A stretch of 51,475 bases of DNA, taken from positions 1-51,475 of the forward strand of contig JAFXTB010000020.1 in assembly GCA_017525225.1 (NCBI GenBank), in the 5' to 3' direction. Origin of the DNA: Kiritimatiellia bacterium. Lineage in GTDB: Bacteria > Verrucomicrobiota > Kiritimatiellia > RFP12 > UBA1067. A program made the position numbers and the translations under genes. The notes under the pieces are model-generated. The model was not told the DNA's origin. It saw only the letters and a list, made by a program, of their open reading frames with translations, and did not search any database. Positions 1 through 51,475 of this stretch are shown here, one piece after another; position 1 is the stretch's first letter, and every line of letters starts with the position of its first letter.

Positions 1-68
1 AGCACGAACCACTGCCGTTTGACCAGCCTAGCCTGTCCCGCGACAGAATCTGCACCGCCAGCGACCAT
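1..68 (-). CDS. N-terminal fragment of an unidentified protein, cut by window edge
   Basis: A short reading frame opens at the ATG at 68-66 and runs without a stop to the window edge. A GGAGG ribosome binding site lies about 9 nt before the ATG. It sits just downstream of the dinG stop codon (72-74) and is probably the last visible member of the thrS-dinG gene chain. The 22 visible residues end in KRQWFV, which is compatible with the beginning of a NusG-like protein but is far too short to prove it. The existence of the gene is inferred from start, ribosome binding site and open frame only. Confidence 0.4.
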   Translation of the reverse strand, partial: MVAGGADSVAGQARLVKRQWFV

Positions 69-71
69 CCG

Positions 72-2471
72 TCAATCCTCCGCCAAGAACTCCTGCGTGC
101 GCTCCAGCACCTCGTCGAGCGAACCTACCACTTGCACCGTGGCGGCGATCGACTTGCGGAAGATCGCGCCATAGTTCTTCCGGGCCAGCCGCGGATCGGC
201 CACGACTACAACCCCGCGGTCGGACTTCGTGCGGACGAGCCGTCCGAAGCCCTGGCGGAAACGTATCAGCGCCTCCGGGAGCATGAAGTCCCTGAATTCG
301 CTGCCGCCCTGCGCCACGATGCGCTCGCCGCGGGCCGCCGTCACAGGCTCGCCCACCTGCGGGAACGGCAGACGCGCCAGTACCACGCAGCTCAGCGCCT
401 CGCCCGGCACGTCCACGCCTTCCCAGAACGACTGTGCTCCAAAGAGCGCGACGCCTTCGCCTGCCTCCTTGAGCCTGTGCACCATCTGCTCGCGCGAGAG
501 ACCCTCACCCTGCACCAGCAGCTCGATGCCGCACGCCATGAGGCGCGGACGCGCAAGCTCGGCCGTCTGCTGCATCATGTCGTACGCGGTGAAAAGCGCG
601 AGCGCCCGCCCGCGGGTGGCGAAGAATAGATCGGCAAGGAACGCCGCCAGCCTTTCGGCGTAGGCGGCAGGATCGGTGGATGGGTCGGGCAGGCAGTCCG
701 GCGCCAGCACGCGCGTCTGCCGGAAATAGTCGAAGGGCGAGGCCGCGACCAGCGCACGGACACGCGGCCCCGGACGCGCCACGTCGCCATCGCATCTAGG
801 CGGCTCCGAGGCCGTGAGGTCCAGTCCCAACTTGCGCGCCATGTAGTCGAAGCGGTCACCCGCCCGCAGCGTCGCGGAACATAGAACCACCGTGTCCTTC
901 GGATCGTAGAAGCAGCGCTTCATCTCCTGCGCGACAGAGATAGGCGCCCCAACGAGGCGCACTGCGGCCTTGCGCCGCCCGTGCGCCGGCTTCGCCTCAT
1001 GCAGCTTCTCTATCCAGAACACTCGGTCAGGATCGGAACCGTCCAGCACGCATTTCATCTCCAGGATGAAATCCGTGAACTGCTGCACCAGACCATACGC
1101 CTGCGCCGAGAGATCGTTGAAAAGCGGAAGCTCGCCATCGGCGGCCGAACCTTCAAGGGCATCGCCAAGGCTCTTGACTACAGCCTGCAACCGCGCCAGG
1201 ACATCCTCGAAGCACAGAGCGACTTCAAGCATGGCGCCTTCATCCCACTGCGCCGCCGTATAGTCGGCGAATATCCCCTGCAGGCAGTACTGGCGCAGCG
1301 CGCGCGACACGGGCGGCGCCGCCGGGACGGTACGGTACCTCAGGATGTCGGCCTTCGGCGACGGTGAAAAGAGTCCGCTGAGAGTTTCAAGCAGCTCTTC
1401 GCCAGCCTGTTTCACGAAGCCAAGCTGTACATGGGCTCGATTGACCAGCTCACGTATCTCCTCGGCCCGGGCGGAATCGGCGAGCACACCCTTCCCGAGC
1501 TGACGCTCCACCGCCCCCAGCAGTCCGCGCATACGCGCCTGGCGACCGCGACCGGCGCGCCCCGGACGCGCCAGGCGACCCAGAAGCCGCGTGAGCGAGG
1601 CCAGGGAAAGCTCGTACGAGAAGTATTCCGTGGCGATGTCCTCGAGATTGTGCGCCTCGTCGAATACCAGCCGTCCGTATGCCGGCAGAAGCCCCGTGCC
1701 GGGATTGGCCGCCTCGGTGAGCACAAGCGAGTGGTTGGCCACTATCACATGCGCACGCATGGCGCGAGCGCGCGCCTTGGCAACGAAGCACTTGCCGGAA
1801 TAGCGGCAGGCGCGGCCCCAGCAGTCCTCAGCCTGGCATACAAGGTGCGAACGCAGCTCCTCGCCGCCAAAGGTGTCCATGTCGCCATCCTCTGTGGCGT
1901 GGAACCATGCCACGAAGCGGGCGAACTCGGCCTGCTCGCTTTCGTTCAGAGTCCACCATCCACCCTGCATGTACTCCTCCAGGGCCTTCAGGCAGAGATA
2001 GTTGGCGCGCCCCTTCAGAACGGCCCAGCGCAGTTTCGGCGCATCGTCGCCAAGAGTTCCGGCGGCGCGCGGCAGGTCGCTTCCGGTGAGCTGGCTCTGC
2101 AGGTTACGCGTTGCCGTGGAGATTACGACGGGCGTGTCGTTCGTGAAGCTCCAGAGGATGGAAGGTACGAGATACGCGAGCGACTTCCCAACGCCCGTGC
2201 CGGCCTCCACCATCAGATGGGAGCCATCGTTGAAGGCACGGGCTACGGCACGAAGCATGTCTAGCTGGCCGGGACGCGCCTCGTAGCCGGGCATCATGCC
2301 GAGCGTGCCGCCAGGCTCAAGATGGCGCGCCGTCCGGGCGATGTCCAGCGGTGTGCAATCCTCATGCGCCACCATGCTGCATCTCGCCCCGCCGGACGGC
2401 ATGTCCGGCACGCATGAGGCCCAGTCGGGATCCGCCATGAAATCGGCGGGAGATGGAACGGGCCGCGTCAC
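72..2471 (-). CDS. dinG: DinG-family ATP-dependent DNA helicase (XPD-like, Fe-S)
   Basis: Superfamily 2 helicase of the DinG/XPD type, expected to unwind DNA 5' to 3' and act on D-loops and R-loops during repair. Visible motifs: Walker A GTGVGKS at residues 91-97; a Fe-S cluster domain with cysteines at 160, 217, 222 and 228; a DEAH box at 271-274; and C-terminal motifs SFWEGVDVPG and GFGRLVRT for motifs V and VI. At 799 aa it is of normal length. The start is GTG at 2471, overlapping the upstream pseudouridine synthase stop as GTGA, which implies translational coupling. An internal ATG at residue 12 is an alternative start. The four cluster cysteines make a DinG-type enzyme much more likely than a plain DEAH helicase. 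Confidence 0.9.
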   Translation of the reverse strand: MTRPVPSPADFMADPDWASCVPDMPSGGARCSMVAHEDCTPLDIARTARHLEPGGTLGMMPGYEARPGQLDMLRAVARAFNDGSHLMVEAGTGVGKSLAYLVPSILWSFTNDTPVVISTATRNLQSQLTGSDLPRAAGTLGDDAPKLRWAVLKGRANYLCLKALEEYMQGGWWTLNESEQAEFARFVAWFHATEDGDMDTFGGEELRSHLVCQAEDCWGRACRYSGKCFVAKARARAMRAHVIVANHSLVLTEAANPGTGLLPAYGRLVFDEAHNLEDIATEYFSYELSLASLTRLLGRLARPGRAGRGRQARMRGLLGAVERQLGKGVLADSARAEEIRELVNRAHVQLGFVKQAGEELLETLSGLFSPSPKADILRYRTVPAAPPVSRALRQYCLQGIFADYTAAQWDEGAMLEVALCFEDVLARLQAVVKSLGDALEGSAADGELPLFNDLSAQAYGLVQQFTDFILEMKCVLDGSDPDRVFWIEKLHEAKPAHGRRKAAVRLVGAPISVAQEMKRCFYDPKDTVVLCSATLRAGDRFDYMARKLGLDLTASEPPRCDGDVARPGPRVRALVAASPFDYFRQTRVLAPDCLPDPSTDPAAYAERLAAFLADLFFATRGRALALFTAYDMMQQTAELARPRLMACGIELLVQGEGLSREQMVHRLKEAGEGVALFGAQSFWEGVDVPGEALSCVVLARLPFPQVGEPVTAARGERIVAQGGSEFRDFMLPEALIRFRQGFGRLVRTKSDRGVVVVADPRLARKNYGAIFRKSIAATVQVVGSLDEVLERTQEFLAED

Positions 2472-3421
2472 CGGCGACCCATGCCGAAGAGTTTCAAAGT
2501 TGCGCGGAAGTCAGCCGGCAGTGGACTGTGCGCCTTGATGCGCACACCCTTCGAAATCGGATCCGGAAGTTCTAGCGACGAAGCATGGAGCATCTGGCGC
2601 GATATGGCCATCAGACGTGGATCGCGCGCGCGCTTGAGTCCGAATGTGCGATCGCCCACGATCGGGAAGCGTATCCCGGCAAGATGCCGACGTATCTGGT
2701 TGGTGCGGCCGGTCTCGATGCGCACCTTGAGGAAGGAGGCATCGTTGGAGACCGCTTCACGCAGAACGTGGGTTACGGCCTGCTGGCCGTCCAGAGGAGT
2801 GTCGATGCGCTGATGGGCGTAAGGGAATCGGCCCACGGCGATGGCGTGGTACTCCTTGCGCACCAGGCGCGTCTTGAACACCTCCACCGCCGCAAGATGG
2901 GCCGCATGGTTTCTCGCAAGCAGCAGGCAGCCCGACGTGTCGCGGTCCAACCGGTGCACAGCCTGCAGGTTCGGCTCGGAGAGCTGTTCGCGAAGGATCG
3001 CCTCCACCGAGCCAGCTCCACCATTGGCGAGCAACCCGGCCGGCTTGTCGACGACGACAAACCCATCCGTCTCGACAAGCACGCGTATGTGCCGCCCGGC
3101 ATTGTCGAGGCCCTTGCCGCCCCCCAGGCCGCCATCGGCGGCAGATTTCGACGGTGAGCGGCGCCTTGCGGCCGAGGCCACGGCGCGGGGCACCTCCACG
3201 GTGTCGCCTGTCTTCAGCGCGTGGTGCGCCATCCACACGCAGCGGCGGTTCACCCACACGCTTCGGCCGTCTATGACGGCCTTTGCGGCGCGGCGGGTCA
3301 GGCCAAGCCTTGCGGAAAGGAAATCCTGCAGGGTGCGGCCGGAATCCGGCCTGCCCACGGCTAGCACCTCGATGTTCGCGGAGAAGCGCGGCGCACGCGG
3401 CGCGGATGCATTCCTGTTCAT
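2468..3421 (-). CDS. RluA-family 23S rRNA/tRNA pseudouridine synthase
   Basis: Isomerises uridine to pseudouridine in structured RNA. An N-terminal S4-like RNA-binding segment (residues about 28-78) is followed by the RluA catalytic domain with the motif HRLDRDTSG at 156-164; Asp159 is the catalytic aspartate. A basic, Gly/Ser-rich linker (about 80-108) separates the two. At 317 aa it is typical of the RluC/RluD group, but the target uridine cannot be told from sequence. It starts 2 nt after the stop of the PAS gene and overlaps dinG, so it is part of the same transcript. Confidence 0.88.
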   Translation of the reverse strand: MNRNASAPRAPRFSANIEVLAVGRPDSGRTLQDFLSARLGLTRRAAKAVIDGRSVWVNRRCVWMAHHALKTGDTVEVPRAVASAARRRSPSKSAADGGLGGGKGLDNAGRHIRVLVETDGFVVVDKPAGLLANGGAGSVEAILREQLSEPNLQAVHRLDRDTSGCLLLARNHAAHLAAVEVFKTRLVRKEYHAIAVGRFPYAHQRIDTPLDGQQAVTHVLREAVSNDASFLKVRIETGRTNQIRRHLAGIRFPIVGDRTFGLKRARDPRLMAISRQMLHASSLELPDPISKGVRIKAHSPLPADFRATLKLFGMGRR

Positions 3422-3423
3422 GC

Positions 3424-4140
3424 TCAGACCCTGAATACGGAGCCTACGACTCCGCGAATCTTCTTGCCGTGGAGGTCCGGAGCCAGGGCGATCTCGACCT
3501 CCTCGCCTTCGCCGCCATCGGCGTTCTCGGCGCAGATGCGCGTGGCGCTGGATTCGCCGGAGAGCGCCTGCGCGAAGAGCGAAGGCATGGGATCGTCGTC
3601 CATGAAGTCCACGAAGGACGACTTCTGCACGTCGTCGGTGATGCCGAACATATCCATGAAGGCCTGGTTCACCCAGCGGAAGCGTCCATCGGGCGCGCAG
3701 GCGAAAAGCGCCGCCTGCGACACGTTGAAGCAGTTCTCCTTTGAGCGGAAGGCGTCCAGCTGGCGGCGGCGGCGCTCGGTGTTGCGAACGGTGAACACCA
3801 GATCCCCCGGATCCATCAGGTCGATCACGCTCACCGTGACCTCCGCGGCGAATGGCGTCCCGTCCTTGCGCAGGCAGTTCGCGTCCAGCATCATGTGGCG
3901 GGCCTCGTCAAGCCCCTTGCGGATGCGCTGGACGATCGCCGGCGTCACTCCGGGGATGAACACGCCTATGGGACGGTCCATCACCTCCTCGGTCTCGTAG
4001 CCGAAGAACTCCTTCGCGCGGGCGTTCTGCTCGATGAGATGGCCATTGGGATCGGTGATGATCACGGCGTCGTACATTCCCGCCAGCAGCTGGCGGAACA
4101 GCGACCGGTGGTCTTTCATCGTCATTACTGGACTGGACAT
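3424..4140 (-). CDS. Double PAS-domain protein without visible output domain
   Basis: A 238-residue protein made of two PAS folds: the first about residues 8-115 (begins with an AVIITDPNGHLIEQN-type segment), the second about 135-235. I see no kinase, GGDEF, HTH or other output domain, so it may sense a small ligand or redox state and act by binding a partner. The start at 4140 has an AGAAGGAG ribosome binding site 10 nt upstream; the frame is open further upstream but lacks support there and would run into tkt. It lies 34 nt after tkt and 2 nt before the pseudouridine synthase gene, inside a translation-related operon, which is an unusual place for a PAS protein. Partner unknown. Confidence 0.75.
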   Translation of the reverse strand: MSSPVMTMKDHRSLFRQLLAGMYDAVIITDPNGHLIEQNARAKEFFGYETEEVMDRPIGVFIPGVTPAIVQRIRKGLDEARHMMLDANCLRKDGTPFAAEVTVSVIDLMDPGDLVFTVRNTERRRRQLDAFRSKENCFNVSQAALFACAPDGRFRWVNQAFMDMFGITDDVQKSSFVDFMDDDPMPSLFAQALSGESSATRICAENADGGEGEEVEIALAPDLHGKKIRGVVGSVFRV

Positions 4141-4174
4141 CTCGCTAACGCTCCTTCTGGATTGCCTTGCAGCT

Positions 4175-6103
4175 TCAAAGCAGTTCGCGCGCCTTGGCAA
4201 GCACATTCTCGGCCGTGAAGCCGAAATGCTGCGCCAGCGTCTTGTATGGCCCCGACTCCCCGTATCTGTCGAGCGTCAGGTAGCGCGTGGAGGAGATGTC
4301 CCCCGCGTAGCGCTCCCAGCCGAACGACACGCCCGCCTCCGCTATGACGCGACGGCGGCATGTGGACGGTATCACGCTCTCGCGATAGGCCAGCGGCTGC
4401 TTCTCGAAAAGCTCCCAGCACGGCATGGATACGACCCGCACGCGGCGACCCTCCTCGGCCAGCTTCTTCGCAGCATCGAGACAGATACCCACCTCCGAGC
4501 CGCTCGCAAGGAAGAGGACCTCGGGATCGACGTCCGTGCCGAACACGATGTACGCCCCCTTCGCCACGCCATCGGCGGAAGTCCCCTCCAGGATCGGCAG
4601 ATTCTGCCGCGTCGTGAGGATGCAGCTGGGACCATTCGTGTTCTTCAGCATCTCCACCCAGCAGTAGCCGGTCTCGTTCGCGTCCGCAGGACGGAACACC
4701 GCCACGTTGGGCATTGCGCGCAGCATCGCCATCTGCTCCACCGGCTCGTGCGTCGGCCCATCCTCGCCCACGTAGAACGAATCGTGCGAGAACACCCAGA
4801 TCGACGGCAGCTTCATCAGCGCCGCCAGGCGCATCGCCGGCTTACAGTAGTCGCTGAACACGAAGAACGTGGCGCCGAACGCACGCCACGAGCCGTACGC
4901 CGTGATGCCGTTGACGATCGCCGACATCGCCAGCTCGCGAATGCCGAAGTGGATGTTGCGGCCCGTGAAGTCACCGGCGGCCAGCCAGCCGTACTCCTTG
5001 AGCGCCGTCTTGTTGGAAGGCTCCAGGTCCGCGCTACCGCCGACGAGCGACGGGTAGACCTTCGCCAGCGCGTTCATCACCGTGCCGCATGCCGCGCGCG
5101 TCGCTACGGGCTTTGCGGGATCGAACGCCGGCAGCGCCTTCAGGAGATCCCCCGCGAGCGCGGTTCCGCCGTACGCCGGATGGTCCTCCTTGAGCCAGCG
5201 GTTGCGCAGGCGGCGGCACACTGCCGCACGCGCGGCGAACATTGCGTACACCTCCTGCGGCACATAGAAACTCTTCTCGGGATCGAAGCCGAGTGCGGAC
5301 TTGGTGGCCTTCAGCTCGTCCTCCCCGAGCGGCGCGCCATGCACGCCCGCGGTGCCCTTCTTGTTCGGCGCGCCGAGGCCGATCGTCGTGGTGGCGATGA
5401 TCAGCACGGGCGCCCCCTCCACCTTCATGGCCCGCTTGTAAGCCCTGGCGATCTGGTCGTAGTCGTGGCCGTCGCATGCAAGCACCTTCCAGCCATAGCT
5501 TTCAAAGCGCTTCCTCGCGTCGTCCTTCATCGAGAGGGCGGTGGATCCCTCGATCGTGATGCCATTGGAATCGTACACCAGAACGAGCCGGTCGAGGCCC
5601 AGGTTGCCCGCGAAGGAGCAGGCCTCGTGCGAGATGCCCTCCTCCATGTCGCCATCGCCGCAGAATATCCACGTGCGGTTGGTGCGGTTCGCCATCCTGG
5701 CGGCAAGCGCAAGACCCACGCCCATCGCTATGCCCTGGCCGAGAGGGCCCGTCGTGACCTCTACGCCCGGCATCACACCACGCTCGGGATGCCCGGCGCA
5801 GCGGGAGCCAAGCTGGCGGAAGCTCTGGCACTGGTCCATCTCCGCCCCTTTCACGCCAGCGAGATGCAGCAACGCGTACTCGAGCGTCGAGCCATGCCCA
5901 CCGGAGAGCACGAACCTGTCGCGCCCTTCCCACTGCGGATCCTTCGGGTCGAATTCCAGATGGTTGAGCCAAAGGCTCACGGCGAGGTCCGCCAGGCCCA
6001 TCGGAGCGCCGGGATGGCCGCTCTTCGCCTTCTCGACCATGTCCGCGCACAGGCAGCGCACGGTGTTGGCCGCAAGGGCCAGCTGTTCGTTGGTGTATCT
6101 CAT
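4175..6103 (-). CDS. tkt: Transketolase
   Basis: Thiamine-diphosphate enzyme of the pentose phosphate pathway, transferring two-carbon ketol units between sugar phosphates. Family motifs are clear: the N-terminal GHPGAPMGLADL substrate region, the ThDP/Mg motif GDGDMEEG followed by the conserved Asn of YDSNGITIEG, and EDGPTHEPVEQ in the pyrimidine domain. At 642 aa it is full length. The ATG at 6103 is preceded by AAAGGAT about 11 nt upstream; upstream in-frame codons belong to infC shadow sequence. It follows infC by 29 nt, so tkt occupies the place where rpmI-rplT follow infC in many bacteria. Confidence 0.95.
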   Translation of the reverse strand: MRYTNEQLALAANTVRCLCADMVEKAKSGHPGAPMGLADLAVSLWLNHLEFDPKDPQWEGRDRFVLSGGHGSTLEYALLHLAGVKGAEMDQCQSFRQLGSRCAGHPERGVMPGVEVTTGPLGQGIAMGVGLALAARMANRTNRTWIFCGDGDMEEGISHEACSFAGNLGLDRLVLVYDSNGITIEGSTALSMKDDARKRFESYGWKVLACDGHDYDQIARAYKRAMKVEGAPVLIIATTTIGLGAPNKKGTAGVHGAPLGEDELKATKSALGFDPEKSFYVPQEVYAMFAARAAVCRRLRNRWLKEDHPAYGGTALAGDLLKALPAFDPAKPVATRAACGTVMNALAKVYPSLVGGSADLEPSNKTALKEYGWLAAGDFTGRNIHFGIRELAMSAIVNGITAYGSWRAFGATFFVFSDYCKPAMRLAALMKLPSIWVFSHDSFYVGEDGPTHEPVEQMAMLRAMPNVAVFRPADANETGYCWVEMLKNTNGPSCILTTRQNLPILEGTSADGVAKGAYIVFGTDVDPEVLFLASGSEVGICLDAAKKLAEEGRRVRVVSMPCWELFEKQPLAYRESVIPSTCRRRVIAEAGVSFGWERYAGDISSTRYLTLDRYGESGPYKTLAQHFGFTAENVLAKARELL

Positions 6104-6132
6104 CTCTTGACCGATCCTTTCTGGCCGCCCCG

Positions 6133-6747
6133 TCACGGGGCGGCGGGGCCGTCGTTGACGGTTATCACGATGCCGGTGTTCGGCGTCTCCGGCTGCGGCG
6201 ACGCCGGGTTCCTTGATGGTGCATTCTTCTTCGCGTTCGCGCGCGGCGGGCCGATAAGGCAGAAATGTATGCGCCCGTCCGTCTTCGGCGCCTGCTCCAC
6301 GAAGCATTCGTCCTTGAGCATCTCAAGGACTTCGGATATCTTGTCCTCGCCGATGTCGCGGTGCGCGTTCTCGCGGCCGCGGAACTGCAGGGAAAGACGG
6401 ACCTTGTTGCCTTCCGCAAGGAACGCGCGGATCTGCCGCAGCTTGTGCTGCAGATCGCCCACGTCCGTACCCGGATGGAACTTGATCTCCTTCACCTGTG
6501 TCTGCTTCTGGGCCTTGCGGGCCTTCTTCGCCTTGATCGATTCCTCGTAGCGGAATTTGCCGTAGTCCATGATCTTGCACACTGGCGGCACGGCATTGGG
6601 GGTGATCTCCACGAGATCCAGCCCCTGGCTGTCGGCCAGACGCTGGGCCTGGCCGGTCGGCATCACGCCGACCATGTTTCCGTTGGCATCAAGAACGCGC
6701 ACCTGGGGCACGCGGATCTTGTAGTTCACACGCGTAAACGAAGCGAT
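6133..6747 (-). CDS. infC: Translation initiation factor IF-3, probable AUC start
   Basis: IF-3 binds the 30S subunit, blocks premature 50S joining and proofreads the start codon and initiator tRNA. The N-terminal domain (NYKIRVPQVRVLD, VCKIMDYGKFRYE), the lysine-rich linker and the C-terminal domain (EIKFHPGTDVGD, LQFRGRENAH) are all present, plus a Pro-rich tail of about 30 residues beyond the usual end. A GTG at 6729 would give 198 aa, but the ribosome binding site AGAGGTGA lies 24 nt upstream of it. An in-frame ATC at 6747-6745 lies at ideal spacing (6 nt after AGAGG) directly after an in-frame stop, giving 204 aa. A non-AUG start is a known feature of IF-3 genes, used for autoregulation. 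Confidence 0.93.
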   Translation of the reverse strand: MASFTRVNYKIRVPQVRVLDANGNMVGVMPTGQAQRLADSQGLDLVEITPNAVPPVCKIMDYGKFRYEESIKAKKARKAQKQTQVKEIKFHPGTDVGDLQHKLRQIRAFLAEGNKVRLSLQFRGRENAHRDIGEDKISEVLEMLKDECFVEQAPKTDGRIHFCLIGPPRANAKKNAPSRNPASPQPETPNTGIVITVNDGPAAP

Positions 6748-6758
6748 AAGTCACCTCT
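6745..6758 (-). promoter_or_regulatory. infC ribosome binding site and atypical ATC initiation codon
   Basis: Reading the minus strand, GAGAGGTGA is followed by CTT and then ATC. The TGA within this stretch is the in-frame stop that bounds the infC frame, so the start must lie between it and the GTG at 6729. The only codons between are CTT, ATC, GCT, TCG, TTT, ACG and CGT. ATC at 6 nt from AGAGG is the best candidate and is one of the restricted class of start codons that IF-3 itself discriminates against. Confidence 0.7.
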
Positions 6759-6810
6759 CGTTGTTTAGTCTGTTTTTCCATTTTCCGCCAACATGGCGAA
6801 ATCGTCGCAC

Positions 6811-6840
6811 ATTATAGCACATTCCGCGCCTGCGTTGCAA
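6811..6840 (-). promoter_or_regulatory. Sigma70-type promoter upstream of infC
   Basis: -35 TTGCAA at 6840-6835, 18-nt spacer, -10 TATAAT at 6816-6811 with an upstream TGC. It lies in the 94-nt gap between the thrS stop and infC and would give a leader of about 55 nt. It lets infC-tkt and downstream genes be expressed apart from thrS. Confidence 0.7.
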
Positions 6841-6841
6841 G

Positions 6842-8599
6842 TTAGCCTTCAAGCTCCCCCTCGAGCCTGGCGATGAACGCCTCGAGGCTCGATGCGCCAA
6901 GGTCGCCCTCGGTGCGGGACCGCACCGACACCACCTGCGCCGCCTCGTCGCGGCCGCCAGCCACGAGCATGTAGGGCACCTTCCAGAGCTGCGCGGCGCG
7001 AATCTTGGCGCCGAGCTTCTCGTTCGAAGGATCGATCTCCGCGCGGAAACCCTTGGCGCGAAGCGCCGCCTGGATGCGCCTGGCGTAGTCGAGCTGCCTG
7101 TCGGTGATCGGCAGGATGCGCACCTGCTCCGGCGCCAACCAGAGCGGAAACGCGCCCGCGTAGTGCTCGATGAGGATGCCGAAGAAGCGTTCGATCGACC
7201 CGAGAAGCGCGCGATGCACCATGTAGGGCTGGTGCTCCTTGCCATCCGCCCCCACATAGGTAAGGTTGAAGCGTTCGGGGAGGTTGAAGTCGAACTGCAC
7301 CGTACCGAGCTGCCACGGACGGCCGAGCGCGTCCTTGATCTTCATGTCGATCTTCGGACCGTAGAACGCGCCGCCGCCCTCGTCGACCTCGTACGCCATG
7401 CCTTCCTGGTCGAGCGCGTCCCTGAGCGACTGCGTGGCCTGCTCCCAGCGGGCAGGATCGCCCACCGCCTTCGCGGGCTTGGTGGAAAGATACGCCTGCA
7501 CCTCGTGGAAGCCGAACTTCCCGAGCATCTTCTTCGCGAACTCCACCGTGTCCTTGATCTCCTGCACTATCTGCTCGGGCGTGCAGAAGATGTGGGCGTC
7601 GTCCTGCGTGAAGCCGCGTACGCGGAAGAGACCGTGCCTGACGCCGTCCTTCTCGTAGCGGTACACCGTGCCCAGCTCGGCGTAGCGCACGGGCAGGTCG
7701 CGGTACGAGCGCTTCTCGAACTGGTAGCACTGGATGTGGAACGGGCAGTTCATCGGCTTCACGTAGTAGTCCTGTATGTACGCGTCCGTGCCCTCGCCCT
7801 CCTGCACCTTCATCACAGGGAACATCCCCTCCTTGTAGAAGGAAAGATGCCCGGATGTCTCCCAGAGGTTGGACTTGCCCACATGCGGGGTATAGACGAT
7901 CTCGTAGCCCGCCTCGTAGTGTTTCCTGCGCCAGTACTCCTCGATCGCCACGCGCACGCGTGCGCCGCGCGGCAGCCAGTGCGCAAGGCCAGGCCCCACC
8001 TGGTCGTTGATCGTGAAGAGCGCTAGCTGCCTGCCCAGCACGCGGTGGTCGCGCTTCTTCGCCTCCTCGAGGCGCGCGATGTACGCGTCTATCTCGGCCT
8101 GGTCCCTGCCGACTATGCCGTACACGCGCTGGAGCATCTTGTTGTTCTCGTCGCCCCTGTAGTAGCTGCCGGCCACCTTCATCAGCTTGACGGCGCCGAT
8201 CTGTGAGGAATGCTCCACGTGCGGACCACGGCACATCTCCGCATAGTCGCCCACCGTGTAGGTGGAGATCGCCTCGCCGGAGGCCTCCACATCCGCCAGG
8301 CGCTCAAGCTTGTACTTCTGCCCGGCAAGCATCCTCTTTGCCTCTTCGGCGGTGACATCCTTCTGCACGAACGGCTCGTCCAGGGCGATGAGGCGCGCGA
8401 CCTCCTTCTCTATCGCCGGGAAGTCCTCGGGCGTCAGCCGGTGCGGCAGGTCGAAATCGTAGTAGAAGCCCTCATCCGTCGCCGGACCGATGTCGACCTG
8501 CACGTCGTCGAACAGGTTCATGACCGCACGCGCGGTCAGGTGGGCGGCGGAATGCCGCCGCATTTCGTCTGTGATGTCCATTTTCGCCTTTTCCGTCAA
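6842..8599 (-). CDS. thrS: Threonyl-tRNA synthetase lacking the N-terminal TGS domain
   Basis: Class II aminoacyl-tRNA synthetase charging tRNA-Thr. At 585 aa it is about 55-60 residues shorter than the common bacterial enzyme because it begins directly with the editing domain (HSAAHL near residue 17, a GPATDEGFYYDF segment), without a TGS domain. The catalytic core is intact: motif 2 region around YRYEKDGVRHGLFRVRGF, zinc-ligand cysteine in MNCPFHIQCY, motif 3 PYMVHRALLGSIERFFG, and a C-terminal anticodon-binding domain. The start at 8599 is preceded by a strong promoter at 8615-8643 and a purine-rich GGAAAAGG stretch. A further upstream start is unlikely, as the promoter lies there. Confidence 0.94.
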   Translation of the reverse strand: MTEKAKMDITDEMRRHSAAHLTARAVMNLFDDVQVDIGPATDEGFYYDFDLPHRLTPEDFPAIEKEVARLIALDEPFVQKDVTAEEAKRMLAGQKYKLERLADVEASGEAISTYTVGDYAEMCRGPHVEHSSQIGAVKLMKVAGSYYRGDENNKMLQRVYGIVGRDQAEIDAYIARLEEAKKRDHRVLGRQLALFTINDQVGPGLAHWLPRGARVRVAIEEYWRRKHYEAGYEIVYTPHVGKSNLWETSGHLSFYKEGMFPVMKVQEGEGTDAYIQDYYVKPMNCPFHIQCYQFEKRSYRDLPVRYAELGTVYRYEKDGVRHGLFRVRGFTQDDAHIFCTPEQIVQEIKDTVEFAKKMLGKFGFHEVQAYLSTKPAKAVGDPARWEQATQSLRDALDQEGMAYEVDEGGGAFYGPKIDMKIKDALGRPWQLGTVQFDFNLPERFNLTYVGADGKEHQPYMVHRALLGSIERFFGILIEHYAGAFPLWLAPEQVRILPITDRQLDYARRIQAALRAKGFRAEIDPSNEKLGAKIRAAQLWKVPYMLVAGGRDEAAQVVSVRSRTEGDLGASSLEAFIARLEGELEG

Positions 8600-8614
8600 A
8601 CCAAAGTGGCATAT

Positions 8615-8643
8615 ATTATAATGCCTCTCTGGACGAAAAACAA
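8615..8643 (-). promoter_or_regulatory. Promoter of the thrS-infC-tkt-dinG transcript
   Basis: -35 TTGTTT at 8643-8638, 17-nt spacer, -10 TATAAT at 8620-8615. The predicted leader to the thrS ATG is only about 10-15 nt. I see no T-box-like structure. Confidence 0.65.
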
Positions 8644-8668
8644 GGGGAAACTCAAATCGGCAATACTG

Positions 8669-9421
8669 CTACAGGCACTTGACCAGCGGACGGTACTTCG
8701 CCAGATACGCGGCGTTCTTCTCGTCGCCACCAGGCGCGTTCGCGGAGTTCCACACCGGCGGCACGATGCCGCGCTCCACGCATTGGCGGCACGTCTCGAT
8801 CTCAAGGAGATGCGCAATCGTGAAATCCACCACGTTCGAGACCGGACCGATGGGGGTCGTCATGCCGGGGATCGTCACCACCGCGTCGCCAACCGGGTTG
8901 TAGTCGTCGATGCATACGTCCGCATAGTCGAACAGGTTCTTGCCGTTCGGATGGCGGATGAAGTGGTCCTTGGGCATCTCGTTCTGCCAGTACGAGCTCG
9001 CCACGGCGATGATCTTCGCGCCACGCTTCTTGCACTCCTCCGCCGCATCGATCGTGGCGGGGTTGATGCCGATGTTGTGGAAGAAGAGCACCACGTCCCC
9101 TTCCTTGATCCCGTAGTACCTTATGATGGCCGCGCCGAAATTGACGGTGCGCTCCAGCTCCAGATACTTGAGCGCCTGGTTGAAGACGGAGAGCGCCGTC
9201 TCCATGAGCGGGTTGATGTTCGCGAGCCCGCCAGCACGGAAGAACATCTCGCCCATGGCGAGCGTGGTATGTCCGCCGCCCGCATAGACATTGATGAGCT
9301 TGTCGTTCGCTATGGCGTCGGCCATGAGCGTGGCGGCGGCTTTGATGTTGGCCTCCTGCTTCTCGGCGACCTCCCTGATGTTGGCTATCGCCTTGTCGAT
9401 GTATCCGTAGTCTTCTATCAT
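8669..9421 (-). CDS. SIS-domain sugar-phosphate isomerase/binding protein
   Basis: A 250-residue SIS (sugar isomerase) domain protein. The phosphosugar-binding region is seen in the N-terminal half (NVYAGGGHTTLAMGEMFFRAGG) and in the VVLFFHNIGINPATIDAAEECKKRG segment, where other SIS proteins carry a Ser/Thr-rich phosphate loop. It resembles the UPF0309-type proteins annotated as sugar isomerase domain-containing. The start at 9421 has AAAGGAGAAAACGAG in front. It is the last gene of a three-gene operon behind a PfkB kinase and a second SIS protein, suggesting that it handles the phosphosugar the kinase makes. The substrate is not identifiable. Confidence 0.8.
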   Translation of the reverse strand: MIEDYGYIDKAIANIREVAEKQEANIKAAATLMADAIANDKLINVYAGGGHTTLAMGEMFFRAGGLANINPLMETALSVFNQALKYLELERTVNFGAAIIRYYGIKEGDVVLFFHNIGINPATIDAAEECKKRGAKIIAVASSYWQNEMPKDHFIRHPNGKNLFDYADVCIDDYNPVGDAVVTIPGMTTPIGPVSNVVDFTIAHLLEIETCRQCVERGIVPPVWNSANAPGGDEKNAAYLAKYRPLVKCL

Positions 9422-9453
9422 CTCGTTTTCTCCTTTCAGGTTTGAAAAATGCT

Positions 9454-10275
9454 TCAGTCCGGAACCATGCGCGGGATGGACGGCAGCACGTAGCGTACCG
9501 TCACGCTCTTCGCCGCCGCCTCGTTCGCGGCGCGGCATGCCTCCGGGATTCCCTCGCCCCCGGCGAGTCGCACGGCAAGTACCGCATTGAAGGTATCGCC
9601 GGCGCCGGTGGAGTCGACCGCCTCGCCGCAGGGAACGGCCGGCACCACCTCGCCCGTCGAGCGGATGCGGCATCCCTTCGCGCCAAGAGTCTCCACGACC
9701 TCGCATCGCGCATCCTCCAGCCCCGCCGTCTCGAACTCATTGGGCGTGAACAGGAAGACACGGCGCTTCAGGACATCGGGCAGCGGACGCGCAGGCGCGG
9801 GATTGAACACGATCCTGGTGTCGTTCGCCGCTGCGATCTCCGACGCACGGAGGTTCACCTCTTCCGGAACCTCGTTGGTGAGCAGAAGGATGTCGGCGGA
9901 AGCGATGGCCTGCTTGAACTGCTCTACGTCGGCTACGTCCAGCCGTGCGCCGGGAAACACCGTCACCCGCGTCTCGCCGGTACCGTCCGTGAGGATGGTC
10001 GCGTGCGCCGAAGGAACATCCTTGCCGACCACCGTTCCAGCGATCCCCTCGTTCGCAAGAAAATCCCGCACCTTGGCCACATCGTCCATGCCAACTGCAG
10101 TCAGCAGCGCCGTATCCGCGCCCTGCCGCGCCGCCGCCACCGCCTGGTTGAAACCCTTGCCGCCAAGCTCCTCGTGGAAGTCCGTGGCATGCACCGTCTC
10201 ACCACCCGAGTGGAAATGCGGCACGCCCATAAACACAGTGTTGCCTGTAAGGCCTATGGAGACTATCCTGGCCAT
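9454..10275 (-). CDS. PfkB-family carbohydrate kinase (ribokinase-like)
   Basis: ATP-dependent sugar kinase of 273 aa. The N-terminal substrate region has the ribokinase-type GGKGFNQAVAAARQGA motif, and the C-terminal signature STGAGDTFNAVLAVRLAGG contains the catalytic aspartate and anion hole. Both are closest to ribokinase, but the flanking SIS genes suggest another sugar or a nucleoside-derived ribose. It starts 1 nt after the stop of the upstream SIS gene, which indicates tight translational coupling. Confidence 0.87.
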   Translation of the reverse strand: MARIVSIGLTGNTVFMGVPHFHSGGETVHATDFHEELGGKGFNQAVAAARQGADTALLTAVGMDDVAKVRDFLANEGIAGTVVGKDVPSAHATILTDGTGETRVTVFPGARLDVADVEQFKQAIASADILLLTNEVPEEVNLRASEIAAANDTRIVFNPAPARPLPDVLKRRVFLFTPNEFETAGLEDARCEVVETLGAKGCRIRSTGEVVPAVPCGEAVDSTGAGDTFNAVLAVRLAGGEGIPEACRAANEAAAKSVTVRYVLPSIPRMVPD

Positions 10276-10276
10276 G

Positions 10277-10981
10277 CTAAAGCCGTTTCACCCTTCCGAA
10301 GTAGCGCTCCTCGAGCGCGATATTCCTCGCCGTACCGCCTTCCACGTTCCCGCTCACGTACACGGGCGGCTCCACGCCGCGCGCAAGGGCCTTCTGGGCG
10401 CCTTCTATGAGGATGGAGTTGAGGATGAAGAGCGAGGCGTAGGTGGAAAGGCCGCCCATCTTCGTCCTGCCCACATCCAGCACAGCGTCGCCATGCGGCA
10501 CCTTGCAGTCGATGGGGATGTCGGCCTCGTCTAGCAATACCGCGCCATACGCCCGGTAGGCCGAGGACGAGATGGCGATCGTAGCGACACCAGCTGCCTT
10601 CGCAGTGCGTAGCATCTCCACGGGCGCAGCGTTCTTCCCGCTCGCGGAGATGACCACGACGAGATCCTTCGCGGGATCGACCCCGGCACGGCGAAAGGCC
10701 TCGGACGCGATGCCTGCCATCTTCTCCATCCGGCTCGACTTCGCCGCACCGTCATGGAGCATCAGGTCCTCGTCCAGCAAGGGCGACACGCACGCGAGCC
10801 CGCCCGCGCGGTAGAACGTGTCCAGCGCAGCGAGATGGGAGTGGCCGCAGCCGAACACATGCACGATCCCGTCGCGGCAGATCACGTCCGCCACCATGCC
10901 GGACGCCTTTCCCATCGCGTCCGCCTCCTCGCGTTCGATCCGTCCGAGGATGTCGACGATGGCCTCCAGGTAGCGCTTCAT
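10277..10981 (-). CDS. SIS-domain protein, first gene of SIS-kinase-SIS operon
   Basis: A 234-residue SIS-fold protein with VHVFGCGHSHLAALDTFYRAGG near residues 40-61 and the phosphate-loop segment VVVISASGKNAAPVEMLRTA near 108-127. It is clearly paralogous to the SIS gene at 8669-9421 (shared FYRAGG / MFFRAGG and PPVYVSGNVEGG / PPVWNSANAPGG segments). It has the more canonical Ser-rich phosphosugar loop of the two, so one copy may be catalytic and the other regulatory or specialised. GGGAG lies about 12 nt before the ATG. Confidence 0.8.
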   Translation of the reverse strand: MKRYLEAIVDILGRIEREEADAMGKASGMVADVICRDGIVHVFGCGHSHLAALDTFYRAGGLACVSPLLDEDLMLHDGAAKSSRMEKMAGIASEAFRRAGVDPAKDLVVVISASGKNAAPVEMLRTAKAAGVATIAISSSAYRAYGAVLLDEADIPIDCKVPHGDAVLDVGRTKMGGLSTYASLFILNSILIEGAQKALARGVEPPVYVSGNVEGGTARNIALEERYFGRVKRL

Positions 10982-11041
10982 GTCCTGCTGGCTCCCGATG
11001 CACTTGCGGATGTAGACTGTCTAGAAAGTTCCATGGCTCAT

Positions 11042-11052
11042 ATTATAGCAAA
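11042..11052 (-). promoter_or_regulatory. Extended -10 promoter of the SIS-kinase-SIS operon
   Basis: TGC-TATAAT on the minus strand at 11050-11042, preceded by a run of T. No good -35 at 17 nt is visible. The leader to the ATG at 10981 would be about 55 nt. It lies back to back with the plus-strand promoter at 11071-11099. Confidence 0.5.
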
Positions 11053-11070
11053 AAAAATGGCGCGTGGCGC

Positions 11071-11099
11071 TTGACTTGTGCCGCAGAGAAGAGTAAACT
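11071..11099 (+). promoter_or_regulatory. Promoter of the RRM RNA-binding protein gene
   Basis: -35 TTGACT at 11071-11076, 17-nt spacer, -10 TAAACT at 11094-11099. It gives a 5' leader of about 60 nt before the ATG at 11168, long enough for regulation by RNA structure or autoregulatory binding. Confidence 0.65.
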
Positions 11100-11167
11100 A
11101 CACAATCAAGAATTGCGCCGAGGTGGGTGCCGAAGCGGGATTCGCGAAAAAAGAACAAGGAACAAAG

Positions 11168-11488
11168 ATGGATATCTATGTCGGTAACCTGGCTTACGCC
11201 ACGACTGACGACGGCCTTAGGGCGGCATTCGCGGCTCATGGCGAAGTTACCTCCGCGCGCGTAGTGACCGATCGCATGACCGGTCGCTCCAAAGGCTTCG
11301 GCTTCGTCGAGATGCCCGACCGCGCCCAGGCGCAGGCGGCAATCGACGCGCTGAATGGCCAGCCGCTGGACGGACGTCCGATCCGCGTGAACGAGTCGCA
11401 GCCCAAGCCGCGTGGCGAACGCCGCGGTGGATTCGGCGGCGGCCGTCGCGACCGCGATCGTGGCGATCGCAGCGAGACGCGCTGGTAA
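11168..11488 (+). CDS. RRM-domain glycine/arginine-rich RNA-binding protein
   Basis: A 106-residue protein with one RNA recognition motif (residues 1-about 78) carrying RNP2 (IYVGNL) and RNP1 (KGFGFVEM), followed by a basic tail rich in Gly, Arg and Asp (GGFGGGRRDRDRGDR). This is the architecture of cyanobacterial and PVC-type small RRM proteins, usually linked to RNA chaperoning or stress and cold responses. AAGGA sits 6 nt before the ATG. It has its own promoter and terminator, so it is monocistronic, and it is one of few plus-strand genes here. A frame extending to 11078 is open but lacks a supported start. Confidence 0.92.
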   Translation: MDIYVGNLAYATTDDGLRAAFAAHGEVTSARVVTDRMTGRSKGFGFVEMPDRAQAQAAIDALNGQPLDGRPIRVNESQPKPRGERRGGFGGGRRDRDRGDRSETRW

Positions 11489-11537
11489 GGGCGAGAGCCC
11501 GCTGGCACCAGGAAGCGCAGCAATGCGCGATTGAAGC

Positions 11538-11570
11538 AGGATCCAGCCTCTGGCTGGATCCTCTTTGTTT
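11538..11570 (+). terminator. Rho-independent terminator of the RRM gene
   Basis: An 11-bp perfect stem (AGGATCCAGCC / GGCTGGATCCT) with a 3-nt loop TCT, followed by CTTTGTTT. It is 50 nt after the RRM stop codon. On the opposite strand the hairpin is not followed by a T tract, so it is mainly a plus-strand terminator, although it also lies 8 nt past the end of the PHP gene. Confidence 0.85.
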
Positions 11571-11578
11571 CTCCAGGT

Positions 11579-12310
11579 TCAGAACGAACCGAGTCGAGGC
11601 GAAGGAACGGTGGAGCGCTCCGCGAAGGCCCGCTTGAGGCCGGCGACGGAGAAGGAGTCCAGCTCCGCGCTGGTCCACACCCGTGCGACATCGTCGAGAT
11701 TGTGGGCGTCCGACGAGCGCGTCGCCGCAAAGCCTTCTACCTTGGGCATCCACACGGCCGCATCCGCGGTGCGCGAGAGTTCCACGGCATCGAAGCCGGC
11801 CTCCGGAGGAATCGCGCCTAGCTGCGAGAAGCAGCTGAATGACGCCCTGTCGATGTGGGCGGCGATGAAGATGCCGCCAAGCTCATGGCATCTGGCTCCC
11901 GTCTCGGGAAGCGTCTTGCGGCATGCGAGCGCCAGGATGCGCCACTCCAGCTCCACGATCTCGTCGTCTGCTGTGACCACAGGCTGGTCGCCAAAGGCCT
12001 CAGGATCGTTGACGCGCTTTATCATCGCGGCATAGACCCAGTCTGTCATGGAAAGCGCCTGTTCGGGTGTATCGAAGATGGCGAGCGCATGCACCTCCTC
12101 GGCCGTACACACCTCAAGCCCGTACAGGCACGAGATGCCCTGCCGCCTGGCGCATTCGGCGATGGCGGGCGCATTGCGCGCGCTCTGGTGGTCGGTGAGC
12201 GCCATGCCGTCCATGCCTGCCGCCTTGGCGCGACGCACTATCTCCGACGGAGACATCTCAAGATTCGCGCACGGCGACAGGCAGGAATGGATATGGAGAT
12301 CGAATCTCAT
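11579..12310 (-). CDS. PHP-domain metal-dependent phosphoesterase
   Basis: A 243-residue PHP (polymerase and histidinol phosphatase) domain protein, expected to bind a cluster of metal ions and hydrolyse a phosphoester. Ligand motifs are visible: DLHIHSCLSPC at residues 4-14, LTDHQSA near 38, E and H in YGLEVCTAEEVHAL, AAHID in the middle and SSDAHNLDD near the C-terminus. The DLHIH-CLSPC and EEVH pattern matches the PHP subfamily often encoded beside DRTGG and HATPase genes near [FeFe]-hydrogenases in clostridia. Here those two partner types lie 12 kb away. It is the last gene of the kdsA-recJ convoy, 6 nt after recJ. Confidence 0.85.
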   Translation of the reverse strand: MRFDLHIHSCLSPCANLEMSPSEIVRRAKAAGMDGMALTDHQSARNAPAIAECARRQGISCLYGLEVCTAEEVHALAIFDTPEQALSMTDWVYAAMIKRVNDPEAFGDQPVVTADDEIVELEWRILALACRKTLPETGARCHELGGIFIAAHIDRASFSCFSQLGAIPPEAGFDAVELSRTADAAVWMPKVEGFAATRSSDAHNLDDVARVWTSAELDSFSVAGLKRAFAERSTVPSPRLGSF

Positions 12311-12316
12311 GCGGCA

Positions 12317-14089
12317 TCAGGCAGGACGCATGTCCACAAGGCGCAGCTCAGGTTGCGGTCTGTCGCTTCCGTAGTCCGACAGCGCGAGCGTGAAAAGAAT
12401 GTCGTAGCGCGCGTTGGCGTGGCTGCGTATCTCCTCGACGTCCGCGCCATGTCCCCACCATACCGCGCGCGCAAGATCCTTGTCGTTGAACTCGAACGAG
12501 GCATGCCGCCCTTCCATCCCCATGACGCGCACATCCTTGAACGTGACGCCCCTGATGCCGAACACCGGCTCCGGGTTGCCCTCGCCGAACGGTTCAAACC
12601 GGTGCATCTCATCGTAGAGTTCCGAAGTGATGTCCGAAGGGGCCAGCCAGGCATCGAACGGTATCGCCGCAGCATCCGGCGATGCGGCCTGCCTTCTAGC
12701 GCAGGCGTCGCAGAAAAGCCGCTCGAACTCATCCAGCATGCCCTTCTTCACCGTGAACCCGCCGGCCGCCGCATGGCCGCCATGGCGTACAAGCGCGGAT
12801 ACGGCATCATCTAGCGCCTCGCGCACGTTCACCCCGCCAGGCGCGCGCGCGCTACCCGTGATGTCCCCCTTTTCCGGATCGCCTACGACCACTGCCACCG
12901 GGATGCAGTACTCCTCCATGAGGCGCGCCGCCACGATTCCAGCCACGCCGGAATTCCAAGGCTCCGTTCCCTCGGGGCGGCGCGCATCGGAGACGACTAG
13001 CGCACCCTTCCCCTCAAGGCTGGCGGCCTGCAGCATCGCCTCGCTGAACATCCGCTGCTCCATCGTCTTGCGCTCCGAGTTGTGCGCGTCGATCTTCACC
13101 ACCAGATCTCTGGCCTTTTCACGGTCTTCCGACATCAGAAGCTCGTACGCAAGCCTGGCCTCCGCCACCCGTCCCGCGGCGTTGAGGCGGGGCGCGAACA
13201 TGAAGCTGAAATCCCGCGACGTGAGCCTTGCCGCCCGACGCGCCGCGTGGTTCAGGAGCTCGCGCAGCCCTACCGGCGCGAAGCGGTTGAACATCTCCAG
13301 CGCCGCCGACACAAGCACACGGTTCTGACCGCGCACCTCCATCTGGTCCGCGATGGTGGCAAGCCCCGCAAGGACTATCATCGGCCCTGCAAGACGCTCG
13401 CCATCGGCGATGAGGCCCTGGGCCACGGCATCATCCCTCAAAGCGGACACAAGCGCACTGGCGAGGAAGAACGCTATGCCGGCGCCGCACAGCCCATCGC
13501 ATCCCGGAGCGGACCTGACACGCGGGTTCACGAGCGCCACCGCATCCGGGACCGGCGACTCCTCCGCTCCCGCAGGCGGCAGATGGTGGTCGGTGACCAC
13601 CACGCCTATCCCCTCGCCCTTGAGGCGCGATATCTCTGCGCTTGATGCAATGCCGTTGTCCACGGTCACGATCAGGGCCACGTCGCCGTTTTCGCTCTTC
13701 AGCCTTTTCAGCGAATCGTCCGTCATGCCGTAGCCTTCGCCATGGCGCTTCGGTATGAACGCTTCGGCAACGGCGCCAAGGCGGCGGAGGGCCGAGACCA
13801 ATATGGCGCAGGCGCTGATGCCATCGACATCGTAGTCGCCGAACACCACGATCCTGCGGCGGGCGCGGACGAACGGGACGATCGCGGCAACGGCGTCGGA
13901 TATGCCGGGCAGGGATTCCGGGGAAACGAGCTGCTTCAGGGACGGCGCGAAGAAACTCTCCATCTCCGCCGGGGACACACCGCGCGAAGCCAGCAGGCGG
14001 GCGATGACGGGCGAAACACCCTTTTCGACGAGTTCCCCCGCAAGGGCCTCGTCGAATGCGCGTTCCCGCCAGATGGCCCGTACGCGCAT
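12317..14089 (-). CDS. recJ: Single-stranded-DNA-specific exonuclease RecJ
   Basis: 5'-3' ssDNA exonuclease acting in recombination and mismatch repair. DHH-family motifs are present: VFGDYDVDGISA (motif I), TDHHLPPAG with the DHH triad, and NPRV further on, then the DHHA1 domain with GGHAAAGGFTV and a C-terminal OB-type region. The start at 14089 (MRVRAIWRERAF) falls 5 nt after the fabZ stop; an upstream in-frame start would overlap fabZ. The length of 590 aa is typical. Confidence 0.93.
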   Translation of the reverse strand: MRVRAIWRERAFDEALAGELVEKGVSPVIARLLASRGVSPAEMESFFAPSLKQLVSPESLPGISDAVAAIVPFVRARRRIVVFGDYDVDGISACAILVSALRRLGAVAEAFIPKRHGEGYGMTDDSLKRLKSENGDVALIVTVDNGIASSAEISRLKGEGIGVVVTDHHLPPAGAEESPVPDAVALVNPRVRSAPGCDGLCGAGIAFFLASALVSALRDDAVAQGLIADGERLAGPMIVLAGLATIADQMEVRGQNRVLVSAALEMFNRFAPVGLRELLNHAARRAARLTSRDFSFMFAPRLNAAGRVAEARLAYELLMSEDREKARDLVVKIDAHNSERKTMEQRMFSEAMLQAASLEGKGALVVSDARRPEGTEPWNSGVAGIVAARLMEEYCIPVAVVVGDPEKGDITGSARAPGGVNVREALDDAVSALVRHGGHAAAGGFTVKKGMLDEFERLFCDACARRQAASPDAAAIPFDAWLAPSDITSELYDEMHRFEPFGEGNPEPVFGIRGVTFKDVRVMGMEGRHASFEFNDKDLARAVWWGHGADVEEIRSHANARYDILFTLALSDYGSDRPQPELRLVDMRPA

Positions 14090-14094
14090 CGTTA

Positions 14095-14589
14095 TCAGAA
14101 CCCCATCTTGTCCGGCGTGCCGACAGCGCACTTCACCTCGGCCTCGGCCACAAGCGTATCGCCGACATAGCCCTTGAGGCGCGAGATGGCGATCTTGGAC
14201 ATCAGGCGCACGTTCTCAACCACCGTGGTGAGGGTGTCGCCGGGACGCACCGGATGACGGAAGCGCACCTTGTCCACGGCGGCAAGCAGGAACGCGGCAT
14301 TCCCTTTCGGCAGGAAGCCATGGGCCACCATTCCGCAGCCGGCCACCTGCGCCATCGCCTCCACGAGCACCACGCCGGGCACCACGGGATGGTCAGGGAA
14401 GTGTCCTTCGAAGAAGGAGTTCACCGCCTTGCCAGGGATCTCGGTGGACTTGTCCGTGAAGGTATATGTTCCTACGCAGCCCGTCTCGTCGCCTGCGAGA
14501 AGCTCGTCGACGAAGAGGAACGGATCGCGATGAGGCAGCAGGTCGATGCCCTTGATGTGGTATGTCTGCTTGAACGAGGGGATTTCCAT
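14095..14589 (-). CDS. fabZ: 3-hydroxyacyl-ACP dehydratase, FabZ type
   Basis: Hot-dog fold dehydratase of fatty acid elongation, converting 3-hydroxyacyl-ACP to trans-2-enoyl-ACP. The motifs LLPHRDPFLFVDEL and EGHFPDHPVVPGVVLVEAMAQ hold the catalytic His (in GHFP) and the acidic residue (in EAMAQ). At 164 aa it is slightly longer than E. coli FabZ. It is 18 nt downstream of fabF, in the order fabH-fabF-fabZ. Confidence 0.92.
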   Translation of the reverse strand: MEIPSFKQTYHIKGIDLLPHRDPFLFVDELLAGDETGCVGTYTFTDKSTEIPGKAVNSFFEGHFPDHPVVPGVVLVEAMAQVAGCGMVAHGFLPKGNAAFLLAAVDKVRFRHPVRPGDTLTTVVENVRLMSKIAISRLKGYVGDTLVAEAEVKCAVGTPDKMGF

Positions 14590-14607
14590 GTCGCTGGCCT
14601 TTCTCCG

Positions 14608-15879
14608 CTATGACTGCTGCACCTTCTTGAAGACGAGCACTCCGTTGTGTCCGCCGAACCCGAGAGATGTCGAGACCGCCGCGCGCACCTCGTGCGCCAC
14701 TCCGACGTTCGGCGTGTAGTCGAGGTCGCATTCGGGATCAGGGTGCTCGTAGTTGATCGTCGGCGGGATGAATCCCTCCTGGATGGCAAGGGCGCAGAAT
14801 GCGGCCTCCAGCGCGCCGGTGCCGCCAAGCAGATGGCCGGTCATGGACTTGGTCGAGGATATCTTGATCTTGCGCGCGAGCTCCTCGCCCCACACCTCCT
14901 TGAACGCCCTCGTCTCCATCACGTCGTTCAGCGGCGTGGAGGTGCCGTGGGCATTGATGTAGTCGATGGTGGAAAGGTCCGTGACCTCGGCATCGGCGAG
15001 CGCGGCCCTGATCGCCTTGACGGCCCCGGCCGCGGACGGGTCGGGCGCGGTGATGTGGTAGGCGTCGCAGGTGGCGCCGTATCCTGCCAGCTCGCAGTAC
15101 ACGCGCGCCCCCCTTGCCCTGGCATGCTCCTCCGTCTCGAGGATCAGCACCGCCGCGCCTTCGCCTATCACGAAGCCGTCGCGGTCCACGTTGAACGGGC
15201 GGCACGCCTTCTCGGGCGTGTCGTTGTACTTCGTCGACAGCGCCTTCATCTTCATGAAGCCGCCGACGCAGAACTCGAGTATCGCCGCCTCGCATCCACC
15301 TGCGACGACCACGTCCGCGCGGCCCGCGCGGATCATGTCGAGGGCGAAGCCCAGCGCATCGGTCGAGGACGCGCATGCCGTCACAATCACCTGGGAAGGC
15401 CCCTTGGCGCCGAGGGCGATGGAGACGTTGGCTGCGGCCTCGTTGGATATGAGCTCCGGCACGGCAAGCGGCGAGAGACGGTCCGGCCCGCGGTCGAAAA
15501 GCGTCCGGTAGGCTTCGCCCGTCACGTCGATGCCGCCGACGCCGTTGCCTATGAGGGTGCCCACCCGCTCCATGTCGGGGTGCTTATCCTCGGTGTAGCC
15601 CGCGTCGCGCCATGCCTCGACGGCGGCGGCGACGGCATACTTGGAAAACTGCGCCATGTGCCTGGCGGCCTTGCGGTCGATGAGTCCGTTCGCCTCAACG
15701 TATGCGTCGAAGTCCTTGACCTCGCCGGCGACCTGGCTTGTGCACCTGGAACAATCGAACTTGGTGATTCGTCCGATGCCAGTCCTGCCCGCCTTGATGG
15801 CGGACCATGTGGCATCCCTCCCGTTTCCGCAGGGGCAGACCATGCCTATGCCGGTGACTACGACTTTCTTCTTGCTCAT
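14608..15879 (-). CDS. fabF: 3-oxoacyl-ACP synthase II
   Basis: Condensing enzyme that elongates acyl-ACP with malonyl-ACP. The Cys-His-His triad is visible at Cys169 (TACASSTDAL), His311 (INAHGTSTPLND) and His349 (SMTGHLLGGTGALEA). At 423 aa it is of normal length. The ATG at 15879 follows AAAGGAG; longer versions of the frame reach into fabH and are not supported. It lies 25 nt after fabH. Confidence 0.95.
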   Translation of the reverse strand: MSKKKVVVTGIGMVCPCGNGRDATWSAIKAGRTGIGRITKFDCSRCTSQVAGEVKDFDAYVEANGLIDRKAARHMAQFSKYAVAAAVEAWRDAGYTEDKHPDMERVGTLIGNGVGGIDVTGEAYRTLFDRGPDRLSPLAVPELISNEAAANVSIALGAKGPSQVIVTACASSTDALGFALDMIRAGRADVVVAGGCEAAILEFCVGGFMKMKALSTKYNDTPEKACRPFNVDRDGFVIGEGAAVLILETEEHARARGARVYCELAGYGATCDAYHITAPDPSAAGAVKAIRAALADAEVTDLSTIDYINAHGTSTPLNDVMETRAFKEVWGEELARKIKISSTKSMTGHLLGGTGALEAAFCALAIQEGFIPPTINYEHPDPECDLDYTPNVGVAHEVRAAVSTSLGFGGHNGVLVFKKVQQS

Positions 15880-15904
15880 GTTGCTCTCCTTTTGAAATCC
15901 TTTG

Positions 15905-16888
15905 CTAGAGGCAGGGCCACTGCATGTAGGTGCCCGCGTAAGTAAGCCCCGAACCGAACCCGCACAGGACGATCCGCATGCCGTCCCTGAGCTCGCCACC
16001 GCGCAAGGCCTCGTCGAGCGCGATCGGGATCGACGCGGCGGACGTGTTGCCGGTCTTCTCGAGGTTGAGGTAGAACTTCTCGATCGGCAGCTTCATGCGG
16101 CGCGCCACGGCCTCGATGATGCGTCCGTTGGCCTGGTGCGCGAACACGCGGTCGAGCGATGCAGGCGTGGTGCCGAGCTTTTCGCACAGCTGGTTCGTCA
16201 CCTTCGCAAGCGCCCGCACGGCGAACGCGAACACGTCGTGGCCCTGCAGCACCAGCGTCGGCACAGGGAACATCCCGGGCTGCGGCTTCAGGCGCGTGCC
16301 GCCGTCGCGCGAGATGAAGCCCGCCCCCTTGCCGTCGGCCCAGAGCACGGTATGCGCGGCAGGGCCGTCATCGCCCTCCACGTTGCCAAGGACCACCGCC
16401 CCCGCGCCGTCGCCGAAGAGTATGCAGCTTGACCTGTCGCGCCAATCGACTATCCGCGAGAGCGTCTCCGCGCCTATCACCAGCGCCTTGCGGTCCGGAT
16501 TCATCTTCGCCCAGCCGCGAGCCTGGTCGAGCGCGTAGACGAACCCCGCGCACGCCGCCTGGAGATCGTATGCACCGGTCGACGGACATTCGAGCGCGGC
16601 CTGCACGAGACAGGCGGTAGACGGGAACGTGCTGTAGTCCGGCGAAGATGTCGCCACCACTATGAGCCCGATGTCCTCCGGCGCCACGCCCGCCGACTCC
16701 ATCGCCTTGCGCGCGGCCTTCGCCGCCATTATGGAAGTGCAGTCGTCCTCCTCCGCGATGTGGCGGGCATGGATGCCGGTGTGGGAGAATATCCACTCGT
16801 CCGACGTGTCCAGCTCCCTTGCCAGATCGTCGTTGGTCACGATCCGCGGGGGAAGGTAGCTTCCTGTTCCAAGTATCCTTATGGACAT
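15905..16888 (-). CDS. fabH: 3-oxoacyl-ACP synthase III
   Basis: Initiates fatty acid synthesis by condensing acetyl-CoA or another short acyl-CoA with malonyl-ACP. The triad is Cys113 (LQAACAGFVYAL), His251 (FAHQANGRI) and Asn281 (TGNTSAASIPIAL). The N-terminal TGSYLPPRIVTNDDL is characteristic. Length 327 aa is normal. AAAGGAAAG precedes the ATG, and the gene starts 25 nt after ptsI. Confidence 0.95.
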   Translation of the reverse strand: MSIRILGTGSYLPPRIVTNDDLARELDTSDEWIFSHTGIHARHIAEEDDCTSIMAAKAARKAMESAGVAPEDIGLIVVATSSPDYSTFPSTACLVQAALECPSTGAYDLQAACAGFVYALDQARGWAKMNPDRKALVIGAETLSRIVDWRDRSSCILFGDGAGAVVLGNVEGDDGPAAHTVLWADGKGAGFISRDGGTRLKPQPGMFPVPTLVLQGHDVFAFAVRALAKVTNQLCEKLGTTPASLDRVFAHQANGRIIEAVARRMKLPIEKFYLNLEKTGNTSAASIPIALDEALRGGELRDGMRIVLCGFGSGLTYAGTYMQWPCL

Positions 16889-16913
16889 GTTTCGCTCTTT
16901 CCTTTAAAATCCC

Positions 16914-18731
16914 TCAGACTGCGGTGAAGAAGCTCCGCATCTGCTCAAAATCCGGCATCTTCGACAGTATGAAGTCGCGGCAGCGGGCGTATATCTCCTC
17001 GGCCGAGCACGACGAACACGCCGTACGCACCTCTTCGGCAAGCGCCTGCGCCTCGGCGGAGGTGACGGTGCGCAGCACCTTCTTCACTGCCGGGATGCAG
17101 CTTGCGGCCATCGAGAGCACCTTCACCCCCATCCCCACCCAAAGCACGGCCATCACGGGATCGGCGGCGGACTCCCCGCATACGCAGGTATAGATGCCGC
17201 CCTCTCGCGACAGGCGGCAGGTGGTGTCCACCAGCCGCACGACGGCGGGGTCGGACGGATGCGAAAGGTATGCGACCTGCTCGTTGCCGCGGTCCGCCGC
17301 AAGCGTGTACTGCACCAGGTCGTTCGTGCCAATCGAGAAGAAGTCGACCTCTGGCGCAAGCTGGTCGGCGCAGATCGCGGCCGCGGGGGTCTCGATCATC
17401 ACACCCCGCATGATGTTCGGGTCGAAATCCTGCCCCTTCCCGCGCAGCTCGTCCATTGCGCGCTGGAGCTCCTCGTTGCACCGGCGAAGCTCCGTGCGCG
17501 TGGCTATCATCGGGTACATGACCGCGGCCTTGCCGAACGCGCTGGCGCGGAGGATTGCCCGCAGCTGCGTGCGGAATGCGTCGGGGTGGCCGAGAAGCCA
17601 GCGCACCGAGCGGTTGCCCAGGAACGGATTCGCCTCCACGGCCTTCGCACCGCGCATTATCTTGTCGCCACCTATGTCCAGGCACCTGAACGTGATGCGG
17701 GCCTCGGGGCCTAGCGAAGGAAGCGCCGCCTTGACGGCCTCGGAGTATGCGCCGAACTGCTCCTCCTCGGAAGGCTCGCGGCCTGCGCCAAGCCAGAGGT
17801 ACTCGGTACGGTAGAGCCCCACGCCCTGCGCGCCGAACGCGGCCAGCGAACCGAACGGCACCCCGGGCTGGATGTTCGCGACGATCTTGAGCGGCGTACC
17901 GTCCTTCATCGCGCCCGGTAGCTGGCGATCCTCGTCGAGAATGGCTGTAAGCTCCTTGGCGCGCCGGACAAGCCGCCTGAAATCCGCCGCCGTGGCGGTG
18001 TCGGGATTGACGGTGACGGTTCCATTGGAACCATCGAGAAGCACCCGGTCGCCAGGATGCACGCGTAGCGACACGTCGCCGAGCCCCACAACCGCTGGTA
18101 TCCCCAGCGCCCGCGACAGCAGCGCCACATGCGATGTGGCCGATCCGTGGTCGGTCGCGATGCCCAGCACCAGTTCACGCGGCAGGGCCACCGTCTCGGA
18201 CGGCGCCAGGTCGTCCGCAACTATTATGACAGGCGACTTGATCGAGGAGAAGGAGGTCTCCTCGCGACCATGTAGGATTCTGAGGAAGCGACGCTCCACA
18301 TCTTCGATGTCGCGCTCGCGTTCGCGCAGGTATGGATCCTCCATGCGGCCGAACATCTCGCGGAAGCCGCCCACCACGCGCCTGATCGCCGTCTCGGCCG
18401 CGTACGGACCGCTGCGGATCGTATCCTCGACCTGCGACACCAGCAGGGGATCCTCCAGAATGGCCAGATGGTTGGCGAACACGCTTGCCGCCGAGCCATC
18501 GCCCATACGGGCGACAAGATCGTCGATCTGCCTGCGGGCCTGCGCACGGGCGTCGCGGTAGCGTTCCAGCTCAGCCGGTATGCGCCCCTCGGGCACGACG
18601 GCATCCTGGACGGCGAAGTCCCCGTCGTCCCTGCGATGGACGAAAACCGGCCCGGAGGCAAAGCCGCGCGATGCGGCCAGGCCCGAAAGCGTCGCCATGC
18701 GGCGCTCGTCGCTGGCGGCGTCACTGTTCAT
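16914..18731 (-). CDS. ptsI: PTS enzyme I (phosphoenolpyruvate-protein phosphotransferase)
   Basis: Transfers the phosphoryl group from PEP to HPr. The phospho-histidine lies in DHGSATSHVALLSRALGIP, the PEP-binding barrel has the GLYRTEYLWLG and DIGGDKIMRG segments, and the C-terminal active-site Cys is in VCGESAADP. At 605-606 aa it is slightly longer than the E. coli enzyme. The start at 18731 overlaps the ptsH stop by 11 nt; MATLSGLAASRG, 11 residues later, is an alternative start. No EII permease gene is in the window, so it may serve the regulatory HPr kinase loop. Confidence 0.93.
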   Translation of the reverse strand: MNSDAASDERRMATLSGLAASRGFASGPVFVHRRDDGDFAVQDAVVPEGRIPAELERYRDARAQARRQIDDLVARMGDGSAASVFANHLAILEDPLLVSQVEDTIRSGPYAAETAIRRVVGGFREMFGRMEDPYLRERERDIEDVERRFLRILHGREETSFSSIKSPVIIVADDLAPSETVALPRELVLGIATDHGSATSHVALLSRALGIPAVVGLGDVSLRVHPGDRVLLDGSNGTVTVNPDTATAADFRRLVRRAKELTAILDEDRQLPGAMKDGTPLKIVANIQPGVPFGSLAAFGAQGVGLYRTEYLWLGAGREPSEEEQFGAYSEAVKAALPSLGPEARITFRCLDIGGDKIMRGAKAVEANPFLGNRSVRWLLGHPDAFRTQLRAILRASAFGKAAVMYPMIATRTELRRCNEELQRAMDELRGKGQDFDPNIMRGVMIETPAAAICADQLAPEVDFFSIGTNDLVQYTLAADRGNEQVAYLSHPSDPAVVRLVDTTCRLSREGGIYTCVCGESAADPVMAVLWVGMGVKVLSMAASCIPAVKKVLRTVTSAEAQALAEEVRTACSSCSAEEIYARCRDFILSKMPDFEQMRSFFTAV

Positions 18732-19008
18732 CCGGGATGTCGAACTTGCGGGCCGCAAGGGCCTCAAGCTCGTCCAGGACTTCCTTTGCCTGCGGACCGC
18801 TGGCCGTGACCTTGAGCACCGTACCGTGCACGGCCTCGAGGGTCATCAGCGCCATTATGGACTTCCCGCTGACGATGTTGCCGTCCTTCTCCACCTCTAC
18901 GTCCGCATCGTAGCGCGATGCGATCTTGGCGAATAGCCCGGCCGGGCGCACATGCAGCCCGTATTTGTTCACCAGCGTTATCTCCCTTGTTTCCTTCTGT
19001 TCTGCCAT
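18721..19008 (-). CDS. ptsH: Phosphocarrier protein HPr
   Basis: A 95-residue HPr with the phospho-acceptor His19 in KYGLHVRPAG and the regulatory serine Ser50 in VSGKSIMALMTLEA. Both sites being intact, together with the adjacent hprK, means it can be phosphorylated by EI on His and by HPrK/P on Ser. AAGGAG lies about 11 nt before the ATG. It overlaps ptsI. Confidence 0.95.
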   Translation of the reverse strand: MAEQKETREITLVNKYGLHVRPAGLFAKIASRYDADVEVEKDGNIVSGKSIMALMTLEAVHGTVLKVTASGPQAKEVLDELEALAARKFDIPDEQ

Positions 19009-19028
19009 TTGCTTTCTTCTCCTTAGAT

Positions 19029-20009
19029 CTATGGCCTGTCCGCCGCGTTCCGGCCCCGCGAACAGAGACGCTTGTCGAGATCCCTCGCGGCGTCATGTCC
19101 CGCCATGCGCAGCTTCTGCTGCTGGGCGGCCGTCTCCACGAGGTTTACGAGGTCGCGCCCGGCGGACACCGGTATCACGACCTGCGGTACCTCCACGCCG
19201 AGAATCGTGCGCGTTGCACGTTCCTCACCGATGCGGTCAAGCTCGCCCGTCACATCCTCGATGCGGCGGAACGTTATCACTAGGTCCAGCTGCTTCTCGC
19301 CGCGCACCGCCGTCACGCCGAATATGCTCGGCACATGGATTATCCCGATGCCGCGGATCTCCATGTAGTTTCGCGTCACCTCCGCAGCCGATGCGTAGAG
19401 CACGTTCTCGGCCACGTCCTTGCGAAGACAGGTGAGGTCGTCCGCCACGAGGGCGTTGCCGTGCTTCACGAGCCCAAGGGCGGTCTCGCTCTTGCCGAGG
19501 CCAGGCGCGCCCTCCATCATCACGCCCAGCCCCGCCACCTCCACGGTCGTCGCGTATAGCTTGGCCTTGGGGGCGCAGAGCGTCTCGAGGACGAACGTGG
19601 CCTGGTGGAAGAACTCGCGCGTCAGCAGCTCCGTCGTGAGCACCACGCCGCCGGCGGCCCTGGCGATGGCCACGGCCTCTTCCGGCGCGCCCATGCCGCA
19701 CGTGAAGATGAGGCAGTAGGCCTGCCGGTCGAACAGGGCCTGCAGCCTGGCCCGGCGGTCGGGCTCGGACAGGCTCATCAGGTATTCGCGCTCGGAATTG
19801 CCGATGATCTGCAGCCGCCGCCATGCGAAATGGGCGTAGAAGCCGGTAAGGGCGAGCCCCGGACGGTTGCACATGGGCTCGTCCACGTCATGGCCGAGCC
19901 CGTCCGCCACCACTACCGACATGCGCAGACGCTCGGCACCGGCCGCGACGAAGTCGCGTACGGTGAAGCGTGCCGGCTGGGCGGTCTCGTGGATGGACGT
20001 GTCGACCAT
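19029..20009 (-). CDS. hprK: HPr kinase/phosphorylase
   Basis: Bifunctional enzyme that phosphorylates and dephosphorylates the regulatory serine of HPr. The N-terminal domain covers about residues 12-140. Walker A GAPGLGKS is at 167-174, followed by the HprK signature EIRGIGIIHVPSIFGV. The C-terminal LVETAAQQQKLRMAGHDAA is also family-typical. It lies between hpf and ptsH with gaps of 13 and 20 nt. An hpf-hprK-ptsH-ptsI order resembles the regulatory PTS loci of many Gram-negative bacteria. Confidence 0.94.
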   Translation of the reverse strand: MVDTSIHETAQPARFTVRDFVAAGAERLRMSVVVADGLGHDVDEPMCNRPGLALTGFYAHFAWRRLQIIGNSEREYLMSLSEPDRRARLQALFDRQAYCLIFTCGMGAPEEAVAIARAAGGVVLTTELLTREFFHQATFVLETLCAPKAKLYATTVEVAGLGVMMEGAPGLGKSETALGLVKHGNALVADDLTCLRKDVAENVLYASAAEVTRNYMEIRGIGIIHVPSIFGVTAVRGEKQLDLVITFRRIEDVTGELDRIGEERATRTILGVEVPQVVIPVSAGRDLVNLVETAAQQQKLRMAGHDAARDLDKRLCSRGRNAADRP

Positions 20010-20022
20010 GCGTCGCTCCCGG

Positions 20023-20358
20023 TCAGTTGCGGGGCGAACCCGCGCGCGCCGCGCGCACGTTGCCCTTGCGCGCCTTCACGCGCATCTTCAGCAGCTGGCG
20101 CTCTGCGCGCGCGGCCGCAGCGTCGATGACGCTCTTGGCGCTCTCGCTGAATTCCTTCGCGCCCACCGCCGTCTCGCCAAGGCGGTTGGCCACCACTTCG
20201 GCCATGTACATGTGCTTCTTCACGTCGATGTCGATCACGATCGAGATCTTGGTCACCTTGGGGAAGGCGGCCTGCAGCTTCTCCATGCGCTGCTGCGCAT
20301 AGTTCTTCATCGCCTCTATCCTCACATCGCTGTGGCGCATCGTTACTTCTATGGACAT
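20023..20358 (-). CDS. hpf: Short ribosome hibernation-promoting factor
   Basis: A 111-residue protein of the HPF/YfiA family (MSIEVTMRHSDV, the Lys-rich helix MKNYAQQRMEKL, then a beta strand and a second basic helix), expected to bind the 30S decoding region and promote 70S/100S hibernation. It lacks the C-terminal dimerisation domain of the long form. A perfect AAAGGAGG precedes the ATG. Its position between lptB and hprK echoes the proteobacterial lptB-rpoN-hpf locus, without rpoN. Confidence 0.88.
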   Translation of the reverse strand: MSIEVTMRHSDVRIEAMKNYAQQRMEKLQAAFPKVTKISIVIDIDVKKHMYMAEVVANRLGETAVGAKEFSESAKSVIDAAAARAERQLLKMRVKARKGNVRAARAGSPRN

Positions 20359-20399
20359 GTCTTGCCTCCTTTGTTTTTGTTGTTGCTTTTAAAATGACT

Positions 20400-21188
20400 T
20401 CACATTCTGAAATCCTCGCCCAGGTAGAGCCTGCGGGCCTCTTCGTCGTTCACGAGGCGCTCGCTCGTGCCCTCGCACAGCAGCCTGCCGTTGTACACCA
20501 GGTAGGCCCTGTCCACCACCGAGAGCGTCTCGCGCACGTTGTGGTCCGTGATGATTATGCCAAGCCCCTGGCCCGCGAGCCTGCGTACGATGTCCTGTAT
20601 CTCGTTCACGGATAGCGGGTCCACGCCCGCGAACGGCTCGTCCAGCATGAGTATCGACGGCTTGCGCACCAGCGCGCGCGCTATCTCGAGCTTGCGGCGC
20701 TCGCCGCCGGATAGCGTATAGGCCGGCTGCTTCGCCACCTTCATCAGATCGAACGTCCCGAGCAGCTCCTCGCAGCGCGCCTTGCGCGCACGGCGAGGCA
20801 TGTCGAGCGTCTCGAGTATCGCCATCACGTTGTTCCACACGCTCAGCTTGCGGAAGATCGAAGCCTCCTGCGCCAGATACCCAAGCCCCTTGCGCGCACG
20901 CATGAACACCGGCAGTCGCGTAAGATCGTGTCCGCGGAAGGTGACGCTGCCCTCGTTCGGGCGCACCAGCCCCACGATCATGTAGAACGTGGTGGTCTTC
21001 CCGGCGCCGTTCGGCCCCAGAAGCCCCACCACCTCGCCGCAGCGCACCTCCATGTTCATGCCGTTGACGACCGTGCGATCCCCATATATCTTCACGAGGT
21101 TCTTGGCGACCAGGTCCGCCGGCTTTTCCGCCGCCGCCTGACGCTCCGCCGCAAGCGCGGCCATCTCTTTCATCACTGGATCTTCCAT
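20400..21188 (-). CDS. lptB: LPS export ABC transporter ATPase
   Basis: Cytoplasmic ATPase that powers LPS extraction by LptFG. Walker A GPNGAGKT at residues 58-65, signature TLSGGERRKLEIARAL, Walker B SILMLDEPFAGVDP and the switch His in IITDHNVRETL are present; the last two are highly typical of LptB. It has about 25 extra N-terminal residues (MEDPVMKEMAALAAERQ) compared with E. coli LptB; an ATG at residue 6 is an alternative start. It begins 7 nt after lptA. LptF/G are not in the window. Confidence 0.93.
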   Translation of the reverse strand: MEDPVMKEMAALAAERQAAAEKPADLVAKNLVKIYGDRTVVNGMNMEVRCGEVVGLLGPNGAGKTTTFYMIVGLVRPNEGSVTFRGHDLTRLPVFMRARKGLGYLAQEASIFRKLSVWNNVMAILETLDMPRRARKARCEELLGTFDLMKVAKQPAYTLSGGERRKLEIARALVRKPSILMLDEPFAGVDPLSVNEIQDIVRRLAGQGLGIIITDHNVRETLSVVDRAYLVYNGRLLCEGTSERLVNDEEARRLYLGEDFRM

Positions 21189-21195
21189 CGCCTGC

Positions 21196-22818
21196 CTACT
21201 TCTTGAGCATTTCCAGGGGATTGCCGCCCTTGCCCTTACCAAGCGCCGACCCAGAAAGGACCGGCTTCTCGATCTCCACCTGCTCCGATATCGTCCAGAA
21301 CGTGATCTTCTCGCCGTACTGCGGCGTCTTGCTCTGCTGCGGATCCAGTATCCACGGCGTGATCTCGTCGCTGCCGTACATCACGATCTTGCCGGTCTTC
21401 TTCGTGTACGTGGCACGGGCGCAATAGGCCGAACGCATCTCGTTCGTTATCGACACGTGCCCGATCGCGACAAGCCGCTTGAGCGACGTGCTGCCACCCG
21501 TAAGGCCGGCCACGCCGCCCTTGCCGGACGCATCCTTGTCCTTGGCCTTCGCCGGTTTCGCGGCCTTGCCGTCCTTGTCCTTCTTGCCGCCCTTCCCTGC
21601 CTGTGAATCCGCCTTCGACACGGAGTTGGTCTCGAGGAACACGAAAAGACGGTCTGCATGCATCTGGTACTGTTCGTCGTCCACGTACACGTTGCGGTCG
21701 AAGAGAATCACGCCCTCCTTGCGGTCGAAATCCATGCGATCAGCCGTGATCACGGCATCGCGACCGGTCAGCTGCTTCGCCTTGCCATCCGCCGCCTTCC
21801 CGGCGGACTTCCCGGCCGCCTTGCCGTCCGCCGCCTTTGCAGGAGTCTTTGCCGCCTGCATGCGGTCGGGCGCATAGTCCGGCGTCTCCACCGTCGGCGG
21901 CGGCACGTTTGTCACCGCGTCCAGCTGCTTGGCCGCGGCAATCGCCGCATTGCGCTCGGTCTCGGCGCGCCGCTCGGCCGCCCGCTTCTCGGCCTCGGCC
22001 TGTTCGCGCGCACGCCGCTCGTCAAGCGCCTTGCGGGCAACCGCCTCCACCTGCGAAGCCACCTCTTCACGGGCCGTCTCTGCCGCGGCCGCCTTCTTCT
22101 CGGCCACCGCGGCCTTCGTCTCGGCCGCCTTGAGCTTCTCCTCTGCCTGGCGGCGCGCAGCCTCAGCCTTGGCAAGCTCCTCCTTCATGCGGGCCATCTC
22201 GGCCTCCGCCTCGGCCTTGGCGGCCTGCGCCGCCACCGCCTTGCGCTCGGCAGCCCCACGCGCAGCCTCGGCGCTGGCACGCGCACTGCGCTCCACCACG
22301 GCATCGCGCTCCGCACGCTTGCGCTGCTCCTCGAGAGCCTCACGCTCGCTCTCGTCCATGCGCTTCTCCACCACGATGTTCGTCTGCACCACGTAGTCGG
22401 TCTGCGTCACCACGTTCGTATGCGTCACGACGTCGGTCAGCGTGACAAGGTTCGTCTTTACCACTATGTCCGTGACAAGGTTGGTCTTAACCACGACGTC
22501 AGTGACGAGATTCGTCATTACCACGATGTCCGTCTGCGTCACATGGTTCGTCTTCACCACGATGTCCGTAGGCACCGCTTCTGCCGGTTTTGCGACGGTC
22601 GGCTTGGCAGCGGGCGCGGGAGCGGGCGCTACGACAGGCGCGGGGGCGGGCGATACGGTGGACGGACGCTGGGTGCGGGCCGCAGGCGTACGCTGGGTAC
22701 GCGAAGGCTTGCGCAGCATCACGTCGTCGGGATTCATCAGGTCGGACAGATCCACCGCCGCCGTAGGGGCTGCCGCCATCAGGACTATCAATGGAATGAT
22801 GTGGATAAATCTTTTCAC
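21196..22818 (-). CDS. LptA-like (OstA) periplasmic protein with TN repeats and long coiled coil
   Basis: Expected periplasmic bridge protein of LPS transport; position between lptC and lptB and a C-terminal OstA/LptA-like domain (about residues 350-520, containing ITADRMDFDRKEGVILFDRNVYVDD-type beta repeats) support this. At 540 aa it is about three times normal LptA. A signal peptide (1-20) is followed by a Pro/Ala-rich stretch (40-82), six imperfect TD-VV-TN-V units (84-150), an Ala/Glu/Lys coiled coil like TolA (152-300), and then the OstA domain, which carries a Lys/Asp/Gly-rich insertion (402-436). The start is GTG at 22818 in a GTGA overlap with lptC, with AGGAG 6-7 nt upstream. LptA assignment is by context plus domain; the extra regions are unexplained. 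Confidence 0.8.
   Translation of the reverse strand: MKRFIHIIPLIVLMAAAPTAAVDLSDLMNPDDVMLRKPSRTQRTPAARTQRPSTVSPAPAPVVAPAPAPAAKPTVAKPAEAVPTDIVVKTNHVTQTDIVVMTNLVTDVVVKTNLVTDIVVKTNLVTLTDVVTHTNVVTQTDYVVQTNIVVEKRMDESEREALEEQRKRAERDAVVERSARASAEAARGAAERKAVAAQAAKAEAEAEMARMKEELAKAEAARRQAEEKLKAAETKAAVAEKKAAAAETAREEVASQVEAVARKALDERRAREQAEAEKRAAERRAETERNAAIAAAKQLDAVTNVPPPTVETPDYAPDRMQAAKTPAKAADGKAAGKSAGKAADGKAKQLTGRDAVITADRMDFDRKEGVILFDRNVYVDDEQYQMHADRLFVFLETNSVSKADSQAGKGGKKDKDGKAAKPAKAKDKDASGKGGVAGLTGGSTSLKRLVAIGHVSITNEMRSAYCARATYTKKTGKIVMYGSDEITPWILDPQQSKTPQYGEKITFWTISEQVEIEKPVLSGSALGKGKGGNPLEMLKK
22369..22569 (-). repeat. In-gene tandem repeats encoding TD-VV-TN-V units
   Basis: Six imperfect units of 10 or 12 codons within the lptA-like gene (protein residues 84-150), such as TDIVVKTNHVTQ, TDVVVKTNLV and TDYVVQTNIVV. 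Units alternate between 30 and 36 nt and are diverged at the DNA level, so this is an old protein repeat under selection and not a recent expansion. Confidence 0.8.
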
Positions 22819-23324
22819 AGCAGGCTCCTAGCATTCGCTTTCAGGCCCTTGGCCCTGATTTCGGACTGAGATAGGATCTTGATGAACTCACGATGGAAGG
22901 AGAAATAGACCCCGCGCCCCCGCACCATGGTGTCGCTGGAGTTCAAGACCGCGTTTCCCTGCACCCAGCCTGTGAGGGTGTTCCTATCGACGATGCAGTC
23001 GTCGGCTTCCAGCCAGCCGCACACCTTGCCCTCGCTGTCATACTCCTCTACGCGTATGCCCATCCCAAGGATGAAACCCGTATCCATGAACAGCTGCGCC
23101 TCGCGCGCCTTTAGCCGGCTCTTTACCGTACCGTTGGGGTAGTGCTCGATCGGGAATACCACGTCCAGCGCGGGCTGCGTCATCTTGGCCTTGCATGCCA
23201 AGAACGCATCCCTGAGGCGTACGACGTCTGAATCGTCATTGCGCTCCGCCAACCACCGTTCGCTGGAGAACGCAAACACACCTCCGCAGACGACCGCTGC
23301 CAGCATGGCGGCAATGCACCTCAA
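22815..23324 (-). CDS. LptC-like LPS export protein (single membrane anchor)
   Basis: A 169-residue bitopic protein: an N-terminal hydrophobic helix (MRCIAAMLAAVVCGGVFAF) then a periplasmic beta-rich domain, in the slot where lptC normally lies (between kdsA and lptA). The chosen start is TTG at 23324, which overlaps the kdsA stop as TTGA and has GGGAGG 6 nt upstream. The frame is open to 23378 but the longer version adds charged residues before the anchor. The next ATG at 23306 has poor ribosome binding site spacing. Sequence similarity to LptC is weak by eye, so identity rests mainly on size, topology and neighbours. Confidence 0.65.
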   Translation of the reverse strand: MRCIAAMLAAVVCGGVFAFSSERWLAERNDDSDVVRLRDAFLACKAKMTQPALDVVFPIEHYPNGTVKSRLKAREAQLFMDTGFILGMGIRVEEYDSEGKVCGWLEADDCIVDRNTLTGWVQGNAVLNSSDTMVRGRGVYFSFHREFIKILSQSEIRAKGLKANARSLL

Positions 23325-24160
23325 CGCGCACCTCCCGACGGGCTGGCCGCCGCATCTATCGCCAGAAGACTCTTCCACAGCGCCTCAACATCACGGAAGG
23401 CTATCGCGTTGGCCGCATCCGACAGCGCGCGCCTAGGGTTGACATGCGTCTCCATGAACACACCGTCTACGCCCGTGGCCACGGCCGCGCGCGCAAGCGC
23501 GGGCGCAAAGCGCCCATCGCCACCGGAACCCTTGCCCAGCCCGCCCGGACGCTGCACCGAATGCGTGGCGTCGAACACCACCGGGTAGCCAAGCTCGCGC
23601 ATGATGACGAGCGAACGCATGTCCGCCACCAGGTTACGGTAGCCGAAGCTCGCGCCTCGCTCGCAGAACACTATGCGCCTGTTGCCGGTGGACGCGATCT
23701 TTGCGGCGACGTTCGCCATGTCCTCCGGTGCCATGAACTGCCCCTTCTTGACGTTGACCACGGCCCCCGTCTCCCCGGCCGCAACCACGAGATCCGTCTG
23801 CCGCGCGAGGAAAGCCGGTATCTGGATCACGTCGCACACCGCCGCGGCCCGCGCACACTGCCACGGTTCGTGCACATCGGTAAGCACGGGCACGTCGAAC
23901 GTCGCGCGCACTTCCGCCAGGATGTCGAGCCCCTTGTCGATGCCAGGCCCGCGGAAGGAATCGATGCTGGTGCGGTTGGCCTTGTCGAAGCTGGCCTTGA
24001 AGATGAAATCGACGCCCAGCCTGGAGGCTGTTTCAACCAGCCGCCGGGCAAGGTCAAGGGCCATCGCGCGAGACTCGATGACGCATGGCCCGGCAATGAA
24101 AACAAGCCGGCCGCCGCCAAACGCGACGCCTTTGTCGACTTCAACTTTGCGTACTTTCAT
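23321..24160 (-). CDS. kdsA: 3-deoxy-8-phosphooctulonate (KDO-8-P) synthase
   Basis: Condenses PEP with arabinose 5-phosphate to KDO-8-P, the precursor of the LPS inner-core sugar. Motifs: FIAGPCVIES near the N-terminus, FKASFDKANRTS, VLTDVHEPWQ, IQIPAFLARQTDL, and FDATHSVQRPG near the C-terminus. All are typical of KdsA and separate it from DAHP synthases. At 279 aa it is full length. It is the first gene of the convoy, with promoter at 24239-24268. Confidence 0.96.
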   Translation of the reverse strand: MKVRKVEVDKGVAFGGGRLVFIAGPCVIESRAMALDLARRLVETASRLGVDFIFKASFDKANRTSIDSFRGPGIDKGLDILAEVRATFDVPVLTDVHEPWQCARAAAVCDVIQIPAFLARQTDLVVAAGETGAVVNVKKGQFMAPEDMANVAAKIASTGNRRIVFCERGASFGYRNLVADMRSLVIMRELGYPVVFDATHSVQRPGGLGKGSGGDGRFAPALARAAVATGVDGVFMETHVNPRRALSDAANAIAFRDVEALWKSLLAIDAAASPSGGAR

Positions 24161-24238
24161 TCCCTATCTGCCACACTCCATGAACCAGACGGCGCCGATC
24201 GCGGCGACATTGCCGAAACAGGCGCCAGCACACTGTGA

Positions 24239-24268
24239 ATTATAGCAAAAACGCATTGGCGCGCGCAA
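24239..24268 (-). promoter_or_regulatory. Promoter of the kdsA-lpt-pts-fab convoy
   Basis: -35 TTGCGC at 24268-24263, 18-nt spacer ending in TTTTTGC, -10 TATAAT at 24244-24239. The predicted leader to the kdsA ATG is about 70 nt. The -35 begins 10 nt past the end of the CBS-HATPase gene. Confidence 0.65.
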
Positions 24269-24278
24269 CCTTAAAAAG

Positions 24279-25271
24279 CTAGCTCTTCAAATTGAACTTG
24301 CAGGTCACCGTCGTGCCCTTGCCCATTATGGACTGGATGTCGAAGCGGTCCGAGACGCGCTTGGAGTTTGCAAGCCCCATCCCCGCGCCGAACCCGAGCG
24401 ATCGTATCCAGTCGTTCGCCGTGGAAGTGCCGTCCTGGCAGGCCCATACGACATCAGGGATGCCCGGCCCCGTGTCCTTCGCCACGATGGTAGCCTCGTC
24501 GTCGGCGATCATGAACGTCAGGGCGCCGCCGTGCGAGTGGATGCAGATGTTGATCTCCAGCTCGTACGCCGCCACCGCTATCCGGCGCGTAAGGCGGCGG
24601 TCGATGTTGCGCTCGCGGAGGATGACCTTGATGTCGTTCGCCGCCTTGCCCGCGTTCTCAAGGTCGTTGTGAACCACCGACCACTCGCGCAGCAGGTACG
24701 ACGAACCGTCGCTGTCGGAATCCTCGGCCTTGGCGGTCTTCTTCTCCAGCTTGTTGAGCTCCACCGCCAGCTCGTAGAGCAGCGTGCGCGTGATGTCGCG
24801 CTGGCTTATGAGACCAACCAGCCTATGCTCCTTGTCGAGCACCGGGAAGCGGCCGTAGTTGTAGTTCTCGAAGTACTTGAGCGCGAAGGCGAGCGGCATG
24901 TCCGCCTCGAGCACGATGAGGTGGGTGGACATGTGCTTGACGATTATGTCGTCGATCCACCCGCCCGTGAGGGCGCGTATTATGTCGTCCACCGACACTA
25001 TCCCGTAGAGCCGCCCCCCTTCCGCGATCGGGATCCCGGAGATGTGGTTCTTGCGCATCAGCTCCTGCGCGCGGCGCAGAGTGTCCCGCCGCGACAGCAC
25101 TATAATCCCGGTGCGCATCACCTCGCGCACCTTGATGCGCTGCAGCAGCTCCATTATGACAAGCGGGGAGTCGTCGCCGGTGGCGACGGATGGAATCGGT
25201 GGATGCCGGGCGATGATCTCGTCATCGCTCGCATGCGGGGGCGGCAGTATGACCGGCTTGTGTTCCGCCAC
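24279..25271 (-). CDS. CBS-pair protein fused to an anti-sigma-factor-like HATPase
   Basis: A 330-residue cytosolic protein. Two CBS domains lie at about residues 45-100 (IKVREVMRTGIIVL) and 107-165 (IIVKHMSTHLIVL); they usually bind adenine nucleotides. A GHKL ATPase of the RsbW/RsbT type follows (about 195-330), with N-box YELEINICIH, G1 DTGPGIPDV and G2 GFGAGMGLAN. It is likely a protein kinase or nucleotide switch tuned by ligand binding at the CBS pair. I chose GTG at 25271, 10 nt after the upstream stop and preceded by GAGGGG; a longer frame from 25313 overlaps the DRTGG gene by 32 nt. Its upstream partner is a DRTGG protein. Confidence 0.82.
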   Translation of the reverse strand: MAEHKPVILPPPHASDDEIIARHPPIPSVATGDDSPLVIMELLQRIKVREVMRTGIIVLSRRDTLRRAQELMRKNHISGIPIAEGGRLYGIVSVDDIIRALTGGWIDDIIVKHMSTHLIVLEADMPLAFALKYFENYNYGRFPVLDKEHRLVGLISQRDITRTLLYELAVELNKLEKKTAKAEDSDSDGSSYLLREWSVVHNDLENAGKAANDIKVILRERNIDRRLTRRIAVAAYELEINICIHSHGGALTFMIADDEATIVAKDTGPGIPDVVWACQDGTSTANDWIRSLGFGAGMGLANSKRVSDRFDIQSIMGKGTTVTCKFNLKS

Positions 25272-25281
25272 GGCCGACCCC

Positions 25282-25629
25282 TCAGACGCCGCCTTCCGCC
25301 GCCAGCGCCGCATGCAGCCGCACGCAGCTTTCGTACTTGGACAGCGGCGAGGACACGAGCGGTATCTTCAGCTGGCGCGCCACCTCGCTCATCGTGGACG
25401 GCAGAGGCTTCGAGTCGTGCACAACAACCCCCATCGCACCCACGATGTGGGCAGTGCGGATGGACTGGTCTGAAGCCAGGGAGGTCAGCAGGAGGATGTC
25501 ATCCGCATCCACAAGCAGCACATCGCTCATGAGATCCGAGGCGACAGGCAGGCCCACCGCGCGGTCGGACATGGCGTCGCCTTCCACCAGCGACCCTTCT
25601 AGAATCTTTACAACATCTGAAATCGTCAT
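25282..25629 (-). CDS. DRTGG-domain protein
   Basis: A 115-residue single-domain protein resembling stand-alone DRTGG domains (MTISDVVKILEGSLVEG at the start, a central VLLVDADDILLLTSLASDQSIRTA segment). Such domains occur with CBS pairs and regulatory ATPases, and here it is followed directly by a CBS-HATPase gene. The function is probably regulatory ligand binding. The promoter places the transcription start at or within a base of the ATG, so the mRNA appears leaderless; no Shine-Dalgarno sequence is possible. Confidence 0.7.
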   Translation of the reverse strand: MTISDVVKILEGSLVEGDAMSDRAVGLPVASDLMSDVLLVDADDILLLTSLASDQSIRTAHIVGAMGVVVHDSKPLPSTMSEVARQLKIPLVSSPLSKYESCVRLHAALAAEGGV

Positions 25630-25635
25630 GTCGCT

Positions 25636-25664
25636 ATTCTACCAAAAAACGCGGGGTGGGTCAA
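25636..25664 (-). promoter_or_regulatory. Leaderless promoter of the DRTGG gene
   Basis: -35 TTGACC at 25664-25659, 17-nt spacer, -10 TAGAAT at 25641-25636. Only 6 nt (AGCGAC) separate the -10 from the ATG at 25629, so a start 6-7 nt after the -10 coincides with the initiation codon. Confidence 0.75.
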
Positions 25665-25693
25665 CCTTTCGTACCATCGAAACGGCGGAAATG

Positions 25694-25702
25694 TGGTATA
25701 AT
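25694..25702 (+). promoter_or_regulatory. Leaderless extended -10 promoter of the DUF456 gene
   Basis: TGG-TATAAT at 25694-25702 on the plus strand, followed by 6 nt (GTGCGC) and then ATG at 25709. No strong -35 is visible; the extended -10 TG may compensate. It is divergent from the DRTGG promoter, 30 nt away. Confidence 0.65.
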
Positions 25703-25708
25703 GTGCGC

Positions 25709-26188
25709 ATGGCGGAAACAATCTCGATAGTTGCCGGCAGTCTGCTGCTGCTCATATCGTTCATCGGATGCGTCGTGCCGGTCATTCCAGGTCCGTTGCT
25801 GGCGTTCATCGGTCTTCTATGTGCGCGCGGCATCCCACCGCACGACCAGCCTTCCATCCAGATGCTGGCGATCGCGGGCGGATGCGTTCTGGTGGTGACG
25901 GTTCTCGACTACATCGTGCCGGCACTTGGCGCGAAACGGTTCAACTGCAGCCGTCTCGGCGTGCTGGGCTGCGTGCTGGGAACTGTGATCGGGCTGTTCT
26001 TCATGCCGCTTGGACTGCTGCTTGGCCCCTTCCTCGGCGCGCTCATTGGCGAACTCGTCGCCGGGAAGGCACTGGGGCCGTCCTTCAAGGGCGCGACAGG
26101 CGCCTTCCTCGGCTACGTGGCGGGGATAATGATGAAGCTGCTCTGCTGCGGATTTCTCGCGGCGGCGTTCTTCAGGGCCGTCACTTGA
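25709..26188 (+). CDS. DUF456 family membrane protein
   Basis: A 159-residue integral membrane protein with about four or five hydrophobic segments and the family-typical GCVVPVIPGPLLAFIGLL near residues 20-37 and Gly-rich helices (LGALIGELVAGKALG). The molecular function of DUF456 is unknown. The ATG at 25709 is preferred because the promoter -10 box lies 6 nt upstream; the open frame to 25337 crosses the divergent DRTGG gene. The 3' end overlaps the convergent DUF4861 gene by 8 nt. Confidence 0.82.
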   Translation: MAETISIVAGSLLLLISFIGCVVPVIPGPLLAFIGLLCARGIPPHDQPSIQMLAIAGGCVLVVTVLDYIVPALGAKRFNCSRLGVLGCVLGTVIGLFFMPLGLLLGPFLGALIGELVAGKALGPSFKGATGAFLGYVAGIMMKLLCCGFLAAAFFRAVT

Positions 26189-27362
26189 CAGTCACGTTGA
26201 CTGGCGCGCGGAGCGCGGCGGCGAAGTCACGCACGTATCCATGCCACTGGCAGGCCTTGGTGAAAACCCCGGCGCCCGTCCAGGAACTTCCGGCCCAATA
26301 GGATATGGAAGCGGTCTTCGCGCAGGGCTTCACCAGCAGATGGAGGCAGTCCAGATCGTCCGCGGCCACCTTCGCCGGTCCGGCGGAGGGATCGAGGAGG
26401 ATGGCGGTCATGATGCTGCCCATGGCGCCGTCGCACGGCTCGAAGTTGGATATGAACGCCTGCGCCATGTCGACACGTATGTCGCCGTTGTGGTTGCGGT
26501 CGGCGGCAACGTCAAGCCCCGGTCCCGCGAGCACATCGGGCACAGCACCCTTGAACGACGCCGTGAACCTGGCGAAGCACTGTCCGCGATCTATGGTGAC
26601 GCGCCGCGTCTCCTTGCCGAACGCCCCCCAGGGACGGTATGTAAGCTCGAACACCGCGCGCACGGGGCCCGTCATCACGACCTTCTGCTCCGCCCAGTTG
26701 ATCGACCGCGCCCATACGCCCTTGTCGAACTGCGAGATGCCGCCCGTCCCGCGGGACTGTCCCACCTTGTAGTTATCCATACCCTCGCCGTGGTTCTGGT
26801 GGTAGCTGCCCATGCGCTGGCGGTGGCCGGGATCCATCCATGTGGACATTATCGGATAGCGCACACGCTTGCACAGGATGTCGATGCCGCTTGACACCAG
26901 CTTCTGCCCGGTAGGGGCCGGCTCCATGATGGCCGGCCCGTATGCACGCATCGCGAAGCAGTCGTTCTCCCAGGCGAAGTCGTCCATTCTGAGCGGCAGA
27001 TACCCCGCCCAGCAGACGGTCCGCAGATCCGCCGCCGGCACCGAGGCGTCCGCAGCGACGATGAACTGCTTCACCTCTAACGGTGCGAGCGAGGTCGAGA
27101 AGATGAGATTCCCCTCCTGGTCGTCCTGGTGCGGCACCGTAGCCTGTCGGACCACGTCCCACACCCGTACGCCGCCCGAGCCGGGCTTTGCGCCCACATC
27201 GGCCCAGCGCACGGATATGGTTTCCGCGGGACGCGCGATCGCCACGGGGTTGGCTACCTCCACGACCTTGCCGGCGGGGCCGGCGAAGCCGTTGTCCAAA
27301 GGCCCCATCGCCAGCGCCGTAGCGGCGGCGAAAGCCATCATCGGCAGGATTGCGCGCATCAT
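26181..27362 (-). CDS. Secreted DUF4861 family protein
   Basis: A 393-residue protein with an N-terminal signal peptide (MMRAILPMMAFAAATALA) and features of the DUF4861 family, found in polysaccharide utilisation contexts in Bacteroidota and PVC bacteria: LPLRMDDFAWENDCFAMRAYGPA, a central TWMDPGHRQRMG segment and WAEQKVVMTGPVRAVFELTY. Its enzymatic role is not established. It starts 11 nt after the TMEM43-like gene ends and is probably cotranscribed. It differs from known PUL settings in having no glycosidase directly beside it; the nearest carbohydrate enzyme is the CE15 esterase 4 kb upstream. Confidence 0.78.
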   Translation of the reverse strand: MMRAILPMMAFAAATALAMGPLDNGFAGPAGKVVEVANPVAIARPAETISVRWADVGAKPGSGGVRVWDVVRQATVPHQDDQEGNLIFSTSLAPLEVKQFIVAADASVPAADLRTVCWAGYLPLRMDDFAWENDCFAMRAYGPAIMEPAPTGQKLVSSGIDILCKRVRYPIMSTWMDPGHRQRMGSYHQNHGEGMDNYKVGQSRGTGGISQFDKGVWARSINWAEQKVVMTGPVRAVFELTYRPWGAFGKETRRVTIDRGQCFARFTASFKGAVPDVLAGPGLDVAADRNHNGDIRVDMAQAFISNFEPCDGAMGSIMTAILLDPSAGPAKVAADDLDCLHLLVKPCAKTASISYWAGSSWTGAGVFTKACQWHGYVRDFAAALRAPVNVTVK

Positions 27363-27373
27363 CGCGTGGCTCC

Positions 27374-28570
27374 TCAGGCGACTGGCGCGCCGGCTGCAGC
27401 CTTGGCCGCCTTTGCCGCCTTGCGCTTCTGGATGAGCTTCCAGCCGAAGAAGCCTGCCACCGCCAGGAGGATTATCCCGAGCACCGGGCGGTAGAAGAGC
27501 CACGCTATGGCAATCGTCACGAGCGAGCAGATTATCGCGATGAGCCCAGCCACAAGCCCCATGCCCATCTCAACGATGTCACCGAGGATCGGCAGCACGT
27601 CCGCAAGCACGCTGAGAGGCTTGAACACCATCGACATGCCGATGAACATCAGCAGGAAGCCGCCGATGCGCACGAGCCACGTCATGATCGCGTTGTTCGT
27701 GCGCGCCGTCTCGAACATCGCCGCAGCGTCCTGGACGCCCTCGGCGAGATAGCTCAGCTTCTTGCCGTTCTTGGCCGTGTAGCTCACGAACGTATCGCCC
27801 TGCTGCTTGGCGATGAGCGAGATCTCATGCGGATAGACCACGCGGAACTTCACGCGCATGTCGCCGATGCGCGTCTGGGAGAAGACGTCACGCACGTTCT
27901 TGGGATTGTTGCGCGTCTCGGCGTTCGGCACGTAGATCGTGCTGCCCTGGATCTTGACGCGTTCGACCTTGCAGGTGAAGTTCGTCCCGAACTTGTAGTC
28001 CTGCGCCGAGCCGATGAGGCCGATCTGGTCGGAGTTGAGCCTGAACGCCCCGAACGAGACGTTGGACGCCAGCATCTTGTCCGACTCGAACTCCATCGCG
28101 CCAGGATTGTCGTGCCCCTGCTCCTTGAATCCGCTGGAGTCGATCGCGTGGCTAGCCCAGTCCTTCTTGTACGTGTAGGTGGTCACGGTCTCCTCGCTGC
28201 CGCCCAGCTTCTTCCTCTTCTGCGAGCGCGACTCCTCGATCCACTGGTACATCTCCACCTGGCGCTCGAGGCGTATCGCCGTGGCGGACACGCCGAACGT
28301 GTCGTCGGAAAGGACGTCCTGGGTGTCGGCCTTGCCGGTCAGATGCACGAGCTTGCCGTTCATCTCGGGATCGACCTTCGCGTTCGATTCCAGCGAGATG
28401 CATGCGCCCTCGCCCTCGTCGATGGCCTTCGCCGTCTTGACCGAGTTGCCCTCGTTCCAGAACAGGACCGGGAAGCCCGCCAGGAACATCGCGCCACCCA
28501 TGATCACACCCCTGAGGGAACCGCCGAGCCGCGAACCCCAGGATTCAGTTGTCGTTTCCGTAACCGCCAT
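27374..28570 (-). CDS. TMEM43-family membrane protein
   Basis: A 398-residue protein related to eukaryotic TMEM43/LUMA: an N-terminal membrane helix (VIMGGAMFLAGFPVLFWNEG), a large extracytoplasmic or lumen-like domain rich in charged and beta segments, and three or four C-terminal helices (about 300-385). The NEG motif after the first helix is family-typical. The bacterial function is unknown. AAAGGAG lies about 11 nt before the ATG. It heads a two-gene operon with the DUF4861 gene. Confidence 0.8.
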   Translation of the reverse strand: MAVTETTTESWGSRLGGSLRGVIMGGAMFLAGFPVLFWNEGNSVKTAKAIDEGEGACISLESNAKVDPEMNGKLVHLTGKADTQDVLSDDTFGVSATAIRLERQVEMYQWIEESRSQKRKKLGGSEETVTTYTYKKDWASHAIDSSGFKEQGHDNPGAMEFESDKMLASNVSFGAFRLNSDQIGLIGSAQDYKFGTNFTCKVERVKIQGSTIYVPNAETRNNPKNVRDVFSQTRIGDMRVKFRVVYPHEISLIAKQQGDTFVSYTAKNGKKLSYLAEGVQDAAAMFETARTNNAIMTWLVRIGGFLLMFIGMSMVFKPLSVLADVLPILGDIVEMGMGLVAGLIAIICSLVTIAIAWLFYRPVLGIILLAVAGFFGWKLIQKRKAAKAAKAAAGAPVA

Positions 28571-28620
28571 GGCTGTATAGTCTCCTTTTTTGCCGCGCCG
28601 CCATTTCGGCGCATGCGTGA

Positions 28621-28649
28621 ATCATAGCATATCCAGAACGAGAGGGCAA
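28621..28649 (-). promoter_or_regulatory. Promoter of the TMEM43-DUF4861 operon
   Basis: -35 TTGCCC at 28649-28644, 17-nt spacer ending in TGC, -10 TATGAT at 28626-28621. The leader to the ATG at 28570 is about 45 nt. Confidence 0.65.
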
Positions 28650-28658
28650 TCGCAAAGT

Positions 28659-29828
28659 TCACGACCCCTGCTTCTTCTGGCAGATCTCGCGGGCCTCCTT
28701 GAGCGCCTTGAAGATGCTTTCTATCTCCTCGCGGCGCTCGTCGAGCCGCCCGGTGTTGAACGACTGGAACGTCATCACAAGAAGCTTCAGATCCTTCGCG
28801 TACGGCACCAGCCCCTGCGCCTTCTGCTGCCCGTATCGCTGGCAATCGATCATCTTCGCGGGATCGAAGAGCTTCGCCGCCTGGCATATCTTCTTAGCGT
28901 TGTTGCGGAAGCAATCGCCGAAGAAGACCGCGCTTCCCGGGTTCATCACCTTGTTCGTCTCCGCGAAAAGCGGCTCGTAGTGCGGATTCGCCGCGAGGCG
29001 CGGATTGTACCAGATGTTCAGCAGGCTGCCGAGATCGTCGTCCTTGTACCACTCCTCCTTCTTCGGGCAGACGCCCTTGAACTGATTTGGCACAAGGCGG
29101 TTCACCGTCTTCATCTTCGCGAACGCATCGAGGAACCCCTGGTATATGAGCCCGCTCCCATATGCGTTGTAGGAGTGCCCGGACGGCGCGAAGGTCCAGT
29201 GCTCCCACCGTGGCTTCATACCGATCAGGTAGGTGCTTGCGTCGAACACCTTGACCCCCGCCTCGCGGCAGATGGCGGCCAACTCCGCCTGCGTGTCGTA
29301 GTTCGTGTAGTTCCAGAGCCAGTCGTGCCAGCGCGGCAGGTACTCGGGATACGCCTGATGCTTGTCGGCCACGGGGACGAATACGAAATCAGCCCCGATG
29401 GAGGTGCACCATGCGTCGATGTCCTTCAGCAACGCCACGGCCTCGCGGTACTTCTCCTTCCCGCCGGGCCGCGGACAGCGCAGATGGAACTGCGAGTACG
29501 CGCGTTCGAAGATGACGTTGTCCCGGCCCTCGTACAGGCTCTGGGCGTAGCCGTAGTGGAACTGTCCAAGATTCATCCACTCGCGCATCTGGTATGCGGT
29601 CTTGAGGAACGTCTTGCGCAGGAAGAACGTCTTCGCGTAGGATTCTGAGAAGGCGTCCTGGAATCCGCGCGACCTGAACGTCGCGAGCGAGAGTTCGGGT
29701 GTCTTGGCGATCTTCTCGTATCCATAGAGGCTTGTAAAGTCCTCCTTTACCCCGAAGAGGCAGAGGGTCGGCAGGGCGACGAGCGCGAAGAACACTGCCG
29801 AAAAGAGAATTTTCAGGAATCTTTCCAT
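28659..29828 (-). CDS. AlgJ/AlgX-like SGNH-type O-acetylation protein
   Basis: A 389-residue membrane-anchored protein (N-terminal helix FLKILFSAVFFALVALPTL) with the organisation of AlgJ/AlgX-like proteins that transfer acetyl groups to polysaccharides outside the membrane. Candidate SGNH elements are DFVFVPVADKHQAYPEY, FAPSGHSYNAYG and GSAVFFGDCFRNN; the last resembles a GDS-type block with Cys in place of Ser. It is 9 nt downstream of the MBOAT gene, the usual AlgI-AlgJ pairing. The acetylated polymer is not known. Confidence 0.78.
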   Translation of the reverse strand: MERFLKILFSAVFFALVALPTLCLFGVKEDFTSLYGYEKIAKTPELSLATFRSRGFQDAFSESYAKTFFLRKTFLKTAYQMREWMNLGQFHYGYAQSLYEGRDNVIFERAYSQFHLRCPRPGGKEKYREAVALLKDIDAWCTSIGADFVFVPVADKHQAYPEYLPRWHDWLWNYTNYDTQAELAAICREAGVKVFDASTYLIGMKPRWEHWTFAPSGHSYNAYGSGLIYQGFLDAFAKMKTVNRLVPNQFKGVCPKKEEWYKDDDLGSLLNIWYNPRLAANPHYEPLFAETNKVMNPGSAVFFGDCFRNNAKKICQAAKLFDPAKMIDCQRYGQQKAQGLVPYAKDLKLLVMTFQSFNTGRLDERREEIESIFKALKEAREICQKKQGS

Positions 29829-29837
29829 GGCTGCACC

Positions 29838-31238
29838 TCAGAACCTGAAGTAGATGAAGGGACTGTACGCGGACGTGATCGCGAGGACATACGTGATGGC
29901 GAAGAACACGATGCCGCACGCGAGACGAACCGTCTCCGGGACACGCCGCGTCACGGCGTCGAATACGGGATACGAGGCGACGCATCCTATCACGAGCAGG
30001 AGGAGCTTGTCGAGCGCGATGAAGTCGAGCACCGCCGAGAAGCTCGTGAACGCCGCCGTGGCCCCGCCGAACATGTTGCAGATGTACGACCATGCATAGC
30101 CCATGTCGGGCGCGCGGAAGATCACCCAGCCCACGATGGCGAAGAGGAGCACGTACGCGTTGCCCAGCGGCCTGGGCATCCTGTCGACCACCTTCCTGAA
30201 CCCGCAGCGCTCCACCACGAGCCCGATGCCGTGGTAGACGCCCCAAACCACGAAGTTCCACGCCGCACCGTGCCACACGCCGCAGAGGAGGAACACGATG
30301 AACAGGTTCACATAGGTGCGAAGTTTCCCCTTCCTGCTTCCGCCGAGCGGGATGTAGAGGTAGTCGCGGAACCAGGTCGAAAGCGATATGTGCCACCGCC
30401 GCCAGAACTCCTGGATGGAGCACGACGAGTATGGATGGTCGAAGTTCTCGAGGAAGCGGAAGTTGAACATCCGGCCTAGACCGATCGCCATGTCGGAATA
30501 TCCGGAGAAGTCGAAGTATATCTGGATGGTGTAGGCGATCGCCCCGAACCAGCAGTAGAAGCACGGGATGGATTCCACGGGCGCGGCGAAGATCACGTCG
30601 ACCATCGACGCCATCGCGTCCGCCACCAGCACCTTCTTCGCAAGGCCGATGGCGAAGCGGCGGATGCCAGCCACGATGTTGTCGAAGTTCGCCGTACGGT
30701 TCTCGATGTCCTGCGCGATCGTGGCGTAGCGGACGATCGGGCCGGCGATCAGCTGCGGGAAGAGGCTGACGTACAGCATGAACTTGAACGGGTTGCGCTG
30801 CACCGCCACGGTGCCGCGATATACATCCACAATGTACGAGATTATCTGGAACACGTAGAACGATATGCCTATCGGCAACGCTATCTTCGGTATCTCGTAC
30901 CCGAAGCCCGCCGTTTTCAGGACCGGCAGCAGGTTCTCGGCCAGGAATCCAAGGTACTTGTAGGCCACAAGGGCCCCGAGGTCCGCCGCCACGCCGATTG
31001 TCAGCAGCGTCTTCGCGAGCCACCTGCGCTCGCCAGATGCGGCGATCGCCCGCGCAAGCACGTAGTTCACCACCATGAGCGCGACCATCGTCACCACGGC
31101 CGACGGTTCGCCCCACGCATAGAACAGCAGGCTGAACGACAGCAATACGTACGGCCTGGCGGAGTTGTTCGCCAGGAAGTATACGGCGAACATCGCCGGC
31201 AGGAACAATCCTAGGAAGACTGCAGATGTGAATACCAT
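29838..31238 (-). CDS. MBOAT-family O-acyltransferase (AlgI-like)
   Basis: A 466-residue polytopic protein of the membrane-bound O-acyltransferase family, expected to pass acetyl groups across the membrane to the AlgJ-like partner. Motifs: PIGISFYVFQIISYIVDVYRG, IYFDFSGYSDMAIGLG, EFWRRWHISLSTWFRDYLY and GVWHGAAWNFVVWG with the conserved catalytic His. Order CE15 esterase - AlgI-like - AlgJ-like in one operon suggests a surface polysaccharide that is acetylated. Confidence 0.92.
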   Translation of the reverse strand: MVFTSAVFLGLFLPAMFAVYFLANNSARPYVLLSFSLLFYAWGEPSAVVTMVALMVVNYVLARAIAASGERRWLAKTLLTIGVAADLGALVAYKYLGFLAENLLPVLKTAGFGYEIPKIALPIGISFYVFQIISYIVDVYRGTVAVQRNPFKFMLYVSLFPQLIAGPIVRYATIAQDIENRTANFDNIVAGIRRFAIGLAKKVLVADAMASMVDVIFAAPVESIPCFYCWFGAIAYTIQIYFDFSGYSDMAIGLGRMFNFRFLENFDHPYSSCSIQEFWRRWHISLSTWFRDYLYIPLGGSRKGKLRTYVNLFIVFLLCGVWHGAAWNFVVWGVYHGIGLVVERCGFRKVVDRMPRPLGNAYVLLFAIVGWVIFRAPDMGYAWSYICNMFGGATAAFTSFSAVLDFIALDKLLLLVIGCVASYPVFDAVTRRVPETVRLACGIVFFAITYVLAITSAYSPFIYFRF

Positions 31239-31259
31239 TTCAGCACCACCAGACGTTGC

Positions 31260-32489
31260 CTATCGCGAAGAGCCAAAGCGGAAGCCGTGGCCGTCGGCGA
31301 AATCCATGTAGCGATCCCAGTCGTATTCCGTGATGTCGTGCACGCCCCGCCTGATGTGATAGGCCGCGTGGCCCGCGTGCAGAGGCACGTCCGAGGCAGG
31401 GAAGCCGCCCGTCGCCACGAGGCCCGCCTTGCCGTACAGCTCCCAGGCGGGAGATGCCAGCAGGGTTGCCGCGAACTCGCCGCGCGGACCCGCCCACGCA
31501 TCCTCCTCGGCGCTGGATACGTAGACGAGCCTCGGCGCCATGAGCGCGATGAGCCAGTGCTGGTCGAAAGGCATCTGGCGGTCGCGCTTCACCCACTGCG
31601 CGAAGTTCGGGCAGAACCATCGCCAGGCCGGCTTCACGATCTTCTCGACGTTCTCCGACTCCCATAGCACCATGTGGTTCAGCTTCGCGCCGCCCATGCC
31701 GGAGCAGCACGAGATCGTGAGCGCGAAGCGCGTATCCGTGGCGCCCGCCCAGAGCGCGGTCTTGCCGTTGCGCGAAAGCCCCACCACGGCGGCATGCCGG
31801 GCATCCAGGAGCGGCTCCGTCTCGATCCAGTCCATCGCCCGGCTTGCCCCCCATGCCCAGGCCGAGAGGATCCCCCAGTCCGTCGGCGCGCGCTTCGACG
31901 CGTCGCACGGGCCCCAAATCTTGAACACGCCGCTCGTCGACACGACGGGACACTTGTTGAAGTCCGGCGCGGACTCGTAGTTGTAGTAGGCCACCACGGC
32001 GTAGCCGCGCGAGGTTATCTGCCGTAGAGGCAGGAGGTACGTGGGCCGGGGGCCGTCAGGATCGGCGGCGGTATCCGCCGGACGCGGCGCTATGTGCACG
32101 AACACCGGCACCTTGCGCGGACGCTTCGGGATCCATGCCGAGAAGTTGAGCTCCCCCTTCCCGCCAGGACCGGAATAGGTGGCGCGGATGCGCTTGCGGA
32201 TGGCAGTGCCATCGAGGCAGTCCTCGGCCGGGGCGGTCTCAGCAAAGGAGAGGTCGGCAGGACGTTCCACGCTCCGCACGCCATAGACCTCCTCCTGCAT
32301 GGTCTTGAGCAATTCGGGGCGGCGGACCTTCTCCCACTGCTCGACCGTGGTGACCTCCTTGCCGGATGCGGTACGCATCAGAGGCGGCACGTTCTCCGGT
32401 TCAGACGGTTTGACGTTCACGGCATGCGCCCCCGTAGCAGCCGCCACAGCAACCGCTGCCACGGCGCCGTTGAAAAGCCTCCTTGTCAT
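31260..32489 (-). CDS. CE15-like glucuronoyl esterase (secreted)
   Basis: A 409-residue alpha/beta hydrolase with signal peptide (1-23) related to carbohydrate esterase family 15, which cleaves ester bonds between lignin and glucuronoxylan. The nucleophile motif GLSRNGKTALWAGA places Ser239 in the SRNGK motif typical of CE15. The catalytic His is likely in the DVPLHAGHAAYHIRRG region. Characterised CE15 enzymes from the verrucomicrobium Opitutus terrae show that the family occurs in this superphylum. AAAGGAG precedes the ATG. Substrate in this organism is inferred. Confidence 0.82.
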   Translation of the reverse strand: MTRRLFNGAVAAVAVAAATGAHAVNVKPSEPENVPPLMRTASGKEVTTVEQWEKVRRPELLKTMQEEVYGVRSVERPADLSFAETAPAEDCLDGTAIRKRIRATYSGPGGKGELNFSAWIPKRPRKVPVFVHIAPRPADTAADPDGPRPTYLLPLRQITSRGYAVVAYYNYESAPDFNKCPVVSTSGVFKIWGPCDASKRAPTDWGILSAWAWGASRAMDWIETEPLLDARHAAVVGLSRNGKTALWAGATDTRFALTISCCSGMGGAKLNHMVLWESENVEKIVKPAWRWFCPNFAQWVKRDRQMPFDQHWLIALMAPRLVYVSSAEEDAWAGPRGEFAATLLASPAWELYGKAGLVATGGFPASDVPLHAGHAAYHIRRGVHDITEYDWDRYMDFADGHGFRFGSSR

Positions 32490-32540
32490 GCAATCTGCTC
32501 CTTTTCCTTACTTTACGACCCAATCCGTCGGGTGCCGGAT

Positions 32541-32570
32541 ATTTTACCCGATTCCCCCGACCCGATGCAA
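32541..32570 (-). promoter_or_regulatory. Promoter of the CE15-AlgI-AlgJ operon
   Basis: -35 TTGCAT at 32570-32565, 18-nt spacer, -10 TAAAAT at 32546-32541. Leader of about 45 nt to the CE15 ATG. It lies in the 138-nt divergent region shared with apbE. Confidence 0.6.
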
Positions 32571-32592
32571 GAGTTATCGTCTGCCATTTGCT

Positions 32593-32621
32593 TTGGCAAA
32601 CCGCCCTGCCTTTGGTATACT
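32593..32621 (+). promoter_or_regulatory. Leaderless promoter of apbE
   Basis: -35 TTGGCA at 32593-32598, 17-nt spacer, -10 TATACT at 32616-32621, then 6 nt (GTCGGC) and the ATG at 32628. No ribosome binding site fits between the predicted start site and the ATG. Confidence 0.72.
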
Positions 32622-32627
32622 GTCGGC

Positions 32628-33611
32628 ATGGGAAAAAAGTCCTCTCTCTGCCGTTTCGCCGTCTTCGCCGGCATAATCGCCGTCGGGACGCTGCTATCGC
32701 TCGTTGTCTCCCCGCCTCGCCAGAAAAGACAGGTGCGCTGGACGTCGATGGGTACTGTCGCCGCCATAACGTTCCGTGGCGGTGCGCCGCAGTCCCAGGA
32801 TGCCGTGCGGGAACGCGTACAGGGCGAATGGCTCGCGCTCGAGAAGCGGTTGACTGCATGGGACGCCGATTCCGAGCTGAGCCACCTCGCCCCGCGCCTG
32901 GTCGCCGATGGCGAGAAGGCCCTCGCCGAAGTACCTGCGGACGTGCGTCCCTGCTATTCCTTCGCCTTCGACCTAAGGCGGCAGTCCAGCGGAGCATTCA
33001 ACCCCGTGGTTGGCGAGCAGCTGCGGAAAATCGGCTTCACGCGCCTTTCGCCCGTGGACCTTGGCGCGGTCGCAAAGGGGTTCGCCGTGGATCGCGCCTG
33101 GGAGCTGCTTGAGGAAGGCGACATGCTGCTCGATCTTGGCGGCAACCTGCGTGCGAAAGGCGGCAGCTGGCATACCGGCGTGCGGAACCCCTTCTCGTCC
33201 GGCGCATACGCTGCCACGTTCGACCTGCGCGATGGCGAAGCCGTGGCCACGAGCGGCAGTTACGAGCGTTTCGTGGAACGCGATGGCAAGCGCTTCTCGC
33301 ACATCCTCGACGCCCGCACCGGCCAGCCGGTCGCAGGCATCGCCGGGGTCACCGTGCTGGCGGCATCCGCCATGCTTGCGGACGGGCTTTCGACCACGCT
33401 TTTCGTGCTAGGCCCTGATGCGGGCATCGCCTTTCTGGAAAGCCACTATCCCGGCACGGCGGCGCTCTGGATCCCGGACACGCCAGAGAACCCCGCGATA
33501 CTCGCCACCGTCCCGATGGCGGCCCGCCTGCAGTCGCCTGCGTTCCCGGTCACGGTCCTGCGCAAGGCCGGCGATCGGGGGAAAACGTCCGTACGGCCTT
33601 TTTGCCATTGA
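32628..33611 (+). CDS. apbE: FAD:protein FMN transferase, membrane-anchored
   Basis: Attaches FMN covalently to threonine residues of flavoproteins such as Rnf/Nqr subunits. Motifs: VRWTSMGTVAAIT near the start of the mature part, DLGAVAKGFAVDRAWELL, MLLDLGGNLRAKG, and FSHILDARTGQPV. An N-terminal hydrophobic helix (residues 9-28) anchors it; there is no lipobox cysteine after the helix, so it is probably a signal anchor. At 327 aa it is typical. No Rnf, Nqr or other target gene is in the window. Confidence 0.92.
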   Translation: MGKKSSLCRFAVFAGIIAVGTLLSLVVSPPRQKRQVRWTSMGTVAAITFRGGAPQSQDAVRERVQGEWLALEKRLTAWDADSELSHLAPRLVADGEKALAEVPADVRPCYSFAFDLRRQSSGAFNPVVGEQLRKIGFTRLSPVDLGAVAKGFAVDRAWELLEEGDMLLDLGGNLRAKGGSWHTGVRNPFSSGAYAATFDLRDGEAVATSGSYERFVERDGKRFSHILDARTGQPVAGIAGVTVLAASAMLADGLSTTLFVLGPDAGIAFLESHYPGTAALWIPDTPENPAILATVPMAARLQSPAFPVTVLRKAGDRGKTSVRPFCH

Positions 33612-33636
33612 CGCACGGGGAGAAATGAGGTATACT
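33608..33636 (+). promoter_or_regulatory. Promoter of tRNA-Pro, overlapping the apbE stop
   Basis: -35 TTGACG at 33608-33613, 17-nt spacer, -10 TATACT at 33631-33636. The -35 element contains the TGA stop of apbE. The tRNA begins 18 nt after the -10. Confidence 0.75.
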
Positions 33637-33653
33637 ATCGCCCGTTTCCACTT

Positions 33654-33730
33654 CGGAGCGTAGCGCAGTCTGGTAGCGCGTTTGGTTCGGGACCAAAAGG
33701 CCGAGGGTTCAAATCCCTCCGCTCCGACCA
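33654..33730 (+). tRNA. tRNA-Pro (anticodon CGG)
   Basis: A complete 77-nt cloverleaf: acceptor stem CGGAGCG/CGCTCCG, D-loop with TAGCGCAG, anticodon stem TTTGG/CCAAA around the loop TTCGGGA (anticodon CGG, reading CCG), and T-arm GGGTTCAAATCCC. The discriminator A and CCA are encoded. It lies between apbE and a small membrane protein gene, on the plus strand. Confidence 0.97.
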
Positions 33731-33760
33731 TTTGAAGTGAGTACGCAAGGTATGTCCCAG

Positions 33761-34030
33761 ATGGGTGTTTTCGAATTTCTCATGTTGGTCTGCTTCGGCT
33801 TCTCATGGCCCTTTTCCATCGTGAAATCCATCCGCTCGCGCAGCGCGAAGGGCAAGAGCATCGTGTTCATGCTGCTCGTGGAGCTGGGCTACGTGTTCGG
33901 GATGATCCACAAGATACTCTACAGCATGAACTGGGTCCTGTGGGCGTACGTGGCATGCTTCGTGCTTGTGGGCATCGACATCGGCCTCTACTTCCGCAAC
34001 GCCCGGCTCGACCGTGAGCGCGGCGCATGA
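33761..34030 (+). CDS. Small membrane protein (PQ-loop-like), function unknown
   Basis: An 89-residue protein with three hydrophobic segments (FEFLMLVCFGFSWPFSIV, FMLLVELGYVFGMIHKIL, WAYVACFVLVGIDIGLYF). The first half, with SWPFSIVKSIRSRSAKGKS, resembles half of a PQ-loop transporter, as in small proteins of gut bacteria with no assigned function. The first possible start is GTG at 33737, only 6 nt after the tRNA, and ATG at 33752 is another. ATG at 33761 has CAAGG 10 nt upstream and gives the usual MGVFEFLML beginning. It may be expressed by read-through from the tRNA promoter. Confidence 0.7.
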   Translation: MGVFEFLMLVCFGFSWPFSIVKSIRSRSAKGKSIVFMLLVELGYVFGMIHKILYSMNWVLWAYVACFVLVGIDIGLYFRNARLDRERGA

Positions 34031-34047
34031 CGCGTGGCGGATGCGCC

Positions 34048-34671
34048 TCAGCGTATGCCGATCACCTTGTGCATCTGGATCGAGAGGGCCCAGGGCGGGT
34101 TGGCGTCAGGCATGAGCCGGTTGACCTTCGACAGCAGGTTGAGCGCACGGCGGTAGTGCATCTTGCCGTCCTTCTCCAGCGGCGAGATGTAGTAGTCGTC
34201 GGCCTTGATGCGCTCGCGCATGTTGCGGCAGAAGGAGGCTATCATGTCTGTCTCGGCGACGATGCGCACCTCGTTCGCGCGATTCAGCATCTGGCCGTCG
34301 CGATAGCGGGGGGCGTAGTCGGGCTTGGGGGAGCAGGCTATGTAGTCGAAAAGCTCGGGATGCGGCGGCGCGATGAAGCCGTTCGTCTCCAGCGCCACCA
34401 CGCGGCCATCGTCCTTGAGCGCGCGCACCAGGTCGGAGAGGCCTGCCTGCACCGACGGTTCCCCGCCCGTCAGAATCACGAAACGCTTCTCGCGGTGCCT
34501 CACCTTGAGCATCACCTCTTCAAGCGAAAGCTCCATGTGCACCGTGCGGTGCGTATCGCACCACGGACAGTGCAGGTTGCAGGTGGCGAACCTTATGAAC
34601 GTGGCCGGACGGCCCACGTTACGTCCTTCTCCCTGCAGAGAAGTGAATACGGAATTGAGACGGTATTTCAT
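34048..34671 (-). CDS. queE: 7-carboxy-7-deazaguanine synthase
   Basis: Radical SAM enzyme that converts 6-carboxytetrahydropterin to 7-carboxy-7-deazaguanine in queuosine synthesis. The cluster motif CNLHCPWC supplies Cys31, 35 and 38. FTSLQGEGRNVGRPATFIR and LTGGEPSVQ are typical. The ATG at 34671 overlaps the queD stop as ATGA; the longer frame to 34707 is within queD. Length 207 aa. Ends 17 nt from the convergent small membrane protein gene. Confidence 0.93.
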   Translation of the reverse strand: MKYRLNSVFTSLQGEGRNVGRPATFIRFATCNLHCPWCDTHRTVHMELSLEEVMLKVRHREKRFVILTGGEPSVQAGLSDLVRALKDDGRVVALETNGFIAPPHPELFDYIACSPKPDYAPRYRDGQMLNRANEVRIVAETDMIASFCRNMRERIKADDYYISPLEKDGKMHYRRALNLLSKVNRLMPDANPPWALSIQMHKVIGIR

Positions 34672-35081
34672 GAGGAATACTCCGCTACCGAATCGGGCGT
34701 CTCCCACACCTTAACCGAGGAAAGGCCCGGCAGACGCTCTCGCATGGACATGAAGAAATGGCGCGCGAGATTCTCCGCCGTCGAACGGAACGGCAGCGCA
34801 ACCGTGCGCATGTCGTTCCGGGCGAGCACCTCGGCTATCTCCCGTTCGACGGGCGACGATTCGTCGTATATGAACGCATGGTCGAAGCGCGCCACCATGA
34901 CCTCCTCGCAGACGCGCTTCAGGTCCTTGAAGTCGATCACCATGTCCTGCGCCGCGTCCGGCGCCTGGGCCACCGTGACATCCACCCGGTAGGTGTGCCC
35001 GTGCAGGTTGCGGCACAGGCCCTGGTGGTTCGTGAGGATGTGCGCCGCGTCGAAACGGACGGTCTTAGTCGCCTTCAGCAT
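34668..35081 (-). CDS. queD: 6-carboxytetrahydropterin synthase
   Basis: Zinc enzyme that makes 6-carboxytetrahydropterin from dihydroneopterin triphosphate, the step before QueE. Zn ligands are His14 (DAAHIL), His27 and His29 (LHGHTYRV); the catalytic Cys23 is in GLCRNL, and the terminal ETPDSVAEY contributes the conserved Glu. The ATG at 35081 has GGAGG 7 nt upstream. It overlaps the trmB end by 17 nt. Length 137 aa. Confidence 0.93.
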   Translation of the reverse strand: MLKATKTVRFDAAHILTNHQGLCRNLHGHTYRVDVTVAQAPDAAQDMVIDFKDLKRVCEEVMVARFDHAFIYDESSPVEREIAEVLARNDMRTVALPFRSTAENLARHFFMSMRERLPGLSSVKVWETPDSVAEYSS

Positions 35082-35751
35082 TCGCAAGCCTCCATTCCTT
35101 TCCATGAGATTCACGGCGCGCCACACCCTCCCGCGGCTCGTCCTCCGGCGCGGGCGCGAGGGGCGCAAGCGGCCGTTCGCCAGGATCCGCCAGCGCCTCC
35201 CAGGCCGCGGAACGGATCGGCAGTCCCTGACCGCGAAAGAGCGTCTCGAACTCGGTCCATTCCTCCGGTCCCCGCGCCATCGGCTCCACGCTCTGGAACC
35301 GACCGTCGGCGGCGAGGCATCCCTCCACCACGTCCGCATACTCCGCATGGTCCGTGGCGAACTCCAGCCTGCCGCCGGTCTTGAGGCGATAGTGCAGCGC
35401 GTTGAGGAAGCGCGGCCCGAAAAGCCGGTGGGAATGATGCTTGCGCTTAGGCCATGGATCGGGGAAGAACACATACACCGTGTCGATGCCATGGCACGGC
35501 AGAAGGTAGTGGAAGGTGTAGAGCGCCTCCAGCCGCATCACGTCCGCGTTCGCCAGCCCGAGCCGACGGCATTTCGCGTCAAAGCATCGCACGCGCTCCG
35601 GGATGCGCTCTATCCCGAGGAAACGCCTGTCGGGGTGCAGTGCGGCGCGGCCGGTGAGGAAACGCCCCTTCCCGCATCCAACCTCCACCTCCAGCGGGAC
35701 GTCCGCAGGGAAATCGAGCGGCTTGCAGGGATCTGTGACGCGAATGATCAT
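35065..35751 (-). CDS. trmB: tRNA (guanine-N7-)-methyltransferase
   Basis: Methylates G46 of tRNAs using S-adenosylmethionine. Motifs: EVEVGCGKGRFL (SAM binding), LGIERIPERV, and VYVFFPDPWPKRKHHSHRL, which is diagnostic of TrmB. At 228 aa it has a C-terminal tail of about 35 residues beyond the usual end. The ATG at 35751 overlaps the thioesterase stop as ATGA. Confidence 0.93.
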   Translation of the reverse strand: MIIRVTDPCKPLDFPADVPLEVEVGCGKGRFLTGRAALHPDRRFLGIERIPERVRCFDAKCRRLGLANADVMRLEALYTFHYLLPCHGIDTVYVFFPDPWPKRKHHSHRLFGPRFLNALHYRLKTGGRLEFATDHAEYADVVEGCLAADGRFQSVEPMARGPEEWTEFETLFRGQGLPIRSAAWEALADPGERPLAPLAPAPEDEPREGVARRESHGKEWRLANAEGD

Positions 35752-36149
35752 TCGTCGATGAGCGCTATGAACTTCTCGGGGGGAGGGATGGGACGGAAGT
35801 TCCCGGTGGACACGAAGCAGTGGCGCGTAAAGCCCGATACAAGCAGCTCCTCCTCGCCCTTGCGGCGCACCTCGCAGGCGATCTCCAGCCTGACGCCCTT
35901 GTGCTCGCGGCACCAGGCCGTCACCTCCAGCAGATCGTCGTATCGCGCCGGACGGCGGTAGTCCACCTCCGCATGCACGACCGGCAGCATCCACCCTTCC
36001 GCCTCGCACTGCCTGTAGGTATAGCCGCATGCGCGCATCAACTCGTTGCGCGCGCGCTCGAAGAGCGTGAGGTAATTGCCGTAGTACACCACGCCCATCT
36101 GGTCGGTATCCGCGTATGGGACGCGGTATTCAATGGTCGTCTTCCTCAT
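35748..36149 (-). CDS. Acyl-CoA thioesterase, YbgC/4HBT type
   Basis: A 133-residue hot-dog fold thioesterase. The active-site motif YADTDQMGVVYYGNYLTLFERAR is that of the YbgC family, with Asp as catalytic residue. YbgC usually sits with tol-pal genes; here it is in an operon with trmB, queD and queE, after the DUF5009 gene. Substrate unknown (short acyl-CoA or acyl-ACP expected). Confidence 0.88.
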   Translation of the reverse strand: MRKTTIEYRVPYADTDQMGVVYYGNYLTLFERARNELMRACGYTYRQCEAEGWMLPVVHAEVDYRRPARYDDLLEVTAWCREHKGVRLEIACEVRRKGEEELLVSGFTRHCFVSTGNFRPIPPPEKFIALIDE

Positions 36150-36167
36150 GGCCGAGACACCTGCCGG

Positions 36168-37298
36168 TCAGTCGCGGGCCTTGACGGCGCGCCGCACCAG
36201 CAGCGCGAAGACGACGCAGGCGACCTGCACCATGGCCGTGAGGAACGGCTGGGGCGTAGGCCCGAACAGCTGCGGGAAGCCCTGCGAGATGGTCTCGGCG
36301 AGCTTGACGAGCGCAGGCCTGAACGGCATGTGCGAAACCAAGTACGCCGTTAACGCGAACTGCCCGAAGAGTATCACAAGGCCCATGCCGCGACGGAACA
36401 TCAGAATATCCGTCACCACGTACAGCACCGCGAGCGCGAGAACGCACCAGCCCATCGCCTGCAGCGTGAAGCTCACCGTGTAGATTGGCTTTATGACTGG
36501 CACCCAGATTGAAAGCAGCAGCCCCACGACCAGCATTCCGCCGCCGTAGACGAAGAGCCATAAGGCCTTGCGGCGCTTCTCGAGCCCGCTTCTCAGCAGT
36601 TCCGCCGCGTGGAAGCCGCACAGCGTCATCACCGCGAACATCATCGACGGCAGCACCCAGGTGTAGATGGTAGTCGCCTTGGGGTTCGAGAGGTAGGTGA
36701 ACACAGTGTTGTCCGCCGGCAGGAACCACGAGAACACCACGCGGTCGAATCCAACCGTGAAGTTGCCCTGCGGCGTGTAGTCGCCGCAGAGGTGGACGAG
36801 GAGCCCGTATATCGCGGTCAGCGCGACCGGAATCGCGATGCGGACCTTACGGCATGGGATCGTCAGCACAGCTGCCGTAGCAAGGTATCCGACCGCGATC
36901 GACTGGAGCGTGTTGGAGAACACCCAGATCTTCTTCGGATCGAGCGTGCAGAGGTTCCCCTGCACGAGCATGCCGCAGAACCACAGCAGCGCCACACGCC
37001 CCAGCACATGCCGCCAGTATGCCCAGCCGGCCTTGCCGTCCACCATCCTCTTCTTCAGGGCGAATGGGATCGCCGCGCCGCACATGAAGATGAAAAGCGG
37101 CATTATGATGTCCCAGAGCGTGAACCCCTCCCAGCCATGCCTGAACTGGGCCATGAACGGCGCCGGCAGATGCCATGCGGCGTTGAAACCGTGGACGAGC
37201 GGTCCTATCGCCGTGAGCAGAATCATGTCCAGCCCCCGCAGCAGGTCGAGCGAGAAGAGCCGGTCTGGCGAATATTCCTTGCCTTTGAAGAATCCCAT
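36168..37298 (-). CDS. DUF5009 / HGSNAT-like membrane acyltransferase
   Basis: A 376-residue polytopic membrane protein with about 10-11 hydrophobic segments. The N-terminal FSLDLLRGLDMILLTAIGPLVH and FTLWDIIMPLFIFMCGAAIPFAL are typical of DUF5009/DUF1624 proteins related to heparan-alpha-glucosaminide N-acetyltransferase, which acetylate sugars across the membrane. ATG at 37298 is chosen because AAAGGA precedes it by 9 nt; two further in-frame ATGs lie just upstream (37307, 37316). It heads an operon with the thioesterase, trmB, queD and queE. Confidence 0.82.
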   Translation of the reverse strand: MGFFKGKEYSPDRLFSLDLLRGLDMILLTAIGPLVHGFNAAWHLPAPFMAQFRHGWEGFTLWDIIMPLFIFMCGAAIPFALKKRMVDGKAGWAYWRHVLGRVALLWFCGMLVQGNLCTLDPKKIWVFSNTLQSIAVGYLATAAVLTIPCRKVRIAIPVALTAIYGLLVHLCGDYTPQGNFTVGFDRVVFSWFLPADNTVFTYLSNPKATTIYTWVLPSMMFAVMTLCGFHAAELLRSGLEKRRKALWLFVYGGGMLVVGLLLSIWVPVIKPIYTVSFTLQAMGWCVLALAVLYVVTDILMFRRGMGLVILFGQFALTAYLVSHMPFRPALVKLAETISQGFPQLFGPTPQPFLTAMVQVACVVFALLVRRAVKARD

Positions 37299-37330
37299 GC
37301 GAGACATTCCTTTCATTGCGAATGGAGGTT

Positions 37331-37359
37331 ATTATCGCACATTTCCCCTCTCCGCGCAA
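37331..37359 (-). promoter_or_regulatory. Promoter of the DUF5009-ybgC-trmB-queD-queE operon
   Basis: -35 TTGCGC at 37359-37354, 17-nt spacer ending in TGC, -10 GATAAT at 37336-37331. Leader of about 30 nt to the ATG at 37298. Confidence 0.65.
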
Positions 37360-37436
37360 GCGGTTTGTTCCGTAAGGACATCCGCCGCGAACAAGTTGCA
37401 TGATTGGTAGGACCCGCTCGGCGAACGGGCCATTCC

Positions 37437-38465
37437 TTACTCTCTACCCACGAACACGGCGGTCTGCCACGGGTCGAGGCGGACGGCGAATCCGCCGGCC
37501 GCCTTCTGCGGAACGGGGCTGCCGCGATAGGCGGGCTCAAGCGTCTTCACGGGGAACTCCGGCGTCAATGTCGCGTCCACCATCCTGTCCGACGCGTTCC
37601 GCACGGTGAAGAGGCACTCGCCCGATGCGCCAGGTTCGCCATAGCGCTCGATCCATACCTGCCCAACGTCCGCGCGCATCAGCGTCTCGGGCTGCCAGCC
37701 GGCGCGGTTCAGGCGGCGGATCACCGGAATAGCCGCCTTGAAGAGGTCGCGGTCGCGCTCGTAGCGTTTCGCGGAATCGAAGTAGCGAGGCCAGCCCTTG
37801 TAGCCCGTCTTCTTCTCGCCGCCTATCGTGCTGACCGCAGGGTAGAACCCGTAGAACAGCTGGTTATCGATGTAAAGCTCCATTCCGCGACGCGAAACCT
37901 CGGGACGAGGACGCTCCCAGTGTCCTTCCTGCAGCAGGTTGGAGACGGGGCGGCGATACGCGAAGAACCGCTGTTCGCACGCCGTCGCATCGGTGATCAC
38001 CGAATGGAGATGCTGTTCGCCGGGCCGATTACCCCAGCTGCCCACCTCGCAGCCGAAGACATCCAGATTCGCGGCGTTGAACCTGTGGGCGATGCCGAAC
38101 GTGTTGCCGAAGAGCCGCTTCCCCCTGGGATGGAGCTTCCCGGCGAGCCAGCCGATGAAGACCGTCATGTGCTGCATGCCGTCCGTACAGGGACGCAGCG
38201 TATCCTGGTCGTATACGAGCGGCGCGTCGAACACCGCCAGATGCTCGGACCTTACATTGCGGAAGTCGGCGGAGAAGCCGTAGGACACGGAATCGAGATA
38301 CACGCCGTCGATGTCGTCCAGCCGCGGCGCGAGAGTGTGCTCCCAGCAGATCGAGCAGCGGTTCGGCTTCGCGAGACGCGGATCGGGATTCGTCCGCCAC
38401 CATGTCGACCAGCCATCGTACTTGTCCTCGATGTACGCATGCGAACCGTCAGGCTTCATCGGCAT
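37437..38465 (-). CDS. C-terminal part of an interrupted glycosidase-like gene
   Basis: A 342-residue reading frame that continues, in the same frame, the gene at 38520-40007 after a single UGA codon. The open frame reaches back to 38517, and the first ATG is at 38465 without a ribosome binding site. It carries a likely TIM-barrel segment (IDGVYLDSVSYGFSADF, FGNTFGIAHRF, DVFGCEVGSWGN) with Asp residues placed as in retaining glycosidases, and a C-terminal beta domain (DVGQVWIERYGEPG onward). Alone it would be half an enzyme. Either the gene is a recent pseudogene, or the UGA is read through. Confidence 0.7.
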   Translation of the reverse strand: MPMKPDGSHAYIEDKYDGWSTWWRTNPDPRLAKPNRCSICWEHTLAPRLDDIDGVYLDSVSYGFSADFRNVRSEHLAVFDAPLVYDQDTLRPCTDGMQHMTVFIGWLAGKLHPRGKRLFGNTFGIAHRFNAANLDVFGCEVGSWGNRPGEQHLHSVITDATACEQRFFAYRRPVSNLLQEGHWERPRPEVSRRGMELYIDNQLFYGFYPAVSTIGGEKKTGYKGWPRYFDSAKRYERDRDLFKAAIPVIRRLNRAGWQPETLMRADVGQVWIERYGEPGASGECLFTVRNASDRMVDATLTPEFPVKTLEPAYRGSPVPQKAAGGFAVRLDPWQTAVFVGRE

Positions 38466-38519
38466 CGAATTGAGGCATGCGCGCGCGGCCTCTTCGCGCG
38501 GGGAGAAGAACCAGCTCTT

Positions 38520-40007
38520 TCAGGAATTCGTCATCGCGGCCCAGCCTTCGAGTTCGGCAAGCCGTTCGGACACGGGCGGATGCGAACCGTCCTTAGCCGT
38601 CGGGAGCGGCTGGCGCATCCCCCACACCTCGGTGTAGGGATAGACGCCTATCCCCAGCTCGTGCGCGCGGCGGATCGTCTTCGGACGCTCCTCTATGCCG
38701 GAGGGCGCCTCCCAGAACGTGTGCCCGAAATCATCGGGATTCAAAGGTCCCGCAGAAGGCGAGATAGGCCACACCCATGTCCCCTCCTTCGCACCGGCAG
38801 GCGCGGCATGCATCTTGTGCGCCTCGCGGATATAGTACGCCTTCGCGGCACTGCGGAAACCCCATGTCCCCTTGAACGGGAAAAGTAAATAGCGGAACCT
38901 TGCGCGCGTACCGATCCCTTCGCCGCGCTTGAGCAGTCCCACGGGCGTAAGGCTCCTGACGCCTCTTGCGGTCACGATGCGGTTTTCGTAGACGCCCGCA
39001 TCGAGCGGCGTTCCGAAGGCGAATCCCCTTCCGTCCTTCGACACCGCCGTGAACGGATAGCGCGCAACTGGGAATCCGCCGACTTGATCGGCGTCGGTCA
39101 ACGCCGAATCGGCGGCGATGGCGCAATCCTCGCGCCAGTTGCGGTGCCACGTCCAGCCGGAGAGCGCCGCAGGCACGGTGACGGCGACATCGAGTGCGCG
39201 TGGCCTGGGCGGCGAGGCGACATCAGCCACCTCCACCTCGAAGGAGACCAGGCCCGTGCCGTCCGCAGAGGCGGCGACCTCAAGCGCAAGGCCATCCGCC
39301 TTGCTCGCGAAACGCGTCACGCCCGCGCCTGGCTGCGCAGTTGCATCGAAGTCGATCTTGCGCGACTTCGCAAGCACGCCCTCCACGATGCGCATGCCGC
39401 GCACGTCGGCCCCGCCGCCGCGCCACGGACAGAACATCGGCATCACGGACGCAACGCCATCCGGCACGCGGAACCGTACCTTGAAGACCGTCCAGCGGCC
39501 GACGGCGTCAGGCTTGAGGGAACTTTTGTAATAGCACTTAGTATAGATCGAATACCGCCATCCGGCCGGAGCCGGAGCAGACGCCGTCACATCGCGTCCG
39601 GACGCATCGAAAGCCCGCAGGTAGATGATGGCCGTATCGTCTCCTCGCGCAGCACGCGCCGTAACTTCCAGAGTGCATGCGGCACCAGCCGCAACAGGCA
39701 CGGCTCTTGCGGGCTTCACGCCGTGGGCAATCCCTACACGCTTCGAGTCGCCGCCGATCTTGACATACTGGATGTCGCCTTCCGTCTTCCTGACGCAGTT
39801 CGCGGGCGCACCGGTCGGTTTCCACGCATCCGCCGCCGAGATATCGAATTGAAGCGCGGTACGGTCACTCCGCCCGTCAAGACTGCGCTCGAACACTTCG
39901 AAGAGGACGGGCTCGCCATCCCATCCGGGAAGCTTCACGGTGGCGTCCTTCGCGACCGCCGCAGCCAGCGCAAGCGCACCAAACGAGGCGAGTATCTTTT
40001 TCGACAT
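38520..40007 (-). CDS. N-terminal part of an interrupted secreted glycosidase-like protein
   Basis: A 495-residue frame with a signal peptide (MSKKILASFGALALAAAVA), two beta-sandwich regions (about 20-215, with EVFERSLDGRSDRTALQFD; and about 215-310), then the beginning of a barrel (GTWVWPISPSAGPLNPDDF, RRAHELGIGVYPYTEVWGM). It stops at UGA (38522-38520) right after EGWAAMTNS, while the frame continues seamlessly into the gene at 37437. Together they would make about 855 aa. I do not recognise the family beyond a glycosidase-like plan. ATG at 40007 has AAGGAGGG in front; the promoter is at 40027-40056. Confidence 0.72.
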   Translation of the reverse strand: MSKKILASFGALALAAAVAKDATVKLPGWDGEPVLFEVFERSLDGRSDRTALQFDISAADAWKPTGAPANCVRKTEGDIQYVKIGGDSKRVGIAHGVKPARAVPVAAGAACTLEVTARAARGDDTAIIYLRAFDASGRDVTASAPAPAGWRYSIYTKCYYKSSLKPDAVGRWTVFKVRFRVPDGVASVMPMFCPWRGGGADVRGMRIVEGVLAKSRKIDFDATAQPGAGVTRFASKADGLALEVAASADGTGLVSFEVEVADVASPPRPRALDVAVTVPAALSGWTWHRNWREDCAIAADSALTDADQVGGFPVARYPFTAVSKDGRGFAFGTPLDAGVYENRIVTARGVRSLTPVGLLKRGEGIGTRARFRYLLFPFKGTWGFRSAAKAYYIREAHKMHAAPAGAKEGTWVWPISPSAGPLNPDDFGHTFWEAPSGIEERPKTIRRAHELGIGVYPYTEVWGMRQPLPTAKDGSHPPVSERLAELEGWAAMTNS

Positions 40008-40026
40008 GGTTCCCTCCTTGCCCGAC

Positions 40027-40056
40027 ATTATACCTTCCCCCCTGTCGTTTTGTCAA
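40027..40056 (-). promoter_or_regulatory. Strong promoter of the interrupted glycosidase-like gene
   Basis: -35 TTGACA at 40056-40051, 18-nt spacer, -10 TATAAT at 40032-40027. The -35 overlaps the hipA stop codon. Leader of about 13 nt that still holds AAGGAGGG. Confidence 0.78.
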
Positions 40057-41294
40057 TTAGAGAGGAGTGGACGGCCGCCATTTTGCCGAACTCCCCTTTT
40101 TGCAAACACGGATTTGACCTGCGCTAGAATCTTTGGAGCAGTTCCAAGGCCATAGCGCTCGCCGACCATGAGTATATCTTCGTCAGCGATGCGGGAGAAC
40201 TTTCCGTTGACTGAAAGCGCATGCTGGTTTTGCCAATCGCTCCAATCCGAATCGGCGCCGGAGAAATGGCTGCCGGTAAGATCGTATGCCGGAGCGAGTT
40301 CCCACGTGCCGCCTTCGCGCATCATGAACGAGAAGTTTTTCGTATGGTCGTCCATCTCCTTGTTATAGACGTTGAACGCCATGCGCCTGAACAGCTCCTC
40401 CAACGCCTCGTAACCCAACCCAAGCGTATCGGCGGTATCAAAAAGCATTTCATAGGTATAGAGTCCCTTTGGACCACCCTGCGGCAAATGTTGCAGAGCA
40501 CACAGCGTTTGCACAAGATGACGGTTCTTCACGTCCCTGTCGAACCGTTTCGTCATGAAATGCCGTACTCCGTCAAGCTCATATAGGCGGCATTCACTCA
40601 TCTCGATCCCTGCTGCACGAGCCTTTAAATAGACGTCATATTCCTCCTCCCCCGCAGAGGGCACTTCCGCAGACGTAAACTTGATAAGCCAATGCTCGAA
40701 TCCAGGCGGAAGATTATCCTGTCCGGCAAGGAATTCACCTGTCTCCCGATTCCATGCGACAACCGCCTTCGCCTGTGCCCCGCCGGCGGAAGTACCGACA
40801 CGGATGATTTCACGCAACGCATCGTCGCCGCCAAGTTTGGAAAGATCGGCATTGAGCGCCATGCGAGCCTCTTCGACAAGTTTCCGCATGTCAAGGGCCG
40901 TCGGCGTGATGCGTTCAGGCCCAATGTCTGGCTCGTACGTCAAGGCACCCATTCCGCGCGTACCGACATACGCGAGCCGATCAAGCGTGGAAATAATCGA
41001 TTTGGGAATCTTCTGTTCATCCATCCACTTGTCGATAAGCGCATTTCCGAATGCGTCAGGAATGGAATCGGCAAACACGCCCGGAAGGCCTCGGAACGTT
41101 CCTTTGGGAAGTTCAAAATTGATCGATTTGTAGATTTCTGTACGTAGCGGCATCTGAATCGGTGCAATCTGTATTCCAGTGCGAATAAATGCCGGATCAT
41201 ACTGAAACTGGTAGTATGATCCGAAATCAGGTGCGATCCTTCCAACATGGTATCCCCACAGAAATACATCCACGGCCATTACACGCTTATACAT
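40053..41294 (-). CDS. hipA: HipA-family serine/threonine kinase toxin
   Basis: A 413-residue HipA-like kinase. The N-terminal subdomain (about 5-120, LPGVFADSIPDAFGNALID) is followed by the Gly/Ser loop RVGTSAGGAQAKAVV (165-179), with the autophosphorylation-type Ser. The catalytic segment is YNKEMDDHTKNFSF (310-323), with Asp316 and Asn320, then APAYDLT with the Mg-binding Asp338. Characterised HipA proteins phosphorylate tRNA synthetases such as GltX, causing dormancy. It overlaps the upstream HTH gene by 8 nt. The DNA is visibly richer in A/T than the surrounding genes, consistent with transfer. Confidence 0.9.
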   Translation of the reverse strand: MYKRVMAVDVFLWGYHVGRIAPDFGSYYQFQYDPAFIRTGIQIAPIQMPLRTEIYKSINFELPKGTFRGLPGVFADSIPDAFGNALIDKWMDEQKIPKSIISTLDRLAYVGTRGMGALTYEPDIGPERITPTALDMRKLVEEARMALNADLSKLGGDDALREIIRVGTSAGGAQAKAVVAWNRETGEFLAGQDNLPPGFEHWLIKFTSAEVPSAGEEEYDVYLKARAAGIEMSECRLYELDGVRHFMTKRFDRDVKNRHLVQTLCALQHLPQGGPKGLYTYEMLFDTADTLGLGYEALEELFRRMAFNVYNKEMDDHTKNFSFMMREGGTWELAPAYDLTGSHFSGADSDWSDWQNQHALSVNGKFSRIADEDILMVGERYGLGTAPKILAQVKSVFAKRGVRQNGGRPLLSN

Positions 41295-41607
41295 GCTTCG
41301 CCTCGCTTCCTTTTCGCACGGTCTTTGAGGCCCGCTTGCGTTCCTTGTGCGTCATTTGGGCAATATGATGGTCGATATGTTCTTCTGGTGCTAGCTCGAA
41401 CACCCAATTCGTATGCCCATACGTACGACAGAGCGAGACCAACGCCCAAATCGAACCGCCATGACCGTTTTCAATATTCTTGACAGTCGATGCAGATATG
41501 CCACTGCGTTCTGCAGCAACTTCACGTGTCATATTCAAGAATAGCCTACGCATACGTAAGCCACCACCAACCTGTTTCAAGATTTCTTTCTTGCCACCAC
41601 GCAACAT
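41287..41607 (-). CDS. hipB: HipB-like XRE-family antitoxin/repressor
   Basis: A 106-residue protein with a Cro/CI-type helix-turn-helix (about residues 13-70: LRMRRLFLNMTREVAAERSG, SASTVKNIENG) and a basic C-terminal tail. It is the expected antitoxin and autorepressor of the hipA gene that follows. A strong AGGAGG lies 7 nt before the ATG. Palindromes in the promoter (41646-41659) are candidate operators. Confidence 0.86.
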   Translation of the reverse strand: MLRGGKKEILKQVGGGLRMRRLFLNMTREVAAERSGISASTVKNIENGHGGSIWALVSLCRTYGHTNWVFELAPEEHIDHHIAQMTHKERKRASKTVRKGSEAKHV

Positions 41608-41638
41608 GCTACACCTCCTGTCAAAACCAGACGATTGA

Positions 41639-41667
41639 ATTATAGCAAAAGACCTTTTGTTTCACAA
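41639..41667 (-). promoter_or_regulatory. hipBA promoter
   Basis: -35 TTGTGA at 41667-41662, 17-nt spacer, -10 TATAAT at 41644-41639, upstream TGC. Leader of about 25 nt with AGGAGG before hipB. Confidence 0.72.
41646..41659. promoter_or_regulatory. Candidate HipB operator (perfect palindrome)
   Basis: CAAAAG-AC-CTTTTG, a perfect 6+6 inverted repeat located between the -35 and -10 of the hipBA promoter. A second, looser inverted repeat AAGGG...CCCTT lies just upstream (about 41666-41687). Placement fits autorepression by HipB, but the binding is inferred. Confidence 0.5.
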
Positions 41668-41764
41668 GGGGTAAAAATCAACCCTTTAAAAGATGTTAAG
41701 AGCCATAAAGGGCAAGAATATACCAATTGTCTACTAAAGCCTCCATGCATCCGCAACATGGTCA

Positions 41765-42790
41765 TTAGCGAGATGTCTGGGGTGCTTGGGTAGTTCTCCT
41801 GTAGACGCGAACATAGTCTATCTCGAAATCGCGCGGATATGGCAGGTTGTCCGGCGTGGGCTTAAGCCAGCCGGCAAACTTCGGATGGCCGCCGAGCTGG
41901 TACTGTCCGAGGAGGATCATCATCTCCTTCTGCGGGGTCGGCCCCTCGTACACCCAGAGCCTCTGGCCGTCAAGGTACCACGTGAGTCGGCCTTCCTCCC
42001 ATTCCATCGCATAGACATGGAAGTTCTTCGACCAGTCAAAGGGAAGCGTCGGACAGCAGCCGAACTGGCCGAACTTGCCGTTGCCCAGGTCTTTCGGGAA
42101 GTGGATCGTGAGGGCAAGCTGGTTGTCGTATCGTCCGAGCGCCTCGAAGATGTCGATCTCCACCACGTAGTCGGATACGTTCCTGCTGCGTCCCGCGACA
42201 CTGCCCAGCCGCTCGTTGTTGACCGTGTACTCCTGCCAGAGCGGGTCGGCCTGCACGAGCCAGAACGCGGCGTGGAGCCCATCGCCCTTCGGCATCCGGC
42301 AACGGATTTCCCACCAGCCGTACTTCTGGGCGAACTTGTCGAGGCGCTGGACGTCGTTCGTGGTCGCACCGATGCGGTGGTCGCTCGTCTGGATCGACGA
42401 AACGGCGGGCGCGGAGGGCTTCCTGCGGCGCGGCAGGTCGCGGTCGATGCGCAGTTTCAGGATGCCGTCCTCGATCACGTAGTTCGCATCGGGATCTTCG
42501 AAGCGCGACGGGATGCCCATGCGCGCGAACCAGTCCTTGCGTCCGGCGCGGTAGGATGTGAACCAGTTCCTGTCCTTGACGCGTACACCGTCGAAGTCGT
42601 CCGAAAAGGTCAGTTCCCAGCCAGGCTTCTCGATCGGAGGGCGCGGCGTGTCGCGCTCCGCCCAGCTGCCTCTGCAAGGCATGCCCTTGACCGGAACATC
42701 CGACGCAAACGCGGAAGAAAGCGGTCCTACGGCCTGAATCGCGGCGTACAGGATAATCACACCATGCGTAATATCGTTAATTTTCCCCAT
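41765..42790 (-). CDS. GH16 family secreted beta-glucanase-like hydrolase
   Basis: A 341-residue glycoside hydrolase family 16 enzyme with N-terminal signal sequence (about 1-30). The catalytic motif EIDIFE is at residues 211-216 (Glu211 nucleophile, Glu216 acid/base), flanked by WWEIRCRMPKGDGLHAAFW and ends with the family-typical FEIDYVRVYRR. Substrates of the family include beta-1,3/1,4-glucans, laminarin, agar and carrageenan; which one cannot be told. ATG at 42790 is chosen because a promoter -10 lies 7 nt upstream, making the mRNA leaderless. Confidence 0.88.
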   Translation of the reverse strand: MGKINDITHGVIILYAAIQAVGPLSSAFASDVPVKGMPCRGSWAERDTPRPPIEKPGWELTFSDDFDGVRVKDRNWFTSYRAGRKDWFARMGIPSRFEDPDANYVIEDGILKLRIDRDLPRRRKPSAPAVSSIQTSDHRIGATTNDVQRLDKFAQKYGWWEIRCRMPKGDGLHAAFWLVQADPLWQEYTVNNERLGSVAGRSRNVSDYVVEIDIFEALGRYDNQLALTIHFPKDLGNGKFGQFGCCPTLPFDWSKNFHVYAMEWEEGRLTWYLDGQRLWVYEGPTPQKEMMILLGQYQLGGHPKFAGWLKPTPDNLPYPRDFEIDYVRVYRRTTQAPQTSR

Positions 42791-42797
42791 GGCGAGT

Positions 42798-42826
42798 ATT
42801 CTACCAAAATTCCCACGCCGCCACAA
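42798..42826 (-). promoter_or_regulatory. Leaderless promoter of the GH16 gene
   Basis: -35 TTGTGG at 42826-42821, 17-nt spacer ending in TGG, -10 TAGAAT at 42803-42798, then 7 nt and the ATG at 42790. No room for a ribosome binding site downstream of the predicted start. Confidence 0.7.
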
Positions 42827-42948
42827 CACGGGCATGCCCTATGACGGCAGTAGGCTTCCGCGTCGTCATCGGCCTCACCCCCCACCACTGGCGATTCGAA
42901 TGCATCTCCGGAACCTGACCGCACCGGTGCACATTCACTTTGAAGTCT

Positions 42949-43902
42949 TCACTGCCAGCTGAAGGTACATGTCGCCTCGCGATGTTCGCGTTCGATGTCG
43001 TCCCAGGCCTGCGTGCGCGGATTGTCGGGTCCGGGGAAGAAGAACCCCTTCTGTACGAACTTCGCCACGGCGCCTTTGCATGACAACCGAAACGTGGCAT
43101 ATCCTATGTCGCCCCAGTGCCCAGTCGAGGGCAGGCAGAGTGTACGGACGATGTCAGAACTCTTCCAGCCGCGGGAGATCCAGTCGGTCTTCCAACGATG
43201 GTCGTGTCCATGGACATATCCGACGACATACGGTGCGCTGCCAAGAACCTGCCTGAACGGCTTTCCACAGACCTTGAGATCCACGAGCGGATAGTGGGAC
43301 GCCACGATGGTCGGACGCGAAAGCCTTGACAACCTGTCGGCTATCCACTCCTGCTGTGGCAGGTCGAAGTCGCCGGGAACCGGTCCCATGTCCTGCGGGC
43401 CGCGGTCGTCGGTACCCTGAAGGCCGTCCAGCATCAACAGATCGACAGGACCGAGATCCGTACTGCTGACGATGCGGCCGGGGAATATCTGCCGCGCCGC
43501 ATATTCTGGCCATGTCTCGAGAAACGCCGAACGGCGGTCGTGGTTGCCCATACCGAACACGACCTCGATTCCGAGGGCGATCATCTGCCGGAAAAACGGG
43601 GCGGATGTTTCATACTCCTCCTTGAGCCCGCAATGGTAGGCGATGTCGCCGAACACGATCACACGACGAGGCAGCGGATCCATGCGAAGTATCTCCGCAA
43701 CCTGGCTTGCGAAATATCTGTATTGGTAGCAGCTACTGTTGCGCACATGCAGATCGGAAAGGAATACGACAAGGTTGTCGTCGAAGTCCGACTTGTCGCC
43801 AGTGAAGAACCGGGGCATGACACATCCACCGGTGAACGTTGCCGCGCCCATCGCTCCAGCAAGCCGCAGGAACCCCCTGCGCGATAGTTTTTCTGTTTTC
43901 AT
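42949..43902 (-). CDS. Secreted calcineurin-like metallophosphoesterase
   Basis: A 317-residue metallophosphoesterase. Metal-binding motifs: VVFLSDLH (DxH), FGDIAYH (GDxxxH), GMGNHD (GNHD), ASHYPL and GYVHGHDH (GHxH). The N-terminus has a Tat-like SRRGFLRLAG followed by a lipobox-like TGGC, so it is probably an exported lipoprotein. ATG at 43902 overlaps the GH78 stop (ATGA) with AAAGGAG upstream. The genetic link with a rhamnosidase suggests a phosphorylated or nucleotide-linked glycan substrate, but this is inference. Confidence 0.86.
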   Translation of the reverse strand: MKTEKLSRRGFLRLAGAMGAATFTGGCVMPRFFTGDKSDFDDNLVVFLSDLHVRNSSCYQYRYFASQVAEILRMDPLPRRVIVFGDIAYHCGLKEEYETSAPFFRQMIALGIEVVFGMGNHDRRSAFLETWPEYAARQIFPGRIVSSTDLGPVDLLMLDGLQGTDDRGPQDMGPVPGDFDLPQQEWIADRLSRLSRPTIVASHYPLVDLKVCGKPFRQVLGSAPYVVGYVHGHDHRWKTDWISRGWKSSDIVRTLCLPSTGHWGDIGYATFRLSCKGAVAKFVQKGFFFPGPDNPRTQAWDDIEREHREATCTFSWQ

Positions 43903-46223
43903 TTTCTCCTTTCTGACCCGCGCATCACGCCGTCTGGCAGATGGGAATCGACCTCGATCTTTCCGTCCACGACCTTCCACGAAACGGATATCCGTCCCTT
44001 CGGCGTGTCGAGCCAGCCAGATGCCGAGGTCACACCGGGAATGGGCTTGGGATCGATGCGAACCTTGTCGCATCCGACGGCATCGTCGCAGACCGATATT
44101 CCAAGCACGTGCCGCATCAGCCACTCGTCCACCGAGCCGAACATCGGATGGCAGTTGCTGCTGACGCTCTTGCACTTTTCCTCGGACCACTGCTGCCATA
44201 GCGTGGTTGCGCCGCAATCCAGCATGTTGAACCATCCGGGGAATCCCCTGTGCATCGCCACGCGCGCCGCAAGCGCCGCATCGCCGTGGAGCGGCAGATA
44301 TTCAAGCAGGTACATCGTCGCGAAGATGCCAGTCGTGAGCGCATCGCCATGGGCGTGGATGTCCTGCTTCAGCAGTTCATACGCCGCCGGCACGTCCCCG
44401 GGCTCCAACAGGCCGTGATAGAGCGCGAAAAGCTGTTCGCCCTGCAAGCCCGACCCCACCTTTCCGCCTCCATGCACATGGTCGGCGCGAAACCTGGCGG
44501 CGATTCTCCCGGCAAGCTCCATCAGCTTTCCGGCGTCGTCCGTCTTTTCGAGAAGTCGCGCGAACTTCGCCGTGAGCGTGACGAACTGGTGCCAGTGCGC
44601 GAGACTCGTCAGCTTCCAATAGTGCTTCTCCCCGGCCACTGCAACGTGATCGCCCAGGCATTCTGGGAGATCGTTCGACGGATAGCGTTTCGCGACAAGG
44701 TCGATGTAGCGGACGAGCGCGGGGTAGGCGAGACGCACGGAATCAAGGTCGCCATCGTAGCGCACTAGCGAATCGACGAGTACGGGCACGCATACCGCCC
44801 AGCCGATAGACCCCGCGCGCGTTCCACCCTGGGCGATCATCGAATTCGGCTTCTGCCGGGCGGAGGGATAGATCGATTTAGATGCGATTCCGACGAACGG
44901 GGCCGTCTCGGTGAAAAGCCCGTCGTCCTCCGCTTCGTCCAGGAAGTCCCGAAGCGTCTTGCGGTAGAATTCCGCCATATCGTAGTTCATCCAGAACGCG
45001 TCGGCGGTACATGCGATGTCGCCACCGTAGCCGAGCTTCTCGCGTCCGGGACAGTCCGACTGCACGCTCTGGAGGTTGGAGCGGAACGTACGGCGGCAGA
45101 CATCGTGCAGCAGGTTGAGCTTTTCATTCGAACACGTGAAATGCGAACGTTCCCTGACGTCCGCCGACCACGCGCACATCTCGAAATCCTCCGGCCTCGG
45201 GGCGGCGCATCGTCCTTCCACCTGCACGTAGCGGAAGACGTGGAAAGTGAAGCGCGGCTCGAACGTGAATTCCGGCGAACCGTCCCCTATCACGCTGTCG
45301 CGCTGCTCGGCGATGGCGAAGAGCGGTCCACGCCCGGGATCCTTTATCTGGCCGGCGACAGCGGTCATCACGTTGACGGTGCCGTCCGGCCAGATACGCT
45401 CGCCCTGCCGCAGACGCACCTTCTCTCCCCTGGGTACGCCGCGAAGCTTGGCTCGCAGCGTGCCCGCCGCATTGACGCCCATATCGACAAGCCAAACGTC
45501 GTTCGACAGTTGCGTTACGCTTTTCGCATGCCAAGAGTCGTAAACGACCACTTTCGGAAACGCTCCTGCTGCAACGACCTTGCCTTCAGGTCCCTTCACG
45601 ACACGCGCACGTCCGTTGAAGTCAACGTGAAGTCTCCTGTCCTCCACCACGCCGAGATAGATGCTGTTGTGTATCACGCGCCCTTGCGCCGCGCGCCACG
45701 ATTCGTCGGTCTGGACCGTCTCGCGCACTCCGTCCGCGTACGCTATCTCCAGCGTAGCCTTCACGCAGGGCGTGCCCGTCGCCATGTGCTCGCGCAGATT
45801 GTACACGTACCACATCCTGAGCGGCAGAAGGTTGTACCAGCCGTTTCCAAGCTCGACGCGCAGGGTGTTGCCGGTCCCCTTCCGCACCTGCGCCGTGACG
45901 TCGAACGACTCCTCGAGGATTCGCTTGCGGTACGGCGTCAGCGGCGGCAGGGACGTGGACGACACACGCTCGCCGTTCACGAAGAGATCGCGCATCCCGG
46001 GGGCGGCGACCCGCCATACGGCACGCGCTATCGCGACGTCGCGAGTCCTGAAATCCCGCATCACGACATCGTTCCTCGCCGGCGCGAAGAACGCCGCCGT
46101 ATCCGACTCCGCCGGCGGCTCGTACGATCCGGCGATCCATTCCGAGGCGAGGCTCGCGAACGACGCCGCACACAAGGAAGCGGCGGCAAGAATGGCCTTC
46201 ATTGACCTGCGTCTCATGTTCAT
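43899..46223 (-). CDS. GH78 alpha-L-rhamnosidase (secreted)
   Basis: A 774-residue glycoside hydrolase with signal peptide (KAILAAASLCAASFASLAS). An N-terminal beta domain (VWRVAAPGMRDLFVNGERV, ELGNGWYNL) precedes the (alpha/alpha)6 barrel. SDCPGREKLGYGGD matches the GH78 signature region that holds the general acid, and NCHPMFGSVDEWLMR the C-terminal signature. It removes terminal rhamnose from plant or bacterial polysaccharides such as rhamnogalacturonan. No clear ribosome binding site precedes the ATG; two other in-frame ATGs lie within 7 codons. It follows the Gfo/Idh gene by 3 nt. Confidence 0.9.
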   Translation of the reverse strand: MNMRRRSMKAILAAASLCAASFASLASEWIAGSYEPPAESDTAAFFAPARNDVVMRDFRTRDVAIARAVWRVAAPGMRDLFVNGERVSSTSLPPLTPYRKRILEESFDVTAQVRKGTGNTLRVELGNGWYNLLPLRMWYVYNLREHMATGTPCVKATLEIAYADGVRETVQTDESWRAAQGRVIHNSIYLGVVEDRRLHVDFNGRARVVKGPEGKVVAAGAFPKVVVYDSWHAKSVTQLSNDVWLVDMGVNAAGTLRAKLRGVPRGEKVRLRQGERIWPDGTVNVMTAVAGQIKDPGRGPLFAIAEQRDSVIGDGSPEFTFEPRFTFHVFRYVQVEGRCAAPRPEDFEMCAWSADVRERSHFTCSNEKLNLLHDVCRRTFRSNLQSVQSDCPGREKLGYGGDIACTADAFWMNYDMAEFYRKTLRDFLDEAEDDGLFTETAPFVGIASKSIYPSARQKPNSMIAQGGTRAGSIGWAVCVPVLVDSLVRYDGDLDSVRLAYPALVRYIDLVAKRYPSNDLPECLGDHVAVAGEKHYWKLTSLAHWHQFVTLTAKFARLLEKTDDAGKLMELAGRIAARFRADHVHGGGKVGSGLQGEQLFALYHGLLEPGDVPAAYELLKQDIHAHGDALTTGIFATMYLLEYLPLHGDAALAARVAMHRGFPGWFNMLDCGATTLWQQWSEEKCKSVSSNCHPMFGSVDEWLMRHVLGISVCDDAVGCDKVRIDPKPIPGVTSASGWLDTPKGRISVSWKVVDGKIEVDSHLPDGVMRGSERRK

Positions 46224-46226
46224 GGC

Positions 46227-47645
46227 TCAGTTCAGCAGCCGGTCGTAGTCCAACTTGAATTCGGCGAGGTTGACCTTAAGGTCGAACTTGCCGTTTGCGA
46301 ACGGCTTCATGAGCGCATCGTATTCCGCCTTGCCTGTCGTCTCGCGCTTTACGTCCCAGTTCAGCGAGATACCGTCCTTCCTGCCGCGCCCCAGCTCCAT
46401 GCACATCATGCCGAGCGAGGAAAGCGCCGTGGAAAGATGTCCCTCCTCCGCGTTGGTGGCGGTCTGCGTTGGATCGTTCGCCACGATCGCCTCCAGCCAG
46501 TCGTCAACGTGCAGCTGCAGGCAGCTCTTCTTCATTTTCCACATCTTCGGCAGTACCTCTGGACGCGACGCCTCCAGGGGACCCATCTCGCCGGGCTTGA
46601 CGACCGGATCAGGATCGGTGGGCGTAACCTTGAATGCGCCTCTCGTGCAGAATATCCAGTCGCCCTTCTCACCGATGAACTTCACGCCCAGCTGATACTT
46701 GTCGGTGACATGTACATCCGTCTTGCCGCCGTTGAAGGCAAAGTGGAGGTCGTAGGTGTCATGGACGTTCCAGAGTTTCCCGCCGCTCGTGTCGAGCCAT
46801 GTGCACGTGCCCGTCACCGATTCCGGCCCCGCCGCGCCCAGTCCCCATCGTGCTATGTCCAGATGGTGCGCACCCCAGTTCGTAATCATGCCCCAGCCGT
46901 AGGGCATCAGCTCTATCCAGCCCGGCCGTTCGCGCTGGTTCGTCTGGGAATGGCAGCGCGATTCGCAATAGGGCACGGAAGGATCCGTCGGCCCTAGCCA
47001 GGTCTGGTAGTCGAACGTGTCGGGAATCTTCTGCGGTACGCTCGACCCGCCGGCGGGATCCGTTCCGAGGCCGACCTCCACGCGCCTGATGTCACCCAGG
47101 ACGCCAGCGCGTACGGCCTTTACCGCCGCCTGGAACTGGCTCCAGTTGCGCTGCTGGGAACCGACCTGGAAGACGGTGTTGTACCGCTTGGCCAGATTGG
47201 CAAGAAGACGTCCTTCCTTTATCGTCTGCGCAAACGGCTTCTGCAGCCACACTGCCTTGCGCGAACAGATCGCTGTCGTCGCCACGAGCGCGTGCCAGAA
47301 GTCCGGCAGACAGATCATCACGGCATCTACATCCGTCTGCGCACAGACTTCCTTGTAGTCCCGATAGATGCGGATCTTCGTGCCATCCGCGTATGCCTTC
47401 TCCACGCGCGCCGCCGTAAGGCGCGTCCGCTTCATGTCGAGATCGCAGACGGCGACGATGCGGGCGATGTCGCGCCGCGCCAGGACGCCCGGCACCTCGA
47501 ACTCCGTCGAGATGCGTCCGCAGCCGATTATCGCCACGTTGATCTTCGAATTGCCTCGGAACGAACGACACCCGCCGAAAACAAGCGGCACACCCGCCGC
47601 CATCGTCCCTAGCCTTATGAAATCTTTCCTGCTGGTCATTGACAT
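46227..47645 (-). CDS. Exported Gfo/Idh/MocA-family oxidoreductase
   Basis: A 472-residue NAD(P)-dependent oxidoreductase. The N-terminus MTSRKDFIRLGTMAAGVPLVFGGC combines a Tat-like region and a lipobox, so it is expected outside the cytoplasm, as in many PVC and Bacteroidota homologues. The Rossmann fold starts with NVAIIGCGRISTEF; the usual EKP motif reads LQKPFAQ, keeping the catalytic Lys, and the NWGAHHLDIARWG segment provides the His-containing site. Partner gene GH78 suggests oxidation/rearrangement of a released sugar. AAAGGAACC precedes the ATG. Confidence 0.88.
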   Translation of the reverse strand: MSMTSRKDFIRLGTMAAGVPLVFGGCRSFRGNSKINVAIIGCGRISTEFEVPGVLARRDIARIVAVCDLDMKRTRLTAARVEKAYADGTKIRIYRDYKEVCAQTDVDAVMICLPDFWHALVATTAICSRKAVWLQKPFAQTIKEGRLLANLAKRYNTVFQVGSQQRNWSQFQAAVKAVRAGVLGDIRRVEVGLGTDPAGGSSVPQKIPDTFDYQTWLGPTDPSVPYCESRCHSQTNQRERPGWIELMPYGWGMITNWGAHHLDIARWGLGAAGPESVTGTCTWLDTSGGKLWNVHDTYDLHFAFNGGKTDVHVTDKYQLGVKFIGEKGDWIFCTRGAFKVTPTDPDPVVKPGEMGPLEASRPEVLPKMWKMKKSCLQLHVDDWLEAIVANDPTQTATNAEEGHLSTALSSLGMMCMELGRGRKDGISLNWDVKRETTGKAEYDALMKPFANGKFDLKVNLAEFKLDYDRLLN

Positions 47646-47708
47646 GGTTCCTTTCTGGTTTGGACGCATGACCGCAAGCGGACACCCCGGATGCGGCAAC
47701 TTCACAAG

Positions 47709-47737
47709 ATTATACATCATAAACGGCTGTCAGGCAA
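47709..47737 (-). promoter_or_regulatory. Promoter of the Gfo-GH78-phosphoesterase operon
   Basis: -35 TTGCCT at 47737-47732, 17-nt spacer, -10 TATAAT at 47714-47709. Leader of about 57 nt. Confidence 0.68.
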
Positions 47738-47769
47738 TAGACCCGAACGCGCAAAAACGTGTACGTGGA

Positions 47770-49707
47770 CTATCTGGGAACAGCAATATCCGAACACATC
47801 TCGAACACAAGCTCACCGCCTTTCACAATGTCGGCATGGCTGACGCGCCAGTCCTTCAGTTCGATGCCATTCAATGTGACACGCCTTACACGCCAGCGGT
47901 CGGGCGAGTAGTCCTTGACCCGGATCTCCAGCGTCGCGGACGGATAGGGCGATCCGAAGTGGAGCCTTGCCCCCTTCACGAGCGGAGAACCAAGCTCATA
48001 GTATCCGCTCACGGGGTCGAGTGGATAGAATCCTAGCGCAGACAGGATGTACCATGCGCTCATCTGTCCGCAATCCTCATTGCCGTCAAACCCCTTTCGA
48101 TCCGTTGAATACGCCCGCGTGAGTATCTCCCGCACACGACGCTGCGTCTTTTCGGGATGTCCGAAACGGTTGTATAGATAGGCGCAATGATGGGATGGCT
48201 CGTTGCCGTGGATCGACTTGTTGCCGAACTCCGGCTTCCAGAAAAGCGTGTCGAAGAATTCATCCAACCGCCTTGTCGCAACCTCTTTCCCGCCCATGAT
48301 CTCCGCAAGGCCCTCAGCATCGTGCGGCACGCACCAAACCGCCGTTTCCGGGCGGCATTCCGTATAGGCGTCCCGTGCCGTAGCGTCGAAAGTGCCGTCC
48401 TTCCTTCTCGGCAGGAACATCCCTGCGGATGCACACCAAAGGTTCGTGTAGTTCCTGTTCCTGTCCGCAAAGGAGAAGTCCTGCGTCCGCGAGACCGATT
48501 CCGACGTCTCGTCGCACGCGACATAGCCGCGTTTCAGGTAGCTCGTCAACCCTGCCCGCGTCTCGGGATATTCACCGTACCGTTCGCGGTCACGCCAGCG
48601 CCGAGACGTGTCGAACCGCTGCGGCACCGTCCGGTTCTTGCGGATGGCCTCACGTGCAAGGGCATGGTCGAATCCACGGAACCCCTTTGCCATCGCCTCC
48701 TCCAGGACGACTTCTGCCGGCGCACCGACCATGATGCCCGTGTATCCAGGGTTGGGCCATTTCGGCAGCCACCCTCCCTCGCGGTACATCTCCAGAAGCG
48801 ACTGCATCATGCCGTCAACCCTTTCAGGCGCAATCATAGTGAGCCAGGAATGTTCCGCTCGGTAGGTGTCCCAGAGCGAATAGCAGTTGTACATTACACC
48901 GTCATGTACCTTGTCGTCAAAGGCGGAATAATAACGTCCATACTCGTCTATCTGCCTCGGATAAAGGAGGGTGTGGAAGAGCCCCGTGTAGAAGATGGTC
49001 TTTACGTTGTCCGGCGCATCTATCTCGACTCGGGCGAAATAGCGTTCCCATTCGGCTCTCGTCTCGGCGACGACGGCATCAAACTCCCTGTCGCCGATCT
49101 CACGCGCAAGGTTGGTCCTCGCCTGTTCAAGCGAGATGAGCGAAACTCCGATCTGAAGTCCGCCTTTCACGTGCCGGACGCACCGCCAGCCCTTGAAGTT
49201 TGGAAGCGGACGGCCCAGGATCTCGTCGTCGCGGTTTGAACAGTAGCCGTCCAGAAGCCAGACGTCACGCAGATCGCCGCGCAACCATGCGGCGTGCGCC
49301 GTCGCCGTGTACTCGAACATGCGTCCGCCCGCCATGATGCGTCCTAGATACGGCCTATATTCCGCGCGCTCTATCTTCGCCGGTTCGATGGGGATCCGAA
49401 CCTCTCCCCAGTCGCCCATCCAGATTGCGGGCTGACGCGTGAGGATAAAGCCGATGAGCGTATCGTCGGCCGCATTGAAGCTCAACTGCCCCACGCGGTT
49501 CAACCGTGTCATCGGAACCATGTGGAAAGACCCGAACGGAACGCAGGTGTACGGCTGCATTCCGCCGTAATTCGACCCTGTCCCCTCCGTGCCTATCCAC
49601 GGATCGACATGGCGGAGCTGCGATTCCGCCATCGCGACAGCCGACAGCGCAACCGCCGCCGCAACCAGGGCCGTCTTGCATATCTTTTCAACCGTTGCAC
49701 ATGGCAT
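47770..49707 (-). CDS. GH92 alpha-mannosidase-like protein (secreted)
   Basis: A 645-residue glycoside hydrolase family 92 protein with signal peptide (about 1-27). HVDPWIGTEGTG at the mature N-terminus, HGNEPSHHCAYLYN and GNEDCGQMSAWYILSALGFYPLDPVSG are GH92 signatures; the Glu of HGNEP and the Asp of GNED belong to the Ca-dependent active site. It is shorter than most GH92 enzymes (about 720-760 aa), mainly because the N-terminal beta domain is compact. GAGG precedes the ATG. It acts on N-glycan or yeast-type alpha-mannan; linkage unknown. Confidence 0.9.
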   Translation of the reverse strand: MPCATVEKICKTALVAAAVALSAVAMAESQLRHVDPWIGTEGTGSNYGGMQPYTCVPFGSFHMVPMTRLNRVGQLSFNAADDTLIGFILTRQPAIWMGDWGEVRIPIEPAKIERAEYRPYLGRIMAGGRMFEYTATAHAAWLRGDLRDVWLLDGYCSNRDDEILGRPLPNFKGWRCVRHVKGGLQIGVSLISLEQARTNLAREIGDREFDAVVAETRAEWERYFARVEIDAPDNVKTIFYTGLFHTLLYPRQIDEYGRYYSAFDDKVHDGVMYNCYSLWDTYRAEHSWLTMIAPERVDGMMQSLLEMYREGGWLPKWPNPGYTGIMVGAPAEVVLEEAMAKGFRGFDHALAREAIRKNRTVPQRFDTSRRWRDRERYGEYPETRAGLTSYLKRGYVACDETSESVSRTQDFSFADRNRNYTNLWCASAGMFLPRRKDGTFDATARDAYTECRPETAVWCVPHDAEGLAEIMGGKEVATRRLDEFFDTLFWKPEFGNKSIHGNEPSHHCAYLYNRFGHPEKTQRRVREILTRAYSTDRKGFDGNEDCGQMSAWYILSALGFYPLDPVSGYYELGSPLVKGARLHFGSPYPSATLEIRVKDYSPDRWRVRRVTLNGIELKDWRVSHADIVKGGELVFEMCSDIAVPR

Positions 49708-49736
49708 TCTGCACCTCGCTCTCGTTCAAAAGCCAC

Positions 49737-51113
49737 CTAAGACGACAAGGTTGGTCGTTCCCATGCCAGCTTCCAGAGACGGTCGCGCGGCGACTTGCGC
49801 GTCCCGAACAGGCATACCACGCGCCCGGCCTTGCGGAGCTCCGCCGTGTCGCCGGTCACGGCGATCTCGTCGCCTCCGAGGATGTTTGCCGCGAGAAGGC
49901 ATTTTTCGAGCCCGTCGCCGCGACCGAAGTTCCATACCTCGTCGGGCTGGGCGAGGCGGGATGGTCCATCGTAGATGGAATCATTGCCAAGCGCGGCGAT
50001 ACGGGCGACGACCTCGTTTTCCGATGCATCCTTGAGAGCCGCACGAGAGACCGGCGAACGTTCCAGTGCCGCCTTTACGAAAGGAGCGGCCTCGACCATC
50101 CCCAGTTCGTGGCCGGCGTATGGCGCAAGCGCGGCCGTACGATTGGTGGCGCGCAGGGCGTCCAGGCGGGCGACGACCTCTTCGCGCTCCATGTCCGGCG
50201 AAATGGACAGAGGCTCGTCGTCGCGGATGAAGCGTACGCGTCCGGCGTCTGGCAGGCGAGGTTCCACGACCCGCCTGTCCGCGGCGTCCTGCGGTGGCGA
50301 GAGAAACCCCCTGAGCCTGTCGCTGAAGTGCGTGTACGCGGCAGGGTCGATCGTGGCATCGGGGTAGAGAAGATGTATGAAGCCGGAGGCATGCGAGACT
50401 ATCGTCACCCGCTCATGCTCCAGCGCGCGGCGCGCCTGTCGGGAGATGACGGTGCCGTTGGACCACATCGCCCGGGTCACCAGGCGGCGGTTGTTTGTGA
50501 GGATGCCAGTGTCCACATCGATGAAGTTCTGCGAATGAAGGGGCGTGGCCATCAGATATATCGACTCCAGCGGCAGGCCGCACACGACGAACGCCGCCGC
50601 CGCGTACAGCCCTGCGAGCGACACGCATTCCCCGGCGCCGACGGAATGTCCGGACTTGTGGCGAAACGCGTCCATTGCCTCGACCGTCTCGGTCTTCCAG
50701 TAGGGGATGGTGTCGGAGTCGTACTTGTCCAGCCCGAAATGCCGGCGGATGTCGATGTCGTAGTAGTAGGCGTCGCCGTGGTATCCGAAAAGAGCGTTCG
50801 ACCGGGCGATGTCGGCGGGCGGGATGAATGGCGCGAAGCGGGCAAGCTCGCGCTGCTGGCGCGTGAGGCCCCAGGTTTCAAGATCCAGGTTGAAGGTGTA
50901 GTTGTCCATGACATGCTGCCTGAGACGCTGAAGGCGCTTCTTCGGCCGCATGCCGCGTATATCCTCGAACCATTTGAGATCGCGCCAGGCCCAGAGGCGC
51001 GGCGAGAGGATGTTCGCCAGCACCAGCGCGTACATCAGCTCCGGGAAGATGAATATCTCCATGTCCGAGAGCGTGCAGGCGGACGACTTCTCCTCCAGCG
51101 AGATTGGTCTCAT
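49737..51113 (-). CDS. Conserved protein of unknown function, possibly transglutaminase-like
   Basis: A 458-residue protein with no signal peptide that I do not recognise. A central stretch (about residues 150-215) reads SVGAGECVSLAGLYAAAAF, PLESIYLMATPLHSQNFID and VDTGILTNNRR, that is Cys, then His, then Asp in the order and spacing of a transglutaminase/papain-like core. The C-terminal half is helical and its end holds charged segments. The ATG at 51113 overlaps the acyltransferase stop (ATGA) and has GGAGG 7 nt upstream. Linkage to a PlsC-type acyltransferase might suggest a lipid or lipoprotein role, but no function can be claimed. Confidence 0.7.
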   Translation of the reverse strand: MRPISLEEKSSACTLSDMEIFIFPELMYALVLANILSPRLWAWRDLKWFEDIRGMRPKKRLQRLRQHVMDNYTFNLDLETWGLTRQQRELARFAPFIPPADIARSNALFGYHGDAYYYDIDIRRHFGLDKYDSDTIPYWKTETVEAMDAFRHKSGHSVGAGECVSLAGLYAAAAFVVCGLPLESIYLMATPLHSQNFIDVDTGILTNNRRLVTRAMWSNGTVISRQARRALEHERVTIVSHASGFIHLLYPDATIDPAAYTHFSDRLRGFLSPPQDAADRRVVEPRLPDAGRVRFIRDDEPLSISPDMEREEVVARLDALRATNRTAALAPYAGHELGMVEAAPFVKAALERSPVSRAALKDASENEVVARIAALGNDSIYDGPSRLAQPDEVWNFGRGDGLEKCLLAANILGGDEIAVTGDTAELRKAGRVVCLFGTRKSPRDRLWKLAWERPTLSS

Positions 51114-51475
51114 GGGATGGCCTCCATATCTCCGCCGAACAGCGCCCGGCCGATGCGTCCTGTAAGCTCGACGGCGGCGGCATGGCGCGGCGGCGGCGCG
51201 CTGCATGCCGGAATCTCGTCCATGAGACGCAGCGAATAGGTGATGACCCTGTCGCCCACGTCGTACCAGGGCTGTCCCTTGGCGAGCACCGCCGGATCGC
51301 ACTCCAGCCGGACGGGTTGCACCGGCACCCCTGCCGCCAGCGCAATCTGCGCCGCGCCGCGGCGGAGCGGACGCTCTGCCGCGCTAGCCGTACGCGTACC
51401 CTCCGGGAACACTATCAGGTTGATGCCCGCATGAAGCAGCGAGCAGGCCTCTTCCAACACACCTTGCGGATCGTC
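51110..51475 (-). CDS. PlsC-family 1-acylglycerol-3-phosphate acyltransferase, partial
   Basis: The C-terminal 121 residues of an acyltransferase; the frame is open to the window edge, so the N-terminal catalytic HX4D motif is outside. VFPEGTRT (motif III of the family, binding glycerol-3-phosphate) and the following RRGAAQIALAAGVPVQPV (motif IV) are present. It probably acylates lysophosphatidate or a related lipid. Translationally coupled to the downstream gene. Confidence 0.85.
   Translation of the reverse strand, partial: DDPQGVLEEACSLLHAGINLIVFPEGTRTASAAERPLRRGAAQIALAAGVPVQPVRLECDPAVLAKGQPWYDVGDRVITYSLRLMDEIPACSAPPPRHAAAVELTGRIGRALFGGDMEAIP

Follow-up and report, generated by a model that had tools for sequence, protein, structure and literature searches.

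Genes and promoter elements of the divergent gap

The window, i.e., the whole 51,475-nt stretch of a Kiritimatiellia contig analysed here, contains two neighbouring genes that face away from each other, and their divergent ATGs (25629 on the minus strand, 25709 on the plus strand) are separated by 79 nt. The elements of this gap, the genes around it and two further candidate sites in the window are as follows:

24279-25313, minus strand: gene for a protein with CBS domain and HATPase; its start may be 25271
25282-25629, minus strand: 115-aa DRTGG-like gene (Pfam match under the cut-off), just upstream of the CBS-HATPase gene
25627-25629, minus strand: ATG start codon of the minus gene, predicted transcription start on the A at 25629 (sigma-70 spacing rule; start kept in orthologues, those led by a Shine-Dalgarno (SD) sequence included)
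25636-25641, minus strand: -10 hexamer TAGAAT, extended by a preceding TGG (direct reading, consensus scan, orthologue upstreams)
25659-25664, minus strand: -35 hexamer TTGACC, first base 25664 (direct reading, consensus scan)
25694-25702, plus strand: extended -10 TGG-TATAAT, with TGG at 25694-25696 and TATAAT at 25697-25702, clear -35 absent (direct reading)
25709-25711, plus strand: ATG start codon of the plus gene, predicted transcription start on the A at 25709 (direct reading; the SD-led orthologue L005 starts at the equivalent position)
25709-26188, plus strand: gene for a DUF456 membrane protein, 159 aa (Pfam PF04306)
32616-32630, plus strand: further leaderless candidate TTTGG-TATACT-6-ATG, ahead of an ApbE-family gene (32628-33611)
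42788-42803, minus strand: further leaderless candidate TTTTGG-TAGAAT-7-ATG, ahead of a GH16-family gene (41765-42790)

The initial annotation had labelled the two divergent genes DUF456 and DRTGG. The former label is firm, with a match to PF04306 at 5.4e-32 and 111.4 bits (curated cut-off 29.4) that covers residues 22-157, whereas the latter is weak, as PF07085 scores 13.7 bits and thereby stays under its curated cut-off of 25.2. The CBS-HATPase gene is probably the second gene of the transcript of the DRTGG-like gene; the closest relatives of its protein are found at five MAG loci, the best three being 85% identical. At both of the additional candidate sites in the window, TTTGG precedes the -10 box.

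On the minus strand the layout reads TTGACC-17-TAGAAT-6-ATG, and on the plus strand TGG-TATAAT-6-ATG. The earlier description of this divergent pair within 79 nt is correct to the base. The minus-strand promoter matches the consensus at 10 of 12 positions and carries TG before the -10, while shuffled sequences lead to an expectation of 0.2. The plus-strand promoter was not picked up by the consensus scan; a recognisable -35 is absent, and its assignment rests on the extended -10. In both genes, 6 nt separate the -10 hexamer from the ATG. The last base of the -10 hexamer in E. coli-type promoters is position -7, so that, with a 6-nt gap, either gene would have the A of its ATG as +1. No SD is visible ahead of either ATG (scored as none for the minus gene, judged by eye for the plus gene), and the predicted folding of the two mRNAs, taken over their initial 60 nt, is unremarkable (z of 0.50 and -0.74).

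Start codons and upstream regions of orthologues

The DRTGG-like protein was matched in 93 of the 114 genomes of the family. We read 75 upstream stretches, comprising the five loci of the CBS-HATPase relatives, 30 family loci (the window's own included) and 40 others, of which 66 remained after seven duplicates and two stretches without an ATG had been dropped. A near-consensus -10 box at 4-10 nt from the ATG is present in 22 of these 66, again counting the window's own, and none of the 22 has an SD. The spacing is 6 nt in nine cases, 7 nt in five, 8 nt in two, 9 nt in two and 10 nt in four; with six boxes at 9-10 nt, the mRNAs concerned would have a few leader nucleotides. Among the other 44 upstreams, an SD is found in 40 (25 strong, 15 weak) and is missing in four. 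The orthologues are not independent of one another, and the exclusion of -10 and SD is partly mechanical, because a -10 at this distance leaves little room for an SD. Nonetheless, the adjacent boxes are far above the background (for each position from 11 to 22 nt in this genome, about 0.1% of the candidate ATGs have one), and in related genera they appear to replace the SD. The orthologue in the congener G001 (L186) starts behind an SD instead.

Relatives that use an SD place it before the same codon, as seen in L005 for DUF456 and in most of L141-L163 for the DRTGG-like gene, and the orthologues keep the DRTGG-like N-terminus from the ATG onward. Both ATGs therefore look like conserved, true translation starts. 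A start caller using codon use alone misplaced both of them.

Two observations were made alongside these comparisons. At G376:C26:9018-9325, the DRTGG-like match falls into two separate pieces, one with an internal TGA; the copy may have decayed, or the assembly may be wrong at this point. In G013 (L003, about 1430-1490), the DNA ahead of DUF456 contains a TAACAT-7-ATG, recognised by eye, that opens a frame of 13 codons whose TGA overlaps the DUF456 start; it may possibly represent a leaderless small upstream ORF.

Adjacent -10 boxes across the genome and the order

The genome assembly comprises 4.2 Mb in 180 contigs. Counted over the whole assembly and thus not restricted to gene starts, TATAAT-N6-ATG occurs 44 times and its reversed pattern twice, TAGAAT-N6-ATG 16 times and its reversed pattern twice, and TATAAT-N6/7-ATG 133 times compared to 29 for N16/17. 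In a 795-kb sample of ORFs of at least 60 codons, TAGAAT was found in no case at exactly 6 nt and in three cases at 7 nt, and the TAGAAT form taken alone is for this reason weakly supported.

Positional statistics were drawn from a main sample of 1,423,999 bases, gathered in contig order as up to 20 kb from the beginning of each contig from C1 to C109, with 1007 genes called by codon use and 2293 candidate ATGs, i.e., every in-frame ATG near a called start. The window's contig C25 and the hit-bearing contigs C46, C49, C52, C63, C82, C87, C99 and C102 were excluded, and this slightly lowers the share of such sites in the sample. The stretch C67:1-20000 (L039) was kept in the statistics as it falls under the sampling rule; other stretches chosen for their hits were left out.

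TATAAT was counted 1, 7, 21, 8, 8, 4 and 1 times at successive spacings from 5 to 11 nt, with a mean of 1.5 per position at 11-22 nt. The 28 occurrences at 6-7 nt compare to 3 expected from the other spacings (Poisson p about 4e-18; Poisson and Fisher values here are uncorrected for relatedness). This excess in the spacing between TATAAT and ATG is not due to chance. Allowing TA...T hexamers with up to one mismatch, 16 genes have a box at 6 nt and 33 at 7 nt over a background of 2.8 per position. This corresponds to up to 49 of the 1007 genes (the total if none is counted twice) or about 43 net, 4.3%, and extending the range to 6-10 nt gives about 65 net, 6.4%; these percentages cover near-consensus boxes ahead of ATG codons. 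About 4-6% of genes would accordingly fit the leaderless pattern. Bare TA...T hexamers with two mismatches to TATAAT show no peak, with 9 and 7 at 6 and 7 nt compared to about 6.7 at 11-22 nt, and TANNNT overall rises slightly at 6-7 nt (56 and 57, with 32-50 at other gaps up to 24 nt) in the 795-kb sample of 61% GC.

Sites at 6 and 7 nt were aligned (16 and 32 sequences, respectively). Selection for up to one mismatch to TATAAT makes their hexamer conserved by construction; this does not hold for the TG and the C at -1. Ahead of the -10, the alignments show T-N-T-G-N (T 87%, G 81-84%) and a weak TTG around -36, followed by a GC-rich discriminator and, past the ATG, an A-rich stretch. A C at -1 is found in 93% and 84% of the sites at 6 and 7 nt, and in 42 of 49 sites compared to 66 of 186 at 10-40 nt (p about 2e-10). 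Together with the ATG, this C forms a pyrimidine-purine step at the start codon.

At 6-8 nt, 55 of the 57 sites have no SD-like sequence; at 25-40 nt this is true of 49 of 129 sites, and most -10 matches at that distance (80 of 129) are accompanied by one. SD absence by itself says little, since 298 of the 980 scored called starts in the genome-wide sample lack an SD-like triplet, and it is partly mechanical, as a -10 at 6-10 nt fills most of the SD window. Taken together, the genome appears to use at least two modes: leadered starts, most with an SD, and predicted leaderless starts without one.

For a list of 71 sites at 6-8 nt, GTG starts were admitted, and some entries are likely chance matches inside genes. 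From this list, 20 leaderless ORFs were picked non-randomly, mostly for recognisable-looking proteins. All 20 contain Pfam domains, and in 15 the domain starts within the first 11 residues; these 15 include ribulose-phosphate epimerase (RPE), SecA, QueA, GTP cyclohydrolase I, LptF/LptG, MreB, D-Ala ligase and RpoN. The other five include DnaX and Cys-tRNA ligase.

For secA, 70 upstreams from the order were reduced to 68 after one duplicate and one stretch without a start codon had been dropped. A -10 box lies at 4-10 nt in 24 of the 68, and an SD in none of these. The other 44 split into 26 with and 18 without an SD, and by eye seven of the 18 have TATAAT or TAGAAT 11 nt away. In families f2-f6, secA is either SD-led or has neither signal within 10 nt, except in a single f6 genome, where TAGAAT lies 11 nt away. 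The genome-wide excess is present in f3 and f6 and absent at their secA genes.

We measured the spread of the spacing excess as the number of TATAAT at 6-7 nt versus 16-17 nt before an ATG, totalled for each group among 161 genomes of the order. This count of -10 boxes in relatives had been proposed in the initial annotation as a check, and it returned a clear excess in, e.g., g13 (1498:300, 16 genomes) and g5 (5052:1291, 61 genomes), as well as in g1 (234:49), g14 (486:164), g6 (87:12), f3 (399:107) and f6 (209:54). No excess was seen in g19 (232:218), g18 (45:44), f5 (41:39), f2 (14:19) and f4 without g22 (410:442). At least twofold excess is reached in 120 of the 161 genomes, some on few counts (g2, g4, g22). 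Over 67 genomes of the class beyond the order the ratio is 1566:1776, and two genomes with at least 10 counts lie above twofold. The genus g72, the only one of the phylum outside the order that was summed, gives 618:455 over 22 genomes. The strong spacing signature is thus a property of part of one order of Kiritimatiellae MAGs. Within g13, a single genome (G320) stands at 57:43, while the other 15 reach at least twofold.

Loss of the ribosomal protein bS21 was considered as a cause and rejected: bS21 was matched in 138 of 161 genomes of the order, in 48 of the 48 best assemblies and in this genome. A changed anti-SD was considered as well; no match to 16S rRNA was found in this assembly. An identical stretch, TATAATATTGGAACTTTTTGAAAAGGAGACGTATG, lies near two contig ends (G000:C3:46945-46979 and G000:C6:61686-61720) as a repeated SD-led start and perhaps belongs to a mobile element.

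Interpretation, divergent pairs and known systems

On this reading, the gap would hold two outward-facing promoters for the housekeeping sigma factor, one made up of a -35 and a -10 and the other an extended -10. As each -10 lies one discriminator length (6 nt) from its ATG, transcription would start at the A or within 1-2 bases of it. Both mRNAs would then be leaderless, with no 5' UTR and no SD, and the 5'-terminal AUG would be recognised. The exact transcription start and translation from the 5' end of the mRNA are inferred, and the signature of C at -1 and A at +1 appears to support a start on the A. We consider it very probable that the locus carries back-to-back leaderless promoters that are one instance of a regular minority start mode in this genome and clade. 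The initial annotation had called leaderless initiation a regular mode here; the genome-wide counts and the orthologues argue for this, with the mode being a minority one.

A closely related reading, which overlaps with the main one, places transcription starts a few nucleotides off the A, leaving leaders of 1-5 nt on which an SD would still be unusable. The secA orthologues often have spacings of 8-11 nt, 9-10 nt occur in six of the 22 DRTGG-like upstreams, and TATAAT shows a weak excess at 8-10 nt (8, 8 and 4, against 1.5). The spacing of 6 in both genes of the window and the C at -1 followed by A at +1 favour the A instead, and we regard short leaders at this locus as unlikely, if by no means negligible. 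Far less credible is that the hexamers are chance matches and that transcription comes from further upstream with an SD-less leader. Translation from leaders without SD is known from Bacteroidota, the 298 of 980 called starts lacking an SD-like triplet are compatible with it, and a 79-bp gap could accommodate a leadered promoter. This is countered by the sharp spacing peak with its TG and -1 C signature, by the recurrence of the adjacent -10 in orthologues whose upstream DNA otherwise looks different, and by gaps of 35-39 bp in four relatives, which could not house a leadered promoter without running into the neighbour's coding sequence.

The use of a downstream start with a ribosome binding site, named in the initial annotation as an outcome that would speak against leaderless initiation, was examined as well. 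The gene caller, which works on composition alone, placed the start of the minus gene at GTG 25587, behind AGAAGGG, and that of the plus gene at ATG 25862. True starts at such positions are highly improbable, as orthologues keep the N-terminus from the ATG, the SD-led ones have their SD before that same ATG, and a start at ATG 25862 would remove part of the DUF456 domain.

Returning to the preferred reading of two leaderless promoters, the arrangement of the pair has parallels among the orthologues. Nine of the 75 DRTGG-like upstreams (L178, L180-L185, L205 and L206) face a gene beginning MKFDLHIHSCLSPC or alike, which we take to be PHP-like and have named from its MKFDLHIHS start. This neighbour starts with GTG or ATG, and a near-consensus -10 of its own lies 6-8 nt away. 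The two start codons are 35-75 bp apart, and in four relatives 35-39 bp; in these four tightest pairs, the -10 boxes lie 10-12 bp from each other. With a gap of 35 bp the boxes are 10 bp apart, and in all four pairs each -35 region falls in the coding sequence of the other gene. In the window pair, with DUF456 as partner and a gap of 79 bp, the core promoters do not overlap. A polymerase footprint extends from about -55 to +20, and the footprints of the window pair would overlap by some 30 bp and crowd each other. Tentatively, the 35-39 bp pairs may admit one polymerase at a time and so form a regulator-free, self-contained two-way transcriptional switch, of which the 79-bp pair might be a looser version. 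If this is true, leaderless initiation would allow a gap no longer than a single promoter to serve two genes.

Among the 71 sites at 6-8 nt (20-43 at six other gap sets), one divergent pair within 150 nt was found besides the window's (L123, 61 nt). Two more back-to-back TATAAT-6/7-ATG pairs were noticed, L034 8218-8274 (sites 8220/8272) and G000:C10:28161-28223, in which 51 and 57 nt separate the ATGs. These numbers did not show divergent leaderless pairs to be specially selected in this genome. DUF456 was matched in 12 of 41 genomes, the present one included. The window's own locus is the only one of the 12 DUF456 loci (2.6-3.5 kb each) with a DRTGG-like gene beside it, and likewise the only DRTGG-like upstream (at most 120 nt each) containing DUF456. 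Conservation of this particular pair was hence not found in the loci compared.

The DRTGG-like gene and secA, predicted to be leaderless in some and SD-led in other related genera, offer natural pairs for studying how genes change their translation start. The pair at the locus seems to consist of leaderless promoters of a known kind, in a lineage new for that kind, which would extend leaderless starts, as a regular clade-wide mode, to an uncultured gut lineage. No report of leaderless gene starts in Kiritimatiellae was found in the portions of the literature covered. Kiritimatiellae are listed among the classes with the anti-SD CCUCCUUU in a 2024 survey (PMC10783764), and this listing agrees with the mixed SD and leaderless mode proposed here.

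TA-led leaderless genes, with a -10-like TANNNT about 12 bp before the start codon, have been described as widespread and exceed 20% of genes in Actinobacteria and Deinococcus-Thermus (Zheng 2011, PMC3160421). The main text of that study contains 0 occurrences of Verrucomicrobia and Lentisphaerae. From the features of TA-led genes, the -10 at 6-7 nt, the genome-wide positional peak and the lack of an SD are found here, together with a start codon whose support is comparative. The adjacency of the -10 is the same, whereas the fraction of genes is lower in this genome; TANNNT is reported for high-GC groups, while in our sample of 61% GC the bare two-mismatch TA...T is without a peak.

In Deinococcus-Thermus, -10 motifs adjoin about 30% of ORFs with defined spacing requirements, are strengthened by an added -35 and coexist with RBS-type genes, a system tested experimentally (Zhong 2025, PMC12340547). 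The adjacent -10 and the coexistence with RBS-type genes are shared with the present genome, whereas the phylum differs and our assignment comes from sequence alone; a bare TANNNT that suffices before an ORF was not found here. Akkermansia muciniphila belongs to Verrucomicrobiota in GTDB and hence to the same wider phylum, in a different class. By Cappable-seq, 10% of its mapped transcription starts are located where annotated genes begin, with a -10 and a YR motif (PMC4782308). The -10 and the YR-type start are common to both, the starts being mapped by experiment there and predicted from the DNA here. The spacing excess in the present genome is also stronger than in g72.
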